From an uncultured Alphaproteobacteria bacterium (GTDB taxonomy: Bacteria > Pseudomonadota > Alphaproteobacteria > Rhodobacterales > Rhodobacteraceae): a stretch of 64,000 nt of DNA. Position numbers and translations under genes: made by a program. The stretch lies in contig CACHMT010000006.1 in assembly GCA_902581005.1 (NCBI GenBank), positions 1-64,000 on the forward strand. The letters run 5' to 3'. Positions 1 to 64,000 of the stretch are shown here, piece after piece (position 1 is the stretch's first letter; each line of letters opens with the position of its first letter). The notes under the pieces were generated by a model. The model searched no databases. It saw nothing but the letters and a program-made list of their open reading frames with translations, and was not told the DNA's origin.

Positions 1-120
1 AGTAAACCTTCCCCGCATATTCCTCGAAAAGGAAAGGGAGTACCTCCGCCACCAGAGTGGAAACAAAGGGATTATATTCGAGATATATTACCTAGGGGCG
101 ATCCCCATAGGAAAAAGTGA
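1..120 (+). CDS. C-terminal fragment of an unidentified protein
   Basis: Frame 1 is open from the window edge to a TGA at 118-120 and gives 39 residues rich in proline, lysine and arginine (for example GVPPPPEWKQRDYI and ILPRGDPHRKK). Only the tail is visible, so no function can be given. The next gene is on the opposite strand and ends 41 bases downstream, so the two converge. The basic, proline-rich tail could be a disordered C-terminus. It could also be a chance open frame, but its length and composition make a real gene end more likely. Confidence 0.45.
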   Translation, partial: SKPSPHIPRKGKGVPPPPEWKQRDYIRDILPRGDPHRKK

Positions 121-161
121 ATTACGGATACTCTATCAGAATAAGAAAGGAAATAGATTAA

Positions 162-782
162 CTAAAAAATCGATATGGATATTCCTACAAGTACCAAGAG
201 TATACCAGAAATTAAATTCGTTAAACTAATTGCGTTTGGAGAAGATAATAGTGACCTAATTTTTGCAACGAAAAGTATCACTAAAATATTTCCTATCATC
301 GGGACGGAAAAAGAGAGAACTGAAATTAGAAAAACATCAACAAGTCCTATTAATTCAAAATTGAAAAAACCTGGAAGAAGTGTCATGTAGAAAAGTGATG
401 CCTTGGGATTTGCTGTTACAGCGATGAAGCCTGCATAAAAACCTGCAACAAATCCTGATTTAGTAAGACGGTGATCTTCACTTAACAGCTTATTCCTCGA
501 GTATATTATATGCAATCCCATCAAGACTAAAACAAAAGAAGCAAAGTATCGAAATATCAATAAAATATCGGAATAAATTGATATAAGAAGACCCAAGCTA
601 AAATAAACCGCAAAGGGCCAAAGCATGTCACCTAGAGAAACGCCTAGTGCAAGCGAAATTGAAGATTTAGCTCCACCAGAAACTGTCCTAGCAATCAGTG
701 CTACCCAAACAGGACCAGGGGTAAGAAACAAAATAATTAATGCACAAAAATAAAGGATGATTTGACTGTTGTCGATTGTCAT
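162..782 (-). CDS. LysE/RhtB-family amino-acid exporter
   Basis: A 206-residue inner-membrane protein with about six hydrophobic segments. The N-terminal TPGPVWVALIARTVSGG stretch matches the PGP signature of the LysE/RhtB exporters. Length is normal for the family. Members export amino acids or homoserine-type compounds by proton exchange; the substrate cannot be read from the sequence. It is divergent from the methyltransferase-like gene at 867 across an 84-base gap that must hold both promoters. A link to methionine or homocysteine metabolism is possible but is inference from position only. Confidence 0.85.
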   Translation of the reverse strand: MTIDNSQIILYFCALIILFLTPGPVWVALIARTVSGGAKSSISLALGVSLGDMLWPFAVYFSLGLLISIYSDILLIFRYFASFVLVLMGLHIIYSRNKLLSEDHRLTKSGFVAGFYAGFIAVTANPKASLFYMTLLPGFFNFELIGLVDVFLISVLSFSVPMIGNILVILFVAKIRSLLSSPNAISLTNLISGILLVLVGISISIF

Positions 783-866
783 TAAAGTTCCAAAAAAACT
801 ATTTGCTTCACTTTTTTTTGCTTAAAGTGCTAAAGACTAAATGACAAGGCAAAAAAAGGATATTTT

Positions 867-1787
867 ATGGAAGCTGCATATGAGGCCGTTAAAAAGAAAA
901 TTGATGAAAATGATTTGATTATACTGGATGGAGGGGTCGGAACTGAGTTGCAATTTAGGGGCATAGAGATGGATGAAACTTGGTGTGGGTCCGCCTCACT
1001 TAATACTCAAGTTTTAGAACAAATTCATTTAGATTACATAAATGCAGGTGCAGAAGTGATCACTACAAATACCTATGCATCTAGTCGTTTAATGTTAGAA
1101 GCAGCAGGTCTGGCAGATAGCTTTGAAGAAATTAATTCAAAAGCGATTTTTGCAGCGCAAGAAGCAAAAATACAAGCAAAAAGAGATGATATATTAATTG
1201 CTGGATCTTTATCTCATAGACTTCCGATACCTGACGGTGCTAAGCAATCTGATCCAAAGCATGGAGTTTCCGAAAATAGATTAAGAGAAAATTGTGAGGA
1301 AATGGCTATGTTTTTAGCTGAAAATGGTTGTGACATTATTATTTTAGAAATGATGTACCATCCTGATAGAATGCTATCAGTCTTTGAAGCTGCAGCAAAA
1401 AGTAAAAAACCTATATGGGCTGGGTTCTCAACTCGATTGAGTGATACGGGTCTTGTGTTAAGTTTTATGGACGAAGACGATATTCCTTTTGAAAGTGTTG
1501 CAAAGATAGTCAAAGATTTTAATATCGATGTTGCTGGCATTATGCACACGGATGTAAACGCCGTAAGCAAGTCTTTAAAGGTATTAAGAAACTTTTTTGA
1601 TGGACCACTGATGGTTTATCCGGACTCAGGCGGGTGGGTTTCACCGAATTGGGACTTTGATAAAGTAATACAACCCAGACAACTTAAATCCTTTGCTGAA
1701 AAATGGATTAAGGAAGGGGTAAATATTATTGGCGGCTGTTGCGGGTTATCACCAAATCATATTAGAGAGATAGCCCAATTAAAATGA
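867..1787 (+). CDS. Homocysteine S-methyltransferase family protein
   Basis: A 306-residue barrel enzyme of the homocysteine/betaine S-methyltransferase (pfam S-methyl_trans) type. It starts with LDGGVGTELQFRG, has NTYASSR near residue 70, and ends with the zinc-binding IIGGCCGLSPNHI. Family members move a methyl group from a donor such as S-methylmethionine or betaine to homocysteine. The first zinc ligand, normally a Cys in a GxNC segment near two-thirds of the protein, appears here as His in AGIMHTDVNAV. The zinc site may therefore be Cys2His, or the substrate may differ. The donor is unknown. Confidence 0.8.
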   Translation: MEAAYEAVKKKIDENDLIILDGGVGTELQFRGIEMDETWCGSASLNTQVLEQIHLDYINAGAEVITTNTYASSRLMLEAAGLADSFEEINSKAIFAAQEAKIQAKRDDILIAGSLSHRLPIPDGAKQSDPKHGVSENRLRENCEEMAMFLAENGCDIIILEMMYHPDRMLSVFEAAAKSKKPIWAGFSTRLSDTGLVLSFMDEDDIPFESVAKIVKDFNIDVAGIMHTDVNAVSKSLKVLRNFFDGPLMVYPDSGGWVSPNWDFDKVIQPRQLKSFAEKWIKEGVNIIGGCCGLSPNHIREIAQLK

Positions 1788-1796
1788 AAATGTCAG

Positions 1797-2438
1797 TTAG
1801 GGTTTTTTTCTTATTACACCCATCGGCATGGAAGAAATACGCTTCATCTCTTCCGAAGAAAATAGCTCAGGATTTTTTATAAAGTCTAACATCATATCTG
1901 ACGCATCTCCTCCCCAAAAAACTTGTCCTTCGACTACAAATGTTGGTACGCCAAACACGCCATTTTCAATAGCCTTGGATGTGTTGGTACGCAATACCTT
2001 TTTAAACGCACTTTCATCCTGTGTCGAATGTGTTGATGGTACGTATCGTTTTACTACGGCTTCTAGTTTCTCTATTCCCTCTTTCTGATCCGGTTGTTGT
2101 CCTTGTTTGTAGATAATGTCGAATATTTCTTTAGTTACTTCATAGGTTGAACTTCCTGCGATACATGAAAGCAAGGCCGGCAGAGGGTTAAATGGGTGTG
2201 AAGGGGGCATAGTATATTCTATTCCTAACTTGTCTGCTTTCCATTTGAAAAAACGATACGTAAATATTCTCTTAGGGACAATTTCTGCAGGTCCAAGTTG
2301 ACCCCAATGTTTCAGAAGAGCGCCAAATACGACTGGATGTATTGTGATGTTAAGCTCGTTATCAAACTTTTTAAATTGCGAAAATTGTAAATAAGCAAAG
2401 GGAGAAATAAAATCAAAATACCAATCAACTTTTTTCAA
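1797..2438 (-). CDS. 2-hydroxychromene-2-carboxylate isomerase-like DsbA-fold protein
   Basis: A 213-residue protein beginning VDWYFDFISPFAYLQF, the hallmark of the HCCA isomerase/kappa-GST branch of the DsbA fold. The Ser of ISPF takes the place of the thiol and is thought to act with glutathione. The C-terminal FGVPTFVVEGQVFWGGD is the conserved cis-Pro and product-end region. Relatives isomerise hydroxychromene carboxylates in naphthalene breakdown, but most marine homologues have no proven substrate. It converges with the methyltransferase-like gene and is divergent from the GST at 2528, which suggests a glutathione-related neighbourhood. Confidence 0.85.
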   Translation of the reverse strand: MKKVDWYFDFISPFAYLQFSQFKKFDNELNITIHPVVFGALLKHWGQLGPAEIVPKRIFTYRFFKWKADKLGIEYTMPPSHPFNPLPALLSCIAGSSTYEVTKEIFDIIYKQGQQPDQKEGIEKLEAVVKRYVPSTHSTQDESAFKKVLRTNTSKAIENGVFGVPTFVVEGQVFWGGDASDMMLDFIKNPELFSSEEMKRISSMPMGVIRKKP

Positions 2439-2527
2439 AATATTCTCCTAATTTACTCAAGCTAGCATATAGAACGAACTTGTGCTTTTTTATTTAGTAT
2501 AATAGCATTTCATCCTTAGGAAACACT

Positions 2528-3190
2528 ATGTATAAACTTTACACAGCACCCACTCCAAATGGATGGAAAGTAGCTATGGCCCTTGAAGAGTTAAGAGCTC
2601 AATACGAGGTGCAGCTTATAGATTTACAATCAGGCGAGCAACATTCAAACTGGTTCTTACAAATAAATCCCAATGGACGAATTCCAGTGTTAAAAACAAT
2701 GGGAAAAGACGGCACCATCATTTTTGACTCAAACGCCATCCTTATTTATTTAGCAGAAAAGTTTGGCCGGTTATTACCAATTAATGAACCTGATAGAACA
2801 TTAGTCTTACAATGGTTAATGTTCCAAGCAAGCGGGATAGGGCCAATGCAAGGGCAGGCAGTGGTTTTTGAACGGTACTTCCCAAACGATGTTCCTGCCG
2901 CGCGCAAACGATATCATAATGAAACAAGAAGATTATATGAAGTCTTAGATGTACGGCTAAGTCAATCTGAATGGCTAGCTCGGGACTTTTCTATCGCGGA
3001 TATTGCCAATTGGTCTTGGATAAGGAGTCATAAATGGGCACGAGTGTCGACTGAGGGTCTGGAAAGTTTGGAAAGATGGATGGAACAAATGCGTATACGT
3101 CCAGCTTGTGAAAGAGGTCTTAACATTCCTCCATCGCCAGGAAAAGCAGATAAGGTAAAGTCTTTTGGAAGTGCGATGACTACGACATGA
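2528..3190 (+). CDS. Glutathione S-transferase (Nu/YfcG-like)
   Basis: A 220-residue GST. The thioredoxin-fold half opens YKLYTAPTPNGWKVAMALEEL and has the cis-Pro and glutathione-binding segments INPNGRIPVL and FDSNAILIYLAEKFG. The helical half contains FSIADIANWSWIRSH. The TPNGWKV opening is typical of the YfcG/YghU type, which acts as a disulfide reductase using two glutathiones, rather than of conjugating GSTs. An AGGAAAC sequence lies just ahead of the start. The stop overlaps the start of the VOC gene as ATGA, so the two are co-translated. Confidence 0.88.
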   Translation: MYKLYTAPTPNGWKVAMALEELRAQYEVQLIDLQSGEQHSNWFLQINPNGRIPVLKTMGKDGTIIFDSNAILIYLAEKFGRLLPINEPDRTLVLQWLMFQASGIGPMQGQAVVFERYFPNDVPAARKRYHNETRRLYEVLDVRLSQSEWLARDFSIADIANWSWIRSHKWARVSTEGLESLERWMEQMRIRPACERGLNIPPSPGKADKVKSFGSAMTTT

Positions 3191-3669
3191 GTGAAATTGA
3201 GATTAATGGTATGGCTCATGTAATATTAACGGTTTCACGTTTTAGTGAAGCAAGACAATTTTACAAAAGCCTCTTGCCAAAATTTGGAATGATCTGTGTT
3301 ATGGATGGACAGGATTTTTGCTATCATGTTGGAGGTAGAACGGCTATAGGTATAAGAAGATGTGATCCTGAATTTTCAGCCGAAACCTTCCAACAATATA
3401 GGGTTGGTCTTCATCATCTATGTTTAAGGGCTAAAAGTCGTGATGATGTCGATAGAACTTATGAGCTTTTGACTCAGATCAATGCAAAAGTGGTACGTGG
3501 CCCCGAAGAACGAGATTGGGCTCCAGGTTATTATTATGTATTATTTGAAGACCCAGATGGAATTCGGATAGAGGTAAATTTCATTCCTGGTGCTGGTCTA
3601 TTAAAGGAGGGGGAAGAGTTTAAATCAAAAGATGATTACATTCGAAAGGATGGTAAGGATATAAAATGA
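3187..3669 (+). CDS. VOC (glyoxalase/dioxygenase) superfamily protein
   Basis: A 160-residue single-copy vicinal-oxygen-chelate protein made of two beta-alpha-beta-beta-beta modules. Probable metal ligands are the early His in MAHVILTVSRF, the His pair in VGLHHLCLRA and the Glu in DPDGIRIEVNF. These proteins bind a divalent metal and act on oxygen-chelating substrates, such as glutathione hemithioacetals or catechols; the exact reaction is not readable. It overlaps the GST stop by four bases, so an action on glutathione adducts is plausible but only inferred. Confidence 0.8.
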   Translation: MSEIEINGMAHVILTVSRFSEARQFYKSLLPKFGMICVMDGQDFCYHVGGRTAIGIRRCDPEFSAETFQQYRVGLHHLCLRAKSRDDVDRTYELLTQINAKVVRGPEERDWAPGYYYVLFEDPDGIRIEVNFIPGAGLLKEGEEFKSKDDYIRKDGKDIK

Positions 3670-3702
3670 TTAATATTAGGTTAAATCAAAATAGGGTAAA
3701 AA

Positions 3703-4110
3703 ATGCAACAAAATTTGCTAGAAGAGTATACGGATTTCGTAGATAAAGTTACAAGTGAAGCTTCAAAATCATCTGATAAAATGAGGGAACGTATAAATTA
3801 TCTCAATTCCAAAAATATCGAGATGTCACGATTGCTAACAGCTGGAATTGGTTTATCTGGAGAGGTTGGAGAGTTTAATGAAATAATTAAGAAAATAATG
3901 TTTCAGGAAAAGACTTTTGATGTTGTCGCACATGAACACATGAGAAGAGAATTGGGAGATATAATGTGGTATGTGACTCAAGCTTGTCTAGCGCTGAAAG
4001 TTGACTTAGTGGATATTATAAATGGTAATAAAGAAAAATTGTCAAAGCGATTTCCACAAAAACAATTTAATCAAAAGTCTAATGCTAACAGAAGCAAAGG
4101 GGACGTTTAA
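3703..4110 (+). CDS. MazG-like nucleotide pyrophosphohydrolase
   Basis: A 135-residue all-helical protein with the split metal site of the MazG/dUTPase-like fold: GLSGEVGEFNEIIKK gives the first E-x-x-E pair and RRELGDIMWY the second acidic pair (E-x-x-D). Such single-domain proteins hydrolyse (d)NTPs to monophosphate and pyrophosphate, often to clean non-standard nucleotides. It is short, with one MazG domain only, so it is not the two-domain MazG of E. coli. It starts 33 bases after the VOC gene on the same strand and is probably the last gene of that operon, because a hairpin overlaps its stop codon. Confidence 0.75.
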   Translation: MQQNLLEEYTDFVDKVTSEASKSSDKMRERINYLNSKNIEMSRLLTAGIGLSGEVGEFNEIIKKIMFQEKTFDVVAHEHMRRELGDIMWYVTQACLALKVDLVDIINGNKEKLSKRFPQKQFNQKSNANRSKGDV

Positions 4111-4117
4111 GGTCCCC
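4099..4117. terminator. Hairpin shared by convergent genes
   Basis: GGGGAC and GTCCCC form a six-pair stem with a seven-base loop that contains the stop codon of the MazG-like gene. It lies between convergent genes. T-richness after it is weak on both strands, so it may be a poor bidirectional terminator or only an mRNA end stabiliser. Confidence 0.45.
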
Positions 4118-4125
4118 TAAACGTG

Positions 4126-4554
4126 TTAAGCACGGTTTCCACGTAGAGCGAAAAATAAACCGCCGACCCACATAAACACGTGAAGATTGTCATAAAGAAT
4201 TACGTCTAGAAAACTTTCGGGTTCGCCAATCCATATCACGCCAGTTGTTATACAACCTATAGTAAACCCACTGAAGCGCGTTAGGGTGTCTCCCAACCAA
4301 CTTGGTATTTTTTTTGTGTTAAACAATCCGCCTGCTATTAAACCGAGTCCACTACCTAACTCACCAAGAGCTACCACCCACCAAACAAGAACAGAGAGAC
4401 CATAGGATTCTGCTTCAGCAGGGTCTATGGGTAACTTCATCAATCCCATTTGTATGAACAATAACGCTAATGGTATTCTTAATAACCAATGAGACGTACA
4501 AAATTCTGGTATAGCGCTGTTAAACCGTTCTAATCTTTTCACAATTGTATTCAT
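4126..4554 (-). CDS. DoxX-like small membrane protein
   Basis: A small inner-membrane protein with four likely helices. SHWLLRIPLALLFIQMGLMK resembles the start of DoxX-family proteins, and a GELGSGLGLIAGG segment follows. The ORF track starts 30 bases earlier, but AAGGAG sits seven bases before ATG 4554, so 142 residues is the better length. DoxX-type proteins are tied to quinone or thiol redox chemistry in a few studied cases. The gene starts 14 bases after the CDGSH iron-sulfur gene and is surely cotranscribed with it, hinting at a small membrane redox pair. Confidence 0.65.
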   Translation of the reverse strand: MNTIVKRLERFNSAIPEFCTSHWLLRIPLALLFIQMGLMKLPIDPAEAESYGLSVLVWWVVALGELGSGLGLIAGGLFNTKKIPSWLGDTLTRFSGFTIGCITTGVIWIGEPESFLDVILYDNLHVFMWVGGLFFALRGNRA

Positions 4555-4568
4555 GTGCTTACTCCTTA

Positions 4569-4784
4569 TTACGCGCAGTTGCAAACAACTGTTTTCAAAT
4601 CATTGCATCCGCACACACTCACAGAAGTGTCTGCAGACGCAACATATTTCTCGGGACTAAAGGAGGTGTTTTTATGGCTTCCATCGCACAATGGATATTT
4701 TGCACTCTGACCACATTGGCAAATGAAATACGACTTACCGCTTACGACGTCAAGCTTAGTATAATTCTTTTCGTCGTTACTCAT
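4569..4784 (-). CDS. CDGSH iron-sulfur domain protein
   Basis: A 71-residue protein with one CDGSH motif, CQCGQSAKYPLCDGSH, giving the three Cys and one His that hold a labile 2Fe-2S cluster as in mitoNEET-type proteins. A second Cys-rich tail (VCGCNDLKTVVCNCA) at the C-terminus is extra and may bind metal. The start is well set: GGAG lies just ahead of ATG 4784. Bacterial members are cytosolic and probably move electrons or clusters. It leads the operon with the DoxX-like membrane protein. Confidence 0.85.
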   Translation of the reverse strand: MSNDEKNYTKLDVVSGKSYFICQCGQSAKYPLCDGSHKNTSFSPEKYVASADTSVSVCGCNDLKTVVCNCA

Positions 4785-4818
4785 ATATTACTCCACGATC
4801 CCAACTTTTATTATAATC

Positions 4819-5070
4819 TTAGTTGACAGCGACTAAATCGAGCGCCTTGTTGCATGAACTTATCGCACTCACAGACTTTCCCATGTCATGCTGTCTTTTG
4901 CATTCAGACTGCAAACTTCTAATATCAGCTAAGGTCTTTTCGTTAAAAGACGCTGTTTTTAATGCTTTCTTTATTTTTGTATTGAATACCGCCATTTCGC
5001 TACAGCCACTTGCATATACGCTTGAGCCGAAGAGTGTGATGACGAATACAGACATAATAAATTTCTTCAT
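4819..5070 (-). CDS. Small secreted protein, unknown function
   Basis: An 83-residue protein with a clear signal peptide (MKKFIMSVFVITLFGSSVYASG, cleavage probably after AS). The mature part is about 60 residues, helical, with three Cys (SGCS, SECK, SSCN). It has a good GGAGA ribosome site before ATG 5070. It lies 34 bases upstream of the CDGSH gene on the same strand, so it may head the same transcript. I do not recognise a family. An odd number of Cys leaves one unpaired if a disulfide forms in the periplasm. Confidence 0.6.
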   Translation of the reverse strand: MKKFIMSVFVITLFGSSVYASGCSEMAVFNTKIKKALKTASFNEKTLADIRSLQSECKRQHDMGKSVSAISSCNKALDLVAVN

Positions 5071-5162
5071 TTTTAATTCTCCGCTTTGATTGTACGCGAT
5101 TAAGTAGGTCTATTTTTTTTAAAACCAAGCTAAAAAAAATTTTTTTCCAAATCTGAGGCAAA

Positions 5163-5182
5163 ATGACACACCCAGTTGTCAT
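5163..5182. promoter_or_regulatory. Inverted repeat in divergent promoter region
   Basis: ATGACA and TGTCAT form a perfect six-base inverted repeat with eight bases between, 47 to 67 bases ahead of the 73-residue gene that leads the photolyase operon. The divergent gene at 5070 shares this intergenic region. Size and place suit a dimeric repressor or activator site, but no regulator is identified. Confidence 0.3.
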
Positions 5183-5229
5183 CTTTTCGATCGAGAACAT
5201 ATCTGTTGAACAAAACAAGGAGAAAAATT

Positions 5230-5451
5230 ATGAGAACCAGGCGAACGTCAACCGCAGCTATGAAAACAAAAGGTCAATATCCAAGTGACAGAGAAACACT
5301 TCAAGACTCTGTTGAACTAATTTTTGGTTCAGATCCCGAAAAAATGAAAGAAATGGCTGCAAAAATGAGAATTAGGTTTGCTCAAGCAGCAATAGCAGGC
5401 GCTATTGGCTCTATAATTTTTTATTATTTACTGCTAAATCATCACATTTGA
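5230..5451 (+). CDS. Small membrane-anchored protein in photolyase operon
   Basis: Seventy-three residues from ATG 5230, chosen over the track start at 5176 because AAGGAG sits eight bases before it. The N-terminus is basic (MRTRRTSTAAMKTKGQYP), the middle is a helical stretch with SDPEKMKEMAAKMRIRFAQ, and the C-terminus is one membrane helix (IAGAIGSIIFYYLLL). Its TGA overlaps the next ATG by one base, so translation is coupled. I do not recognise the family; the position suggests a role with the DUF2805 protein and the photolyase. Confidence 0.6.
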   Translation: MRTRRTSTAAMKTKGQYPSDRETLQDSVELIFGSDPEKMKEMAAKMRIRFAQAAIAGAIGSIIFYYLLLNHHI

Positions 5452-5651
5452 TGCAAAACGGTGAAAGAAACTTATCTCAAGCGCGTTTGTCCGAATTAAT
5501 TGAGCTAGCACTCAGTGATAAAGTAAGTTTTAAGGCTATAAAAAGTGAATTCGGGCTAAAGGAGACCGAAGTAAAAAATTTAATGCGAAAAAATCTTAGG
5601 TCAGGAAGCTACACTGCGTGGCGTAAAAGAATTTTTCGTAAAGGAAAGTAG
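5451..5651 (+). CDS. DUF2805/TIGR03643-type small HTH-like protein
   Basis: Sixty-six residues. ARLSELIELALSDKVSFKAI, KSEFGLKETEVKNLMRKNL and SYTAWRKRI match the small TIGR03643/DUF2805 family, which I recall next to photolyase-type genes in marine bacteria. The middle looks like a helix-turn-helix of the sigma region 4 kind (a helix, FGLKETEV turn, recognition helix, then a basic tail), so DNA binding is a reasonable guess. The start overlaps the upstream stop and the gene ends eight bases before the photolyase start. Confidence 0.7.
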   Translation: MQNGERNLSQARLSELIELALSDKVSFKAIKSEFGLKETEVKNLMRKNLRSGSYTAWRKRIFRKGK

Positions 5652-5659
5652 GACGCCAG

Positions 5660-7165
5660 TTGAATATCGTGTGGTTCAAAAGAGATCTAAGGATGCTCGA
5701 TCATGGTCCTCTCTCAGATGCTTGCGCAAACGGAGAAATATTACCTCTTTACATTTTAGAGCCAAACCTCTGGAGACAGCCCGATGTTTCGTACCGGCAT
5801 TTTCTACATCTTCAGTACTACCTCAGCCAACTCGACGATAAGTTTATTAAAAGAGGCGCTAAGCTTGTAATCAAAGTTGGAGAGGCGCTCCCTGTATTAA
5901 AGTCTTTGGCAACCCGACATAACGTCAAAGCAATTTTTTCTCACTATGAAACATGGAATAAATTTTCAAAAGATCGCGATTCAGCAATCCGAAAGTGGAC
6001 CGATGAAAACTCTGTAGACTGGAAAGAATATCAACAAAATGGAGTGATGAGGAATTTAAATTCTCGTGATGGATGGTCGACCCTTTGGCACGGTCACATG
6101 CGTCAAAAGATTTATGAAATACCTGAAAAAATATTTTGTATATCTGAAGACTCTGATAATTTACCATCGTATCAAGACATGCAGCTGGAATTTGATGGTT
6201 TTCAACCAAACACTAACTTCGGCAAAATTGAGCCAGATATAGTTCTAAAAAGTTTTTTAACTGAGCGGGGTGAAAACTATCAGAGAGAAATGTCTGGACC
6301 CTTATTATCTGCAGATTCTTGTTCTAGACTATCTACGCATATTGCTTTCGGGACTATTTCTATCAGAACTATTTTCCAGAGGACTCAAGAACAAACCCAA
6401 AAAAAGCTAGACCTAGTTGGGGATAAATTAAAAAACTGGCGAGCCTCTTACAATTCATTCCAGAAAAGACTCCGATGGCATTGTCATTTTATCCAAAAAT
6501 TGGAAGATTTAAGGAGCATAGAGTGGAAAAATATTCATCCCATTTATGATAAATTGGAAAGAGAAACCGCTTATTCTGAGAATTTTGAAAGATGGAAGCG
6601 TGGAGAAACAGGTTTCCCCTTTGTTGATGCCTGTATGCGATCATTGATATCAACTGGATGGATAAACTTCCGTATGCGAGCAATGCTTGTTAGTTTCGCT
6701 AGTTACAATTTATGGATAGATTGGAGGCAAACATCTCTTTATCTGGCGCGTCTATTCTCAGACTATGAACCTGGAATTCATTATTCTCAAGTGCAGATGC
6801 AGTCAGGTACGACCGGTATTAATACAATAAGAATTTATAACCCAATCAAGCAAGGATTGGAACATGATCCTCAAGGAAAATTTATAAAAAAGTGGGTTCC
6901 AGAGTTAAGGCATATGCCCCAGGCAAACATCCATACTCCCTGGGAGACTCCAGAGTTGTTAGGTAAATATTATAGCCCCATTGTTGATGAGAAACTATCA
7001 AGGGAAAGCGCTTCGACAAGAATTCATCAACTCAAAAACTTAAAAATAGCAAGATCCCAATCGAAAGTTATTTGGAGGAAGTTAGGTAGCAGAAAAATTT
7101 CTGAGAACGATTATCTTAAATCGAGAAAAAAGAAGTCAAAATTACAAAAAGAATTTGAGTTTTAA
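5660..7165 (+). CDS. Cryptochrome/photolyase family FAD protein
   Basis: A 501-residue class I type photolyase/cryptochrome. Residues 1-130 form the Rossmann antenna domain (MNIVWFKRDLRMLDHGPL). Residues 220-480 form the helical FAD-binding domain, with GETGFPFVDACMRSLISTGW, FSDYEPGIHYSQVQMQSG and IRIYNPIKQG. The start is TTG with an AGGA-type site. Family members repair pyrimidine dimers or 6-4 products with blue light, or sense light. The FAD-pocket segment MQSGTTGINT differs from the W-x-x-GTGTDA form of classical CPD photolyases, so substrate and role are open. It ends a three-gene operon. Confidence 0.88.
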   Translation: MNIVWFKRDLRMLDHGPLSDACANGEILPLYILEPNLWRQPDVSYRHFLHLQYYLSQLDDKFIKRGAKLVIKVGEALPVLKSLATRHNVKAIFSHYETWNKFSKDRDSAIRKWTDENSVDWKEYQQNGVMRNLNSRDGWSTLWHGHMRQKIYEIPEKIFCISEDSDNLPSYQDMQLEFDGFQPNTNFGKIEPDIVLKSFLTERGENYQREMSGPLLSADSCSRLSTHIAFGTISIRTIFQRTQEQTQKKLDLVGDKLKNWRASYNSFQKRLRWHCHFIQKLEDLRSIEWKNIHPIYDKLERETAYSENFERWKRGETGFPFVDACMRSLISTGWINFRMRAMLVSFASYNLWIDWRQTSLYLARLFSDYEPGIHYSQVQMQSGTTGINTIRIYNPIKQGLEHDPQGKFIKKWVPELRHMPQANIHTPWETPELLGKYYSPIVDEKLSRESASTRIHQLKNLKIARSQSKVIWRKLGSRKISENDYLKSRKKKSKLQKEFEF

Positions 7166-7201
7166 TGTTTCCATTTTCTTAAGACAAACTATATTTTTCT
7201 C

Positions 7202-7945
7202 ATGGATAAATCAGGTAACAAACCAATAGCTTTATTTTATGGTTTATTGTGCCATGGCATTTTTCTTGTGGCTGGCGCAGTAATGTTTATGACGATTTTG
7301 ACCGGTTTTCAATTTTCAGTTGGACCCTTCGAAGGCTTTGGTGCAGTGGTAATAAATCTTTTGTTGTTAATTCAGTTTCCTATAGGCCACTCATTCTTTT
7401 TATCTAACCGTGGTATGAAGATATTAGAGATTTTTGCGCCTAAAAGTTATGCCAAAACTCTTAGAACAACGGTCTACGCTACTATAGCTTCCATACAACT
7501 TATACTCTTATTCTCGCTCTGGAATTTTTCCGGAGTTTTTATTTGGCAAATTGAAACACCAGCAAGCTTATACATGATCATACTTAACTCCCTTAGTTGG
7601 GCTTTATTATCTATTTCATCTATACAGGCAGGATATAAAGTGCAAACTGGTTCTTTAGGCTGGACATCTGTATATCAGGGGAAAACCCCCATTTTTCCTG
7701 ATATGCCTACTCGTGGTCTTTTTTCGATAATAAGGCAACCCATTTATTTATCTTTCAGTCTAGTTCTTTGGACAAGTCCATCCATGAGTTTGGACTTATT
7801 TATCGTTGCGTTGTTATACAGTCTTTATTGCTATTTTGGTCCTATGTTGAAAGAAAAAAGATTTCAAAAAATTTATGGTAAAAGGTTTTCCGACTACCAA
7901 CAAAAAGTGCCTTATTATATGCCATCTATTTTTCGACGCATGTGA
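7202..7945 (+). CDS. ICMT/NnrU-like membrane methyltransferase-type protein
   Basis: A 247-residue integral membrane protein with about six helices. The C-terminal part has RGLFSIIRQPIYLSFSLVLW and a closing MLKEKRFQKIYGKRFSDYQQ, the SAM-site pattern of the isoprenylcysteine carboxyl methyltransferase/PEMT-like family (R-x-P-x-Y and E-x2-F-x3-YG-x2-Y). Bacterial members are mostly uncharacterised and may methylate lipids or small molecules. It follows the photolyase by 36 bases on the same strand and may be cotranscribed. Confidence 0.7.
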   Translation: MDKSGNKPIALFYGLLCHGIFLVAGAVMFMTILTGFQFSVGPFEGFGAVVINLLLLIQFPIGHSFFLSNRGMKILEIFAPKSYAKTLRTTVYATIASIQLILLFSLWNFSGVFIWQIETPASLYMIILNSLSWALLSISSIQAGYKVQTGSLGWTSVYQGKTPIFPDMPTRGLFSIIRQPIYLSFSLVLWTSPSMSLDLFIVALLYSLYCYFGPMLKEKRFQKIYGKRFSDYQQKVPYYMPSIFRRM

Positions 7946-8054
7946 TCGTTCGAGATGGTAATAGGTATAATGAAAGAGTTGAAAAACTAGTAAGAAACAT
8001 AATATTATATCGAAATAGAGGGTTTATAAACTAAACTTTTAGAAGGAGGATTTT

Positions 8055-8879
8055 TTGGTAGATTATAGTGATTTTTCACCGGCTCCCATACCCAGCAACG
8101 AAACCCGAAGACTTGAGGCAGTTCGAAAGACGGGGGTAATGGATGTCGCCAATAAAGAGCTGTTTTTAATCTATACAGAGCTAGCAAAAGAAATATCGAA
8201 TATGCCTGTTAGCTATACTGGCCTAATTGACGAAAAAAGACAGTACATGTTATGTCACATTGGATTGCCGGAGGACCGTCCTGAAAGTCCTAGAGAGAAA
8301 ACATTCTGTCAATTCGCTCTAAACAGTACTGATCCCATAATAGTAGAAGATTGTAGTAAAGACGAGAGGTTCAAAAACCATCCTGTTGTTACTGGAGATC
8401 CATATGTCAAATTTTATGGGGGGTTCCCTTTAGTTACTCAGGGTGGTTTAATATTAGGGACGCTTTGTGTTGTCGATACGGAATTGGGTAAAAAACTCGA
8501 TAATAATCAAATTACACTAATACAAAAGCTTGCGGCAAGACTGGCACATCAACTTGAAACCCAGGGTGATCAGAGAGAAATTACTGCATCTCGAGCAATT
8601 GATATGCTTAATGTGGTTGTTAAACAAAATCCAAATATGACTATTAGAGACACAATTAATTTCTTAACAGTTATTGAAGGAAGACCAATAGATGAATCAG
8701 GAAAACAAAATCTTATAAAATTTGACTTGCTTGACGCATCTGGAGTTATGACTAAAAAAGCTAGAGAGTTCCAAAGTGAATTAGATCTTGATCAGGGAAT
8801 ATTCAAGAGAATATCAATTACTAAAGAACAAGCTCAAGTCAATCTCGATAATATGCTCTCTGAACTGGGAGATATTTAG
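8055..8879 (+). CDS. GAF-domain protein
   Basis: A 274-residue soluble protein. Residues about 25-170 form a GAF domain: ETRRLEAVRKTGVMD, then KTFCQFALNS, VEDCSKDERFKNHPVV, KFYGGFPLVTQ and GTLCVVDTE, the usual small-ligand or redox/light sensor fold. The remaining 100 residues are helical with no kinase, cyclase or GGDEF domain, so output must go through a partner. The start is TTG, fixed by a strong AGAAGGAGG site five to eight bases ahead. The stop codon touches the ATG of the next gene, so the two are co-translated. Confidence 0.8.
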   Translation: MVDYSDFSPAPIPSNETRRLEAVRKTGVMDVANKELFLIYTELAKEISNMPVSYTGLIDEKRQYMLCHIGLPEDRPESPREKTFCQFALNSTDPIIVEDCSKDERFKNHPVVTGDPYVKFYGGFPLVTQGGLILGTLCVVDTELGKKLDNNQITLIQKLAARLAHQLETQGDQREITASRAIDMLNVVVKQNPNMTIRDTINFLTVIEGRPIDESGKQNLIKFDLLDASGVMTKKAREFQSELDLDQGIFKRISITKEQAQVNLDNMLSELGDI

Positions 8880-9221
8880 ATGTTTGCAGTGATTTATCAA
8901 TTTAAGTTTCCTGGTGTTAGTGAGGCAAAAGTAGCGGCTGGATTTTGTTCAGAGTCCTTGGGCGGAAAAATAGCAGAATATGATTTTCTAGGACTAAATA
9001 TACTAATAAGTAAAGATGGTGATTTAAATATTCATGTGAAATTTGAGGATGCTAAAGCCTTGAAAAAGTTCGAAGATGATTCAGAAAAACTACTAGGTGA
9101 TTTGAGGAATAGCTTCGTTTTTAAGGAAAATAAGGTTTCTGGCGTTTTTGCCTTTACCTACGAAAAAGAAGCAGTTGCAACAGATATTAAAATTGAAGGC
9201 GCCTCTGTTGTAAGGAACTAA
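8880..9221 (+). CDS. Unknown protein coupled to GAF sensor
   Basis: A 113-residue soluble protein starting immediately after the GAF gene stop with no gap. It looks like a single alpha/beta domain (FAVIYQFKFPGVSEAKVAAGF, GLNILISKDGDLNIHVKFED). The strand-helix order hints at a ferredoxin-like dimeric barrel, but I cannot name a family. The tight coupling suggests it works with the GAF protein. It has no signal peptide, membrane helix or Cys cluster. Confidence 0.6.
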   Translation: MFAVIYQFKFPGVSEAKVAAGFCSESLGGKIAEYDFLGLNILISKDGDLNIHVKFEDAKALKKFEDDSEKLLGDLRNSFVFKENKVSGVFAFTYEKEAVATDIKIEGASVVRN

Positions 9222-9394
9222 TAGCCGAAATTTTTATCTGAACTGGTGTTAGATTTAGATGAGAATCCCATTAAATTGAAAAAATTTGAAAATGTGATAT
9301 CGTCAAACGAGTAAACAGTTCACCAACTTATTTTTTGTGTCTTTATTATGTTCTAAGCATATGAGGGAAGTAACTGAGATTAGTAGCACAAATA

Positions 9395-9775
9395 ATGATC
9401 TTTCTACTTGGGATCTGGGCGCTCTTTGCAGGTATAATTGCACTGTTGGGCTATTCTTTTTCTTTCCCTTTTGAATTTAATCAATCAATAGAGGATATTC
9501 CCTTTCATCGATGGCAAATCGTAAGGGTGAGTGTTTTTCTTACCTTTGGTTATCTCGCTATACGACACTTTTTGTTTGGTAAGGAAAGAATGTTCCCGAT
9601 CCAATTTCTTGATATATATTTAAAGTCCATAGGAGGGTCAGGCCTTATTATTTATTATCAGAATGGAATAACTGATTATCGTGAGTATGCGACGCTCGGG
9701 TTCTTTCTATTAGCAGCGTTACTCTCTCATTTTTTAGCAAGACCAGAATATAAAAAGATTTTTTTCAAAAGATAA
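9395..9775 (+). CDS. Small integral membrane protein, unknown
   Basis: A 126-residue protein with four likely membrane helices (MIFLLGIWALFAGIIALLGY; VRVSVFLTFGYLAIRHFLFG; SIGGSGLIIYY; ATLGFFLLAALLSHFLA) joined by short loops and a basic C-terminus. There is no ribosome site of note and no family I recognise. It stands alone between the GAF pair and the cyclase gene, with noncoding gaps of 173 and 157 bases. The gaps hold no obvious structured element. Confidence 0.5.
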   Translation: MIFLLGIWALFAGIIALLGYSFSFPFEFNQSIEDIPFHRWQIVRVSVFLTFGYLAIRHFLFGKERMFPIQFLDIYLKSIGGSGLIIYYQNGITDYREYATLGFFLLAALLSHFLARPEYKKIFFKR

Positions 9776-9932
9776 AAATTCCATTGAAGATTGGTTGAAA
9801 AATAATACTATTAGATTCTGAACGATTACCTAGAAATGTTATTTGCGGGAAAAATGGATCTAACAGCAGTAGCCCTAATGCATCAGGCTGGTCGTTTCTA
9901 TAAGTTCAAAAGGAAAAAACGAAGGGTTATAA

Positions 9933-11696
9933 ATGGCTAGTGTAAACAGAAGACTAACATCTATTTTGGCAACTGATTGTGTGGGATTTAGCAGTCTAAT
10001 GGAAAAAGATGAAGAGAAAACACTAGATAATTTAAAGGCCTGTCGTTCTATTATAGATCCTTATATTGAAGAATTTGGTGGAAAAATTTTCTATACAGCA
10101 GGAGATTCTGTTATTGCTGAATTTGCAAGTCCCGTCTCCTGTGTCAACGCTGCGATAAACTTTCAAAAAGCTATTGATGAAAGGAATAAAGTAACCGAAG
10201 AAAGCTCAATCATGACATGGCGAGTGGGAGTGCATATGGATGATGTGATTGTTGAAAAGGATAACATTTATGGTAGTGGCGTTAACATAGCTGCACGGTT
10301 GGAGGCTGCATGTACTCCTGGCCAAATACTTATTTCATCAACAGTGAAGGATCAAGTTGATAACAAAATAGAATTCAAAGTTGAAGATGCGGGGACTAAG
10401 GCATTAAAAAATATTTCTGATAGTTATCAGACGTTCGGCATTTCTCCAACAGGTGGGAAAGTAGAGAAGACTGATGGTAAGAGCTACGCTAAAAAGGAGT
10501 CTGAGAAAAACTATAAGCCAAAGCTGGCTGTCATGCCGTTCTCGAATGCTAGCAATGACGAAGATAGTGGGTATTTAGTGGATGGGATTGTAGAAGACTT
10601 AATAACCGAGTTTTCAATGATAAGAGAATTAGAACTAGTCTCCAGACAATCATGTTTCGATTTTAGAGACAGCGAGATGGATCTTAAAGCATTCTGTGAA
10701 AAGTTTGGCGTTGATTATGTTGTTGTTGGAAGTATTCGTTCATCGGGTAAAAGGGTAAGAATCTCTGTCGAATTGTCTGATGCGAAAGACGATAGTCAAA
10801 TATGGAGCCAAAAGTTTGATAAAATCATCGAAGATATCTTTGATGTCCAAGATGAAATAGTTAGACAAATTTCAGGAAAACTTCTGGGAGAGATTGAATT
10901 ATCTAGCTTGGAAAGAGCTCAACGAAAACCCACCGAAAACCTGTCCTCTTACGAATTACTTTTAAAAGGGAAGGTTTTACACCACAAAATACAAAAGGAT
11001 GCGTTGCAAAACGCCTTAACCACTTTCGATGAAGCTATAAAAGCTGACGAGACTAACGGCCAAGCGTATGCTTGGAAAGCCTGTGCACTTGGTCAAGGTT
11101 TGAGTAGAGGTTTTATTGAGGGTGATATGGCTGAAATATGGAGTGAAGCAGAAGGATGCCTGAAAAAAGCACATGAACTTAATGATAACGATTTTGAAGT
11201 TCACCGATTGATGGCTGAAGTAAATTTATCTGGCAGAAATTTTAGAGTGGCAGAAAGGCATGCTGCCAAGGCATATAAGATGGTTCCGAATGACCCACGT
11301 GTCTTATCAGTTTATGGAGAAGTGTCGCTACGGCTAGGTAAAATCGATCAGGGTTTAGATGCCTTGAAATTAGCATTAGAGATCGACCCAATTGCACAAG
11401 GTAAAACAAATTCTGACTCCAGAACATCTCCAGTATTGTTCGGTGAATATTTGGCCAGAAATAAAGATAATTGTCTCGAGTTAGTGGAAAAATTAGAGGA
11501 TATAGACCCTAAATCATGGCTTTTAACAGCAAAGCTCTGTAGTGATGAAGAACACGATATAACAGAAGAAGGATGGTATAAACGTGGAAAAGAGGAGTTT
11601 AAGGATAAAGATTGGGCAGCTGAAGTTGATAGCTTTCGGCTGAATAATGATGGTGCAAAAGAGTCGCTAATAGAGTTTGCTGCAAGCCTTTTCTAA
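9933..11696 (+). CDS. Class III nucleotide cyclase with FlgO-like and TPR domains
   Basis: A 587-residue cytosolic protein. Residues 1-170 form a class III cyclase domain with metal Asp15 (ATDCVGF), metal Asp58 (TAGDSVIAEF) and the transition-state pair Asn118/Arg122 (VNIAARLE). The usual purine-selecting Lys and Asp are Tyr54 and Ser115, so ATP use is not certain. Residues 195-310 form a FlgO-like module (LAVMPFSNAS ... VVVGSIRSSGKRVRISVEL). The C-terminal 270 residues are TPR-like. This architecture is common in alphaproteobacteria as a soluble signalling or assembly protein; here it stands as a single gene. Confidence 0.82.
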   Translation: MASVNRRLTSILATDCVGFSSLMEKDEEKTLDNLKACRSIIDPYIEEFGGKIFYTAGDSVIAEFASPVSCVNAAINFQKAIDERNKVTEESSIMTWRVGVHMDDVIVEKDNIYGSGVNIAARLEAACTPGQILISSTVKDQVDNKIEFKVEDAGTKALKNISDSYQTFGISPTGGKVEKTDGKSYAKKESEKNYKPKLAVMPFSNASNDEDSGYLVDGIVEDLITEFSMIRELELVSRQSCFDFRDSEMDLKAFCEKFGVDYVVVGSIRSSGKRVRISVELSDAKDDSQIWSQKFDKIIEDIFDVQDEIVRQISGKLLGEIELSSLERAQRKPTENLSSYELLLKGKVLHHKIQKDALQNALTTFDEAIKADETNGQAYAWKACALGQGLSRGFIEGDMAEIWSEAEGCLKKAHELNDNDFEVHRLMAEVNLSGRNFRVAERHAAKAYKMVPNDPRVLSVYGEVSLRLGKIDQGLDALKLALEIDPIAQGKTNSDSRTSPVLFGEYLARNKDNCLELVEKLEDIDPKSWLLTAKLCSDEEHDITEEGWYKRGKEEFKDKDWAAEVDSFRLNNDGAKESLIEFAASLF

Positions 11697-11724
11697 AGAT
11701 TGCAACAAACTGAAGAAAAAGATT

Positions 11725-12672
11725 TTATAGGTTTAAAATCTGTTCACCTAATTTGATGCCGCTTGAAGCTGCATCCAGAATTGTACTACCTGAACACCAA
11801 TCCCCACAAATACCAACCTTTTCCCTTTTATAATATAGATAAGGGTTTCCCAAAGGCCGCTCAGTGAACCCATAAAGCCAACGGTGGCCAGCTTCGTAAG
11901 TTGGTTTAGGTAAAGAAAAGGGAACGATATCTATTATCTCTTTAAGCAATAGCTCTTTAATTGTATTTTTGTCGTTTTTAACGATTTTCTTGGCAAAAGG
12001 TTCTTTAGTGTGAACGGTTAAGCAGAATAACTGCTGCTCACATTTGAATCGATTATTTTCTACCTGAATAAGAACTTTTTCGTTCGAGAAATGTTTTTCT
12101 TTTACATGTTCTGGATTTATGTCAAAGGAAAAGAGAGCTGCTGCAGAGCTCCTCATTTGGACTTTCTCTATTAGACTGTCAAACTTATTAATTTGTTTAT
12201 TAATTAGAGTTTTAGCTTGATTTGGGGGTATTGAAAGGACCAAGAGATCATAAGTTGTTTTTTCATGAACCCCACCCCTACATTTCACAACAATCGTCTT
12301 ATTGTATAAATTTAACGAGATAGCCTCACAGCTCTTCCGTATATTTAAATTCGTCCCGCAATAATTTACAAAGTCGGCAACTGAATTTATGGGCTGAAAT
12401 AGATTTCCTTTACGCTGGATTATTCTTTCTTTCTCTGCTCTTTTGAATATTTCTAACCCAAATTCTGGCAATTCTTTATGGTTGTAAAAGTCAGGTATAG
12501 AACTCGCACCATGATGAAATACAGCTCCATCAGTTCGTCGTGTGCTGAGCCTTCCACCTATATTCCTTCCTTTATCAAGTATAAGAACTGAATGACCAGC
12601 TTCGACTAATCTTTTGCCACATAATAGTCCAGAGATGCCAGCACCAATTATTACAGTTTTCTTCTCAGTCAT
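11725..12672 (-). CDS. Renalase-like FAD-dependent oxidoreductase
   Basis: A 315-residue flavoprotein. The N-terminal Rossmann motif VIIGAGISGLLCGKRL is followed by the acidic end of beta-2 (LDKGRNIGGRLSTRR), and the C-terminal FAD segment is VGICGDWCSGSTILDAASSG. The set of GRLSTRR plus AVFHHGA places it with renalase-like NAD(P)/FAD amine or NADH-isomer oxidases. The substrate is not known. It lies 18 bases after the small Cys-rich gene on the same strand, at the end of a run of four genes starting with the acyl-CoA ligase. Confidence 0.8.
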   Translation of the reverse strand: MTEKKTVIIGAGISGLLCGKRLVEAGHSVLILDKGRNIGGRLSTRRTDGAVFHHGASSIPDFYNHKELPEFGLEIFKRAEKERIIQRKGNLFQPINSVADFVNYCGTNLNIRKSCEAISLNLYNKTIVVKCRGGVHEKTTYDLLVLSIPPNQAKTLINKQINKFDSLIEKVQMRSSAAALFSFDINPEHVKEKHFSNEKVLIQVENNRFKCEQQLFCLTVHTKEPFAKKIVKNDKNTIKELLLKEIIDIVPFSLPKPTYEAGHRWLYGFTERPLGNPYLYYKREKVGICGDWCSGSTILDAASSGIKLGEQILNL

Positions 12673-12690
12673 AGATAGATCACAATTACG

Positions 12691-12951
12691 TTAGAGATTT
12701 TTTTTGTTAGATTTATCCAAAATAAGAGATAAATTGTTTAGTTTTGATAAATAAGTAATGAGAGGGTGACCTTTTTTTTCAGAACATTCTTTATGTATAA
12801 AAAAGCAATTTATACATAGGGTTAAGTTTCTTTTTTTTCCAATATCTATTCTGGTTATTGGAATTGTTTCATCATAATCAGGATGTGGATTTTCTGTTGC
12901 CTTACAAAAATCACACTTTGCTTCAGGTTGGTTATAAATAAAGTTTTGCAT
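12691..12951 (-). CDS. Small zinc-ribbon-like protein (second of pair)
   Basis: Eighty-six residues if started at ATG 12951, two bases after the upstream stop; the track start at 12972 would overlap the previous gene. Two Cys pairs, CDFC near the start and CINC about 30 residues later, make a likely four-Cys zinc site, with a lysine-rich tail. The middle TRIDIGKKRNLTLC lines up with KVDVGFTQIGIQVWC of the neighbouring gene, so the two look like diverged copies. Function unknown. Confidence 0.6.
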   Translation of the reverse strand: MQNFIYNQPEAKCDFCKATENPHPDYDETIPITRIDIGKKRNLTLCINCFFIHKECSEKKGHPLITYLSKLNNLSLILDKSNKKNL

Positions 12952-12953
12952 TT

Positions 12954-13199
12954 TTAGCTCTTTTCTAAGCATCTGAAGTCAGCTGGAGGCCTATTTCCTT
13001 CAAAATCAATATGACAGATATTTTTCTCATGACGTTGGCACCAAACTTGAATGCCAATTTGAGTAAACCCGACATCTACCTTTATATAATCTCTCAGAGC
13101 TATGTCTGGGTTATCTAAGCTTTTATATTCTCTGAGGCAGGCTTCGCAGACGATGGGCTCATTTACATTATATAACAGATTTTCGTGGTTATCGTTCAA
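12954..13199 (-). CDS. Small zinc-ribbon-like protein (first of pair)
   Basis: Eighty-one residues with CEAC near the N-terminus and CQRHE/CHIDFEG later, enough for a Cys3His or Cys4 metal site. The start is ATG 13199 with AGGAG ahead of it (TCTCCTTAA on the plus strand). I do not know the family name. It sits between an acyl-CoA ligase and a flavoprotein on one strand and is translationally linked to the second Cys-rich gene. A nucleic-acid or protein-binding adaptor is possible but unproven. Confidence 0.6.
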   Translation of the reverse strand: MNDNHENLLYNVNEPIVCEACLREYKSLDNPDIALRDYIKVDVGFTQIGIQVWCQRHEKNICHIDFEGNRPPADFRCLEKS

Positions 13200-13293
13200 A
13201 ACATCTCCTTAACATTCAAAATAAGTTTTAATAAAAAAATTCAAATCAATACATAATCTTAGTTTTAAAAACTTAAAAATTAATATTGGAAAA

Positions 13294-14901
13294 TTATAAT
13301 TCTTCGCGTGCCCTTTCTCTAAGAGGAGCCTTGTTAATTTTACCATTTACATTCCGTGGAAGTGGTTCTCTGGTGATTGTAATTTTATCGGGAACTTTGT
13401 AGTCGGCAACTTTTTCCGACAGTTGGAGCCGAATTTCATTAGGCTCGAGCGAGGCTGATGAAGGAAAAACAAAAGCGTGTGATCTTTCTCCAAGTATGGG
13501 GCAAGGGTAGGGCACCAGAGCGACCTCTTGGACTTCATCCATTAACATCATTAGGTTTTCTATTTCAGCGCTAAAAATTTTATAGCCTCCACGATTTATC
13601 ATGTCTTTTTTTCTATCATGAATTCGTATAAAACCATTTTCATCTTGGCTGGCGATATCACCAGACTTCCAGTAACCATTTTCGAAGGAGTTTTGAGTAG
13701 CCTTTTCGTTTTTCCAATATCCTGGTACAACCATAGGACCTTTAATCCATAGTTCTCCAGGCTCACCTTGATTTATCTCTTCATTATTTTCGTTAACAAT
13801 CTTAATTTTTCCGCAAGGTACTACAAGACCCACGCTATCACCCGGGTCATTGCAATTAATTGGAATGATAGTGGTAGGGGAAGTGGTTTCAGTTGCACCG
13901 TATGCATTATTTAAACTTAGGAATGGCAACTTTGAAGCTAATTTCTTCCTAACAGCATCAGGCATTGGAGCTCCCCCAAAAGCACCTATTCTCCACGATT
14001 GTAAATCTTCAGCAATTAACGCATTGCGATGAAGTAGTAATGCGTACATTGCTGGAACAAGTATTGAATATGTCAATCCATGCTTCTTTGCAAGCATTGC
14101 AAACTCTTGTACTTCAAAATGCTCCATTATGACAATTTTGCCCGCACATCCAATTAAGGTCAGAATTTGAGCTACTAGTCCGGTAACATGGCTTGCAGGT
14201 ACAGCAAGAATAGTGCATTCACCGTTTTTAAGTCCGAGCTCCATTTGGAAATGAAGAAAAGAATGGACTAGCCCAAGATGGGTCAATATAGCTCCTTTTG
14301 GGCGACCGGTAGTACCAGAGGTATATAATAGTATGGCTGGGTCTTCCTCATCGATCTTTTTTAAAGTGATGTTTTCCTCAACGCCTTTTTCAAGTAATTC
14401 ATTAAATTTTAGACATCCAGTTTGAGTCTCAGCTTGCGTAGTTATAAAAAGAATAGAGTTACCATCTTCGCTAAAAGGTTGTTCTTTCTCGGTTTCTTTA
14501 TCAAATAAAACTGCATGTACCCCTGCATCATCATAAAGAGAAATAAGCTCCTCTTTTTTATGTCTATGGCCAACAGGCATAGCAATTAGCCCGGTTTTGA
14601 ATGAAGCAAATAGAGCGACTACAAATTCAATGCTATTTGCGAGATTGATAACAAGGATATTTTTCTCTTTTAGTCCACTTTTCAACAACCCTCCAGCAAA
14701 GCTATCGGACAACTCATCGAGTTTTTTATAACTTACAGTTTTATCTTTGAAAACTAGAGCTGTTCGGTTTGGATATTTGTCAACGACGTTTTTATAAATT
14801 TCAAGAAAGTCATTTGGTCTATTCTCAAAACATAAAAGGTCTCGATCATCATAATGAGTTTCGAATTTTTTTTTTAATCCTTTTGAACTATTCTTTGGCA
14901 T
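13294..14901 (-). CDS. Acyl-CoA synthetase (AMP-forming, class I adenylating)
   Basis: The protein is about 535 residues. Core motifs in order: LLYTSGTTGRPKG (A3, AMP and phosphate loop), YGATETTSPT (A5), YWKSGDIASQDENGF (A7), RKKDMINRGGYKI (A8 hinge) and LPRNVNGKINKAPLRE (A10, catalytic Lys). It activates a carboxylic acid to acyl-AMP and then acyl-CoA; chain length and type are unknown. ATG 14901 has AAGGTG ahead of it and is preferred; ATG 14931 is also possible and adds ten residues. It heads the four-gene run that continues with two Cys-rich proteins and a flavoprotein. Confidence 0.87.
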   Translation of the reverse strand: MPKNSSKGLKKKFETHYDDRDLLCFENRPNDFLEIYKNVVDKYPNRTALVFKDKTVSYKKLDELSDSFAGGLLKSGLKEKNILVINLANSIEFVVALFASFKTGLIAMPVGHRHKKEELISLYDDAGVHAVLFDKETEKEQPFSEDGNSILFITTQAETQTGCLKFNELLEKGVEENITLKKIDEEDPAILLYTSGTTGRPKGAILTHLGLVHSFLHFQMELGLKNGECTILAVPASHVTGLVAQILTLIGCAGKIVIMEHFEVQEFAMLAKKHGLTYSILVPAMYALLLHRNALIAEDLQSWRIGAFGGAPMPDAVRKKLASKLPFLSLNNAYGATETTSPTTIIPINCNDPGDSVGLVVPCGKIKIVNENNEEINQGEPGELWIKGPMVVPGYWKNEKATQNSFENGYWKSGDIASQDENGFIRIHDRKKDMINRGGYKIFSAEIENLMMLMDEVQEVALVPYPCPILGERSHAFVFPSSASLEPNEIRLQLSEKVADYKVPDKITITREPLPRNVNGKINKAPLRERAREEL

Positions 14902-15202
14902 TAGCACCTTACAGAGAAAGCTTTCTTTCATAAAACTTATTTTTAGATTATTTTAAAGTTTTATCTAAAAATTATGCTGCCTGCAATGATTACGATATTA
15001 TCAATAACATGGCTAATTGAGTGCTTTAATGCGATTTCCACCACCAAGAAAAAGCTAATTATGTATTTCTTTGAACTTTATTTTAAATGTAAATCCTTTG
15101 AATTGGTAAATAGAAATCTCGAAAACAGTGTTAGGTATCTACTTGCTAGTGACTGACTTAAATTTAGGAAAAGCGTTGAATAATAGCGCATCGAGATTTG
15201 CT

Positions 15203-16192
15203 TTAAAAGGGTTTACTTTTTATCCATTCGACAGTTTCATGCATGATCGTGGGGAAATCTCTTATCTGAATTCCAAGACTGTCCCTTCGTTGAAAATCAA
15301 ATTGTGTTGGTGCTACGGGGTCTTCTGACATCGGTTCAGGCATTTGCATGTCTGGTATTAACTTTTGACACTCTTTGTAAATATCATTCCAATGAAAACT
15401 TTCCAAGACGCCAAAGTAACGACCAGAAGCAGAAGGGATTTCGTATGCTGTCAAAAATAGCTTTGCTAAGTCTTGGAGGTGTATTAACGAAGCAGAGTCA
15501 TTTGGCACTCTTTTATGCCTTGGGGGTCCCCCTTCGAGGACACTTTTAATCCATAAAAATGGATTGTGTCTTAGATGTTCTGGTAAAACAGCAGGCCCAT
15601 ACAATCCAGTAGGCAAAAAAACGGACAGGCGTAAATTATTTTCATTACAAAAATTAAATGCGGCTTTCTCCATATATGTTTTAGCAGCTGATGTGTACTT
15701 TTTTGAATTGCATTGCTCTTTTTCATCAGACCAATGATCTAGCTCGTTCTTTATTGAAACTGGGGGAATGGGGTTTGTACTAGAAGTGGAGGAACAAATC
15801 AGAATATTCTTAACATTATTTCTTTTTGCTGCCCTAAGGATATTAAGGCAGCCATCCACAGTGGGTTTGATAATTTCATTATAGCCTCTTTCGTTATCAA
15901 GCTCTTTAGCGGGTGTTCCGTCAAAGCCTTTATATGTAGGTATAAGGCAACAGATAAAAACTGCATCAGCATTTATGAGAGGATTATCTAACGACGAAGT
16001 ATCTGCCATGTTTGCCGAAAAAAACTTGGCGTTCTTTCCAGAGGGAAGGCTTTTTAATCTGGTAATTCTATCTTGATTATCGACATCTCTGAGTGTGCCA
16101 TTAACAAGATAACCTCTATCCAGTGCTTCTCTTAAAACGCTAGAGCCAACTAAACCGCTTGCCCCAAAAATAGTTAATAACTTTTTTCCCAT
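15203..16192 (-). CDS. NAD(P)-dependent epimerase/dihydroflavonol-reductase-like
   Basis: A 329-residue extended SDR from ATG 16192 (GGTGAA just ahead; the track start one codon earlier is a TTG). The nucleotide motif is FGASGLVGSSVLREALDRG. The catalytic Lys is in AAKTYMEKAAFNF and the upstream Ser block is ICSSTSSTNP. The usual Y-x3-K is read here as Y-x4-K (YTSAAK), so the Tyr is shifted by one or replaced by Thr; a check against a structure would tell. Relatives reduce ketones or aldehydes or modify sugars. It is a single gene. Confidence 0.78.
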   Translation of the reverse strand: MGKKLLTIFGASGLVGSSVLREALDRGYLVNGTLRDVDNQDRITRLKSLPSGKNAKFFSANMADTSSLDNPLINADAVFICCLIPTYKGFDGTPAKELDNERGYNEIIKPTVDGCLNILRAAKRNNVKNILICSSTSSTNPIPPVSIKNELDHWSDEKEQCNSKKYTSAAKTYMEKAAFNFCNENNLRLSVFLPTGLYGPAVLPEHLRHNPFLWIKSVLEGGPPRHKRVPNDSASLIHLQDLAKLFLTAYEIPSASGRYFGVLESFHWNDIYKECQKLIPDMQMPEPMSEDPVAPTQFDFQRRDSLGIQIRDFPTIMHETVEWIKSKPF

Positions 16193-16244
16193 CAATTCAC
16201 CTATTAAAATTAAATATCGTAATTCCTTAGTCTGTTAAATCAAT

Positions 16245-17780
16245 TTAGTCTTTTAGAAAAATTTCAGTAACGCCAATACCTGTTGCTTGATAAGCGTCAT
16301 ATATTTCATCAGCTCCTGAAATTTTAAGCGTCTCGGGATTGCCTTGAGATCGCGTGGGCACAATTATTTTTCCCTTGAAGCCGTAACGCCTTGCTTGCTG
16401 TGTAGACCAATTTTGAGCATGAAATTCTGGTAAAGCTAAGATAATGGCTTTTAATTTTCCAAATCTTAGCTTCGACCAAAACCCTGGATCCTCTGCATCA
16501 GCAAACGTAACTCTTTTCCCAGATTTTAACTGTTCCTTAACAAGATTAGTATCAGCATCAAAACCTACGACTTTTACATTGTTAGCTGACAAATTATCAA
16601 AAATCGCACTACCTACTCTCCCCATGCCTAGCACCATAACATCGGCTCCGCCACATGTGTGAGGTTGCTCGTCTGGATGGTGTTGACGTCTTTCGAAGTT
16701 AACTAAATACTTTTCAATTACTATAAAAATCTCATGTACCGAGTTATTCAAAATAGCACCTAAAGCAAAGCTAAAGCATATAGTGCATGTTAGAATGGAG
16801 AACGTCTCTGAATTTAACAGCCCACTTTGTTCCCACGACGATATAAGTATTAATGAAAACTCTGAGTAAGTTGCTAATGAAATGACTATTAAAAAAGCGG
16901 TGTAGGCTCTTAGCTTAAACACCAATAGAAGGCCAAATAAAATAATTGATTTAATAAAAATAAGGCTCGTTATCAAAAATGCGCTTTGAATAATTTGTAA
17001 ATTTAGATCTAAGCTCATCCCGAGAGAGAAGAAAAATGCCACTAATAAGATCTCTCTAATTGTCCATATTCTTTCCCCGAGCTGTTTTGCAGACTTATAA
17101 TTAGCCATTAACATACCTAGAGTGAGGGCACCTATTTCTCCTGATAATCCAGCGTATTTAAAAAGAGCAGAGCCTAATAATAAAGCCAATAAGATTGTAG
17201 CAATAAGCTCTAGTTCTTCACTTGGGTTAAATTTCTCTAATAATATTTTTAGTACTGGAATTAATAGAGGTAAAGCAAGAAGGTAAAGGGTTGAAGGTGT
17301 CCATGATGAGTCATTTGTAAGTAACAGTACTATAAGAGCTAAGATATCTTGAAAAATTAACAATGATATAGCTAGTCTGCCGTGAAAGGTTGTTAGTTCA
17401 TTTCGATTTTCGAGAGCCTTTGAAGCTATGATGGTGCTGGAGAAGGTAAAAGCTAAACAAATGAGCACTTTAATTTCTACGCTTACACCAAGATTAAGAA
17501 GTAGAAGAAAAACAAAAAAAACGGCCGTAGAGTGCATCAAGAATACTAAAAATAGTGAGGTATTTAGCAGTGATGAGGGTTTGATTTTCAAACCAATTGA
17601 AAATAAAAGGAGTTCCACGCCAATCTCTGATGGTATGTCTAATAAAGATTGTCCGCTTCCATCATAAAGTGAGAACAAGTAACCTGATAGAATAAAGCCT
17701 ACTATTGTTGGGATAAATATTAACCTGCACAAATAGCCAGCAAAAAGTGCACCCGCCATCCATAACAGTATTGTTTCCAA
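16245..17780 (-). CDS. CPA2-family cation:proton antiporter with TrkA-N domain
   Basis: A 511-residue protein. About twelve membrane helices fill residues 1-360 (LLFSIGLKIKPSSL and GEIGALTLGMLMANYKSAKQ are typical of Na/H exchanger folds). A cytosolic TrkA-N/RCK Rossmann domain then starts at VMVLGMGRVGSAIFDNLS with acidic FDADTN. This matches KefB/KefC/YbaL-type potassium or sodium efflux. No KefF/KefG partner is next to it and no TrkA-C domain is seen, so glutathione gating is uncertain. It is a single gene ending 52 bases before the epimerase start. Confidence 0.85.
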   Translation of the reverse strand: METILLWMAGALFAGYLCRLIFIPTIVGFILSGYLFSLYDGSGQSLLDIPSEIGVELLLFSIGLKIKPSSLLNTSLFLVFLMHSTAVFFVFLLLLNLGVSVEIKVLICLAFTFSSTIIASKALENRNELTTFHGRLAISLLIFQDILALIVLLLTNDSSWTPSTLYLLALPLLIPVLKILLEKFNPSEELELIATILLALLLGSALFKYAGLSGEIGALTLGMLMANYKSAKQLGERIWTIREILLVAFFFSLGMSLDLNLQIIQSAFLITSLIFIKSIILFGLLLVFKLRAYTAFLIVISLATYSEFSLILISSWEQSGLLNSETFSILTCTICFSFALGAILNNSVHEIFIVIEKYLVNFERRQHHPDEQPHTCGGADVMVLGMGRVGSAIFDNLSANNVKVVGFDADTNLVKEQLKSGKRVTFADAEDPGFWSKLRFGKLKAIILALPEFHAQNWSTQQARRYGFKGKIIVPTRSQGNPETLKISGADEIYDAYQATGIGVTEIFLKD

Positions 17781-17870
17781 GTTTTATCCCTTATTTAATT
17801 TATTTAAGATTAGTTTTAAAAGACACTCCGTCAAATTAGTTTCCTTGATATTGGTTTAAAAGCTTTCTTC

Positions 17871-18785
17871 CTACTGTAGTTTTTCATCTTTATGGCTTTT
17901 ATGCTTTAGAATGCCCGAAGCCAAGAATACACCAATGGCAACCAAAAAAATTCCAATCATCTTGATTGCAGGTACAGTCTCTTCTAAAAACATAATTCCC
18001 CCCAGCATTGCAAGTATTGGTGTTAATGCACCGAACGCGCCCATCTCTGATGCTCCAATTAATCGAACCCCATAGTTGAAAAGAATGGTAGCTAAAATAC
18101 CGATTATTAAACTTTGAATAACTATAGTTATGCCTATATCAAATGCAGATACATCATTGAAGTTTACTCTTCCTGTGAGGAGTAATATAGGGGTAATAAA
18201 TAGAGTGCCCCAAAACAAACCTATTACAAGACCGTGAAGGGGAGTAAGCCCACTTTGCCGAAAAATAACTGAATAGACAGCAAATAATCCCGACCCAACA
18301 AGAAAAAGAATATGGCCCCTCCAAACTCCTTCGTCAGAATGAAATAAAATTTGCCATAAGCCAACTAATAGTGCCCCAACCAGTATAACAAACAATCCAG
18401 TTCGACGTATTTGGTCAAACTTTTCGCCTAAAATCAAAAAAGCAGCCAACGCGGTCCAAAAAGGTAGCATACCAGGAGCAAGCACCCCACCATCGGACGC
18501 TGGTGCAAAAGATAGTCCACTTGAAACAATGTATGGGAAAATAGCGCTAGCACCAATCATCAACATTCCAGCTTTAAACCAAGACAGACCTCTGGGGATC
18601 AAATCATATTTGATCATAAAAGGTGCCATGATCAAGGTGCTCGGTACTAATCTCAAAAATAAAACCTCCTCGACTGTAAAGTTAGTGCTTACAGAAAATC
18701 TGGTAGCAACTATAAAAACAGCCCAGATAGAAACTGTCATTAAAGCAACAATAATTCCTAAATATCGATGATCTAAATTAAGCAT
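17871..18785 (-). CDS. EamA/DMT-family transporter
   Basis: A 304-residue protein with ten membrane helices in two EamA repeats. The second repeat ends LTPILAMLGGIMFLEETVPA, the usual end of the DMT family, and the tail is basic (KHKSHKDEKLQ). The family exports amino acids, purines or other metabolites; the substrate cannot be read. It is divergent from the GFA gene at 18900, with a shared 114-base promoter gap. It is one of four EamA proteins in this window, and they look only distantly related. Confidence 0.85.
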   Translation of the reverse strand: MLNLDHRYLGIIVALMTVSIWAVFIVATRFSVSTNFTVEEVLFLRLVPSTLIMAPFMIKYDLIPRGLSWFKAGMLMIGASAIFPYIVSSGLSFAPASDGGVLAPGMLPFWTALAAFLILGEKFDQIRRTGLFVILVGALLVGLWQILFHSDEGVWRGHILFLVGSGLFAVYSVIFRQSGLTPLHGLVIGLFWGTLFITPILLLTGRVNFNDVSAFDIGITIVIQSLIIGILATILFNYGVRLIGASEMGAFGALTPILAMLGGIMFLEETVPAIKMIGIFLVAIGVFLASGILKHKSHKDEKLQ

Positions 18786-18899
18786 GAGTTATTTCTATAT
18801 GTATTCAGCGATCTTTCTAGGTTTATTTTTAAAATTAGTTATACTTGTGTGTTTAAAGGCTCCATACTCTGAAGAATTTGAGGATTAGAAAGGTGCTAA

Positions 18900-19316
18900 A
18901 TGAATATAGATGGGACATCTCTATGTGGGCAAATTAAGTTTGAAGCGAATGTTGACCCAGAGGCAACAACAATTTGTCACTGTACGGATTGCCAAATAAA
19001 TTCTGGTACTGCATTTGGTTATGTCGTTGGTGCTATTAATGATAGCTTCAATCTTTTAAAAGGAGAATTGAGCTTTTATATCAAATTAGCAGATAGTGGT
19101 GCAAAACGTGAATTGGCATTTTGTGGAAAGTGTGGAACAAGAATTTATGCTAAACCTGAAAATGGAAAATCTGGTTTTTTTGGGTTGAGAGTCGGGACAA
19201 TTAGACAAAGAAAGGGTCTCCATCCCAAGAGACAAGCATGGAAAAAATCTTGTTTGGATTGGGTGGACTGTATCGAAACAGATCAGACATTTGATACGCA
19301 GCCAAAAATAAAGTAA
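18900..19316 (+). CDS. GFA-family (CENP-V fold) zinc protein
   Basis: A 138-residue protein with the zinc Cys set of the glutathione-dependent formaldehyde-activating (GFA) family: an early GTSLCGQIKFEA, then ICHCTDCQINSGTAFG, then FCGKCGTRIYAKP. GAAAGG lies seven bases before the ATG. Family members bind zinc and in one case help glutathione react with formaldehyde, but most are uncharacterised. It is followed 29 bases later by a DUF1330 gene on the same strand. Confidence 0.83.
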   Translation: MNIDGTSLCGQIKFEANVDPEATTICHCTDCQINSGTAFGYVVGAINDSFNLLKGELSFYIKLADSGAKRELAFCGKCGTRIYAKPENGKSGFFGLRVGTIRQRKGLHPKRQAWKKSCLDWVDCIETDQTFDTQPKIK

Positions 19317-19345
19317 AAGAAATATGAGAATACTGAGGTTGAACT

Positions 19346-19636
19346 ATGAAAAAAGGCTATCTTATTGGACAGATAACAATTACGGATCCAAAAAAATATC
19401 AACAATACGCCTCCGAAACAGAAAACATAATAAAAAGTTTTGGGGGTAGGTACCTAATAAGAGGTGGCGATCAAATTATTGCCGAAGGAACTCCTCAGGG
19501 TAATCGTGATGTAGTAGTTGAATTTGATACTTTAGAAAAAGCAAAGCAATTCTATGAGTCAGAAGAGTACGCAAAAATAATTGATATTCGCAAAGAAAAC
19601 TCAACAGGATATATTCTCATGGTCGAGGGGTATTAA
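19346..19636 (+). CDS. DUF1330 family protein
   Basis: A 96-residue single-domain dimeric alpha/beta barrel protein. GYLIGQITITDPKKYQQYASE, the internal FGGRYLIRGG and VVVEFDTLEKAKQFYESEEY are textbook DUF1330. Function is unknown in the family; the fold resembles small monooxygenases and EthD-type proteins. GAGG lies ahead of the ATG. It is linked with the GFA gene upstream and perhaps with the EamA transporter downstream, all on one strand. Confidence 0.85.
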   Translation: MKKGYLIGQITITDPKKYQQYASETENIIKSFGGRYLIRGGDQIIAEGTPQGNRDVVVEFDTLEKAKQFYESEEYAKIIDIRKENSTGYILMVEGY

Positions 19637-19706
19637 TTTTAAATATATTGCTAAATTTTTTTAAATAGTCCATTAGTTGGACTGTTTTCAATTTATAGCA
19701 TCAATT

Positions 19707-20564
19707 ATGACTACTTCATCAAAAAAAGGAATAATCACTCTGATTATAGCAACATTCTTTCTTGCATTGATGGATGGTATGTCGCGTCATATGGCCGAAC
19801 TTTATGATGTATTAAACATAAATATGTTCCGATTTTGGATAATTGGAAGCTTTGTGATTTTAGTCAGCTTTAGAGGCCGAGGTGTTTTACGGTCAATTTT
19901 AAAGACAAAGCAGCCAGTTGCCCAGGTTTCTAGAGGCCTTTTATTCATTTCGTCTTTATTAATGGCTATCTACTCATATACCCAAGTTGGATTAATAGTA
20001 ACACACGCGCTAATGGCGGTTTTTCCTCTCCTGACAGTGCTGTTGTCTGGGCTATTTTTAGAAGAGAAAATAACAAGAATAAAAATAGTAGCGGTCGGGG
20101 TAGGATTTATAGGAGTAACTATCATTATTAATCCAATAAATCTTGAATTCTCTTTTGTATCTGTCTTGCCTTTGATCTCTGCAGTTACCTTTGCAATTTA
20201 TGCAGTGCTTACAAGAAAGGTAGCTTCTACTGATAATACTGAAACCAGTTTTTTCTGGGTATCTCTAGTCTCCGCAATTGCGATCACCATTCCCAGCCCT
20301 TTATTTTATAAGCCGATACAATTCTCTGATTTATACTTTCTAATTTTGTTATGTACGTTTAGCTTAGTAGGCCACTTTTTGCTTACCAACGCTTATCGCC
20401 ATGCAGAAGCTAGTGTGTTGCAACCATTTTCATATTTTCATCTTTTCTTTGCATCTATAGTAGGAATTATATTTTTCCAGGACCCTCTAACGATCTCAAC
20501 CGTTGCTGGGGGTGGTTTAATTGTTTTTGGTGGGATTTTGATTTCTAGAAAAAGTAAATTGTGA
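19707..20564 (+). CDS. EamA/DMT-family transporter
   Basis: A 285-residue protein from ATG 19707 (MTTSSKKGIITLIIATFF); the track start is a TTG 30 bases earlier, and neither has a clear ribosome site. It has ten membrane helices in two repeats. Repeat 1 ends MAVFPLLTVLLSGLFLEEKI and repeat 2 ends FFQDPLTISTVAGG. The short loops and basic end are normal for small-metabolite exporters. It follows the DUF1330 gene by 70 bases and could be the end of that operon. Confidence 0.82.
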   Translation: MTTSSKKGIITLIIATFFLALMDGMSRHMAELYDVLNINMFRFWIIGSFVILVSFRGRGVLRSILKTKQPVAQVSRGLLFISSLLMAIYSYTQVGLIVTHALMAVFPLLTVLLSGLFLEEKITRIKIVAVGVGFIGVTIIINPINLEFSFVSVLPLISAVTFAIYAVLTRKVASTDNTETSFFWVSLVSAIAITIPSPLFYKPIQFSDLYFLILLCTFSLVGHFLLTNAYRHAEASVLQPFSYFHLFFASIVGIIFFQDPLTISTVAGGGLIVFGGILISRKSKL

Positions 20565-20664
20565 ATCAGGAAATATGTTTAAGGGATTTCAGTTTGTTTT
20601 ACATTCATGTATCTTGGGGAAATGGAATTTAATTTAAACCTGAAAAAAAATGAAAATATAAAAA

Positions 20665-21612
20665 ATGGTTATGTGGGATTATAAAGATACAGAACTACCC
20701 TTCAATACAACTGATCGTTCATCTCATATGAAAGATATGGGTGGTGAGGGCTGGGAGTTAGTTTCTGTTTCTCCAAATCCCGAAAGCAGATGTCACGTAT
20801 TCTTTTGGAAACGTCCTCAAAATCTTGATATTGAAAATGGAAAAGATTTGTTGCAACCTAAAGTAAAGAAATCTGAGGATCAAAATGTCCCATTAGAGGC
20901 AGAAAAGGTTTCTACCAACGGCCTTATTTCTTCCCCTATTTATAAATCTAATCGAGAAATATCTATTCATGAATATGAAGAATTTCCTGATCCACAAGTG
21001 GTTATGATTGTTAAGTATCGACCAAAGGATGGATGTTTTGATCAGTTCAGAACTGAACTTTATTCTAGAGAATACCCAAATGTTATTACACGTCACATGG
21101 GCTTCAATAAAAAAAACGAATTTGTTTGTGTAAGTTTTATGGAGAGTATTGATGCTGCTCTCGATTTAGAAGGAGTCGGTACCAGCTGGTTGGACTCTGT
21201 AGATCACCTTTTAATTAAATATCCTAATGGAAGTCGTACCGAGTCTTTTTCTGGACCTGTTTGGGGGTGGTTCCCAAACTATCAAAACTTGAGTAGGTTC
21301 AGTGCCGAGGCGAAAGCGTTCACTGTATTAGTGATAAAGATGAAAGATAGTTTTGTTCAAGAAGTAAAAGATATTGCTCTTCACCCGTCAATGTTACCAA
21401 GCAACCTTTTTTCTTGTGTTGCTCAGTATAAAGATACTGATAACACATATATCTATATAGGGATGGATACGGTAGAAAATAAACAAGACGCCAACACATA
21501 CTATTCTAGTGGTTGTAGTAAACCCATTACTTCTTTAATTGTCCCTGAAAAGTCTTTGGAATTTTTTAGTGACGCTGAGGATTTTGTTTGGGTAAATTCT
21601 AAGTATTTTTAA
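20665..21612 (+). CDS. Unknown protein with DUF4177-like N-terminus
   Basis: A 315-residue soluble protein. Residues 1-55 (MWDYKDTELPF, GGEGWELVSVSPNPES, FFWKRP) resemble the small DUF4177 beta fold. After a linker, about residues 110-210 (VVMIVKYRPKDGCFDQFRTE) and 220-315 (AFTVLVIKMKDSFVQEVKD) look like two ferredoxin-type dimeric-barrel repeats of the ABM or DUF1330 kind, diverged. No catalytic residue stands out. The start could also be ATG 20671. It is the last gene before the polyamine operon, with a 400-base gap following. Confidence 0.55.
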   Translation: MVMWDYKDTELPFNTTDRSSHMKDMGGEGWELVSVSPNPESRCHVFFWKRPQNLDIENGKDLLQPKVKKSEDQNVPLEAEKVSTNGLISSPIYKSNREISIHEYEEFPDPQVVMIVKYRPKDGCFDQFRTELYSREYPNVITRHMGFNKKNEFVCVSFMESIDAALDLEGVGTSWLDSVDHLLIKYPNGSRTESFSGPVWGWFPNYQNLSRFSAEAKAFTVLVIKMKDSFVQEVKDIALHPSMLPSNLFSCVAQYKDTDNTYIYIGMDTVENKQDANTYYSSGCSKPITSLIVPEKSLEFFSDAEDFVWVNSKYF

Positions 21613-21754
21613 CTCAAGAAACGTTTTCATTTTAATTTTAACTTATGAAGATCATTTACATTATCCGTTAAAAATTTTTTGAAAGATTAAGAGTTAAAAA
21701 AATAATTTACGCGGAAGAATTTTTTTATTTCTTTTTTTTAAAAATTTTGTATAC

Positions 21755-22021
21755 ATGCGCTTGCGCACGTGTCTCTAACCCCTGAAAGTTTCAGATAATG
21801 GTTATGCAACGGCGTGAATGTTTTTAATTCGGGGCGGGCTTTGTTCGATGCTTGCTGCATAAAGTCCCATCCGCCTAGTTTTGAGAGGGTTTGCGTTATT
21901 AAATAACGTTGTATGCCATAACCGGTGACATTAACATTGGAGCATTTGACGTTTAAGCCTTTTATCGCGAGCTTTTTCTTTATCGTACGTTGGCCTATGC
22001 CAATCATTAAGGGAGAAAGAA
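21755..22021 (+). ncRNA. Structured 5' leader of polyamine operon
   Basis: This noncoding stretch is richer in GC than its surroundings and full of pairing. GGTTATG (21800-21806) pairs with CATAACC (21917-21923). Inside this, GGCGG (21833-21837) pairs with CCGCC (21871-21875), and CGTTATTAAATAACG (21894-21908) is a perfect hairpin. A smaller CTGAA/TTCAG hairpin precedes it, and TTGGC/GCCAA (21990-22003) forms a hairpin eight bases before the GGGAG ribosome site. The layout suits a riboregulator that controls translation. Alphaproteobacteria are known to carry a long conserved leader, the speF motif, ahead of ornithine decarboxylase genes; membership here is a guess. Bases 21613-21754 before it are AT-rich, with a weak TATACA box and no gene. 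Confidence 0.55.
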
Positions 22022-22474
22022 ATGACGACACAAAATGAAACTAATTTGGCGCGAGCACCATGGGGTCAGCATTTAGTATTAGACTTTAATGGTTGTCCCA
22101 AAGAGTTACTAGAAGATAAAGAAAATATACTGAATTGGAGTAAAGAGCTAGTACATGCTATTGACATGGTAGCTTACGGTGACCCAGTAATTGAGCATTT
22201 CGCCACGCATTCCCATGAGGCCGCAGGCTATACTTTACTTCAGATGATTGAAACTTCCAATATTGCTGCACATTTCGCTGAAAATATCGGACAGGTATAT
22301 ATCGATGTTTTTTCTTGTAAAGCATTTGACGTCGAAGCTGCACTTGGAATTTGTAAAAAATATTTCAAACCTACTCAAGCCAATATACATAATATCGACA
22401 GGGGATTCCATCAGGCAAATCAGGCTCGTGTAAAAAATTTTACCAAGGAGGGACGAAATGCGTGCGCGGCGTAA
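22022..22474 (+). CDS. Divergent SpeD paralogue, putative pyruvoyl-dependent decarboxylase
   Basis: A 150-residue protein of the S-adenosylmethionine decarboxylase (SpeD) fold. Ser79, His84 and Cys99 keep the exact +5 and +20 spacing of the self-cleaving Ser, the processing His and the catalytic Cys of SpeD; the real SpeD in this operon shows the same as Ser78/His83/Cys98. The residue before the pyruvoyl Ser is Thr instead of Glu, and the substrate motif HTWPE is replaced by HFAEN, so binding of S-adenosylmethionine is doubtful. SpeD relatives that decarboxylate ornithine or arginine are known. It leads speE and speD, overlaps speE by 17 bases and has a good GGGAG site behind a structured leader. 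Confidence 0.7.
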   Translation: MTTQNETNLARAPWGQHLVLDFNGCPKELLEDKENILNWSKELVHAIDMVAYGDPVIEHFATHSHEAAGYTLLQMIETSNIAAHFAENIGQVYIDVFSCKAFDVEAALGICKKYFKPTQANIHNIDRGFHQANQARVKNFTKEGRNACAA

Positions 22475-23369
22475 TTTCATAGAAGATGTTGAAAGCATTT
22501 ATACCCTTAAAGGAAGCAAGGCATTTCAGGGTTTTGAAATCAATAGAACCTTATTTGAGGGAAAGAGCGAATATCAAGATATTGCAATTTACGAGAACGA
22601 TACACTTGGTCGTGTGCTAGCCATTGATGGTATAATTCAGATCACAGAATGTGATGAATTCGTTTATCAAGAGATGATGACGCATGTACCCCTTTTTTCA
22701 CATGAAAAACCAGAGCATATTCTAATTATTGGCGGTGGTGATGGTGGGATTTTACGCGAGGTTCTTCGTCATAAAGGCATAAAAAGAGTTGTCATGGCAG
22801 AAATTGATCAGATGGTAATTGATGCCTGTGTGGAATATATACCTAGCGTTAATAATGGAGGTGAAGTTTACCAAGATACTAGAGTGCAACTAATAGTTGG
22901 CGATGCTTTTGCGTATGTGAAAGAAACAGATTTAAAGTTCGATGTGGTTATAATTGACTCAACTGATCCTGTAGGCCCTGGGGAGAAATTATTTAGCCAT
23001 GAATTTTATAAAAACTTAGTTGAAATTCTTAAGGAAAATGCTGTGGTTTCTACCCAAGGAGGTGTGCCGCAATTCCAATCAGGTGAGGTTGGAAGTACTC
23101 TATCTTGCCTTGAGAAGGCAGGATTGAGCGCTAGTTGTTATATCGCTGCGATCCCAACGTATTATGGCGGATACATGACGCTGGGATTTGGAGTTCTCAA
23201 CTCCACTTGGTCACTACCCCTTTTAGAAACAGTTAACAAACGTTTTAAAAGAGCATGTTTTAAAACTAGACATTACAGTCCAGAAATGCATTTGGCATCT
23301 TTTGTTCTTCCTCCCTGGATCCAAGATGACATTAATAAAAGATCCAAGAAAGAAGAGGAGGCAGGATAA
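22458..23369 (+). CDS. speE: Spermidine synthase
   Basis: A 303-residue aminopropyltransferase. The N-terminal beta domain (EYQDIAIYENDTLGRVLAIDGIIQ) is followed by the Rossmann core with ILIIGGGDGGILREVLRH (co-substrate loop), AEIDQMVIDAC, and IDSTDPVGPG, which carries the catalytic Asp. GGDGG and DxTDPxGP are diagnostic. It transfers aminopropyl from decarboxylated S-adenosylmethionine to putrescine. The start overlaps the SpeD paralogue by 17 bases (GGAGGGACG just ahead), and canonical speD follows one base after its stop, so all three are one translation-coupled unit. Confidence 0.93.
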   Translation: MRARRNFIEDVESIYTLKGSKAFQGFEINRTLFEGKSEYQDIAIYENDTLGRVLAIDGIIQITECDEFVYQEMMTHVPLFSHEKPEHILIIGGGDGGILREVLRHKGIKRVVMAEIDQMVIDACVEYIPSVNNGGEVYQDTRVQLIVGDAFAYVKETDLKFDVVIIDSTDPVGPGEKLFSHEFYKNLVEILKENAVVSTQGGVPQFQSGEVGSTLSCLEKAGLSASCYIAAIPTYYGGYMTLGFGVLNSTWSLPLLETVNKRFKRACFKTRHYSPEMHLASFVLPPWIQDDINKRSKKEEEAG

Positions 23370-23370
23370 A

Positions 23371-23778
23371 ATGAACCATCTCGATAGCGATTATTTCGTA
23401 ACATGTTCAAAAACAGGCGATCAATTTGCAGGAAGGCATATACTTGCTGATTTATGGGACGTGGAACGAATGGGTGACTTAGATTTTATAAAAGAAGCAA
23501 TAGAAGAAAGTGCTCGCAAGGCTGGTGCGACCATTCTGCATTCCTACTATCATCCTTTTGGTGAAGAAATGGGCGTAAGCGGTGTAACAGTTTTATCTGA
23601 AAGTCACATAAGTATACATACTTGGCCAGAACGTAATTTTGCTTCACTTGATATTTTCATGTGTGGGAATTGTGATCCACAGGATGCATTGGATTATTTA
23701 AAAAAGATATTGAGCCCATCGTCAGTTAATCAAAGCCTGAACCGTCGAGGAGTGATCCCTGTGATTGCGCAAATGTAA
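23371..23778 (+). CDS. speD: S-adenosylmethionine decarboxylase proenzyme
   Basis: A 135-residue proenzyme from ATG 23371, behind AGGAGGCAGG; the track start at 23302 lies inside speE. VLSESHISIHTWPE holds the Glu77-Ser78 self-cleavage site that makes the pyruvoyl cofactor, His83, and the ribose-binding Glu87. FMCGNCDP holds Cys98. Length fits the prokaryotic class 1B enzyme. It makes decarboxylated S-adenosylmethionine for the SpeE next to it. It is the last gene of the operon; after it, 250 bases of AT-rich noncoding sequence lead into the tRNA-Gln accessory zone. Confidence 0.93.
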   Translation: MNHLDSDYFVTCSKTGDQFAGRHILADLWDVERMGDLDFIKEAIEESARKAGATILHSYYHPFGEEMGVSGVTVLSESHISIHTWPERNFASLDIFMCGNCDPQDALDYLKKILSPSSVNQSLNRRGVIPVIAQM

Positions 23779-23953
23779 GTAAAATTTCAGGTTTGCACCT
23801 CATAATAGGTAAACAATCATTGATCAGATATACATGGGATAGACACTGTAAGATTGGCACATAATAATTGAAATAAATATAAACTTTTTATTAGTATTCA
23901 AATAAATGCCATGCTTCTTATTGTGCATAATTTTCAGGGAAATCACAAAAACT

Positions 23954-23975
23954 GTTGTCAAAAGTGTTGTCAAAA
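23954..23975 (+). repeat. Tandem GTTGTCAAAA boxes, copy 1
   Basis: Two GTTGTCAAAA boxes separated by GT. The same pair recurs at 24442, 27625 and 28631. The flanking text from about 23908 also resembles the block at 28580-28700, so it is part of a longer duplicated cassette. It may be an arm-type integrase site. Confidence 0.7.
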
Positions 23976-24031
23976 AATATCTTTTTAAAATACGACGAAG
24001 AATAAAAAATTACTTTTAATGGAGAATGAAT

Positions 24032-24424
24032 TTGGCTGATCTACCTAATGTCAATATCGAAGAAATAGAAAAATTTAAAGAGATTGCTGGAACTTCAAAA
24101 GATTGTTCAATTATCATGTTGAATCTTAATGAGTACACCGCAGAAGCTGAGTTTCCAAATGGCAAACTTTATAAAGACTACATGGAAATATTGAATATTC
24201 TTCTAGCTGAGGTTGGAGGCAAAGTTTTGTGGCAAACAGAGGCATCAGCTACACTTATCGGCAATCAGAAAATTCATGAAGCTTTAGGGATCTGGTATCC
24301 CAGTCATCAGTCTTTTCTGGATTTGATGACCGCACCATCATCCGAGAAAAACATGAAATTAAGAAGTCTAGCTGTGAAAAAGGCTGACTTACACAAATGT
24401 AGCGATTATACAGCTAAGTTATAA
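24032..24424 (+). CDS. DUF1330-like protein, intact copy
   Basis: A 130-residue protein. LNLNEYTAEAEFPNGKLYKDY, LLAEVGGKVLWQTEASATLIG and GIWYPSHQSFLDLMTAPSSE follow the pattern of longer DUF1330 relatives (small alpha/beta dimeric barrel, function unknown). The track start is ATG 24026, but its broken paralogue at 28708 has ATG exactly where this gene has TTG 24032, with the same TGGAGAAT(A/G)AAT leader, so TTG 24032 is preferred. It is flanked on both sides by the 30-base tandem-box repeat, as if carried as a cassette. Confidence 0.72.
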   Translation: MADLPNVNIEEIEKFKEIAGTSKDCSIIMLNLNEYTAEAEFPNGKLYKDYMEILNILLAEVGGKVLWQTEASATLIGNQKIHEALGIWYPSHQSFLDLMTAPSSEKNMKLRSLAVKKADLHKCSDYTAKL

Positions 24425-24441
24425 AGATTATTACGAAAACT

Positions 24442-24463
24442 GTTGTCAAAAGTGTTGTCAAAA
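24442..24463 (+). repeat. Tandem GTTGTCAAAA boxes, copy 2
   Basis: Same two boxes with GT between, 18 bases after the DUF1330-like stop. About 30 bases around it match copy 1 exactly. Its right flank (ACCAGGC) resembles that of the copy at 27625, not those of copies 1 and 4, so there are two flank types. Confidence 0.7.
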
Positions 24464-24661
24464 AACCAGGCTTAATGAAACAGCTTGAGCACTTTTGAGC
24501 AGACATTTTGCACCTAAAATGAAGTTAAAACAGCAGTGGAAAAATTTTGACGGTTTCAAGGCCATTAACGCTCAAGACGGTAGCTTCTTAAGTCATTAAA
24601 ATTTATTTTGACAACGGCTAACACTCAAGTAAAAGGCAAAGATGATTTTGGAGAGAGATCA

Positions 24662-25597
24662 ATGTCCTCAGAGAAAAAAGGTATACTTTTTATAATAGCT
24701 GGAATGGCTGTTTTTTGTATTCAGGATATAGTTATTAAATCGCTAGCCAATCAGATTTCATTAACTCAGATTTTATTTTTTCGAGCAGCGTTAGGGACTA
24801 TCCTATTAACAAGCCTTTTATGGTTTTCAGGAAAACCTATAAAGTTTGGATCCTCATATCCGTTGGTAGCAATTTTTAGAGGGAGCTCCTTCTTTTTAGG
24901 GTTCACTTTGTTTTATATCTCTATCTCTAAGTTGCCCTTGGCTATAGCTACAAGCTTATTTTTTATCCATCCCATAATCATTACTGTTATCTCGATATTT
25001 TTTCTTAAGATTTCCGTCGGATTTCATAGAATTATTGCCATCATTATAGGTTTTATAGGTACATTATTAATCGTCAAACCCTCATTTAATAATTTCGATT
25101 GGTATATGTTATTTCCGATAGCAACTGCTTTTAGCTACTCTATCGGTATGCTTTTAGCAAAAAAAACAAGTGATAAAGATAATGCCTTTCAACAGTCTTT
25201 TCATATATATTTTGGGGGACTAATTCTAAGTCCCTTTGTAACGGTTTTGGCGATAAATGCTTTCCCAAATATGGATATTGAGCAGTTAGAATTTCTCTAT
25301 CTTACTTGGACAATCAGCGATTTCAACGCCTTATTGGCTCTTTTAATTATTGCGTTTACGGGTACAATCGGCATTTTCTCTCTTGTATATGCCTATAATA
25401 TTGGATCACCTCAGTCGAATGCCCCAACAGAGTATGTACTTCTAGTATATGCGTTGTTAGCAGGTTATTTCATTTTTGGGGAAGTTCCTGATCTTCTATC
25501 GTTTCTTGGAATGGTTTTGATATCTTTAAGCGGAACATACATTTTTGTACGGGAAAGTATAAGAGAGCAGATTGTGGCTGCAGAAAAACAATGGTAG
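24662..25597 (+). CDS. EamA/DMT-family transporter
   Basis: A 311-residue protein from ATG 24662 (GGAGAG a few bases ahead); the track start at 24608 is a TTG without a site. It has ten membrane helices in two repeats, with repeat 1 ending ATSLFFIHPIIITVISIFFL and repeat 2 containing PTEYVLLVYALLAGYFIFGE. The substrate is unknown. It lies inside the tRNA-Gln accessory zone, between tandem-box copy 2 and the decayed tRNA fragment, so it is a candidate cargo gene. Confidence 0.83.
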   Translation: MSSEKKGILFIIAGMAVFCIQDIVIKSLANQISLTQILFFRAALGTILLTSLLWFSGKPIKFGSSYPLVAIFRGSSFFLGFTLFYISISKLPLAIATSLFFIHPIIITVISIFFLKISVGFHRIIAIIIGFIGTLLIVKPSFNNFDWYMLFPIATAFSYSIGMLLAKKTSDKDNAFQQSFHIYFGGLILSPFVTVLAINAFPNMDIEQLEFLYLTWTISDFNALLALLIIAFTGTIGIFSLVYAYNIGSPQSNAPTEYVLLVYALLAGYFIFGEVPDLLSFLGMVLISLSGTYIFVRESIREQIVAAEKQW

Positions 25598-25646
25598 ATT
25601 GAATAATCTAGTTATAAGTATCAATACTAGTTTGAAATATAATCAA

Positions 25647-25676
25647 TGGCTGGGGTGGAAGGATGCAAACCTACGG
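25647..25676 (-). repeat. Decayed tRNA-Gln 3' end fragment (att remnant)
   Basis: Thirty bases match the 3' end of tRNA-Gln(TTG) with three mismatches, one of which breaks the T stem. It has the same orientation as the real tRNA at 30962. It starts 50 bases after the EamA gene and touches the end of the DUF924 gene. Read as an old attachment-site scar. Confidence 0.65.
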
Positions 25677-25679
25677 GTC

Positions 25680-26432
25680 TTATTTAATTTTTTGATCAAA
25701 AGAAAGATTGCCACCCGCCCAAATTGGTAAATTCTCTTTATCATTGAGCCATTTTTCTTCTTCAGCAGTATTGGCTCTTCTAAACTCTAAATTTCTTTGT
25801 GGGTAACGCCCAAATTTTTCTAGAACTTGTCTATGTTGATCTACCGCTTTTTTATTTCTTCCTTCAAATAAACTGAAATCAGGATAAGCACCAATTGCCA
25901 TGTCAATTATTTCGCATGCGCGAACAAGGTCAATTATTTCTTCTGAGTGGGCCAAAGCCCATGGGAGTAAATATAGTAGTGCCGGAGGCAATTTTAAAGT
26001 TTGATCAACTTTCTTTTTACTAACTAGGTCTCGAACGAGTTCACGTCCTATATGGTCAAACGAAAAAGCTTCAGCTGTACCTCGAAAACACGAGCGAGAT
26101 AGTTGATCTGCTAGCAATACTCTAGCAACCTGGCCTTCAAGGGTAAACCATTCATCTTCGATTAGGGTTTGTGGATCAGCTTTCAATTCGCGAATAACAG
26201 ATGAAAATGGCTTGCAAATATCGTCTAAAGCGGTTCCACTTCGAAACCATATGCCTAATAGTGGTTCCACTGTTTCATCGTAAAAAAGGCTTTTCCTATC
26301 ATTAGGATTGTTAATATCGCAGCCACACATATAATTTAAAACACTGCTCGGAGAACGAGGATTATTAAGAGCCTTCAGGACTGCGGGTTTTTTACTAAAT
26401 TGCTCAGGGGTAAGATCTTCTGGTAACATCAT
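25680..26432 (-). CDS. DUF924 family protein
   Basis: A 250-residue helical protein. IWFRSGTALDDICKPFSSVI, GQVARVLLADQLSRSCFRGT, AFSFDHIGRELV and GRYPQRNLEFRR match DUF924, a TPR-like helical family common in proteobacteria with no fixed biochemical role. Length is somewhat above the common 180-200 residues because of an N-terminal extension with a CGCD segment. It is divergent from the oxidoreductase at 26499 across 66 bases. Both lie between two tRNA-Gln scars and look like one acquired pair. Confidence 0.78.
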   Translation of the reverse strand: MMLPEDLTPEQFSKKPAVLKALNNPRSPSSVLNYMCGCDINNPNDRKSLFYDETVEPLLGIWFRSGTALDDICKPFSSVIRELKADPQTLIEDEWFTLEGQVARVLLADQLSRSCFRGTAEAFSFDHIGRELVRDLVSKKKVDQTLKLPPALLYLLPWALAHSEEIIDLVRACEIIDMAIGAYPDFSLFEGRNKKAVDQHRQVLEKFGRYPQRNLEFRRANTAEEEKWLNDKENLPIWAGGNLSFDQKIK

Positions 26433-26498
26433 TTAAAATTCTTTTTTAATAGTGTAACATGAATCAATCAACTTTCTATCGTAATCAAAGGAGTAGAG

Positions 26499-27440
26499 AT
26501 GCGTGCGATTGGTTTAATGAAGCATGGCGGACCTGAAGTGCTAGAGCTTATTGAAGTGCCTGAGGTTAAACCTGAAGTGGATGAAATACTAGTGCAGGTG
26601 TTTTGCGCAGCTATAAATCCAACAGATATTTTAGCTCGTAATGGAGGTATAGCAGATCGACAAAAACCTCATAATCCTCCGTATGTTCCAGGAATGGATA
26701 TTTCTGGGAAAGTAGTGGCGATTGGAGAAAACGTCAAAACACATCTCAAAAAAGGCGACGCGGTCATGGCAATGGTCATACCAAATGGTCAACATGGGGC
26801 ATACCGCGAACAAATTGCACTAAAATCAGGAGCAGTGGTGCCAATTCCCAAGGGGGTGAGTTTTGAAGAAGCATGTACTTTACCAATGAATGGATTAACG
26901 GCGAAGCTTTCTCTAGAACTTTTAAACTTAAAATCAGGTGATAAGCTAGCAGTTACTGGCTCTGCAGGGGCCTACGGAGGTTACATGATCCAAATTGCAA
27001 AAACTTTAGGTTTATATGTGATAGCAGATACGTCAGAAAAAGATCAAAATTTAATTAAATCACTTGGTGCAGATCTATCGCTTCCAAGAGGAGAAGAATT
27101 CATTGAACATATATTGGAACGGTTTCCCGAGGGCATAGATGGCTTAGCAGACGGCGCTTTATTAAATGAAAAAGCAGTTGCTGCAGTCAAAAATGGAGGT
27201 TCTTTTACCGCAGTAAGAGGTTATCAGGGGACAGGTGAGCGCGATATAAATTTTACGCAAACATGGGTAAGAACTCAAGATTGCATGTACGAAAAATTAG
27301 ATGATTTAAGGAAGCTTGTAGAGGCAAAAAAAATTTCATTGAGGTTAGCAGATACATATAGTCCGTCTCAAGTGTCGGAAGCACATAAACGATTTGAAGG
27401 TGGCGGGGTCAGAGGCCGACTTGTAATTAAATTTACTTGA
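26499..27440 (+). CDS. Zinc-type alcohol dehydrogenase/quinone oxidoreductase family protein
   Basis: A 313-residue medium-chain dehydrogenase. It has the GroES-like N-terminal domain (MRAIGLMKHGGPEVLELIEVPE, IPTDILARNGG-type segment, PYVPGMDISGKVVAIGENV) and a Rossmann domain with LAVTGSAGAYGGYMIQIAKTLG. The catalytic-zinc Cys and the structural four-Cys loop are absent, so it is of the zinc-free NADPH:quinone oxidoreductase/enoyl reductase type. AAAGGAG precedes the ATG. It is a cargo-zone gene next to DUF924; its substrate is not known. Confidence 0.85.
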   Translation: MRAIGLMKHGGPEVLELIEVPEVKPEVDEILVQVFCAAINPTDILARNGGIADRQKPHNPPYVPGMDISGKVVAIGENVKTHLKKGDAVMAMVIPNGQHGAYREQIALKSGAVVPIPKGVSFEEACTLPMNGLTAKLSLELLNLKSGDKLAVTGSAGAYGGYMIQIAKTLGLYVIADTSEKDQNLIKSLGADLSLPRGEEFIEHILERFPEGIDGLADGALLNEKAVAAVKNGGSFTAVRGYQGTGERDINFTQTWVRTQDCMYEKLDDLRKLVEAKKISLRLADTYSPSQVSEAHKRFEGGGVRGRLVIKFT

Positions 27441-27474
27441 TTTTAAAGAGACAGCAAAGATATCTTTTAGGAGA

Positions 27475-27523
27475 TGGCTGGGGTGGTAGGATTCGAACCT
27501 ACGGTACACGGGATCAAAACCCG
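27475..27523 (-). repeat. tRNA-Gln 3' half, exact copy (att scar B)
   Basis: Forty-nine bases identical to the 3' half of tRNA-Gln(TTG), from the anticodon stem to the CCA end, in the same orientation. The match stops inside the anticodon stem, where CTGCC becomes TGGAT. About 125 further bases are shared with scar C at 28481, making a direct repeat of about 175 bases. Confidence 0.88.
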
Positions 27524-27624
27524 TGGATATTGTTATCAGGAGTTATCAGGATTCTCATAACCCTTTAAAATAGTTCTTATCCTTCTCATGCTTCTTATGC
27601 GTTATCAGTAAAATCACGAAAACT

Positions 27625-27646
27625 GTTGTCAAAAGTGTTGTCAAAA
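27625..27646 (+). repeat. Tandem GTTGTCAAAA boxes, copy 3
   Basis: Two boxes with GT between, about 100 bases after att scar B. The same distance separates scar C from its boxes. This fixed spacing to an att core is what one expects of arm-type integrase sites. Confidence 0.75.
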
Positions 27647-27965
27647 CCAGCCAAAATGTGTTTAGGAAAATATTTAAGTCTTTGAAATTGTTATTCACAT
27701 GTTTTGGTCGATCATTTGCTAAGTTTCATCTCTTGATTAAAACAAATCTCGAAATTATAGCTTTTTAAAAATCCGGCTTGTTGTAATAAAGCGCGTTGCT
27801 TTCTCATAACAAGAAAGAAAAACGAAGCTAAACAAACTGCTCAACTCAGAATTTTTAGAATATTGAATTTGTATTTGATGAATTCAAACAGAGTTGACGT
27901 TAGGTTCTTGTTTTTTTTCATATTAGTTCATATTATAAACTTAAGTCAATAGAAAGGATAGGTGG
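27647..27965. other. Noncoding stretch in accessory zone
   Basis: About 320 AT-rich bases with no convincing reading frame. An imperfect hairpin lies at 27777-27813 (CTTGTT...AACAAG outside, AAAGC/GCTTT inside). No promoter or terminator is clear. It separates the tandem boxes from the orphan gene at 27966. Confidence 0.4.
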
Positions 27966-28454
27966 ATGGCCTTGCATTGTCCAGGATGGATACTTTGTAT
28001 TTTTTGTGCAAATGCGGCTCGGGAGTCCCTATTTTACTCAGCGCCGCTCAATGTTATTATAAAAAAATATACAGATGAAATTGCAGTTCATTACAATGAG
28101 ATCTCCGCGGAATTTCTACAACAGTGCAGTGAGAAAATTTTGGGTTCGTTAGTCGAAGTTGAAGCAGGAGAGAGCGCGGAGGAAGTTATAAGAGGATATT
28201 TGTATCAAAAGGTCAAATTCAAAGATGATGGGTCTATAAGAAAACTAGTGGGTCTATTTTCATCTGAGTTTAAGGGTGAAAGATCTCAATCCGGAACAGA
28301 AAAGTATATTGTCACAAATTTTAGAGCTTTTTTATTTTCATTAAGGTCTGGAAAGAAAGTTGCCTGTCCTCCCGGTTGGCAGGTTGATCAAGTACCTGAT
28401 CTTAAGTGGGTACAAGAGGTAATGATGAAAAAAGTATCGGTATTCGACGTTTAA
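27966..28454 (+). CDS. Orphan protein between two att scars
   Basis: A 162-residue soluble, mostly helical protein; I recognise no family. The N-terminus is odd (MALHCPGWILCIFCANAARES): the likely folded part starts near NVIIKKYTDEIAVHYNEISA, so the true start is uncertain and AGGTGG lies too close to the ATG. The C-terminus has KKVACPPGWQVDQVPDLKWV. It is the only gene in the 1.0 kb unit between scars B and C, so it is the best example of a single-gene cargo. Confidence 0.5.
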   Translation: MALHCPGWILCIFCANAARESLFYSAPLNVIIKKYTDEIAVHYNEISAEFLQQCSEKILGSLVEVEAGESAEEVIRGYLYQKVKFKDDGSIRKLVGLFSSEFKGERSQSGTEKYIVTNFRAFLFSLRSGKKVACPPGWQVDQVPDLKWVQEVMMKKVSVFDV

Positions 28455-28480
28455 ATAAACTTAAGAAATGATTTCTGAAA

Positions 28481-28529
28481 TGGCTGGGGTGGTAGGATTC
28501 GAACCTACGGTACACGGGATCAAAACCCG
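28481..28529 (-). repeat. tRNA-Gln 3' half, exact copy (att scar C)
   Basis: The same 49 bases as scar B, identical to the intact tRNA-Gln 3' half. Following sequence to about 28655 matches scar B with a few substitutions. It lies 1006 bases after scar B. Confidence 0.88.
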
Positions 28530-28630
28530 TGGATATTGTTATCAGGAGTTATTAGGATTCTCATAACCCTTTAAAATAGTTCTTATCCTTCTTATGCTTC
28601 TGATGAGTTATCAGTAAAATCACGAAAACT

Positions 28631-28653
28631 GTTGTCAAAAATTGTTGTCAAAA
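28631..28653 (+). repeat. Tandem GTTGTCAAAA boxes, copy 4
   Basis: Two GTTGTCAAAA boxes with three bases (ATT) between instead of two. About 100 bases after scar C and 55 bases before the broken DUF1330-like gene. Flanks agree with copy 1 (AAATATCTT). Confidence 0.72.
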
Positions 28654-28707
28654 AATATCTTGGTAAATTAGGCAGGTAAAAAAAATATTTTTTTATGGAG
28701 AATAAAT

Positions 28708-29113
28708 ATGGTGGAATTACCTAATATTAAAATTGAGGAGGTAGAAAAATTTAAACAGATTGCTGGAACTTCAAAAGACTGTTCAATAATCAATTTGAAT
28801 CTTAATGAATACAGCGCAGAGGCTTAATTTCCAAATGGAGCTCTTTACAAAGACTATATGGAAATATTGAATATTCTTCTAGCAGAAGTGGGTGGTAAAA
28901 TTTTATGGCATTCAGAGGTGTCAGCAACACTTATTGGAAATTAAAAAAATTCACGAAGCTCTGGGTATCTGGTATCCTAGTCATCAGGCTTTTTTGGATT
29001 TAATGAAAGCACTATCTTCTGAGAAAAATATGAAATTGAGAAGTTTGGCAGTCAAAAAGGCTGACTTACACAAATGCTGTGACTACACATCCCAGCCATC
29101 CTTGAGCGATTAG
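28708..29113 (+). pseudogene. Broken duplicate of the DUF1330-like gene
   Basis: Close copy of the gene at 24032: ATGGTGGAATTACCTAAT starts a frame reading LPNIKIEEVEKFKQIAGTS. A TAA replaces a Glu codon after NEYSAEA. Further on, one extra A in an A run, next to a CAG-to-TAA change, shifts the frame; reading resumes as KIHEALGIWYPSHQAF and ends SLSD at 29113. The ORF track shows only the second half (28892-29113). Similarity extends upstream through the ribosome site to the tandem boxes, so the whole cassette was duplicated and then decayed. Confidence 0.85.
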
Positions 29114-29135
29114 ATGGTTAGGTGCTCAACTGAGG

Positions 29136-30098
29136 TTATAGAAATATTTCGGAGTCCTTTATTAATATTAGAAAACTACCAACACCAATGAGTAACAGTC
29201 CTAAAACTCTATCTAACCAATAAATATTTTTAAATAATTTTTCGATGGCGACATACAGAGCAAGCCCAATAATCCAAAAAAGGTTCATTACACCTCCAAC
29301 AAAAAGTAAAGCCATTAATGCCCAGCAACAACCTAGGCAGAATAAACCATGCTGGGCTCCCATTAAGAGTGAACCACCATAACCTTTTCTATTGTTTGAT
29401 GACAAAAAGTCGATGGGCGAGCGGCATTTTTCTAAGCAAGCATTTTTTAATGGCGTAAACTGATACGCACCAGCTACGATTAACAATGCACCAGATAATT
29501 TTGCCGATTTAAACTGCATCATCATTCCACTTATTAATCCAAGAAATTCAAAAAAATGTTGTAAAATACATGCCAAAAGGCTGAAAATTCCCCAAATAAT
29601 GAGATAACCTGCCAGAAACAAATACGTATTGAATATTGCTACATCACGCTCGGGCCCCATCTTCTTCAAATTGTGGAATAATAATAGGGTGGGTGATGCA
29701 CTGGGTGTCATCATAGCGATCATCATAAACCACCACATAAAAAACATTAAAAAAATATTAGGAATAGTAAAAAGTGACTTTGCTCCCTTATCCATTTTCA
29801 TAGAGCTATTCATACTCTTTGAAGAAGATCCCATATCCTCCATTTTTTTTTCGGTATTACTGTTTTCAGATATCGTCTCCGATTTGCTATCCATCATCTG
29901 CATCTTTACATGAGAGTTTGAGCTAAATGTTATCGCTCCGCTCATTCGGGTCATTTCTAAGGCGCTCATTTTCATTCCTACGCCAAAAAAGGTATATATG
30001 GAGGTTACTATAACAATAATAGCGGTCGTAACGATTACGATCAGATCAGATTTTTCTAAGGTGACTAATAATACATCTTTTTTTTTCACAGATACCAA
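29136..30098 (-). CDS. DUF2182 integral membrane protein, probable metal binding
   Basis: A 320-residue inner-membrane protein with about seven helices. FMWWFMMIAMMTPSASPTLL and the C-terminal QHGLFCLGCCWALMALLFVGG are the DUF2182 signature. An unusual Met/Ser-rich loop of about 75 residues between helices 1 and 2 (MQMMDSKSE, MEDMGSSSKSMNSSMKMDKG) could bind copper or another soft metal. The start is ATG 30098. It follows the DUF1326 gene by 12 bases on the same strand; these two families often travel together. Confidence 0.82.
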   Translation of the reverse strand: MVSVKKKDVLLVTLEKSDLIVIVTTAIIVIVTSIYTFFGVGMKMSALEMTRMSGAITFSSNSHVKMQMMDSKSETISENSNTEKKMEDMGSSSKSMNSSMKMDKGAKSLFTIPNIFLMFFMWWFMMIAMMTPSASPTLLLFHNLKKMGPERDVAIFNTYLFLAGYLIIWGIFSLLACILQHFFEFLGLISGMMMQFKSAKLSGALLIVAGAYQFTPLKNACLEKCRSPIDFLSSNNRKGYGGSLLMGAQHGLFCLGCCWALMALLFVGGVMNLFWIIGLALYVAIEKLFKNIYWLDRVLGLLLIGVGSFLILIKDSEIFL

Positions 30099-30110
30099 AC
30101 CTAGCTAAGA

Positions 30111-30749
30111 TTAATTCACCATACCGTGATTGTTTAGCTTGTTCCTAGATAATTGAGAGTGCGTTTCTGTATTTTTAGGTAATTGCAGAATAGAACCCTC
30201 TTTTGTTTTTGTTGTACCACATGCTACTTCCGCATATCTAAAATCTGGACCATTTGGTAATGCCATAGCAGCCCTGTGGGCCATACCTGAAACTGGATTT
30301 GATAATGGTTTCACTGTTAGGTCGAAAATTCCGTTAACAGATGCTTTACCTACCCTCTCCTCTTGATCAATGGTTGCATCTATTTTAGTAAAGAGGGTCT
30401 CATGTTTTGTTGGACACATCGCATTGAATATGTACCATCCAGTAGCCATTTCATCGGTATCTTTCCCGCCTAATATCGCTTCAAGGCCTTTGCGCTGTTC
30501 AGGGGAAGCAGATTCATCTATGAATATTTGCATTTCACCGTTTCCTTCATAAATTGCACCAGGCCACTTTGCTATAAACGCAGCCCTTGTTCCAGAAAGA
30601 TCGGTGTCTCCATAATGGCCAGAGTGAATTTGATAAACGACAGATGCTTCACAAACATCATCTGTAGGCCTAACAGTATATTGGCAAGGGCAGCCAAAAT
30701 TGCAATTACAATTTTGCATTTGAGTTATATCGATTTCCCAAGGTGTCAT
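30111..30749 (-). CDS. DUF1326 family protein
   Basis: A 212-residue soluble protein. The N-terminal NCNCNFGCPCQYTVRPTDD carries four closely spaced Cys, the DUF1326 hallmark, and suggests a metal or thiol site. WPGAIYEGNGEMQIFIDESA and the SPEQRKGLEAILGG helix follow. AGGAG precedes the ATG. It is cotranscribed with the DUF2182 membrane protein and together they form the cargo between scar C and the intact tRNA-Gln. The biochemical role of the pair is not known to me. Confidence 0.85.
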   Translation of the reverse strand: MTPWEIDITQMQNCNCNFGCPCQYTVRPTDDVCEASVVYQIHSGHYGDTDLSGTRAAFIAKWPGAIYEGNGEMQIFIDESASPEQRKGLEAILGGKDTDEMATGWYIFNAMCPTKHETLFTKIDATIDQEERVGKASVNGIFDLTVKPLSNPVSGMAHRAAMALPNGPDFRYAEVACGTTKTKEGSILQLPKNTETHSQLSRNKLNNHGMVN

Positions 30750-30961
30750 AAGGATCTCCTATTTAGTGCGTTTTATATTACCAACCAGATGAAGAGTATA
30801 ACGTAATTTTTTTGAAAATCTACAAAGTAGAGTTCATTTTTTCAACTTTTCTCTTTTATATGATTTTAATTATGGAGGCCATGGAAAATTGGTGCCATTA
30901 TCCACCTGCCCGTGGTAGAGAAAATTTTTAAACACTTGAACTTTTTTCTATAAAACTGTGG

Positions 30962-31036
30962 TGGCTGGGGTGGTAGGATTCGAACCTACGGTACACGGGA
31001 TCAAAACCCGCTGCCTTACCGCTTGGCTACACCCCA
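30962..31036 (-). tRNA. tRNA-Gln (anticodon TTG)
   Basis: A 75-base cloverleaf on the minus strand: acceptor TGGGGTG/CACCCCA, discriminator G, encoded CCA, anticodon loop TTTTGAT giving UUG, and T loop TTCGAAT. It is intact and lies downstream of kdsA on the same strand. Its last 49 bases are the core of the direct repeats at 27475 and 28481 and, decayed, at 25647, so it is the integration target of the accessory zone. Confidence 0.97.
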
Positions 31037-31089
31037 ACACTATTGTTGTAATATCTTAGTGCATATGATTCAAGAAAATTAATTGCAGC

Positions 31090-31935
31090 TCATTCAAAAG
31101 ATTTTACGACTTTATCAATTGCTTTAATTTTACTTAATAGTCCTGATAATTGTTCAAGAGGAAGCATAGAAGCACCATCTGAAGGCGCTGTCTCAGGCTT
31201 CTCATGGGTTTCAATGAACACACCTGCGATACCAACCGCTGTACCTGCTTTTGCTAAGGTTTCAATGAACTCTCTTGATCCACCACTCTCTGAGCCTTTT
31301 CCTCCTGGTTGTTGAATAGAATGAGTAATATCTAAAATGGTTGGGAACCCACTTTTTCTAAGAACCTCTAGGGAACGCATGTCGCAAACTAAATCGTTGT
31401 ATCCAAAGGTAGTACCTCGTTCACAAAGAAGTAAATTTTCATTGCCGGTAGATATGAATTTTTCAGCCACCTGCTGCATCTCAGCAGGGGATAGAAATTG
31501 CCCCTTTTTTATATTGACGGGTTTATTTGTTTTACTAGCTGCGATAATTAAATCCGTCTGTCGGCATAGAAAGGCGGGTATTTGGAGAATATCGACTTCT
31601 TTTGCTACAAGCTCGCATTGTTCGGGTGTGTGCACATCCGTTAATGTGGATATATTTAGACTGCTCTTCAATTTTTGAAAGATTTTAAGACCTTCGTCAA
31701 TTCCAAGACCACGCTTCGATAAATGTGAAGTTCGGTTGGCCTTGTCAAATGATGATTTAAAGACAAATTTTATATCATTACGAATACAGATTTCTGTTAA
31801 TTTTTCGGCAATCATCATAGCATGCTCGAGGCTTTCAAGCTGGCATGGACCAGAAATAAGTGTCAATGGGTACTTATTTGAGATTTTGAGATTATTTAGT
31901 TCAATTGTATGACCAGCAAGTTTAGTATTATCCAT
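31090..31935 (-). CDS. kdsA: 3-deoxy-8-phosphooctulonate synthase
   Basis: A 281-residue barrel enzyme that joins phosphoenolpyruvate and arabinose 5-phosphate to make KDO-8-phosphate for lipid A core. Diagnostic segments are LISGPCQLESLEHAMMIAEKL, FKSSFDKANRTS, GTTFGYNDLVCDMRSL and DITHSIQQPGG. It shows that the cell has an LPS-type outer membrane. It is normally near pyrG or eno in alphaproteobacteria; here it is followed directly by tRNA-Gln and is divergent from the antiporter operon. Confidence 0.95.
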   Translation of the reverse strand: MDNTKLAGHTIELNNLKISNKYPLTLISGPCQLESLEHAMMIAEKLTEICIRNDIKFVFKSSFDKANRTSHLSKRGLGIDEGLKIFQKLKSSLNISTLTDVHTPEQCELVAKEVDILQIPAFLCRQTDLIIAASKTNKPVNIKKGQFLSPAEMQQVAEKFISTGNENLLLCERGTTFGYNDLVCDMRSLEVLRKSGFPTILDITHSIQQPGGKGSESGGSREFIETLAKAGTAVGIAGVFIETHEKPETAPSDGASMLPLEQLSGLLSKIKAIDKVVKSFE

Positions 31936-32027
31936 ATAAATCTCTTGTTTTAATTTACTTATTTATTATTAATAATTTAACTATATGTTTAAGGCATTTA
32001 TTTATTTTTGAATAGGTTAAAATTATT

Positions 32028-32507
32028 TTGAAAATATTTGTATTAGCAATCTTATATGGTCTGATTTGGATTTCCTTTTCAGGACATTTTGATTTTCTGT
32101 TGTTATCTTTTGGTGTTATATCAGTTTTGATGGTCTTATATATACTTCGACGTATGCGAGCAATTGATGACACCCCGATTAAGTTCCAAATGAATTTATT
32201 TAGCTTTATGAGTTATTGTTTTTGGCTACTAAAGGAAATATTGAAATCCAATATTGCAGTGACTAAGACAATATTAAGCCCACAGATAAAGATTAGACAA
32301 AATATGTTTGATGTACCCTTATCTCCTAAAAGCGAAGCGGCTCAAGTAATATTTGCAAACTCTATTACACTCACCCCAGGGACTATAACGGTTGAAACTG
32401 AGAAAAATAGTCTTTTGGTACACTCCCTAAATTTCTCCAGTAGCACTGAAGATGAAATAGAAGACATGGGTAAGAGAGTAAGTAGGTGCGAGAGAAGAGG
32501 TTCATAA
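32028..32507 (+). CDS. mrpE: Mrp antiporter subunit E
   Basis: A 159-residue protein starting at TTG 32028 (KIFVLAILYGLIWISFSG). Two or three N-terminal membrane helices are followed by a cytosolic domain with FDVPLSPKSEAAQVIFANSI and TLTPGTITVE, the MrpE/MnhE signature. It is the first gene of a ten-gene same-strand operon for a multisubunit Na+(K+)/H+ antiporter in the inner membrane. A three-base gap separates it from mrpF. Confidence 0.9.
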   Translation: MKIFVLAILYGLIWISFSGHFDFLLLSFGVISVLMVLYILRRMRAIDDTPIKFQMNLFSFMSYCFWLLKEILKSNIAVTKTILSPQIKIRQNMFDVPLSPKSEAAQVIFANSITLTPGTITVETEKNSLLVHSLNFSSSTEDEIEDMGKRVSRCERRGS

Positions 32508-32510
32508 AAA

Positions 32511-32798
32511 ATGTTTTATGTAGCGACCATCTCAATCGTCATTTCATTTATAATGGTACTCATCCGATTATTCTTAGGCCCAACATTATATGACAGAGTT
32601 CTAGCGTTAAATGCATTTGGCACGCTAGCTGTCCTGATGATAAGTATCGTTGGTTTTTTATTTGGCAGGCCCGATTTTCTCGATATCGCTTTATTATATG
32701 CACTACTAAATTTTATTGGCACAATCGCAATCCTTAAATTCTTTAGGTATAAAGAAATTGGTGACAAAAAAGCCTTGAGTAGAAAGAAAGCGCAATGA
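32511..32798 (+). CDS. mrpF: Mrp antiporter subunit F
   Basis: A 95-residue protein with three membrane helices. LGPTLYDRVLALNAFGTLAVL is the MrpF/MnhF core, with the conserved Asp in YDRV and FLDIALLYALLNFIGTIAI near the end. It overlaps mrpG by four bases (ATGA). Small subunit needed for assembly of the antiporter complex; no catalytic role is known. Confidence 0.92.
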   Translation: MFYVATISIVISFIMVLIRLFLGPTLYDRVLALNAFGTLAVLMISIVGFLFGRPDFLDIALLYALLNFIGTIAILKFFRYKEIGDKKALSRKKAQ

Positions 32799-33109
32799 GT
32801 TTGTTGATCGAAATATGTAGTTGGATTTTTATACTCTTAGGATCGTTTTTGCTTTTAACTGGAAGCTTGGGCTTAATAAGGTTACCTGATTTTTGGTCAA
32901 GGCTACACGGTGCATCTATCAGTGATACAGGAGGTGTACTATTTTTAATTTTAGGAATGATGTTGCATGTCACGACCATATGGGTCTTTTTTAAACTTTT
33001 AGCTATAGCTATCTTTATTTTTATTTCCTCACCCACGGCCTCGCATGCCATTGCTAATGCGGCATTTGTCACTTTAGGATACAAAAAAAAGAAGGGGGAA
33101 AGAAAATAG
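32795..33109 (+). CDS. mrpG: Mrp antiporter subunit G
   Basis: A 104-residue protein with three membrane helices. GSLGLIRLPDFWSRLHGASI and SPTASHAIANAAF are the MrpG/MnhG signature. The start is the ATGA overlap with mrpF. It ends GYKKKKGERK and its TAG overlaps a possible ATA start of the next gene. Confidence 0.93.
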   Translation: MSLLIEICSWIFILLGSFLLLTGSLGLIRLPDFWSRLHGASISDTGGVLFLILGMMLHVTTIWVFFKLLAIAIFIFISSPTASHAIANAAFVTLGYKKKKGERK

Positions 33110-33141
33110 AATTATTTATTATAATATGCTTCTTCATAATT

Positions 33142-33645
33142 TTGGTTACGATCGCAATTATGGCATTGACGTTAAAGCATCTCTTTGCAGTGATAATGTT
33201 ATCGGGTGCCTTTAGCTTGGTGTCTGCAATGCTTTTTGTAGTGATGGATGCGGTTGACGTCGCCTTCACAGAAGCAGCTGTCGGGGCAGGGGTGTCTACT
33301 GTTTTGATGCTCGCAACAATGGCACTCACGGTTCGAGTTCAGAAAGAGACAAAGAAACCTATTTTACTACCGCTTGTAGTTGTTTGCCTTGTTGGTGTTT
33401 TGCTAATTTATGGAACTCTTGATATGCCGAACTTTGGAGCTTTTGACTCGCCAGCTCAAGCACATCTTGGATCAACGTATCTAAATATTACTTATAAAGA
33501 TATGGGAATACCAAATGTCGTAACAGGTATATTGGCGAGCTATCGAGGATATGATACGTTAGGCGAAACAGTGGTTGTGCTGACAGCAGGTCTTGGAGTT
33601 ATCCTGTTATTAAGTGGTCTCAAAGGAAGAAAAGATAAAGAGTGA
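33142..33645 (+). CDS. DUF4040 subunit (MrpA C-terminal/MbhD-like)
   Basis: The 167-residue track version begins at TTG 33142 and contains ALTLKHLFAVIMLSGAFSLV and VDVAFTEAAVGAGVSTVLML, the DUF4040 core, which is the C-terminal part of MrpA in one-piece antiporters and MbhD in hydrogenases. The open frame continues upstream to ATA 33106 as IELFIIICFFIILV, which restores the first helix and has GAAGGGGG at good distance, so the real start may be ATA overlapping the mrpG TAG. C-terminal half: GAFDSPAQAHLGSTYL plus GYDTLGETVVVLTAGLGV (MrpB-N/MbhE-like). Confidence 0.85.
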   Translation: MVTIAIMALTLKHLFAVIMLSGAFSLVSAMLFVVMDAVDVAFTEAAVGAGVSTVLMLATMALTVRVQKETKKPILLPLVVVCLVGVLLIYGTLDMPNFGAFDSPAQAHLGSTYLNITYKDMGIPNVVTGILASYRGYDTLGETVVVLTAGLGVILLLSGLKGRKDKE

Positions 33646-33649
33646 GACT

Positions 33650-34090
33650 ATGAAACATCATTTAATTTTAAAAGTTATTACAAAATTTATGGTTGGAGTT
33701 ATCGTTTTGTTCGGACTTTATGTGCAATTTCATGGTGATTACTCTCCTGGAGGAGGTTTCCAAGCCGGTGTTATTATCGCTGCTGCATTTATACTTTATG
33801 GTATAGTCATGGGCCTGGAGAATGTACAAAAAGTAATGCCTATTTGGTTTGCACAGAAGGCGGCAGCATTGGGCGTTTTAGTATACGCACTAACGGGTGT
33901 TTTCTCAATTATCTTTGGATTTGAATTTTTAAACTATCACGCAATTAGCCCCGAACACCCAAAACATGGGCAACACTATGGGATTATATTGGTTGAGCTG
34001 GGTGTTGGGATCACAGTAACTTTTGTAATGATTGCTATTTATTATAGCTTTGCTGGTCGCACTCCGCGTTTAGACGATAAAGAGTGGTAA
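33650..34090 (+). CDS. mrpB: Mrp antiporter subunit B
   Basis: A 146-residue protein from ATG 33650, four bases after the previous stop (the track start at 33614 lies inside that gene). Four membrane helices; FHGDYSPGGGFQAGVIIAAAF is the MnhB/MrpB signature, and LNYHAISPEHPKHGQHYGII follows. It is part of the antiporter membrane arm. Confidence 0.92.
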   Translation: MKHHLILKVITKFMVGVIVLFGLYVQFHGDYSPGGGFQAGVIIAAAFILYGIVMGLENVQKVMPIWFAQKAAALGVLVYALTGVFSIIFGFEFLNYHAISPEHPKHGQHYGIILVELGVGITVTFVMIAIYYSFAGRTPRLDDKEW

Positions 34091-34093
34091 GCC

Positions 34094-34513
34094 ATGGACA
34101 GTAATTTAAACTTCATATTTGGACACTTGCCATACTGGTTATTCATTATACTCATGCTTTCAGGTCTCTTTATAGTTGTTTCACGAGGAAATCTGATCAA
34201 GAAAATTGTGGGATTAAACATTTTTCAAACATCAGTTTTTATGTTTTATATTTCAATAGGAAAAATGAAGGGTGGTACAGCACCAATTCTGCTTGATAAG
34301 TCCGCTAATAATGCCGCAGTTATATATTCTAACCCGCTTCCACATGTTCTCATTCTTACTGCAATTGTTGTCGGTATAGCCACTACTGCTTTAGGTTTAG
34401 CTTTAATAATAAAAATTCGAGAAGAGTATGACACGGTTGAAGAAGATGATATCCAAAAAATGGATCAAAATGACCTTAAGAAATATAATAAAAAGAATGT
34501 CATGGAGACTTAA
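34094..34513 (+). CDS. mrpC: Mrp antiporter subunit C (NuoK-like)
   Basis: A 139-residue protein. Three helices; GLNIFQTSVFMFYISIG and NPLPHVLILTAIVVGIATTA are the MrpC signature, homologous to NuoK of complex I. The tail is acidic and charged (REEYDTVEEDDIQKMDQNDL), longer than in many homologues. It starts four bases after mrpB. Confidence 0.92.
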   Translation: MDSNLNFIFGHLPYWLFIILMLSGLFIVVSRGNLIKKIVGLNIFQTSVFMFYISIGKMKGGTAPILLDKSANNAAVIYSNPLPHVLILTAIVVGIATTALGLALIIKIREEYDTVEEDDIQKMDQNDLKKYNKKNVMET

Positions 34514-34519
34514 TAGTTA

Positions 34520-36019
34520 ATGGCCTCAGAAATTAAACAGGGTACTTTAGAGTTGGTTAATCATTTACCAATTTTGCAGGTTATTACACCGATGTTGATA
34601 GCACCTATATTGGTTGTACTTAACAATAAGACATTGTCTTGGTTGTTAAGTTTTGTGGGCGCATTAGCGTGTCTATTTATATCAATCTTACTGATACAAG
34701 CTGTTAGTGACGGGAGCATTCTCACGTATTACCTCGGCGGATGGGTGCCACCAATCGGAATTGAATACAGAATAGACGCCGTCAGCGCTATATTATTATT
34801 CCTGATATCAATTATAAGCGCAATTGTTCTGATCTTTTCGTATTCTTCACTTCACGCAGAAATTCCTGAAGAAAAACATACTTTGTTTTACTCCTGCTTT
34901 CTATTGTGCCTTACCGGTTTGCTAGGTGTAGTAGCAACAGCTGATATTTTTAACGTTTTTGTCTTTTTAGAGATTTCAAGTTTATCCACCTATGTTTTGG
35001 TAGCACAAGGGGCCTTTCTTGATAGAAGAGCACTTTCTGCTTCCTTTAATTATCTAATAATGGGCACCATTGGTGCAACTTTTTTTGTGATTGGTATTGG
35101 ATATATATACATGGCGACTGGATCTCTAAACATGATGGACATCGCGGAAAGAGTTAACCAATTCGGTGATAACAGAACTATTCAAGCGGGATTTGCCTTT
35201 ATTGTTGTAGGGATGGGGCTTAAGCTTGCCATGGTTCCTCTTCATGTGTGGTTGCCTAATGCTTATACCTTTGCACCTACTGTAGTTACCTGCTTTTTGG
35301 CTGCAACAGCGACCAAAGTTGCGCTTTATGTTTTGATCCGATTTGTATTTTCTGTGTTTAACTATGAAGATATTTTTGTCAATGAGCTCTTTTTTCTCCT
35401 TTTGATGCCTCTAGCAGTAATCGCAATGATTGCGGCATCAGTCATCGCCATTTTCAAACAGAATTTGAAGAAGCTACTTGCTTATTCTAGCCTTGCACAA
35501 ATAGGGTATATGCTCCTTGGATTATCGTTAATGAGTCAAAAAGGTCTTGCATCTTCATTAGTGCATATGGTTAATCATGGTTTCACAAAAGCAGCACTAT
35601 TTATGTCTCTAGGTGCTTTTATGCTTAATACAAAAAATGTATATATAAAAAGCTTAAGTGGCCTTGGAAAATCGATGCCATTTACTTCAGCTGCTTTCGT
35701 AATCGGGGGGTTAAGTTTGATTGGCGTGCCTGGTACGGCTGGTTTTATAAGCAAATGGCTGCTTCTGGAAGCAGCACTTGAAACCGGGTATTGGTTAGTA
35801 GCAATTCTCATCATCGCATCGTCGCTCTTCGCAGTTATCTATGTTTGGAAGATAATTGAAGTTTTATACTTTTCAGAAAGTTCAGAGTCTTACAATGAAG
35901 TAAGCGTTCTTACGTTAATGCCTATATGGATACTAGCTTTATTTTGTATTTTTCTAGGTATTAATACTAGTTTAACAGTGGATGTAGCTATCATGGCCAC
36001 CGAAATTCTTTTTAAGTAG
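34520..36019 (+). CDS. mrpD: Mrp antiporter subunit D (first of three)
   Basis: A 499-residue antiporter-type protein with about 14 helices, homologous to NuoL/M/N. The ion-path Glu is in VFVFLEISSLSTYVLV, the Lys in MGLKLAMVPLHVWLPNAYTF and the second Lys region in ATATKVALYVLIR; FKQNLKKLLAYSSLAQIGYM is the central Lys helix. This one looks most like true MrpD. It is followed after ten bases by a second antiporter-type gene. Confidence 0.9.
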   Translation: MASEIKQGTLELVNHLPILQVITPMLIAPILVVLNNKTLSWLLSFVGALACLFISILLIQAVSDGSILTYYLGGWVPPIGIEYRIDAVSAILLFLISIISAIVLIFSYSSLHAEIPEEKHTLFYSCFLLCLTGLLGVVATADIFNVFVFLEISSLSTYVLVAQGAFLDRRALSASFNYLIMGTIGATFFVIGIGYIYMATGSLNMMDIAERVNQFGDNRTIQAGFAFIVVGMGLKLAMVPLHVWLPNAYTFAPTVVTCFLAATATKVALYVLIRFVFSVFNYEDIFVNELFFLLLMPLAVIAMIAASVIAIFKQNLKKLLAYSSLAQIGYMLLGLSLMSQKGLASSLVHMVNHGFTKAALFMSLGAFMLNTKNVYIKSLSGLGKSMPFTSAAFVIGGLSLIGVPGTAGFISKWLLLEAALETGYWLVAILIIASSLFAVIYVWKIIEVLYFSESSESYNEVSVLTLMPIWILALFCIFLGINTSLTVDVAIMATEILFK

Positions 36020-36029
36020 GGTGTATTTT

Positions 36030-37502
36030 ATGCCGATAGAGTTTTTAATATTTTTAACAGTTTTTACTCCGGCATTGGTAGGCGGGTTAAATTTAATTTT
36101 TAATAAAAAACCAAATGTCAGGGATACCGTTACTTTACTAGGTGCACTGATAACATTTTATTTCAGTTTAAATATATTTCTCAGCTTTGATGGACAGGCA
36201 ACACAATATAAGCTGGCAACCATAATGCCAGGTATTGATATTTCCTTTCATATTGAGCCTCTGGGCATCATATTTTCATTGTTGGCCTCAGGGCTTTGGA
36301 TACTCACTCATATTTATGCGATTGGATATATGCGAGGAGCAAAGGAGAAAAACCATTCACGGTTCTTTTTCTTTTTTTCTGTGTCAATAGCCAGTGTTAT
36401 GGGGATCTCATTCTCAGGTAATCTTTTCACATTATTTCTATTCTATGAAATACTAACTCTCATTACTTTTCCATTAGTTTCTCATAAAGGTTCGACTGAA
36501 GCTTTGAGAGGAGCAAGAGTTTACCTATCAATACTATTAGGAACTTCAATTGGACTACAGTTGCTAGGAATAATTTGGATTTATTTTTCTGTTGGTACAT
36601 TGGATTTTGTGAAAGGTGGTATATTAAATGGATCCTTTGGATCCTTAGAGTTAATACTCCTCGTTGGTTTGTTTGCTTTTGGGATTGGGAAAGCAGCTTT
36701 ATTCCCGTTCCACAGGTGGCTACCCGCTGCGATGGTTGCTCCGACACCTGTCAGTGCTTTGCTACATGCTGTTGCTGTGGTTAAAGCGGGAGTTTTTACT
36801 GTTCTTAAAGTAGGTGTTTACATATTTGGGGTAGAGAGTTTGTCAGTATCGGGGGCAACAGATTGGCTAACTTGGTTAGCTTGTTTTTCAATTTTATTTG
36901 CTTCTCTGATAGCGATGACTAAGGATAATTTAAAAGCTAGGCTCGCTTATTCTACTATTAGTCAATTGGCTTATGTCGTACTTGCTTTCTCTCTCGCGAA
37001 TAGTCTGGGCGTTTTAGGTGGAGCTCTACAAATAGTTACCCATGCATTCGGAAAAATCACTTTATTTATGTGTGCCGGTTCTATTTATGTAGCAACCAAG
37101 AAAACAAATATAAGTAATATGCAGGGATTGGGAAGAGTGATGCCAATTACGTTTTTAAGTTTTCTTATAGGCGCCATTTCGATAATAGGGCTTCCTCCGA
37201 TGAGTGGATCTTGGGCAAAATGGTTTTTAATATTGTCATCTCTTGAAGCAGACAAGCAGTTCGTGGTTTTAGTCCTATTAATAAGTTCCCTCTTGAATAT
37301 TGCTTATCTTTTGCCATTAGTGGCAAAGGGCTTTTATCTTAACCCTATAGATCAGACAGAAACCAAAAGTTTTAAAGAACCAAGTGCACTTGTTTGGCTG
37401 CCGCCCGCAATTACAGCTAGTATCTCGTTCCTTTTGTTTTTTTACGTAGGCTATATAAGAGATTTTATGATTAATTTTGGTTTAGTGAGCTTAGGAAATT
37501 AA
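36030..37502 (+). CDS. Antiporter subunit D-like protein (second)
   Basis: A 490-residue protein from ATG 36030 behind AGGGTG; GTG 36021 is the other choice. It has about 14 helices of the NuoL/M/N fold: LFTLFLFYEILTLITFPL (Glu), GIGKAALFPFHRWLPAAMVA (Lys), AVAVVKAGVFTVLKV, TKDNLKARLAYSTISQLAYV. It is well diverged from the first D protein. In two-protein Mrp systems this slot is filled by the N-terminal half of MrpA, so it may play that part. Confidence 0.85.
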   Translation: MPIEFLIFLTVFTPALVGGLNLIFNKKPNVRDTVTLLGALITFYFSLNIFLSFDGQATQYKLATIMPGIDISFHIEPLGIIFSLLASGLWILTHIYAIGYMRGAKEKNHSRFFFFFSVSIASVMGISFSGNLFTLFLFYEILTLITFPLVSHKGSTEALRGARVYLSILLGTSIGLQLLGIIWIYFSVGTLDFVKGGILNGSFGSLELILLVGLFAFGIGKAALFPFHRWLPAAMVAPTPVSALLHAVAVVKAGVFTVLKVGVYIFGVESLSVSGATDWLTWLACFSILFASLIAMTKDNLKARLAYSTISQLAYVVLAFSLANSLGVLGGALQIVTHAFGKITLFMCAGSIYVATKKTNISNMQGLGRVMPITFLSFLIGAISIIGLPPMSGSWAKWFLILSSLEADKQFVVLVLLISSLLNIAYLLPLVAKGFYLNPIDQTETKSFKEPSALVWLPPAITASISFLLFFYVGYIRDFMINFGLVSLGN

Positions 37503-37793
37503 ATGAGATTTAACCCATTCATATTTTTTGAGAAAGCTAGCCGACTTCGAGCTCTACTGGTTGCATTCTTAATTCTGTGCTTTTGCTTATTCGCGATAGA
37601 TTTTTTTGTTAAGAGATATGTCTATTTTGAGATTGAGAGTACTTATAATTTTTATAGCATTTATGGTTTTATAATGTTTTCAATTATAATATTTGGATCA
37701 CGATTACTAAGGTTGCTTTTGGGCAGACAAGAAAATTTCTATGCCAAAAAAGCAGTGGACAGTGAAGATTATCCAGGCATGGAGGAAAAGTAA
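37503..37793 (+). CDS. Small membrane protein inside antiporter operon
   Basis: A 96-residue protein with two membrane helices (ALLVAFLILCFCLFAIDFFV; FYSIYGFIMFSIIIFGSRLL), a basic loop RLLRLLLGRQ and an acidic tail. It starts on the base after the previous stop and ends on the base before the next ATG, so it is tightly held in the operon. I do not recognise a canonical Mrp subunit; similar small proteins may exist in other alphaproteobacterial operons of this type. Confidence 0.65.
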   Translation: MRFNPFIFFEKASRLRALLVAFLILCFCLFAIDFFVKRYVYFEIESTYNFYSIYGFIMFSIIIFGSRLLRLLLGRQENFYAKKAVDSEDYPGMEEK

Positions 37794-39488
37794 ATGTTAG
37801 CAACACTTCCTCTCCCATTTTTCTTTTTTATAGGAGGACTAGTATCAATATTTCTACCTAAAGGGGCTGTAAAGTCTTCTTTCGTCTGCTTAGTTCCTGT
37901 TATAGCGCTGTTAGTGTTACTTAATGGGGACTGGGAAGCGGGTTTTAAGATACAGTTTTTGGGACTTGAACTGAATTTTATGAGGGTAGATAATCTTTCC
38001 ACCGTATTCGGAATTATTTTTTGTATTGCTGCTTTCCTGGGTAATTTATTTGCATTCCATCTTCGTGAAAGTACGCAGCCCTTTGTAGCTCTTATTTATT
38101 CAGGGGCAGCTATAGGAGCAGTTTTCGCTGGGGATCTTATTACGCTTTTTGTTTATTGGGAGCTTACTGCTATATCATCCGTTTTTCTAATATGGGCTCG
38201 GAAAACCGAGGGCGCTTATCATGCTGGCATGCGCTACCTTATCATTCAAGTTTTATCAGGAGTTGTATTGCTTTTCGGTGTTGCACTTTTTTACTTTGAG
38301 ACTGGATCAATATCGTTTGTAAAAATGGAGCTAAATAGTTGGGCAACCGCATTAATTTTTGTTGCTTTTGGCATAAAGTGTGCTTTTCCATTTATGCATA
38401 ATTGGCTTCAAGACAGCTATCCGTCGGCTACTATAACAGGCACAGTGATACTTTCCGCCTTTACCACAAAACTTGCAGTTTACGCGTTGGCACGAGGATT
38501 TCCAGGTACAGAACTTCTGATATATATTGGGGCTGCAATGACAGTATTCCCCATTTTCTTTGCAGAGGTAGAGAATGATTTAAGAAAGGTGTTAGCGTAT
38601 AGCCTAAATAATCAACTTGGCTTTATGGTTGTCGGTGTTGGCGTTGGCACAGAGTTAGCCCTAAATGGTACTGCGGCACACGCTTTTTCTCATATATTGT
38701 ATAAAGCACTACTCTTTATGAGCGTCGGTGCTGTTCTTTTTAGAACAGGTACCTCTAGAGCGTCGGAGTTGGGAGGCTTGTACAGGACTATGCCTTTAAC
38801 AGCAATCTTTTGCCTTATTGGAGCCGCATCGATATCTGCTTTCCCTCTATTTTCTGGATTTGTTAGCAAATCGCTAATTATGAGTGGAGCAGGAAAGGAA
38901 CACTATCAGTTTATTTGGTTAATTCTTGTTTTTGCGTCGGCTGGCGTTTTATCGCATTCTGGGATAAAAGTTCCCTACTTTACTTTTTTTCATCATGACT
39001 CAGGCAAAAGACCGAACGAAGCACCTGTTCACATGTTACTAGCGATGGGATTGACGGCAACCCTTTGCATCTATATAGGTATTTTCCCAAATAATTTATA
39101 TGCAATAATGCCTTTTGAAGTGAAATACGATCCATATACTTTTGAACATATCCTGACACAGCTACAATTATTATGCTTTGCTATTCTAGCTTTCTACATT
39201 TTAAGTAAATTAAACCAACTACCATCTGAAACACGCTCAATAAACTTAGATTTTGATTGGACCTATCGAGTATTCTTACCCTCTATAATTGGTAAACTGT
39301 TAATATTTCTTGAAGCAGCTGAACAAAAAGGATTGAAGCTTTTCAACAAATCGTTGCGTTCTTTTATAGATAAAGTGTATCACGTTTCTGGACCAGAAGG
39401 TGTTATGACAAGAATACTTACATCTGGAACTATGGTTCTCTTCATTGCTATTGTACTATTAGTTGTTTTGGGAATTATTCTTCTTTAA
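37794..39488 (+). CDS. Antiporter subunit D-like protein (third)
   Basis: A 564-residue protein, about 14 helices plus a longer C-terminal part. LITLFVYWELTAISSVFLIW (Glu), FGIKCAFPFMHNWLQDSYPS (Lys), TTKLAVYALARGFPG and ENDLRKVLAYSLNNQLGFM show the NuoL/M/N-type ion path. The C-terminal 100 residues hold a long amphipathic helix region (LLIFLEAAEQKGLKLFNKSL) and a last membrane helix, slightly like the lateral helix of NuoL. It ends the operon and overlaps the convergent dehydrogenase stop by four bases. Confidence 0.85.
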   Translation: MLATLPLPFFFFIGGLVSIFLPKGAVKSSFVCLVPVIALLVLLNGDWEAGFKIQFLGLELNFMRVDNLSTVFGIIFCIAAFLGNLFAFHLRESTQPFVALIYSGAAIGAVFAGDLITLFVYWELTAISSVFLIWARKTEGAYHAGMRYLIIQVLSGVVLLFGVALFYFETGSISFVKMELNSWATALIFVAFGIKCAFPFMHNWLQDSYPSATITGTVILSAFTTKLAVYALARGFPGTELLIYIGAAMTVFPIFFAEVENDLRKVLAYSLNNQLGFMVVGVGVGTELALNGTAAHAFSHILYKALLFMSVGAVLFRTGTSRASELGGLYRTMPLTAIFCLIGAASISAFPLFSGFVSKSLIMSGAGKEHYQFIWLILVFASAGVLSHSGIKVPYFTFFHHDSGKRPNEAPVHMLLAMGLTATLCIYIGIFPNNLYAIMPFEVKYDPYTFEHILTQLQLLCFAILAFYILSKLNQLPSETRSINLDFDWTYRVFLPSIIGKLLIFLEAAEQKGLKLFNKSLRSFIDKVYHVSGPEGVMTRILTSGTMVLFIAIVLLVVLGIILL

Positions 39489-40417
39489 TAAAAACGCTTT
39501 TTTTCTACCAAACCTAAGGGCTGCAAACCTTTATTTAGTCTATCAATATTTATCAGTATAGATTTAATAGAGCTTCTCAATCGTGTTGGAGCAGATATGT
39601 GGGGGGTAACGGTCACTCTGTCATGTGACCAAAAGGGGTGTTCAAGTGGCAAAGGCTCCTCGTCAAATACATCTAATGTACATGCAGAGAGTTTTCCACT
39701 ATCAAGTGCTTTTAGAAGGTCATTATCTTCAATTAATCCTCCTCTCCCGGCATTAATCAAAATTGCTCCAGTCTTTGCCATTTTAAGTGATTCCGAGTTA
39801 ATAATAGTTTGGGTTTTCTCTGTGAGTGGTAGTAGTAGTATTAAGAAATCTGAAGTTGAGAGTATTTTCACCAAACCTTCTGACCCTACTAATGATCGTA
39901 CTCCCTTAAGTTTTTTTTTTGTTGCAGACCAACCTGTTACATTAAAATTTAGTTTATTAAGTTTTTCTGCAGTTGCTGATCCCAAAGTCCCAAGGCCTAA
40001 GATTCCAATATTAATTTGATTTGCAAGCAATCTTTCTTTGTTGTAAATCTTCCACCCTGTTTTATCTGGCCTTATAAATTCATCAAGATCAAGGTGGTAC
40101 CTCATGACATGAGCGGTACACCATTCTGCCATACATTCTGTCATCTCTACATCAATTAATCTTACCAACGGTTGCTGGATGGTTTTGTTTAAAAGCGTTT
40201 TTTCAACTCCTGCAAATATAGAGAATATTACGGTATCATCTGGGAAAATGGAAAAGTCGGAGATGTCACTTTCATCAGCATATATGATTGCATCGACTTC
40301 ATTACTTCTCGACATATCTTCTATTATGTTATATTTCAAGGCTTGGGATTCGATTTCTTCTGCAAGAACTTTTTTGTATTCTGCTGTTTTAGATCCAGTT
40401 GAAATAAAAATATTCAA
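39485..40417 (-). CDS. Glyoxylate/hydroxypyruvate reductase A-like D-2-hydroxyacid dehydrogenase
   Basis: A 310-residue protein from TTG 40417, one base after the rodA stop (track start 40465 would overlap rodA by 47 bases). NAD loop GILGLGTLGSATAEKLNKL, then GAILINAGRGGLIEDNDLLKAL, TLDVFDEEPLPLEHPFW and HDRVTVTPHISAPT with the catalytic His. The PLPLEHPFW-H-RV set is typical of GhrA. It reduces glyoxylate or hydroxypyruvate with NADPH. It lies downstream of rodA on the same strand and is perhaps read through from the shape operon. The ribosome site is poor. Confidence 0.83.
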   Translation of the reverse strand: MNIFISTGSKTAEYKKVLAEEIESQALKYNIIEDMSRSNEVDAIIYADESDISDFSIFPDDTVIFSIFAGVEKTLLNKTIQQPLVRLIDVEMTECMAEWCTAHVMRYHLDLDEFIRPDKTGWKIYNKERLLANQINIGILGLGTLGSATAEKLNKLNFNVTGWSATKKKLKGVRSLVGSEGLVKILSTSDFLILLLPLTEKTQTIINSESLKMAKTGAILINAGRGGLIEDNDLLKALDSGKLSACTLDVFDEEPLPLEHPFWSHDRVTVTPHISAPTRLRSSIKSILINIDRLNKGLQPLGLVEKKRFY

Positions 40418-40418
40418 A

Positions 40419-41531
40419 TCAGAAGCCAATATTCTTGTGCACGTGTGCACTTTGGATGAGTCCAAAGCTCAACATTATTACAATCATTGAAGATCCTCCA
40501 TAGGAGACTAGAGGTAGAGGTATACCCACAACTGGCAATAGACCCATAACCATTGCGATATTTATAGAGAAATATGTAAAGAAAGTCATGCAAAGACCGG
40601 TTATCAATAATCGAGAAAATTTGTCCGTAGTTACGAGTGCTGAAAAAATACAAAAAGCAACAATGAGGCTATATATGATGAGAAGACCAATTGTACCAAA
40701 AAATCCAAACTCCTCTGCCAGAGTAGTAAAAATAAAATCGGTATGCTTCTCGGGTAAGAAATTAAGCTGACTTTGCGAGCCTTGCATATAGCCGCGTCCA
40801 AAAAGCCCCCCTGATCCTAAGGCAATTTTTGATTGTGTAATGTGATAACCTGCTCCTAATGGGTCAGCTGATGGATCTAAAAACGTATCTATTCTTCTAA
40901 AGTGATAATCCTTAAGTAGTTGCCAATCTGTGCCTCTACTCTGAAATAGGATAAAAAGTAGACTACAGAAGCTAAGTCCTCCAAATAAAAAATACCCAAA
41001 ATGTACCCCAGCAATGAACATTACAAAAATACCTATCATAATAATAACCAACGCTGTGCCAAGGTCTGGCTGTCGAAAAACTATAAATGCAGGTATTATT
41101 ATTAATAAAAGTGGAACTAGAACATAAAACGGATGTGATACCTTATTGACAGGAAGTTTATGATAATAATAAGCGAGGACCATCACCATCGATATTTTAA
41201 ACGCTTCAGATGGCTGTAATTTTATTATTCTTAAATCCAACCACCTTTTTGCACCCATTCCCGTATCACCATAAAAATAGACAGCAATTAATAACGCTAA
41301 ACCTAGCATATAGCAAAATGGAGATATCTTTTGCCAAAAGGAAATACTAATTGCTGACATTACGAAAATTAAAATGAAGCTTATAAAAAACCTATTTATT
41401 TGAGGTTTAGTCCAAGGCTCCCAACTCCCACCACTAACAGAGTACAGCATTAAAAAACCAAATAAGGCTGTTGCTAGAATTAGGATTTGTAGTGGCCAAT
41501 TAATGTAAATTATCTTTATAAAGGGGTTCAT
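40419..41531 (-). CDS. rodA: Rod-shape SEDS peptidoglycan polymerase
   Basis: A 370-residue membrane protein with about ten helices. DTGMGAKRWLDLRIIKLQPSE holds the conserved SEDS loop, RQPDLGTALVIIMIGIFVMF the family core, with the catalytic Asp probably in the large loop LDPSADPLGAGYHITQSKIA; the C-terminus has LPLVSYGGSSMIVIMLSFGL. With PBP2 it makes the side-wall glycan. It starts one base after mrdA ends, in the order mreB-mreC-mreD-mrdA-rodA. Confidence 0.93.
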   Translation of the reverse strand: MNPFIKIIYINWPLQILILATALFGFLMLYSVSGGSWEPWTKPQINRFFISFILIFVMSAISISFWQKISPFCYMLGLALLIAVYFYGDTGMGAKRWLDLRIIKLQPSEAFKISMVMVLAYYYHKLPVNKVSHPFYVLVPLLLIIIPAFIVFRQPDLGTALVIIMIGIFVMFIAGVHFGYFLFGGLSFCSLLFILFQSRGTDWQLLKDYHFRRIDTFLDPSADPLGAGYHITQSKIALGSGGLFGRGYMQGSQSQLNFLPEKHTDFIFTTLAEEFGFFGTIGLLIIYSLIVAFCIFSALVTTDKFSRLLITGLCMTFFTYFSINIAMVMGLLPVVGIPLPLVSYGGSSMIVIMLSFGLIQSAHVHKNIGF

Positions 41532-41532
41532 A

Positions 41533-43470
41533 TTAAATATTAGGATTTATATTAGTTCTAGAATTAATTTTTTTTTCAATATCCATAAGTCTATTACGTA
41601 CCTCTACTTGTTGTTTATCTGGATAAGCAGTGACAGGAGGAATACCTCCGTAAAGTTGAAAAAGCATTATATCCCGTGCAATTGGAGCAGCTACCTTAGA
41701 TCCACTTCCTCCATGCTCAACTACTATGCTAAGAGCATATTTAGGATTTTTATATGGAGCAAAACATGTGAACAAAGCATGATCTCTCATTTTCCATGGC
41801 AAATCTTCATTTTTGATCACTCCTTCTTCACGCTCCTCTCGAGTTATTCTTCTTACTTGAGATGTACCTGTTTTACCTGCAATTAAAAAATTCTCATCAG
41901 TAGTTCTAAAGTTAAATGCTGTACCATCTTCTTCATTTAAAACGTCAAACATTCCCCTTCTAATAGCAACCAAAGTATTTTCTTTTATCAAAAGAGCTTT
42001 GGGGTTATCTGTGTTTTTATTAGAATTTTTAATAATGTTTGGGATTACTTCTTTCCCAGATGCCAGTCTGGCCGTCATAACGGCTAACTGTAAAGGCGTT
42101 GCTAAGCTAAATCCTTGTCCGATGCCCACATTGAGAGTGTCTCCTACAAGCCAGCTGGTGCCAAATCTTTCCTTTTTCCATTTTTTTGTGGGTATAAAAC
42201 CCTTGCTTAAACCGGTCAATGGTAGATTGTATGCTTGACCGAGACCTAGCCGTCTTGCCATGACTCCGATACTTTTTACTCCGACTTTTCGAGCAAGTTC
42301 ATAAAAGTAGACGTCACATGACTTTTGAATAGCTTCTTGAAGCGTTAGTTTCCCGTGCCCACCCTTAAGCCAGCAGTGAAATTTTCTGCTTCCTAACTCA
42401 TAGAATCCGGCACAAAATATTTTATCATTTAATCCTATAAGCCCTAGTTCAAGAGCTGCCGCAGCTACTACCATTTTAAATGTTGAGCCTGGGGGATAGG
42501 CTCCAGAAGTAGCTTTGTTCAGTAAAGGTTTTCGCTCGTCATTTAGTAAATCGTTCCAATCAGAGTGCGATATTCCTAATACAAAGTTATTTGGATTATA
42601 GCTTGGCGTTGATACTAGTGATAATATATCCCCACTCTTTATATCAATAAGAACTGAGGAAGCGCTCATTCCCTTCAATCTTTCAGATGCAAATTTTTGA
42701 AGATTGGTCGCTATAGTCAGGTGTATATTTTCTCCAGATTTACCTTGAGTTCTGTTAAGTTCTCTCATTACTCGTCCTGAGGCGTTAACCTCAACTTTAC
42801 TGACCCCTGCTCTTCCTCTTAAATGTTTCTCTAATTTTTTCTCTACTCCTACTTTCCCTATTTGAAACTTTGGGATTTGAAGAACTGGGTCAACTGGTTT
42901 TTCAGATTCGAGGTCTTTATCAGATATCGGTCCAACATAACCTACAATATGCGCGTAGGACTCGTATTCCTGGTAGTGGCGGGTTAACCCTACCTCTGGA
43001 ATTATACCCGGAAGACTTGGTAAATTTACTGATATCTTTGCAAAATCTTTCCATGTAAGGTTTTCGGCTACGGTTATCGGTATAAAAGAACTTCTTTTTT
43101 TCATATCTTGTAATATTTTCTCTTGACGCTTATGCTCTAACTCTATGATGTTTGCGAGTCTTTTTAATACTTTGCCAGGATCACCAGCTTGTTCTCTGAT
43201 GAGAACTACCTTGTAATTTTGTTCATTTAAGGCAATCGGCGTACCCAATCTATCAAAAATAAGCCCTCTTGAAGGGGGAATAAGTCTTAGGTTAACTCTG
43301 TTGGCATCTGCCAGTAGTTTGTAATCCTCAGAATCTTCAATTTGTAGTTTTCTGATATTCCATCCTAAAAAAGCTACCGCACTTGCTTTTAATATCCCTG
43401 CAAGCAATATCCTTCTATGTACTCGCCTAATCAGCTTTGATTTTATGGTGGTGTCTTTAAATTTTGACAT
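41533..43470 (-). CDS. mrdA: Penicillin-binding protein 2 (transpeptidase)
   Basis: A 645-residue class B PBP. One N-terminal membrane helix (LAGILKASAVAFLGW), the dimerisation domain (PPSRGLIFDRLGTPIALN) and the transpeptidase domain: SGAYPPGSTFKMVVAA (S-x-x-K), KSCDVYFYELA (S-x-N type, here S-C-D) and AGKTGTSQV (K-T-G). It cross-links side-wall peptidoglycan with RodA, outside the inner membrane. It overlaps the mreD stop by one base. S-C-D is usual for PBP2, not a defect. Confidence 0.94.
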   Translation of the reverse strand: MSKFKDTTIKSKLIRRVHRRILLAGILKASAVAFLGWNIRKLQIEDSEDYKLLADANRVNLRLIPPSRGLIFDRLGTPIALNEQNYKVVLIREQAGDPGKVLKRLANIIELEHKRQEKILQDMKKRSSFIPITVAENLTWKDFAKISVNLPSLPGIIPEVGLTRHYQEYESYAHIVGYVGPISDKDLESEKPVDPVLQIPKFQIGKVGVEKKLEKHLRGRAGVSKVEVNASGRVMRELNRTQGKSGENIHLTIATNLQKFASERLKGMSASSVLIDIKSGDILSLVSTPSYNPNNFVLGISHSDWNDLLNDERKPLLNKATSGAYPPGSTFKMVVAAAALELGLIGLNDKIFCAGFYELGSRKFHCWLKGGHGKLTLQEAIQKSCDVYFYELARKVGVKSIGVMARRLGLGQAYNLPLTGLSKGFIPTKKWKKERFGTSWLVGDTLNVGIGQGFSLATPLQLAVMTARLASGKEVIPNIIKNSNKNTDNPKALLIKENTLVAIRRGMFDVLNEEDGTAFNFRTTDENFLIAGKTGTSQVRRITREEREEGVIKNEDLPWKMRDHALFTCFAPYKNPKYALSIVVEHGGSGSKVAAPIARDIMLFQLYGGIPPVTAYPDKQQVEVRNRLMDIEKKINSRTNINPNI

Positions 43471-43970
43471 TATCTTTTATTCGCTTTTACCAATTTATAA
43501 GGTATATCAAATAAGGGATAGCAAATTAAAGTAAAAATTGTCTGATTGACAATTGTAAGCAAGCTAAGTTTTGGCAAAAATAGTAAGTGGTGCAGGAAAA
43601 GGTTGAGTGTTTGAACACAAGAGAGCAAGATTAAAAATATCAAATAATGGACGTAAAATGGTGACTGCTCTATTTGTAGTTTATAGCGTCTTATAACTAT
43701 AACACTCGTAAACATGAGAGTTGTGAATAGCCCGATAGGCTTCATATGTAAAACGTCTGAAAATAGCAATAATACCAAAATTGCATATAAGTTTATTACC
43801 TTTGGTCTATTTAGAGCGGAAGCAAAGATTAAGCATAAAAAAAGATCTGGGTAAAATGAATATGTATTGCTCAACCCCCTACTTGTTAATGCGGTAGGGG
43901 AAATAATAAATAAAAGTCCTAAAGCAAAAACAAGAATATTAGTTGTAAGGTTCGATTGATAAAATTTCAT
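43470..43970 (-). CDS. mreD: Rod-shape protein MreD
   Basis: A 166-residue integral membrane protein with five or six helices (ILVFALGLLFIISPTALTSRG; FYPDLFLCLIFASALNRP; LFSDVLHMKPIGLFTTLMF). Sequence similarity of MreD is low in general; assignment rests on size, topology and the place between mreC and mrdA. It starts nine bases after mreC ends. Confidence 0.85.
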   Translation of the reverse strand: MKFYQSNLTTNILVFALGLLFIISPTALTSRGLSNTYSFYPDLFLCLIFASALNRPKVINLYAILVLLLFSDVLHMKPIGLFTTLMFTSVIVIRRYKLQIEQSPFYVHYLIFLILLSCVQTLNLFLHHLLFLPKLSLLTIVNQTIFTLICYPLFDIPYKLVKANKR

Positions 43971-43979
43971 TTTCTAAGA

Positions 43980-44840
43980 CTAAAAATTTTCCATTCCTAC
44001 CAAATCGGTTGCTGTCCAGTCCACAACTATTTTTTTTGTATTCAAAATTCGCAGAAATTCCAAAGACTCAAAATTAGCAACTGGCTTTACTCTTAACTTT
44101 TTTTTATTATCAATCAAAATAGTCCCTATAAGAATATCAGATGGGAAAACATCGCCATCACCTGACGTGAATACCCTATCCCCAATATTAATAAGGCCTT
44201 TTTCCTCAACAAACTCTAACAAAGGCCATGGACTATTATCTCCGATCATAAGACCTTTTTGGTTGCTTCGCTTTATCTTTATGGGTATTGCAGAGGAAAT
44301 GTCTGTTAAAAATAATACTCTAGCGACCTTCTGTCCAACTCCAGAAATTCTACCAACAAGCCCAAGCCCGTCTACCGCCGCGGAGCCATTTTTTATCCCA
44401 TCTTTTAATCCAATATTTATAACCCCCGATTGATAAAAGGGACTACCGCTGTCAGCCATCATCTCTCCTGTTACCCAAATAAGATCTTCACTCAGCTTTA
44501 CATTGTTTAACGCTCTGAGCTGTGCATTTTTTTGTTCTAGTTGTAAGGCTTTTTCTTTCCAACCAGTCATGTTCTGAAGATCCTTCTTGAGTTCTTTATT
44601 CTCTTCTAAAAGTGAAGAATAAATTTCAAAATATCTTATAAAGTCCCCGACCACTTTAATTGGGTAATTTAAAGGTATTGTTATAGGAGAAACAAAATCA
44701 ATGATTTTTGTTCTTATTAACTCTGTCCTAGTATTATCTACTCGCCACAAAATAAAAATTAGAGTGAGGCATACAAATATAAACGTTGTAATTGGTATGC
44801 TCCATAACTTAGATCTATGGGATTTAGACTTATTAGCCAT
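43980..44840 (-). CDS. mreC: Rod-shape protein MreC
   Basis: A 286-residue bitopic protein. Basic cytosolic tail, one helix (IPITTFIFVCLTLIFILW), a coiled coil of about 45 residues (LLEENKELKKDLQNMTGWKE), then the periplasmic beta domain (GLVGRISGVGQKVARVLFLTD, VFTSGDGDVFPSDILIGTI). It activates and scaffolds PBP2/RodA. It starts 20 bases after mreB. Confidence 0.92.
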   Translation of the reverse strand: MANKSKSHRSKLWSIPITTFIFVCLTLIFILWRVDNTRTELIRTKIIDFVSPITIPLNYPIKVVGDFIRYFEIYSSLLEENKELKKDLQNMTGWKEKALQLEQKNAQLRALNNVKLSEDLIWVTGEMMADSGSPFYQSGVINIGLKDGIKNGSAAVDGLGLVGRISGVGQKVARVLFLTDISSAIPIKIKRSNQKGLMIGDNSPWPLLEFVEEKGLINIGDRVFTSGDGDVFPSDILIGTILIDNKKKLRVKPVANFESLEFLRILNTKKIVVDWTATDLVGMENF

Positions 44841-44860
44841 TTTCCTTAATAAATAAGCTT

Positions 44861-45904
<1,044 letters not shown>

Positions 45905-45954
45905 CTAAACCTTTATTTTTAATCACTTATATTAATTTATCAAAATTAATCAAC

Positions 45955-45975
45955 TTTCAAATGAAACATTTGAAA
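45955..45975 (-). terminator. Perfect hairpin between MORN gene and mreB
   Basis: TTTCAAATG and CATTTGAAA make a nine-pair stem with a three-base loop, starting one base after the MORN-protein stop codon. There is no clean T run right after it, so it may be a weak terminator, an mRNA end protector or a regulator site ahead of mreB. Confidence 0.45.
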
Positions 45976-45976
45976 A

Positions 45977-47401
45977 TTAGTCTCTGACAACTGAACTACT
46001 TGTATCTGTTTGTATCTCTTTACCATCTTTCCAAATCGCGTCGATTATCTTTCCATCTTGGAACGTCATGACACCTTTTCCTTCTCTCTTACCATTAAGA
46101 AAGTAGCCATCAAATCTATCTCCGTTAGCATATATTGCAACGCCTTTCCCAGTCATCTCTCCAGATATCCAGTCTCCACTATATGAGAAGCCATCTTTCA
46201 TTTTCATGCTTCCCTGTCCATGTCTTTGATTATTTTTAAATGTGCCTTTATAGACAGTACCATTTGGAAATATTTCTTCTCCTTCTCCTTCTTGGTTTCC
46301 GTTTTTCCAATTTCCTTTATAGACGTAACCATCTGAGTAAGTCATCTTTCCAAAACCGTCGTTTTTACCACGGGAAAATTCACCTTCATACACTAATCCA
46401 TTAGCATATTTAGCGATACCACTACCTTCAATAACTCCATTAACCCAAGATCCCTCATACGAACCTCCATCACTGAAGAAAATTTTTCCTATTCCATTTG
46501 GTTGATTATCTCTAAAATTTCCCTCGTACTCGGACCCTGAAGAATAAGTGATTTTACCAAATCCATTCATTTTCCCGAAAGACCAATTTCCTTCATATCT
46601 GAATCCGTCTTGACCTGTAAGAATACCTTGTCCATGTCTTAGATCATCTTTGAAATTTCCATCATACTTTTCCCCAGTAGTGTAGATTGATACTCCTTTA
46701 CCATTCCTCTTCCAGTTTACTAAGCTACCTTCATATCTATCTCCATTTGACTGGATAAGTTTTCCTATTCCGTTTATCTTTCCGTCTTTCCATTCTCCCT
46801 CCAGAACCACTCCATCTTTTGTAGTTAGCTTGCCAAACCCTTGCTGTAGACCTTTTTCCCAATTTCCTTCATAAGTAGACTTATCTGCATAAATTAATGT
46901 TCCGTTACCCTGTTTTTCATTTTTTTTCCAATTACCCTTAAAAATGGAGCCATCTGAATAATTCATCTCTCCATAACCGTCACGATTATTATTAGAGAAT
47001 TTTCCTTTAAATATGGATCCATCTGGCATAGAGAGCATGCCATCTCCCTCCATTTTACCATCTAGCCAACTTCCTTCATATTTTGTTCCGTCCGAAAAAG
47101 TCATCGTTCCTTCTCCATCGGGTACACCTTGCTCGAAAAAGCCTTCAAAAATTTGACCAGTGGGATATCTGGCAACTCCCTTTCCTTGGATCTGATCGTC
47201 TTTCCACTCTCCTTCATATGTAAAACCATCCGGCATCGTATACTTTCCTAAACCATTTCTTAGCCCATTTTTAAACGATCCTTCATAAACGCTACCTTCA
47301 TCATATTGTTTGACTTGATCTTGAGCTAAAGCTGCTGCTGGATTTTGCAAAATAAACATCAAAACAACGAGCGACCAAAACTTCCGAGTATAAATTTTCA
47401 A
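45977..47401 (-). CDS. Exported protein of 18 MORN repeats
   Basis: About 474 residues. The start is set at TTG 47401 because GGAGG lies five bases ahead and the frame then opens with a signal peptide (KIYTRKFWSLVVLMFILQ, ending PAAALAQD); the track start at 47461 has no such site. The mature part is 18 complete 23-residue MORN repeats of the type YEGxWxxGxxxGxGxxxxxDG plus one decayed repeat. MORN repeats form long beta rods that bind lipid or proteins. A periplasmic rod just upstream of the mreB operon suggests an envelope role, but this is inference. Confidence 0.85.
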   Translation of the reverse strand: MKIYTRKFWSLVVLMFILQNPAAALAQDQVKQYDEGSVYEGSFKNGLRNGLGKYTMPDGFTYEGEWKDDQIQGKGVARYPTGQIFEGFFEQGVPDGEGTMTFSDGTKYEGSWLDGKMEGDGMLSMPDGSIFKGKFSNNNRDGYGEMNYSDGSIFKGNWKKNEKQGNGTLIYADKSTYEGNWEKGLQQGFGKLTTKDGVVLEGEWKDGKINGIGKLIQSNGDRYEGSLVNWKRNGKGVSIYTTGEKYDGNFKDDLRHGQGILTGQDGFRYEGNWSFGKMNGFGKITYSSGSEYEGNFRDNQPNGIGKIFFSDGGSYEGSWVNGVIEGSGIAKYANGLVYEGEFSRGKNDGFGKMTYSDGYVYKGNWKNGNQEGEGEEIFPNGTVYKGTFKNNQRHGQGSMKMKDGFSYSGDWISGEMTGKGVAIYANGDRFDGYFLNGKREGKGVMTFQDGKIIDAIWKDGKEIQTDTSSSVVRD

Positions 47402-47555
47402 TAGAACCTCCGAGTACATTTTTGCTTCTGACGTATCGATTTCAAATTGAAGGAATAGCATTCAATACTTCTACACATCATCAAAACTAGATAGACTTTG
47501 AGTGCCATTTTAACTAAAATTGGAGAAACAGCAAATTTATTTTGGATCGTTGGCG

Positions 47556-49211
47556 ATGAGTGTTAATCAGCTAAAAATTTCCTTAGTCCAGGCTAACCCT
47601 GTCGTTGGAGGAATAGATTTCAATTCGGACTGTGTTTTGACAAAAGCCAATGAGGCGGAAAAAAAAGGATCAGATCTGATAGTTTTTCCTGAAATGTTTC
47701 TAAGCGGATACCAGCCTCTAGATCTCGTTAATAAACGTTCTTTTTTGGAAAATATCTCTATTCAGATTCAACAAATTGCTCAGAGAACAAAAAGTCTTGG
47801 CGTAAGAATTTTAATTGGAGGTCCATGGCTTTTGGATGGAAAAATTTACAATGCATTTATATCTATACACAGAGGATTTATAAAAATAGTTAGCAAAAAA
47901 TCGCACTTGCCTAACTATGATGTTTTTGATGAGAAAAGGTTTTTCGTCGCTGGAGATGAATTAGAACTCTTAGATCTAGGTACACTAAAGATTGGGTTTC
48001 CTATATGTGAAGATGCGTGGCATCCAGATATAATTTCCAAACTGAAAGAGATGGGAGCCGATATAATAATTATTCCCAACGGTTCGCCGTATGAATCCAA
48101 CAAGCTATCTGAAAGAAAGCAGATTATTAAAAGTCGATGTGAGGAATCTAACCTACCTATCATTTACTTAAATTTGGTTGGTGGCCAGGATGATCTAGTA
48201 TTTGATGGTGGCTCATTTGTATATGACAATAGGGGTACTATTGTCTGTCAGTTTCCACAGTTTTTAGAAAAAACTGAGCAAGTTATTTTTGAGCAGAGAA
48301 AAAACGGCTGGGTTCCAACACCTGAATTAATAACAGAAATTGGTTCTAGTGAAAGCCAAGACTATAAGGCCGTTGTGCTTGGGTTAAGAGATTATGTTTT
48401 GAAGTCAAACTTTCACAAGGTTGTTATTGGCTTGTCAGGAGGAATTGATAGTGCCCTTGTGACGGTTATGGCAGTAGATGCATTAGGTGCCGACAACGTA
48501 GTCTGTTTGGCATTGCCTTCAAAGTTTAATTCGAGTGCTTCCTTAGATGATGCAAAACAGTTGTCTGAAAATCTTGGAATCACGCTTAAGACAATAGGTA
48601 TACAAGAGATAATAGACAATGTGGATCAACGTTTAGCACCGTTGTTTCAAGGTAAGAAAAGAGATGTCACAGAAGAGAATATCCAATCCAGATTAAGAGC
48701 TGTTTTGTTGATGGCGTTTTCAAATAAAGAAAAGCACCTGCTTTTGTCTACCGGTAATAAGTCTGAAATTGCGGTGGGTTACTCAACTATTTATGGAGAT
48801 ATGGCAGGAGCTTACAATCCTCTTAAAGATATATACAAGACAAAAGTTTACAAACTGAGTAAATGGAGAAATTTTGTTGCTAAAACCGATGAGTTTAGAG
48901 TTGAAAAACCCATTCCTGAAAATATTTTACTTAAAGAGCCTTCAGCTGAGTTAGCCTTTGATCAAAAAGATACTGACTCTTTACCAAGTTATGATGAACT
49001 TGATACCATTTTGGAGTATCTTATCGAGGATGATCTAGCGGTTCAGGAAGTTGTTAAAAAAGGCTTTTTAGAAAAGACAGTTGTAAACGTTAAAAATCTT
49101 CTTTACTTGAGTGAATACAAAAGATACCAAGCCTGTCCTGGACCCAAAATATCTAGGAGGCCCTTTTCGCTTGGTAGACGTATACCAATAGTAAACCATT
49201 GGAGAGATTAG
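47556..49211 (+). CDS. nadE: Glutamine-dependent NAD+ synthetase
   Basis: A 551-residue two-domain enzyme from ATG 47556 (MSVNQLKISLVQANPVVGG); TTG 47520 is the track start. Residues 1-260 form the glutamine amidase (nitrilase) domain with Glu in VFPEMFLSGYQP, Lys in KKSHLPNYDVF and Cys in GFPICEDAWHP. Residues 280-551 form the NAD synthase domain with ATP loop VIGLSGGIDSALVTVMAVDA. It uses ATP and glutamine to make NAD from nicotinate adenine dinucleotide. nadD, one step earlier in the path, lies 3 kb away. gltX follows directly. Confidence 0.94.
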   Translation: MSVNQLKISLVQANPVVGGIDFNSDCVLTKANEAEKKGSDLIVFPEMFLSGYQPLDLVNKRSFLENISIQIQQIAQRTKSLGVRILIGGPWLLDGKIYNAFISIHRGFIKIVSKKSHLPNYDVFDEKRFFVAGDELELLDLGTLKIGFPICEDAWHPDIISKLKEMGADIIIIPNGSPYESNKLSERKQIIKSRCEESNLPIIYLNLVGGQDDLVFDGGSFVYDNRGTIVCQFPQFLEKTEQVIFEQRKNGWVPTPELITEIGSSESQDYKAVVLGLRDYVLKSNFHKVVIGLSGGIDSALVTVMAVDALGADNVVCLALPSKFNSSASLDDAKQLSENLGITLKTIGIQEIIDNVDQRLAPLFQGKKRDVTEENIQSRLRAVLLMAFSNKEKHLLLSTGNKSEIAVGYSTIYGDMAGAYNPLKDIYKTKVYKLSKWRNFVAKTDEFRVEKPIPENILLKEPSAELAFDQKDTDSLPSYDELDTILEYLIEDDLAVQEVVKKGFLEKTVVNVKNLLYLSEYKRYQACPGPKISRRPFSLGRRIPIVNHWRD

Positions 49212-49213
49212 AT

Positions 49214-50551
49214 TTGACAAAAAGAGTTTTGAGATTTGCTCCGTCTCCGACAGGTTATTTGCACGTCGGAAATATCAGAACAGCTTTGTTCAATTATTTG
49301 CAAGCAAAAAAAGTTGGTGCTGAGTTTATTCTAAGATTGGATGATACGGATAAGGAACGATCTTCTCAGCATTTTATTGATCAAATAAAGAGAGATTTGG
49401 AGTGGTTAGGCATAAATTGGGATAGAGTTGAACAGCAGTCTCTTAGAATAGAAAGATATAGAGAGGTGTTGAATAAATTCAAAGAGCAAAAAGTAGTTTA
49501 TGAGTGTTTTGAAACTTCTTTAGAGTTGGAGCTTAAAAGGAAAAAGCAGCATAATCAAGGCAAGCCTCCAATATATGATAGAGCAGCATTAAAATTGGAT
49601 GTTGTGGAGAAAGATGCTTTAAGAGATAAAACTGACAGTTATTGGCGATTTTTATTGAGCGGTGAAACTGTGACTTGGAGAGATGAAATTGCAGGAGAAA
49701 TAAATGTCCGGACTTCTGTAGTTTCTGACCCTATATTGGTTAAGGGAAATGGTCAGTTCCTCTATACTTTAGCTTCTGTGATTGATGACTCAGATTTTGG
49801 TGTTACTGACGTGGTTAGAGGTATTGATCATTTGACTAATACGGCAGTTCAAACAGAAATTTTTAGGAATTTATCTGCAGGTCTGCCAGTTTTTGGACAC
49901 CACTCTTTGATTGTAGACAACTCTGGAGAGAATTTTTCCAAGAGAAGCGGTAGTTTATCAATTAAAAGTTTAAAAGAAGCAGGAATAGAAGCAGGAGCTA
50001 TTGTTTCGAAATTAGTTTCTCTGGGGACTGGAGATGGCCTCGACATAAAAAATAATATTGATGAGTTAACCCCTAAATTCGAATTAAGAAAATTTAGCAC
50101 AGCTCCGGTCAAATTTGAAAAGGAAGTTTTACAAACAATTTCTCGTAAACTTATAGCCAATTTGTCTGTTAGCGAGATTTTTCCCTATCTCGACCTGATT
50201 GGTGTGCCAGACAATATAAAAGAAAATTTTTGGATAATGGCAAAAGACAATATAAACTCTAAAGACGACTTGGTTGAGATATGGAAACTGTGTAAAGAGG
50301 GCACTAATAACCCGATCATAGCCCCTGAAGATAAGCAATTCATAGAAGTAGCAATCACCTTAATTGGTGAATATCCACGCGACAATGACAGTTGGAAAAC
50401 CTTGACGGATAAGTTAAACAATTTAACTGGAAGATCAGGTAAAAATTTGTTTATGCCTCTTCGTTATTTCCTTACGGGAAAGAGCGATGGACCTGATATG
50501 AAGAAGCTTTTTCCTTTAATGCAAAAAATACAAAGATATGGGCTAAGTTGA
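49214..50551 (+). CDS. gltX: Glutamyl-tRNA synthetase (short, second-type)
   Basis: A 445-residue class I synthetase. The start is TTG 49214 behind GGAGAG (which lies in the nadE end). Motifs: FAPSPTGYLHVGNIRTALF (HIGH-type) and NFSKRSGSLSI (KMSKS-type). Many alphaproteobacteria carry two GluRS; the shorter one may charge tRNA-Gln for later amidation. Whether this one does cannot be seen. It converges with ettA and overlaps its stop by nine bases. Confidence 0.9.
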   Translation: MTKRVLRFAPSPTGYLHVGNIRTALFNYLQAKKVGAEFILRLDDTDKERSSQHFIDQIKRDLEWLGINWDRVEQQSLRIERYREVLNKFKEQKVVYECFETSLELELKRKKQHNQGKPPIYDRAALKLDVVEKDALRDKTDSYWRFLLSGETVTWRDEIAGEINVRTSVVSDPILVKGNGQFLYTLASVIDDSDFGVTDVVRGIDHLTNTAVQTEIFRNLSAGLPVFGHHSLIVDNSGENFSKRSGSLSIKSLKEAGIEAGAIVSKLVSLGTGDGLDIKNNIDELTPKFELRKFSTAPVKFEKEVLQTISRKLIANLSVSEIFPYLDLIGVPDNIKENFWIMAKDNINSKDDLVEIWKLCKEGTNNPIIAPEDKQFIEVAITLIGEYPRDNDSWKTLTDKLNNLTGRSGKNLFMPLRYFLTGKSDGPDMKKLFPLMQKIQRYGLS

Positions 50552-52210
50552 GAATTTCCTGTATTTGACTCTTTGAGGAATAACCGCAGCATCTCCCAAC
50601 CTTCTTTTTTTATCATCTTCGTAATCATTAAAGTTACCTTCAAAGAATGTCATATTGCTCTCTCCCTCAAAGCCTAGGATATGTGTACACAGTCTATCCA
50701 TGAAGAATCTGTCATGTGATACAACTATTACGCAGCCTGCAAAATCTAGTATAGCTTCTTCAAGTGCACGAAGTGTTTCAATATCGAGATCGTTAGTCGG
50801 CTCATCTAATAATAATACATTTCCACCTGATTTAAGTAATTTTGCGAGATGTACTCTGTTTCGTTCTCCACCTGACAATTGACCTACTTTTTTCTGTTGG
50901 TCAGGGCCTTTAAAATTGAATGCACCAACATATGCTCTGGAATTTACTTCCAAATCACCCAATTCAATTATGTCTAAGCCACCTGAAATTTCTTCCCATA
51001 CAGTTTTTCTATCGTCGAGCTTATCTCTACTTTGATCGACATAACTTAACTCAACGGTCTCTCCAATACTAATGTGACCGCTAGTGAGAGAGTCGCTGCC
51101 TGTTAAAATTTTTAAAAGAGTTGATTTTCCAGCACCATTAGCGCCCACTACTCCTATAATCGCTCCTGGAGGAATAGAAAAACTAAAGTCCTCAAATAGC
51201 ATTTTATTCTCAAAAGTTTTTGTTATCTTTTCAGCATCTATAACTTTTGAGCCTAAACGCGAGCCATTTGGAATTATAATTTGGGAAGTTGATATTTTTT
51301 CTTTTTTATCTTCATTCAGCAAATCCTGATAAGCACTAATTCTGGCCTTCTGTTTAGCCTGCCTAGCTTTAGCTCCTTGTCTGATCCAATTAAGTTCTTT
51401 TTTTAATATGTTATTCTTAGCTTTTTCAGTTTTTTCTTCCAATTCTAGTCTCGTACTTTTATTTTCTAACCAGCCAGAATAATTTCCTTCAAAGGGAAAA
51501 CCTTTTCCTCTATCGAGTTCCAATATCCACCCAGTGATTTGATCTAGAAAATATCTGTCATGAGTTACAATCAAGATTGTACCTTTATACGCTATCAAAT
51601 GTTGTTGAAGCCAACTTACAGTTTCTGCATCTAGATGGTTGGTAGGTTCGTCTAGTAACAGCAAATCAGGTTCTTCCAGCAGTAACTTGCATAAGGCAAC
51701 CCTTCTGATCTCACCTCCAGATAGTGTAGAAACAAGGGAGGAGTCATCAGGACATCTCAATGCCTCCATAGCCATATCAACTTTTGAGTCGATGTCCCAA
51801 ATTTGGAGTGAGTCAATCTCATCTTGAAGCCGTGTCATTTCTGTCATTTTTTCATCTGAGTAATCATCTGCTAGTGATGCGGCTAAGTTATTAAACTTAT
51901 CAAGAAGTGATTTTTTGTTGGATACAGACGCTAAAACATTCTCTCTTACTGTTTTGCTATCGTCGAGCTTTGGTTCTTGTGCAAGGTAACCTACTTTTAT
52001 ACCTTGAGCCGGGTAAGCTTCACCGTTAAATTCTCTTTCTATTCCTGCCATTATTTTTAATAGAGTTGATTTTCCAGCTCCATTCACTCCCACCAAACCA
52101 ATTTTTACGCCAGGCAAAAATGATAATGTTATATTTTCAAAGCACTTTTTCCCATTTGGGAAGATTTTCGTTAATTCTTTTAGGGTATATATATATTGGT
52201 ATGAACTCAT
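50543..52210 (-). CDS. ettA: ABC-F translation factor EttA
   Basis: A 555-residue soluble protein with two ABC domains: GLVGVNGAGKSTLLKIMAG with LSGGEIRRVALCKLLLEEP, and GVVGANGAGKSTLLKILTG with LSGGERNRVHLAKLLKSGG. The linker KAKNNILKKELNWIRQG is the tRNA-contacting P-site motif, and YSGWLENKSTRLELEEKTEK leads into it. EttA binds the ribosomal E site and gates the first steps of translation with energy state. It is divergent from nadD (65 bases). Confidence 0.93.
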   Translation of the reverse strand: MSSYQYIYTLKELTKIFPNGKKCFENITLSFLPGVKIGLVGVNGAGKSTLLKIMAGIEREFNGEAYPAQGIKVGYLAQEPKLDDSKTVRENVLASVSNKKSLLDKFNNLAASLADDYSDEKMTEMTRLQDEIDSLQIWDIDSKVDMAMEALRCPDDSSLVSTLSGGEIRRVALCKLLLEEPDLLLLDEPTNHLDAETVSWLQQHLIAYKGTILIVTHDRYFLDQITGWILELDRGKGFPFEGNYSGWLENKSTRLELEEKTEKAKNNILKKELNWIRQGAKARQAKQKARISAYQDLLNEDKKEKISTSQIIIPNGSRLGSKVIDAEKITKTFENKMLFEDFSFSIPPGAIIGVVGANGAGKSTLLKILTGSDSLTSGHISIGETVELSYVDQSRDKLDDRKTVWEEISGGLDIIELGDLEVNSRAYVGAFNFKGPDQQKKVGQLSGGERNRVHLAKLLKSGGNVLLLDEPTNDLDIETLRALEEAILDFAGCVIVVSHDRFFMDRLCTHILGFEGESNMTFFEGNFNDYEDDKKRRLGDAAVIPQRVKYRKFST

Positions 52211-52275
52211 ATCCTAATTGCTATAATAGTATTACCGTTTTGTCATATGTTTTTTATTGAAGGAGTAAAAAAGAC

Positions 52276-52878
52276 TTGCAACTAGGGCTGGAGACAACGC
52301 TTGGTAGGATTGGGTATAGAAGGTCTATCGGGATATTAGGAGGTTCATTCAACCCTCCTCACCCAGGCCATGTTCATATAAGCAAAGTATCCTTAAGAAT
52401 GTTTGATCTAGGACAGATATATTGGGTCTACACAAAAAAAAATCCTCTTAAAAAAGTAAGTCCATCGAGTTTTCATGATAGGGTCGAGGAAACCAAAAAA
52501 TTGGTTGAATCACCCAATATTAAACTTTCCCCAATTGAGATAAGACACAATTTTCAGTACAGTTTCCAGCTTTTGAAGTTTATACAAAAAAGACATAGAC
52601 ATATAAAATTTATTTGGGTGATGGGTGAAGATAATATTACTCAATTCCATCTTTGGAAAAATTGGCAATGGATAGCGAATAATGTGAGAATTGCTGTGGT
52701 AGCAAGAGGGAACAGTAGATCATTGGTGAATTCATCAACTTTTGCTTTGAAGTATAGGAGTTTTAGACTTATAAGTGGGCAATCGGCACAACTACAGCAT
52801 TTTAAGCCTCCAATATGGTGCATCGTGGACTCAAAAAGACTAAATCTTTCTTCAAGTGATCTTAGATCAAATGCTTAG
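52276..52878 (+). CDS. nadD: Nicotinate-nucleotide adenylyltransferase
   Basis: A 200-residue protein starting at TTG 52276 behind GAAGGAG. GILGGSFNPPHPGHVHISK has the H-x-G-H nucleotide site; WVMGEDNITQFHLWKNWQWI and LNLSSSDLRS (S-S-T/S-x-x-R) close the fold. It makes nicotinate adenine dinucleotide, the substrate of NadE encoded upstream. Usual neighbours rsfS and rlmH are missing here; instead a D-Ala-D-Ala carboxypeptidase gene overlaps the 3' end by eight bases. Confidence 0.92.
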   Translation: MQLGLETTLGRIGYRRSIGILGGSFNPPHPGHVHISKVSLRMFDLGQIYWVYTKKNPLKKVSPSSFHDRVEETKKLVESPNIKLSPIEIRHNFQYSFQLLKFIQKRHRHIKFIWVMGEDNITQFHLWKNWQWIANNVRIAVVARGNSRSLVNSSTFALKYRSFRLISGQSAQLQHFKPPIWCIVDSKRLNLSSSDLRSNA

Positions 52879-54316
52879 TAAAAGAAAATTTATTAAGTTG
52901 AGTGCTCTGTCGGCATTTTTGGGAATAATCCCGTTAAAAGGTTTAGCAAAAACAACAAATATTTTTACCAATCTAATTAAAAAATCTGGCTTTGAAAATA
53001 ATACAAGTTTTATGGCAGTAGACCTAAGATCAAATAAGCTTATCGCTCGGCATAATGAAAAACTTAGGTTACCTATTGCTTCTGTTACTAAAATGGTAAC
53101 TGCATTTTATTATCTGAGTAATAATGACAAGCTTGACAGATTTAAAACTGAATTGTTCATTGATGGATTTATTAAAGACAATATACTGCATGGTGACTTA
53201 TATTTTAAGGGTTACGGAGATCCTACGCTCAAGACGGATGACCTTTCCGTTTTTATTGACTCTGTTAAAAATTTGGGTGTAACCGAAGTACATGGGAGCC
53301 TTTTCTTCGATAACAGTTATCTACCCGACATAAATTACATAAATAGAAACCAACTTCCTCAGTATGCATATAATCCAGGTATGGGAGCGATTAACCTTAA
53401 TGAGAACCGAATTCTATTTGAGTGGAAGAGGTTAGAAAAAGCGAAATATAAGACTTCATTAACTGCTCCAGGCTTAAAAAATATTGCACAAGTAACAAAT
53501 ATCACTATGGATTTAGAAAACTATAAAGGTCCCGTATATAGTTATGAGCTTGATGAAACAAAATTCAAGGAGAGATGGTCGGTAAATAGGCGGATATTAG
53601 GAAAAAAAGGTAGTCGATGGCTACCAGTTCGAGAGAGTTCCTATTATGCTACCGAGGCCTTGAAACAGCTTTTGGTTGATAGAGGTATTGAGATTACGAA
53701 TATGGGCAGAAAAAAAGTACCCAAGAAGAGTAGATTGCTTTGCACACACTATTCTGTCGATAACAAAATAATATTGAAAAGTGCATTAAAATACTCAAAA
53801 AATATGGTTACCGAGTCACTTGGACTTATTACAAGTAGGCTCGTTTCGGCAAATCTTTATGACCTTGACCAGTCTGCCGTAATTATGACCAGATGGTTTC
53901 GTAACATTATAGGCAAACAAAACTCTCTATTTCTAAATCATAGTGGGTTATCTGCAGGCAGTTTTTCTACCTCTGAAGATTTTAGAAGGTTTTTAATGCA
54001 AGACAATGTTCAAAAGAGTCTTTTGCCAGTTTTAAAACGCATTCCAATTTACACATCAAAAGGGAAAGTTAATTCGATTGGCAATATAACGGTTAAAGGT
54101 AAATCGGGAACCATGCATTATATAAGAGGATTAGCAGGATACGTATGTAAAGAGGACATTCCTGTGATGGCGTTTTCAATATTTTCAGCTGATTTAAATA
54201 AAAGAAAACAAAACTCTAGCAATAATTTTGAAAAGCCAAAGGGATCGTCAACTTGGCTCTCCAGGGCCGTAATCCAAGAAAGACAAATAGTTCGAAAAAT
54301 AATAGATAGTATTTAA
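52871..54316 (+). CDS. D-alanyl-D-alanine carboxypeptidase/endopeptidase (PBP4-like)
   Basis: About 481 residues, an S13-type PBP. A signal peptide (KRKFIKLSALSAFLGIIPLKG) exports it to the periplasm. Catalytic motifs: LPIASVTKMVTA (S-x-x-K), KYSKNMVTESLG (S-x-N) and VKGKSGTMHYIRG (K-S-G). The insert between the first and second motif fits DacB. It trims or opens peptidoglycan cross-links. The start is ATG 52871; the track start 52856 is a GTG. It is translated with nadD by overlap. Confidence 0.88.
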   Translation: MLSKRKFIKLSALSAFLGIIPLKGLAKTTNIFTNLIKKSGFENNTSFMAVDLRSNKLIARHNEKLRLPIASVTKMVTAFYYLSNNDKLDRFKTELFIDGFIKDNILHGDLYFKGYGDPTLKTDDLSVFIDSVKNLGVTEVHGSLFFDNSYLPDINYINRNQLPQYAYNPGMGAINLNENRILFEWKRLEKAKYKTSLTAPGLKNIAQVTNITMDLENYKGPVYSYELDETKFKERWSVNRRILGKKGSRWLPVRESSYYATEALKQLLVDRGIEITNMGRKKVPKKSRLLCTHYSVDNKIILKSALKYSKNMVTESLGLITSRLVSANLYDLDQSAVIMTRWFRNIIGKQNSLFLNHSGLSAGSFSTSEDFRRFLMQDNVQKSLLPVLKRIPIYTSKGKVNSIGNITVKGKSGTMHYIRGLAGYVCKEDIPVMAFSIFSADLNKRKQNSSNNFEKPKGSSTWLSRAVIQERQIVRKIIDSI

Positions 54317-54325
54317 ATATCGATT

Positions 54326-54754
54326 TTAGACCATAAGATGTCTTGCTCTAGCACCTCGTTCTATAGCGGCTCCATGGAGGCGGTCTATGTTAAGTTCGTA
54401 TCTTATTTCTCTCAATAATTGAAGCTCTATTTCTTTAAGGCGCCCATCTGCTGCTGCTACGTCACAAGCTAAAGCGTATGCTGTCTCATAGAGATGCTCA
54501 GGTAGAGAGGCTTTTATCAAACCAAATAGCGCATCTAGTCCATCTTCCTCTTCAAATATGTCAAATACGGTCTCGGCTATAGTTTTTACACGGGCCACAT
54601 TATAATCTTTAAATATTGGAAGATGTTCAACAATTTTAATTATCGAGGCAAATTCTATTTTTGTTACACCTCGGTGCGACGTTCCCTCTGCTATCATAAT
54701 AGCTACCAACGCATCTTGGGGGCTTAATATTGTCGTACTTGAGTTTATATCCAT
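54326..54754 (-). CDS. TerB-family protein
   Basis: A 142-residue helical protein with SPQDALVAIMIAEGTSHRGV, ALACDVAAADGRLKEIELQL and LREIRYELNID; the D-x-x-x-x-x-E acid pattern in helix pairs is that of TerB-like metal-sensing or adaptor proteins. It is a single gene converging on the carboxypeptidase and divergent from lysS. Tellurite resistance itself is unlikely without the other ter genes. Confidence 0.8.
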   Translation of the reverse strand: MDINSSTTILSPQDALVAIMIAEGTSHRGVTKIEFASIIKIVEHLPIFKDYNVARVKTIAETVFDIFEEEDGLDALFGLIKASLPEHLYETAYALACDVAAADGRLKEIELQLLREIRYELNIDRLHGAAIERGARARHLMV

Positions 54755-54853
54755 TTAAATGCTGGCAATTCTTTGTCTTTTATATTATATGGATCTGATT
54801 ATATGTGAACAACATTTATATTTTATTTCCTTTGATGTAGATTAGTGAACCTT

Positions 54854-56410
54854 ATGGAAAATATGCCCGATAATATTAAAGTTTGGCCTGCACAAGAAGC
54901 AGTTGGTCTAAATAAATATTTGCAAAATATCAATGAAAATAAAGATAAGATTACTTTTCAGACTGGGTATGGTCCATCTGGATTACCTCACATTGGAACA
55001 TTTGGTGAGGTTATGAGAACCTCAATGGTTATGCATTCCTTTGAAAAATTATATGAAATTAAAACCAATCTCTTATGTTTTTCAGATGATTTGGATGGTC
55101 TTCGAAAAGTTCCTGACAATATTCCAAATAAAGAGTTAGTAGAACGAGATTTAGATTTACCCCTTTCAAAAGTAACCGATCCCTTTGGTACTCACAAAAG
55201 CTTTGCTGATCACAACAATAGTAAATTATGTGAGTTTCTCGATAGTTTTAATTTTGACTATAACTTTATTTCGTCTACCGAATGTTACAATACAGGTGTT
55301 TTCAACGAAGCATTAGTACAAGTACTAAACAAATATAATGATATTATGGAAATAATTTTGCCTTCTCTTGGACCCGAAAGAAAATTAACCTATTCGCCTT
55401 TTTTACCAATAAGTAGAAAGTCTGGTAAAGTTTTACAAGTTCCAACCCTCGAAATTGATACTACAACACATTCAATAGTTTATAAAGATGTTGACGGGGA
55501 AAAAGTTAAAACTTCAGTCACAGATGGGAATGTAAAACTACAATGGAAAGCCGATTGGGCAATGAGATGGTTCGCATTGTCTGTAGATTATGAAATGTAT
55601 GGCAAAGACTTAATTCCATCTGCAAACTTAGCATCAAAAATATGCAGAGTGCTAGGGAGAAAGGCACCCTACCAGTTTTTTTATGAGTTATTCCTTGATG
55701 ACCAAGGACAAAAAATTTCAAAATCAAAAGGTAACGGCCTGTCAGTTGAAGAGTGGCTAAGATATGGATCAAAGGAATCTTTGAGCCTCTTTATGTTTCA
55801 AAAGCCAAAGACAGCAAAAAGACTTTATTTTGATTCCATTCCGAGAGCTGTTGATGATTACCATAAGTTTTTAGAAGTGTATCAACAGCAAAGCGAGGAG
55901 GATAAGTATCAAAACCCTGTTTGGCACCTTCATCGAGGCAATCCTCCTAAGTCAGAATTACTTGTTTCTTTTTCTATGTTAATGAACTTAGCGGGGGCAA
56001 CTGGATCAACAAGTGTAGAAACACTTCTTTCATTCGTAAGAAAGTATGTTAACGAAAAAGGTGATCCTATGAACGCCACAATGCGTGGGGCTTTGCAAAA
56101 TGCCATAAATTACTTTCATGACTTTCTTGAATTCAAGCTAGTTTTTAAGGAACCCTCAGCTAATGAGCGTACCCCTTTGGTTGAGCTAACAAAGAAACTT
56201 GAGGGGTTACATAAAAACTGGGATGCGAGTGAAATTCAGCAAATTATTTTAGATGTAGGTAAAACAAATGGATTTGAAAACAATAGAGATTGGTTCAAAT
56301 TGATATATGAAGTTCTATTGGGAAGTCAAAGTGGTCCTAGGCTAGGCAGTTTTTTTGCTCTCCTAGGTAAAGAAAAAACAGTCGAAAAGTTGAATGAGGT
56401 GTTAAAATGA
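54854..56410 (+). CDS. lysS: Lysyl-tRNA synthetase, class I
   Basis: About 518 residues. FQTGYGPSGLPHIGTFGEVM holds the HIGH motif and QKISKSKGNGLSVEEWL the KMSKS motif, so this is the class I LysRS seen in archaea and most alphaproteobacteria, not the class II enzyme. The C-terminal helical domain binds the anticodon. The start is ATG 54854 or GTG 54845; neither has a clear ribosome site. The stop overlaps the next ATG as ATGA. Confidence 0.94.
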   Translation: MENMPDNIKVWPAQEAVGLNKYLQNINENKDKITFQTGYGPSGLPHIGTFGEVMRTSMVMHSFEKLYEIKTNLLCFSDDLDGLRKVPDNIPNKELVERDLDLPLSKVTDPFGTHKSFADHNNSKLCEFLDSFNFDYNFISSTECYNTGVFNEALVQVLNKYNDIMEIILPSLGPERKLTYSPFLPISRKSGKVLQVPTLEIDTTTHSIVYKDVDGEKVKTSVTDGNVKLQWKADWAMRWFALSVDYEMYGKDLIPSANLASKICRVLGRKAPYQFFYELFLDDQGQKISKSKGNGLSVEEWLRYGSKESLSLFMFQKPKTAKRLYFDSIPRAVDDYHKFLEVYQQQSEEDKYQNPVWHLHRGNPPKSELLVSFSMLMNLAGATGSTSVETLLSFVRKYVNEKGDPMNATMRGALQNAINYFHDFLEFKLVFKEPSANERTPLVELTKKLEGLHKNWDASEIQQIILDVGKTNGFENNRDWFKLIYEVLLGSQSGPRLGSFFALLGKEKTVEKLNEVLK

Positions 56411-56826
56411 GGTGGAGACTTGTTATAAACAAAATGTGGATCATCGCATTATTTATTTCACTATTGGGCACTTTAGTATTTGCTGATGAAAGTGAAATGG
56501 TACGTAACACCATAAGTTCACAGATTGAGGCTTTCAAGGAAAATAATATCAAGAAAGCGTATACATTTGCGGCGCCCAACATTCAAGCACAATTCTCAAA
56601 CCCAGAAGTTTTTGGTTTGATGGTCAAGAATGGATACCCTATTATATGGAGGCCAAAGAGCTTTAAATTCACAAAGTTTCGAGACCTTGGCAATAAATCT
56701 ATTCAGAGAGTTTTATTCCAATCCTATGACGGCCGTCTTGAGACATATGACTATATCCTAGAAAAATATGATGATCTGTGGAAAATTGCGGGGGTTTTAA
56801 CAATAAATTTAGCAGGTGAAACCTAG
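56407..56826 (+). CDS. DUF4864 secreted/anchored protein
   Basis: A 139-residue protein. Signal peptide or anchor (KMWIIALFISLLGTLVFA), then an NTF2-like domain: ISSQIEAFKENNIKKAYTFA, QAQFSNPEVFGLMVKNGYP and YDYILEKYDDLWKIAGV. These segments match DUF4864. Function unknown; periplasmic. It is translation-coupled to lysS by a four-base overlap and converges on uvrB with three bases between. Confidence 0.82.
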   Translation: MRWRLVINKMWIIALFISLLGTLVFADESEMVRNTISSQIEAFKENNIKKAYTFAAPNIQAQFSNPEVFGLMVKNGYPIIWRPKSFKFTKFRDLGNKSIQRVLFQSYDGRLETYDYILEKYDDLWKIAGVLTINLAGET

Positions 56827-56829
56827 TAG

Positions 56830-58872
56830 TTATCTCGCAAAGGGATCTTTTTTTATTTCCAATTCTGTTTTTTCTAGCTTTTGTATTTGGTCTCTTAATT
56901 TAGCCGCTTCTTCAAACTCAAGATTTTCTGCGGCCTTTAGCATTTGCGATTTTAAATCCTCCAAATGACTGGATAGATTATGACCAATCCCAGGTGTTGT
57001 CTCCAAATCAGCCGTTACTCTAGCTTGGTCAGTGTCCCCCTTATAGAGACCCTCCAATATATCGTTAACATTTTTCTCGATCGTTTTAGGTGTTATGCCG
57101 TTCTCAACGTTGTACTTCTTTTGTTTATCACGGCGTCTATCAGTTTCGTCTATTGCTTTCTTCATGCTTTTCGTGATTGTGTCGGCATACATTAGGACCT
57201 TCCCGTCAATATTTCTGGCAGCCCTTCCAATCGTTTGTATCAATGAGGTTTCGGAACGCAAAAACCCTTCCTTATCGGCATCTAATATTGCAACCAACCC
57301 ACATTCTGGAATATCTAAACCCTCTCTTAGAAGATTGATACCCACCAAAACATCAAAAGTGCCTATTCGTAAATCACGAAGAATTTCTAATCTCTCTAAA
57401 GTATCTATATCGGAGTGCATGTATCTAACTCTAATGCCCTTCTCATGAAGATATTCCGTGAGATCTTCAGCCATTTTTTTTGTCAGTACAGTGCAAAGGG
57501 TCCTAAGATTTCTCTCTGTTACTTTCCTAATTTCTACTATCAAATCATCTATTTGAGAGTCAGTAGGTCGAACTTCAATTTCGGGATCAATCAGACCGGT
57601 AGGTCTGATAATTTGTTCAGTGAAAACCCCCTGTGTTTGGTCTAATTCCCAATCCCCAGGAGTAGCAGATACATAAATTGTATGGGGCCTCATAGCATCC
57701 CACTCTTCAAATTTTAATGGTCTATTATCGGTACATGAAGGAAGTCTAAAACCATACTCCGAAAGAGTACTTTTCCTTCTGAAATCTCCTTTAAACATTC
57801 CACCAAGCTGTGGAATACTCACATGGCTTTCATCTGCAAAAACAATTGCATTATCGGGAATATACTCGAAAAGTGTAGGGGGTGGCTCTCCAGGGTTCCT
57901 ACCTGTGAGATACCTAGAGTAATTCTCGATACCATTACACATGCCTGTTGCCTCGATCATCTCTAAGTCGAAATTAGTCCTTTGTTCTAATCTTTGTGCC
58001 TCAAGAAGTTTATTTTCATTATTAAGCTGTTTAAGTCTGATCACTAGCTCTGCTTTTATATTTTTTATTGCCTGCTGTAGAGTCGGTCTAGGTGTCACAT
58101 AATGCGAATTTGCATAGATTTTTGCTTGGGATAGTTCCGCAAGCTTTTTTCCAGTTAACGGATCAAATTCAACAATTTTTTCAAGCTCGTCACCAAAGAA
58201 CAAAAATCTCCACGCTCGATCTTCTAAATGAGCAGGCCATACATCTAGGGTGTCACCACGAACTCGAAAGTTCCCTCTTTGAAAATTTTTGTCATTTCTC
58301 CGATACTGTTGCTCAACCAGGTTTTTAACTACTTGCCTTTGATTAAAAGTACCTCCTTTATTTAAACTTTGTGTCATAGAGCTGTAGGTTTCAACGGAAC
58401 CTATACCGTAAATACAAGAAACCGATGCGACAATAACTACGTCTTTTCGTTCCAATAGGGATCTTGTCGCTGAGTGCCGCATTCTGTCGATTTGTTCATT
58501 TATTTGAGCTTCTTTTTCGATGTAGGTGTCAGATCTTGGAACATAAGCCTCCGGCTGATAGTAGTCGTAATATGAAACAAAATATTCTACAGCATTATCT
58601 GGAAAAAATTTTTGAAATTCGCCAAAAAGTTGACCTGCCAAAGTTTTGTTAGGAGCAAGAATGAGTGCAGGGCGTTGTGTAGCTTCAATAATTTTGGCCA
58701 TTGTGAAAGTTTTTCCTGTTCCTGTAGCCCCCAGTAAAACTTGGTTTTTCTCGCCCTTTTTTAAACCTTCTACCAACTCAAAGATCGCAGTAGGCTGGTC
58801 ACCTGCTGGTTTAAAATCCGACACAACGCTCAAATCATTTTTTTCAATAGTTAAATCATTCATATCGCTCAA
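56830..58872 (-). CDS. uvrB: Excinuclease ABC subunit B
   Basis: A 680-residue DNA-damage helicase. Walker [11 protein letters not shown], the beta-hairpin [24 protein letters not shown]-type [15 protein letters not shown], and motif [19 protein letters not shown]. The C-terminal UVR motif ([20 protein letters not shown]) binds UvrC. It is intact and of normal length. No SOS box is obvious ahead of it. It is divergent from the NDUFS4-like gene. Confidence 0.97.
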
Positions 58873-58979
58873 ACTTTATATAAGATCTTTTTATAATTAC
58901 TGTGTGATTTTACTGTTTAAAACTGCTATAAATAGATATAGTATCTTTTAGTAATTTTAAACTGTCTTTAACTAATTTT

Positions 58980-59291
58980 ATGGTAGCAAGAATTTTTAAA
59001 TCATCTAAGACTGCGATGCAGTCGGGAACCGGCAAAGCAGACCAATGGTTTTTAGAGTTTGAGCAAAAGGATCATAAACCAATAGATCCTGTTATGAGTT
59101 GGATTGGATCAAGTGATACCACCAGTCAAATAAAGTTAAAATTCGGAACGAAGGAAGAGGCAACACAATATGCAATGAAAAATAATCTTTTGTTTTTCAT
59201 TGATGAGGGCTCTGAAAAAAAGATGAACATTAGAAAAAATGGTTATGGTGACAATTTCGATTACAACAGAAAAAGACCGTGGACCCACTAG
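58980..59291 (+). CDS. NDUFS4-like complex I accessory subunit
   Basis: A 103-residue soluble protein: ARIFKSSKTAMQSGTGKADQ, WFLEFEQKDHKPIDPVMSWI, and KFGTKEEATQYAMKNNL match the ETC_C1_NDUFA4/NDUFS4 (18 kDa) family. This accessory subunit of respiratory complex I is found in mitochondria and alphaproteobacteria and helps fix the class assignment of this genome. It sits directly before tRNA-Arg, away from nuo genes. Confidence 0.9.
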   Translation: MVARIFKSSKTAMQSGTGKADQWFLEFEQKDHKPIDPVMSWIGSSDTTSQIKLKFGTKEEATQYAMKNNLLFFIDEGSEKKMNIRKNGYGDNFDYNRKRPWTH

Positions 59292-59392
59292 TGGCGTTTA
59301 GTCAATTAGTAGTAATGAGCTAGCTCCCAAAACAAATTTGATTAAAATTAAATTTACTACAAACCTTTCATATGATACCTCTTATACGTCGT

Positions 59393-59469
59393 GGCCCCGT
59401 AGCTCAGCTGGATAGAGCAACTGACTTCTAATCAGTAGGTCGTACGTTCGAATCGTACCGGGGTCACCA
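59393..59469 (+). tRNA. tRNA-Arg (anticodon TCT)
   Basis: A 77-base cloverleaf: acceptor GGCCCCG/CGGGGTC with one G-T pair, discriminator A, encoded CCA, D arm GCTC...GAGC, anticodon loop CTTCTAA giving UCU, and T loop TTCGAAT. It has no sign of integration nearby: the 3' half is not repeated in the window. Confidence 0.97.
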
Positions 59470-59495
59470 AACTTTTTTCTAAAGAAAGTCGCTCA

Positions 59496-60416
59496 GTGGG
59501 TTACCTAGTATCTTCTTTAATTTTTAAAAATGGTATTATCTTGCTGTGCTTAGCAATGCTTGGTTGGGCTGGCAATACGGTCGCAGGTAGGGTGTCAACT
59601 GGTGAAATTTCGCCCATGGTTGTTGTGTTTTTGCGATGGTTTATTATTTCAATTTTTTTAATCCTATTTTTAAATAAGAAATTAATTTTGTCTTTTAACT
59701 TAATTAGTGGGAAACTCGTTTGGCTTTGCTTGATGGGCTCACTTGGGCTTACCGGGTTTAATGCATTGTTTTACATAGCTGCTCAGAACACAACAGCAAT
59801 AAACTTAGGTATTATTCAAGGCATCATGCCCGCAATAATATTAGTCGGGTCAGTAGTTATGTTCAGGGAGGCGGTTAACTTTACGAAGGTTGCTGGGCTG
59901 ATAATAGCATTTTTTGGCGTACTAGTAGTGGTAAGCCAAGGCGACTATGAGAGAGTAATTTTATTGTCTTTTAATTATGGAGATTTAGTGATGCTATGTG
60001 CTTGTTTTTTCTACTCTGGTTTTACCCTCGGATTGAAAAACAAACCGGTAATTGATCCTATTGTACTCATGACATATTTCTCACTGAGTGCCTTGATATT
60101 TTCTATTCCACTACTGATTATAGAATACTACCTAGGGCTCAATCAGGTTCCTGCTACAAGTACTGCTTGGCTTACTATACTTTACATAGCTTTTGTCCCA
60201 TCTTTTCTAGCTCAGATTTTTTTTATAAGAGGTGTTGAGCTAGTTGGAGCATCTAAAGCAGGGTTATTTATTAATTTTCTACCTATCTTCGCAGCAATCC
60301 TGGGAGTGCTTTTGCTAGGAGAGAGGTTATTCGTTTATCATTTAATCTCATTATTCATTGTTTTGTTAGGTGTTTATCTTTTTATGGTAATTGGGGATAA
60401 AGAAAAAAATACATAG
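59496..60416 (+). CDS. EamA/DMT-family transporter
   Basis: A 306-residue protein with ten helices in two repeats. ILLCLAMLGWAGNTVAGRVS opens repeat 1, IIQGIMPAIILVGSVVMFRE ends it, and INFLPIFAAILGVLLLGERL ends repeat 2, the DMT pattern. It starts with GTG 59496, 26 bases after tRNA-Arg; no strong ribosome site is seen. Exported metabolite unknown. Confidence 0.85.
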   Translation: MGYLVSSLIFKNGIILLCLAMLGWAGNTVAGRVSTGEISPMVVVFLRWFIISIFLILFLNKKLILSFNLISGKLVWLCLMGSLGLTGFNALFYIAAQNTTAINLGIIQGIMPAIILVGSVVMFREAVNFTKVAGLIIAFFGVLVVVSQGDYERVILLSFNYGDLVMLCACFFYSGFTLGLKNKPVIDPIVLMTYFSLSALIFSIPLLIIEYYLGLNQVPATSTAWLTILYIAFVPSFLAQIFFIRGVELVGASKAGLFINFLPIFAAILGVLLLGERLFVYHLISLFIVLLGVYLFMVIGDKEKNT

Positions 60417-60494
60417 TATTAAAAAAATTGGACTTCAAAACTTTGTTGTGGCATCAGATATTATCAGAAACTACGCTCAAGCTATTGTGAAAAA

Positions 60495-61994
60495 ATGCAA
60501 CTAAATGAAAACAAATACTTTAGGGATATTTTAGAAAAAGAAAAAAAATCGGAGTTTGTTATCGCAAACGAACTTCAAAATCTAGACAGACATAGGACAT
60601 TCACTTTTTCTTTTGAGGATATATCACTTGATATAACTAGGCAGCTTATTTCCTCTGAGCAATTTCTTAAGCTTAAAATGCTTGGAGAGGCTATAGACAT
60701 TAAAGATAAAAAAAAGAAGCTCTTTGAGGGTTCTTTTTTGAATGTTACTGAAAATAGGCTTGTAACCCATTTTCTTGAAAGAAATTCAAACTCAATAGTA
60801 GATAAAATTAACAGGTATAAGTCCTTCATATCTCTTCTAAAACAAAAGAAAATAAAGAATTTGATTAACATAGGAATAGGGGGATCGGACCTCGGCATTA
60901 AAATGGTTTATCATGCACTAAAGCAGAATAGTAATGGGCCTTCCCTAATTAACGTATCGAATTTAGATTTCACAAATCTTGAAAACACCCTAAAAATGAG
61001 AGATATCAAAGAAACATTCTTTATCTTCAATTCCAAGTCGTTTTCTACAGAAGAAACATTAGTTAATCTTAACTTTGTCAAAAATTTGCTCAATAATGAG
61101 GGCTTGGATCTCAATGACCATATGGTGGCAGTCACATCTTTTCCAGAAAAAGCGTTGGAAGCTGGTCTAAAAGAACATGCAATTTTTCACGTACCCAATG
61201 GGGTAGGGGGTAGATTTTCAATGTGGTCGCATTTTGGTTTAGGGTTAGTTGCGTCTCTGGGTACAGATGTCTACGAGCAACTTCTTGCAGGAGCCTATAA
61301 AATGGACAAGCATTTCTTGGAAGAAAAACTTGAATTAAATTTACCCTACATTCTCGGCATAACAAGAATCTGGAACAGAAACGTTTTGAATCTACAAAAC
61401 CTCGCAATTGTTCCTTATGAGAATGGTCTAAAATTTTTTCCAACTTGGTTTCAGCAAGTGGAAATGGAGAGTAACGGGAAAAGTATAGATGCTCTAGGTA
61501 ACGAGCTAGAGTTACCTGCAGCGCCTTTAGTTTTCGGGGAAATTGGAACGGAGTCTCAACATAGTTTTTTTCAGTTACTTCATCAAGGCATAGAAAAAAT
61601 TCCAGTGGAGTTCTTAGTTCCATTTGAGGGTAAGAATGTAGTTAGTAAAAATAAAAAAGATTTAGAACCCCATTCAAGGTTAGTTGTAAACGCTATTGCA
61701 CAAGCAGAAGCCCTCATTACCGGAAAAAAGACACATAAAGAAAAGTATAGAAATATGACAGGCAATAGGCCGTCTACCTTTATAACTTGGGATAAAACCA
61801 ACGCCGAGTCTTTAGGTAAACTAGTTTCTCTGTATGAAAATGCTACTATTGTATGTGGCTTGCTATGGGGAATTAATAGTTTTGATCAGTGGGGTGTTGA
61901 ACTGGGAAAAGAGATTTCAAGAAATATTTATACTGGTCAAAATTTGGAAGATTTATCTTACAGCGCGAGGAAAATATTAAAAGGTATCATTTAA
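60495..61994 (+). CDS. pgi: Glucose-6-phosphate isomerase
   Basis: A 499-residue protein with two sugar-isomerase folds. INIGIGGSDLGIKMVYHALK binds phosphate, NGVGGRFSMWSHFGLG is the first signature, GTESQHSFFQLLHQG the second with Glu and His, and WDKTNAESLGKLVSLYE the C-terminal part with the catalytic-region Lys. It is somewhat shorter than the 545-residue E. coli enzyme, as in many marine alphaproteobacteria. It interconverts glucose 6-phosphate and fructose 6-phosphate. Confidence 0.95.
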   Translation: MQLNENKYFRDILEKEKKSEFVIANELQNLDRHRTFTFSFEDISLDITRQLISSEQFLKLKMLGEAIDIKDKKKKLFEGSFLNVTENRLVTHFLERNSNSIVDKINRYKSFISLLKQKKIKNLINIGIGGSDLGIKMVYHALKQNSNGPSLINVSNLDFTNLENTLKMRDIKETFFIFNSKSFSTEETLVNLNFVKNLLNNEGLDLNDHMVAVTSFPEKALEAGLKEHAIFHVPNGVGGRFSMWSHFGLGLVASLGTDVYEQLLAGAYKMDKHFLEEKLELNLPYILGITRIWNRNVLNLQNLAIVPYENGLKFFPTWFQQVEMESNGKSIDALGNELELPAAPLVFGEIGTESQHSFFQLLHQGIEKIPVEFLVPFEGKNVVSKNKKDLEPHSRLVVNAIAQAEALITGKKTHKEKYRNMTGNRPSTFITWDKTNAESLGKLVSLYENATIVCGLLWGINSFDQWGVELGKEISRNIYTGQNLEDLSYSARKILKGII

Positions 61995-61999
61995 ATTTA

Positions 62000-62167
62000 T
62001 TACTTTTTTAAGAGAGTTTTAAATGCAGCTTCAAACCGTGCTTTATCAATTTGTCTCGATAATCGCAAGTTCATTACTTTATCCTGAATCGAATTGCTTT
62101 TTTTAGACAGTGTCTCGTTCATGAGAAGTTTTTTGTCTATCCTTTTCTTGTCTTTGTCATTTTTCAA
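62000..62167 (-). CDS. Possible small basic protein downstream of hsp20
   Basis: This frame is not in the ORF track. It is open from TTG 62167 (55 residues) or ATG 62122 (40 residues) to TAA 62000. It is highly charged and helical (NSIQDKVMNLRLSRQIDKAR, FEAAFKTLLKK). It lies 25 bases after hsp20 on the same strand, so it would be in its transcript. There is no strong ribosome site. It may be chance, but the clean amphipathic pattern is suggestive. Confidence 0.3.
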   Translation of the reverse strand: MKNDKDKKRIDKKLLMNETLSKKSNSIQDKVMNLRLSRQIDKARFEAAFKTLLKK

Positions 62168-62192
62168 TTATCTATGTCTTTTAATAAGTGGT

Positions 62193-62603
62193 TTATGATT
62201 TTATAGGAATCTTCTGAGGAGTTTCTTTTTTTGGCTCTTCTCTGTAAAGATGAATAGATAATAGCCCATCTTTAAACTCAGCTCCGTTGACTCTTACATT
62301 GTTAGCTAATCTAAAGGTTTTAGTAAACGCTCGTTTAGCTATTCCCTTATGAATATATTCATGTTGTGGATCCTTATCACCATTGCCACAAACCACCAAT
62401 TCACTTGATGTTGCCTCTATAATAAGATCGTTAGAACTGAAGCCAGCGAGTGCCAAAACAATTATGAAACTGTTATTTGAAAGCTTTTTAATATCGTAGG
62501 CGGGATAAGTGGACTGTTTTACAGAAGACATGCGTTCAATTTCATCAAAAAGACTGTCAAAGCCTACAAAAGAACTCATATATGGTGATGACAAAAAACT
62601 CAT
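62193..62603 (-). CDS. Small heat-shock protein Hsp20/IbpA
   Basis: About 136 residues from ATG 62603 (MSFLSSPYMSSFVGFDSLFD), the usual Hsp20 N-terminus of alphaproteobacterial IbpA-like proteins; the track start adds 14 basic residues without a site. Alpha-crystallin domain: YPAYDIKKLSNNSFIIVLAL, GIAKRAFTKTFRLANNVRVN and GLLSIHLYREEP (close to the G-L-L-x-I-x-L end). A holdase for unfolded proteins. A 16-base palindrome lies about 67-82 bases ahead. Confidence 0.92.
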   Translation of the reverse strand: MSFLSSPYMSSFVGFDSLFDEIERMSSVKQSTYPAYDIKKLSNNSFIIVLALAGFSSNDLIIEATSSELVVCGNGDKDPQHEYIHKGIAKRAFTKTFRLANNVRVNGAEFKDGLLSIHLYREEPKKETPQKIPIKS

Positions 62604-62669
62604 GATTTCTTTATTTTCCCTTTTTAATTTTAATAGTCTGATCAAAATAAGAAATCAATATAGAAATCG

Positions 62670-62685
62670 AAAACTGATCAGTTTT
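62670..62685. promoter_or_regulatory. Perfect 16-base palindrome upstream of hsp20
   Basis: AAAACTGATCAGTTTT reads the same on both strands. A second CTGATCA core lies at 62637-62643. Both are between the ABC permease stop and the hsp20 start. The form suits a dimeric repressor site; a rho-independent terminator is unlikely because no loop is left at the centre. It does not match the CIRCE element as I know it. Confidence 0.4.
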
Positions 62686-62733
62686 AATGTTGAAAAAATG
62701 AGGTTAATAACAGTTTTTCATCCTTAGCTGAAA

Positions 62734-63477
62734 CTATGCTTTCAAGTACTTAGATAGAGAAATCTGTAATAAGTAGCTTATTAAGCCGAATAAAGTAATC
62801 GATAAAATTCCGAGTGTAAAAAGGCTAGCAAACATTAGGTCAGTTTTTACTCGACCATTTGCTAAAATCATAAGATATCCCAAGCCTTGAGATGACCCAA
62901 CCCATTCCCCTATAACTGCTCCGATTGGTGCATAGACGCTAGCTAACTTTATTCCGGAACATAAAGAAGGAATGCTATGTGGAATTTTTAAATATAATAG
63001 ATTTCTCCGGTTTGTTCCTCTCATTGTCTTTGCGAGGTCAAGATATCGTTTTGGTGTTTGAGAAAGACCATCATGAAATGCTGAAGTAACAGGAAAATAA
63101 ATAATCAAGATTGCCATAACGACTTTTGACAAAATACCATAACCAAGCCATAAAGTAAGTAATGGGGCAACTGCAAATACTGGAATAGATTGGCTAAATA
63201 TCAACAGTGGTCTAAGTATCAAGCGTGCAGTCACGAATATTTCAAGTGTTAACGCAGTAATCATGCCTAATATTATCCCTATGGTGAGCCCAATTAAGAC
63301 TTCTACAATTGTCACAATTGAATGTTCATAAATAAGCAGTGAGTTTTCTTTAAATGCGACTAAGACAGAGTAAGGTGTTGGAAGTATATAGGGTGGAGGG
63401 TTCGCTAACCTTACCGCTAATTCCCAAAAAAAGAAAATTGATAAAAAAGTACAGACTATATAAATTATAGCTTTCAT
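62734..63477 (-). CDS. ABC transporter permease (ThiX/SsuC type)
   Basis: A 247-residue inner-membrane protein with six helices. The cytoplasmic EAA-type loop is LAKTMRGTNRRNLLYLKIPHSIPSL-like (quoted part: RGTNRRNLLYLKIPHSIPS) and is followed by GIKLASVYAPIGAVIGEWVG, typical of SsuC/TauC/ThiX-like permeases for taurine, sulfonates, or thiamine precursors. It overlaps the ATPase gene by four bases. The binding protein is not in the window. Confidence 0.88.
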   Translation of the reverse strand: MKAIIYIVCTFLSIFFFWELAVRLANPPPYILPTPYSVLVAFKENSLLIYEHSIVTIVEVLIGLTIGIILGMITALTLEIFVTARLILRPLLIFSQSIPVFAVAPLLTLWLGYGILSKVVMAILIIYFPVTSAFHDGLSQTPKRYLDLAKTMRGTNRRNLLYLKIPHSIPSLCSGIKLASVYAPIGAVIGEWVGSSQGLGYLMILANGRVKTDLMFASLFTLGILSITLFGLISYLLQISLSKYLKA

Positions 63478-64000
63478 GATCGGTTGCTTTTTATTTTTTC
63501 TAGTAACGAATATTGCAGATCGAAAACCAATTTGTCGGAATATGTTTTAGGAAATGGTGGTTTGAGACTTCTATTGCTTGTTGTCTTTTGCCGGCCAAGT
63601 ATGTAGATACTTTCACACAGTCTTGCAGCTTCATGGGGATCATGAGTTACAAACAAAACGGTTTTTCCTTTAAGACTTTCAAATGTCAGATCGATCATCT
63701 CTTCTCTGGTATTTGAGTCTAATGAACCAAATGGCTCATCTAATAAAACTATAGGTGTATTTTCCATTAACGTTCTTGCGAGAGCAGCTCGTTGACGTTG
63801 TCCTCCAGAAAGCTGAAAGGGATATTTTTTTTTATGATCCATCAAACCAACTTTTTCAATAATTTTCAGTTTTTTTTCTGGCGAGAACTTTTCTCCTCGT
63901 AATTTATTACCCAAAGAAACATTGGCGCTTACTGTCGCCCATGGAATTAACAAATCATTCTGGGCCATGTAGGAAACACGATTTGAGATAGGTAAGTGAT
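63474..64000 (-). CDS. ABC transporter ATP-binding protein, 5' end outside window
   Basis: Partial; the frame stays open to the right edge (LPISNRVSYMAQNDLLIPW), so the track start at ATG 63968 is only an internal Met. Seen are the Q loop (YMAQNDL), signature LSGGQRQRAALARTL, Walker B VLLDEPFGSLD and the H loop VTHDPHEAARL. Walker A lies beyond the edge. It is of the TauB/SsuB/ThiZ group and powers the permease it overlaps. Confidence 0.9.
   Translation of the reverse strand, partial: HLPISNRVSYMAQNDLLIPWATVSANVSLGNKLRGEKFSPEKKLKIIEKVGLMDHKKKYPFQLSGGQRQRAALARTLMENTPIVLLDEPFGSLDSNTREEMIDLTFESLKGKTVLFVTHDPHEAARLCESIYILGRQKTTSNRSLKPPFPKTYSDKLVFDLQYSLLEKIKSNRS

Follow-up and report, generated by a model that had tools for sequence, protein, structure and literature searches.

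A predicted pyruvoyl-dependent L-ornithine decarboxylase of the SpeDC family, encoded with speE and speD behind a conserved leader in a genus of marine Rhodobacteraceae

Homologues of the S-adenosylmethionine (SAM) decarboxylase SpeD that act instead on L-ornithine (SpeDC) or L-arginine (SpeDA) were assayed by Li et al. in 2023, and the assayed SpeDCs include RWX43081 of Candidatus Electrothrix aarhusiensis and BAJ63311 of Anaerolinea thermophila (PMC10407285). In that paper, SpeDCs are distinguished by Gln, Thr, Phe, and Tyr residues around the pyruvoyl-forming Ser. Fusions of SpeD with SpeDC have been described in Omnitrophica and Desulfotignum (PMC10407285), and a fusion of SpeD with an aminopropyltransferase (SpeD-SpeE) in Pelagibacter (PMC11107197); a SpeD-aminopropyltransferase fusion is also reported in PMC12803844. 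The protein encoded at 22022-22474 of the window (the whole 64-kb stretch of DNA analysed) shares with the assayed SpeDCs the fold, the Ser/His/Cys triad, the four diagnostic residues, the Thr-Ser site, and the association with spermidine genes. Judged by its sequence, it almost certainly belongs to that family of pyruvoyl-dependent L-ornithine decarboxylases (ODCs), as a further member of the group described in 2023. It differs from the assayed proteins in its host, an alphaproteobacterium outside the groups assayed in PMC10407285, and in its cassette, which has the order speDC-speE-speD with a 17-nt overlap between speDC and speE and is preceded by a conserved leader RNA (Table 1).

Table 1. 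Features of the speDC cassette in the window and of the SpeDC-SpeE fusions in loci L053 and L056.
Feature	Position	Strand	Length	Basis or remark
Conserved U-run just 5' of the leader	21716..21747	+		94% mean identity in the genus
Non-coding operon leader, candidate cis-regulatory RNA	21748..21912	+	~165 nt	conservation, fold, L051
speDC, predicted pyruvoyl-dependent L-ornithine decarboxylase	22022..22474	+	150 aa	
Predicted pyruvoyl precursor	Ser79 of SpeDC			
Residues predicted to act in processing/catalysis	His84 and Cys99 of SpeDC			
SpeDC diagnostic residues	Gln74, Thr78, Phe85, and Tyr93 of the 22022-22474 protein			
speE, spermidine synthase (polyamine aminopropyltransferase)	22458..23369	+		NF002010, TIGR00417
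speD, canonical class 1b S-adenosylmethionine decarboxylase	23371..23778	+		TIGR03330, tree; ESHISIHTWPE
SpeDC-SpeE fusion, L053	5965-7230 of L053		421 aa	
SpeDC-SpeE fusion, L056	5275-6510 of L056		~411 aa	

The open reading frame is a real gene and encodes a SpeD-fold protein. It has a good ribosome-binding site (AGGGAGAAAGAAATG), and its product matched the Pfam family AdoMet_dc (PF02675) with 77 bits (E 1.4e-21), compared with 114 bits for the neighbouring SpeD. The AlphaFold model (pLDDT 89.6) was compared with the Thermotoga maritima SpeD TM0655 (1TLU), a canonical class 1b enzyme, and gave a target-normalised TM-score of 0.87. Scavenger-receptor structures, the top matches by sequence, were rejected as artefacts; the genuine matches were to T. 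maritima SpeD. The pyruvoyl triad, also shared with TM0655, is kept at SpeD spacing (Ser79/His84/Cys99, and Ser78/His83/Cys98 in the neighbouring SpeD), and the sequences confirmed this numbering as given in the initial annotation. Two replacements that it had listed were found as well, namely Thr78 at the position of the SpeD cleavage Glu and HFAEN in place of HTWPE. Both set the protein apart from TM0655. SpeDs are recognised by the equivalog model TIGR03330 and by HTWPE with its conserved Pro; the SpeDC protein scored 45.5 bits against the cut-off of 75.65, which the neighbouring SpeD passed with 123.6 bits, and the Pro typical of SAM decarboxylases is missing from it.

The published diagnostic positions were located through alignment to loci L090 and L108, relatives of assayed proteins, and all four residues were present. 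In the alignment of 39 family members, Gln74, Thr78, Ser79, His84, and Cys99 were invariant (39/39) and Tyr93 was nearly so; with the triad, Gln74, and Thr78 conserved to this degree, the residues are not due to chance. The core LQMIETSN(I/V)AAHFAENIGQ(V/A)YID(V/I)FSCKAF occurs in every orthologue of the genus. The Thr-Ser cleavage site, initially thought unusual, turned out to be the norm of the family, since Thr78 is invariant and the protein carries the SpeDC diagnostics and falls within the SpeDC clade. In a scan of named genomes, a protein of Candidatus Electrothrix aarhusensis (L090 3856-4275) was 50% identical to the SpeDC protein and a homologue named Anaerolinea thermophila was 42% identical; both read VQLIETS.ITGHF.......AY.DIFSCK, where the SpeDC protein has LQMIETSNIAAHFAENIGQVYIDVFSCK. 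Downstream of the Electrothrix gene lie nspC, whose carboxynorspermidine decarboxylase product scores over its cut-off, and a gene for a homologue of carboxynorspermidine synthase that stays below its own. The same gene order was published for the assayed ODC RWX43081 (PMC10407285), with which L090 was matched through organism and gene order, not accession.

In the tree of 97 proteins, the SpeDC protein grouped with the Electrothrix, Anaerolinea, and phage homologues in a clade, also taking in phage outliers, that was split from all canonical SpeDs by a long branch with support of 99/99, and the neighbouring SpeD fell among the bona fide SpeDs. Several long branches (phiN3, L115, and phages) are themselves unsurely placed, which does not affect the placement of the SpeDC protein. 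A recent duplication of speD within the genome was rejected, as the constraint of SpeDC and the neighbouring SpeD to one clade gave a p-AU of 8e-55. The separate clade and this rejection together indicate that the SpeDC lineage is old and distinct, and that the gene did not arise by local copying of the adjacent speD. Thus, the family tree suggested as a check in the initial annotation did place the protein apart from canonical SpeDs, and the term paralogue used there does not hold in the sense of an in-house copy. Clade membership is no proof of substrate, because an arginine decarboxylase of phage HTVC201P was placed within the SpeDC clade (PMC10407285), and Sinorhizobium phage phiN3, with a reported SAM decarboxylase, fell in or near the clade in our tree. 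The HTVC201P enzyme reads HSW and QLDVYTC and lacks the SpeDC Phe and Tyr; phiN3 keeps Gln, Phe, and Tyr and has Asp for Thr.

The speE product passed NF002010 (318 bits, cut-off 260) and TIGR00417 (282 bits, cut-off 250). A Shine-Dalgarno sequence, AAGGAGG, lies ahead of its ATG at 22458, and speD begins 1 nt past its end. Essentially the same three-gene geometry was observed in all 13 loci of the genus that were fetched. The unfused order speDC-speE-speD was also found in many gammaproteobacterial metagenome-assembled genomes (MAGs) and in Micavibrio UBA1672 (L051), and many SpeDC homologues in the fetched loci have no speD or speE nearby. Stand-alone SpeDC homologues of about 50% identity adjoin a hemB-like gene (porphobilinogen synthase, by sequence) in L021 and L022, and neither speE nor speD turned up in the related loci L077, L078, L083, and L085. 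Two contigs titled Klebsiella pneumoniae (L061 and L069) carry the cassette typical of the gammaproteobacterial MAGs and are probably mislabelled metagenome bins. In Microcystis phage MaAM05 (L037 2010-4788), genes for a predicted agmatinase and two SpeD homologues are grouped with speE; the second SpeD homologue (speH_1, IAESHITFHSF) could be a candidate arginine decarboxylase.

Taken as a whole, it is very probable that SpeDC is a pyruvoyl-dependent ODC at the head of a three-gene route to spermidine, borne on a transferred cassette under the control of its leader. The proenzyme would cut itself between Thr78 and Ser79, and Ser79 would become the pyruvoyl group, to which ornithine would be bound through its alpha-amino group as a Schiff base; release of CO2 would then give putrescine. 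HFAEN takes the place of HTWPE, the adenosyl/ribose-binding segment of the pocket, with Gln74, Thr78, Phe85, and Tyr93 as the probable marks of the ornithine-specific form. The SpeD encoded two genes further on would make decarboxylated SAM, and SpeE would combine it with putrescine. Three translationally coupled genes would thus lead from ornithine and SAM to spermidine with no PLP-dependent decarboxylase. The cassette seems to have spread by horizontal transfer and may have been acquired as a unit, and the conserved 5' leader RNA may control it both in the genus and in the Micavibrio relative.

The polyamine gene content of the genus was evaluated in 22 genomes. SpeDC and SpeD were both present in 14, both missing in 8, and found singly in none; from the summed incompleteness of the genomes, about 5.5 misses would be expected, and gaps in the assemblies may therefore account for the eight absences. 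The source assembly (G000) is 72.7% complete, and absences are therefore stated for the genus as a whole. The sole PF02784 protein of each genome adjoins argH (by sequence) in the four loci examined, and the two proteins that were typed are diaminopimelate decarboxylase LysA (TIGR01048, 458 bits); the exceptions are G000 and G017, which have none, and G006, in which two neighbouring pieces match. At least two PF02784 proteins were counted in 63 of 80 other Rhodobacteraceae genomes. Across the genomes of the genus, no PLP-dependent ornithine or arginine decarboxylase was detected (the PF02784 member is LysA where typed), nor was an OKR decarboxylase over cut-off, PvlArgDC, or agmatine deiminase. 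The proposed search for speC, speF, speA, and agmatine genes accordingly returned neither a PLP-dependent decarboxylase of ornithine or arginine nor an agmatine deiminase. The three-gene path from ornithine to spermidine suggested in the initial annotation gains support from the operon and from this absence. The SpeDC family of cofactor-free ODCs is now placed in a marine, small-genome genus of Rhodobacteraceae that apparently has no PLP-dependent ODC.

Ureohydrolases occur in most genomes of the genus. In two of them an agmatinase-family protein above the TIGR01230 cut-off was typed, and homologues of the first were found in most genomes; the 270-aa protein scores 189.7 bits (cut-off 174.3). 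Of the separate ornithine or arginine route that had been expected to weaken the proposal, the decarboxylases were thus not detected in the genus, and an agmatinase-like protein is present in most genomes. As a consequence, gene content alone leaves room for an arginine route, in which the protein would be a SpeDA, a pyruvoyl-dependent L-arginine decarboxylase yielding agmatine, and the agmatinase-like protein would act as its partner in forming putrescine. The phage arginine decarboxylase within the SpeDC clade, and the phage protein UCP01, which takes both ornithine and arginine, also speak for such a route. We nevertheless regard it as improbable, because all four ODC-diagnostic residues are present, two of which are missing from the assayed HTVC201P enzyme, and because its nearest relative among the assayed proteins is an ODC. 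Furthermore, no such agmatinase-like gene was detected in the incomplete G000 assembly, where the only PF00491 match (119 bits) is under the agmatinase cut-off. SpeDAs are recognised as close to SpeD, lacking the four ODC residues, and usually accompanied by speB or aguAB; here, the ODC residues are present and agmatine deiminase is absent. Gene content favours ornithine over arginine, and the residues carry the distinction. Of the two products named initially, putrescine or agmatine, putrescine is supported by the four residues, the clade, the operon, the fusions, and the lack of other ODC or arginine decarboxylase genes, and agmatine is less likely.

In trypanosomatids, AdoMetDC forms heterodimers with a prozyme. 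By this precedent, the protein could be an inactive, regulatory subunit that binds and stimulates the neighbouring SpeD; one operon does make two SpeD-fold proteins, and PDB 5tvm was among the matches of the fold search. This is very unlikely, as Ser79, His84, and Cys99 show no variation among 39 homologues although an inactive subunit could dispense with them, many homologues have no speD or speE nearby, and the genus would be left with no source of putrescine. That the protein is a further SAM decarboxylase whose pocket has changed, although suggested by the common fold and Pfam family and by phiN3, which lies near the clade with three of the four diagnostic residues, is scarcely credible, because HTWPE is lost together with a Pro completely conserved in SAM decarboxylases, Thr is present, and such an enzyme would be redundant beside the canonical SpeD two genes away in the cassette-bearing genomes of the genus. 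Annotation pipelines would label speDC as exactly this.

In two related alphaproteobacterial MAGs of another family (L053 and L056), SpeDC and SpeE are joined in one polypeptide (Table 1). The SpeE portion of the fusions passes TIGR00417 and NF002010, and both genomes also encode, close by, SpeD as a protein of its own and another SpeE. The published SpeD-SpeDC and SpeD-SpeE fusions likewise join pathway steps in one chain, whereas those of L053 and L056 pair SpeDC, the predicted putrescine maker, with SpeE, and so physically connect it with the putrescine user. A SpeDC-SpeE fusion was not found in the literature searched, and it goes beyond the published SpeDC family.

The leader RNA also goes beyond that family. 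Its mean pairwise identity across 13 species of the genus is 94% (21748-21905), compared with 73% at the third codon positions of SpeDC and 59% in the upstream flank. A TATACAT box stands at about 21750, after the U-run; the two probably form the promoter and transcription start region, as judged from the sequence, and a scan for consensus promoters reported no significant promoter. A protein-coding leader was rejected, since every forward frame contains stops and the one open reverse frame is broken in several species. The leader occurs once in the G000 genome. It is also carried by the Micavibrio cassette (L051 5664-5828; 97 bits, E 5e-23), with a model that includes the L051 sequence; independently of the model, blastn gave 80% identity over 121 nt. 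The genes flanking the L051 cassette differ from those in the genus. With stricter filters, the leader had no matches in 384 other genomes of the class, nor was it detected in the fetched SpeDC loci outside the genus and L051, and there was no Rfam match. A plausible fold consists of a short 5' stem domain and a long bulged stem-loop of about 100 nt, with z-scores of -2.0 (whole leader) and -2.9 (3' domain); the z-scores of the remaining single foldings were less pronounced, from -0.7 to -2.2. Pairing was kept in 96.6% of cells with one-sided changes only and no double-sided ones, no better than in shuffles; the sequences are too alike to give the fold covariation support.

The layout resembles that of the described speF leader, in which a long bulged stem-loop comes after a conserved 5' stem (PMC1273637). 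Like the speDC leader, the speF leader (RF00518) and ar45 (RF02347) lie upstream of ODC genes, in their case alphaproteobacterial PLP-dependent ODCs, and Rfam detected RF00518 in rhizobial odc2 loci. The speF and speDC leaders have the strings CGCACGUG and GCAACG in common, both short. Homology with speF/ar45 was not supported: the RF00518 and RF02347 covariance models gave no match at E<=10 in the 64-kb window or L051, the leader model R1 gave no reciprocal match to the rhizobial odc2 leaders, Smith-Waterman shuffles gave p 0.03-0.75, and nhmmer block models also failed or were marginal. The speDC leader may correspond to the speF leader, either diverged from it or analogous to it, and have been taken over by a non-homologous ODC. 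Tentatively, it may represent a cis-regulatory RNA of a new class that is dedicated to the pyruvoyl ODC cassette and travels with it between distant alphaproteobacteria; such an RNA would be a riboswitch or attenuator responding to ornithine, a polyamine, or SAM. Its conservation makes it a concrete new RNA candidate for polyamine or ornithine sensing.

Around the cassette, three EamA-family transporters are encoded within 8 kb (17871-18785, 19677-20564, and 24608-25597). The 315-aa open reading frame at 20665-21612 has no Pfam match, and its resemblance to the N-terminal Sp36 family is weak and falls below the cut-off. A 29-bp direct repeat (AAAACTGTTGTCAAAAGTGTTGTCAAAAA) is present at 23948-23976, 24436-24464, and 27619-27647, two copies being exact and one having a mismatch. 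The first two copies flank an open reading frame (24026-24424) with no Pfam match, and the repeat is present in only a few loci of the genus.
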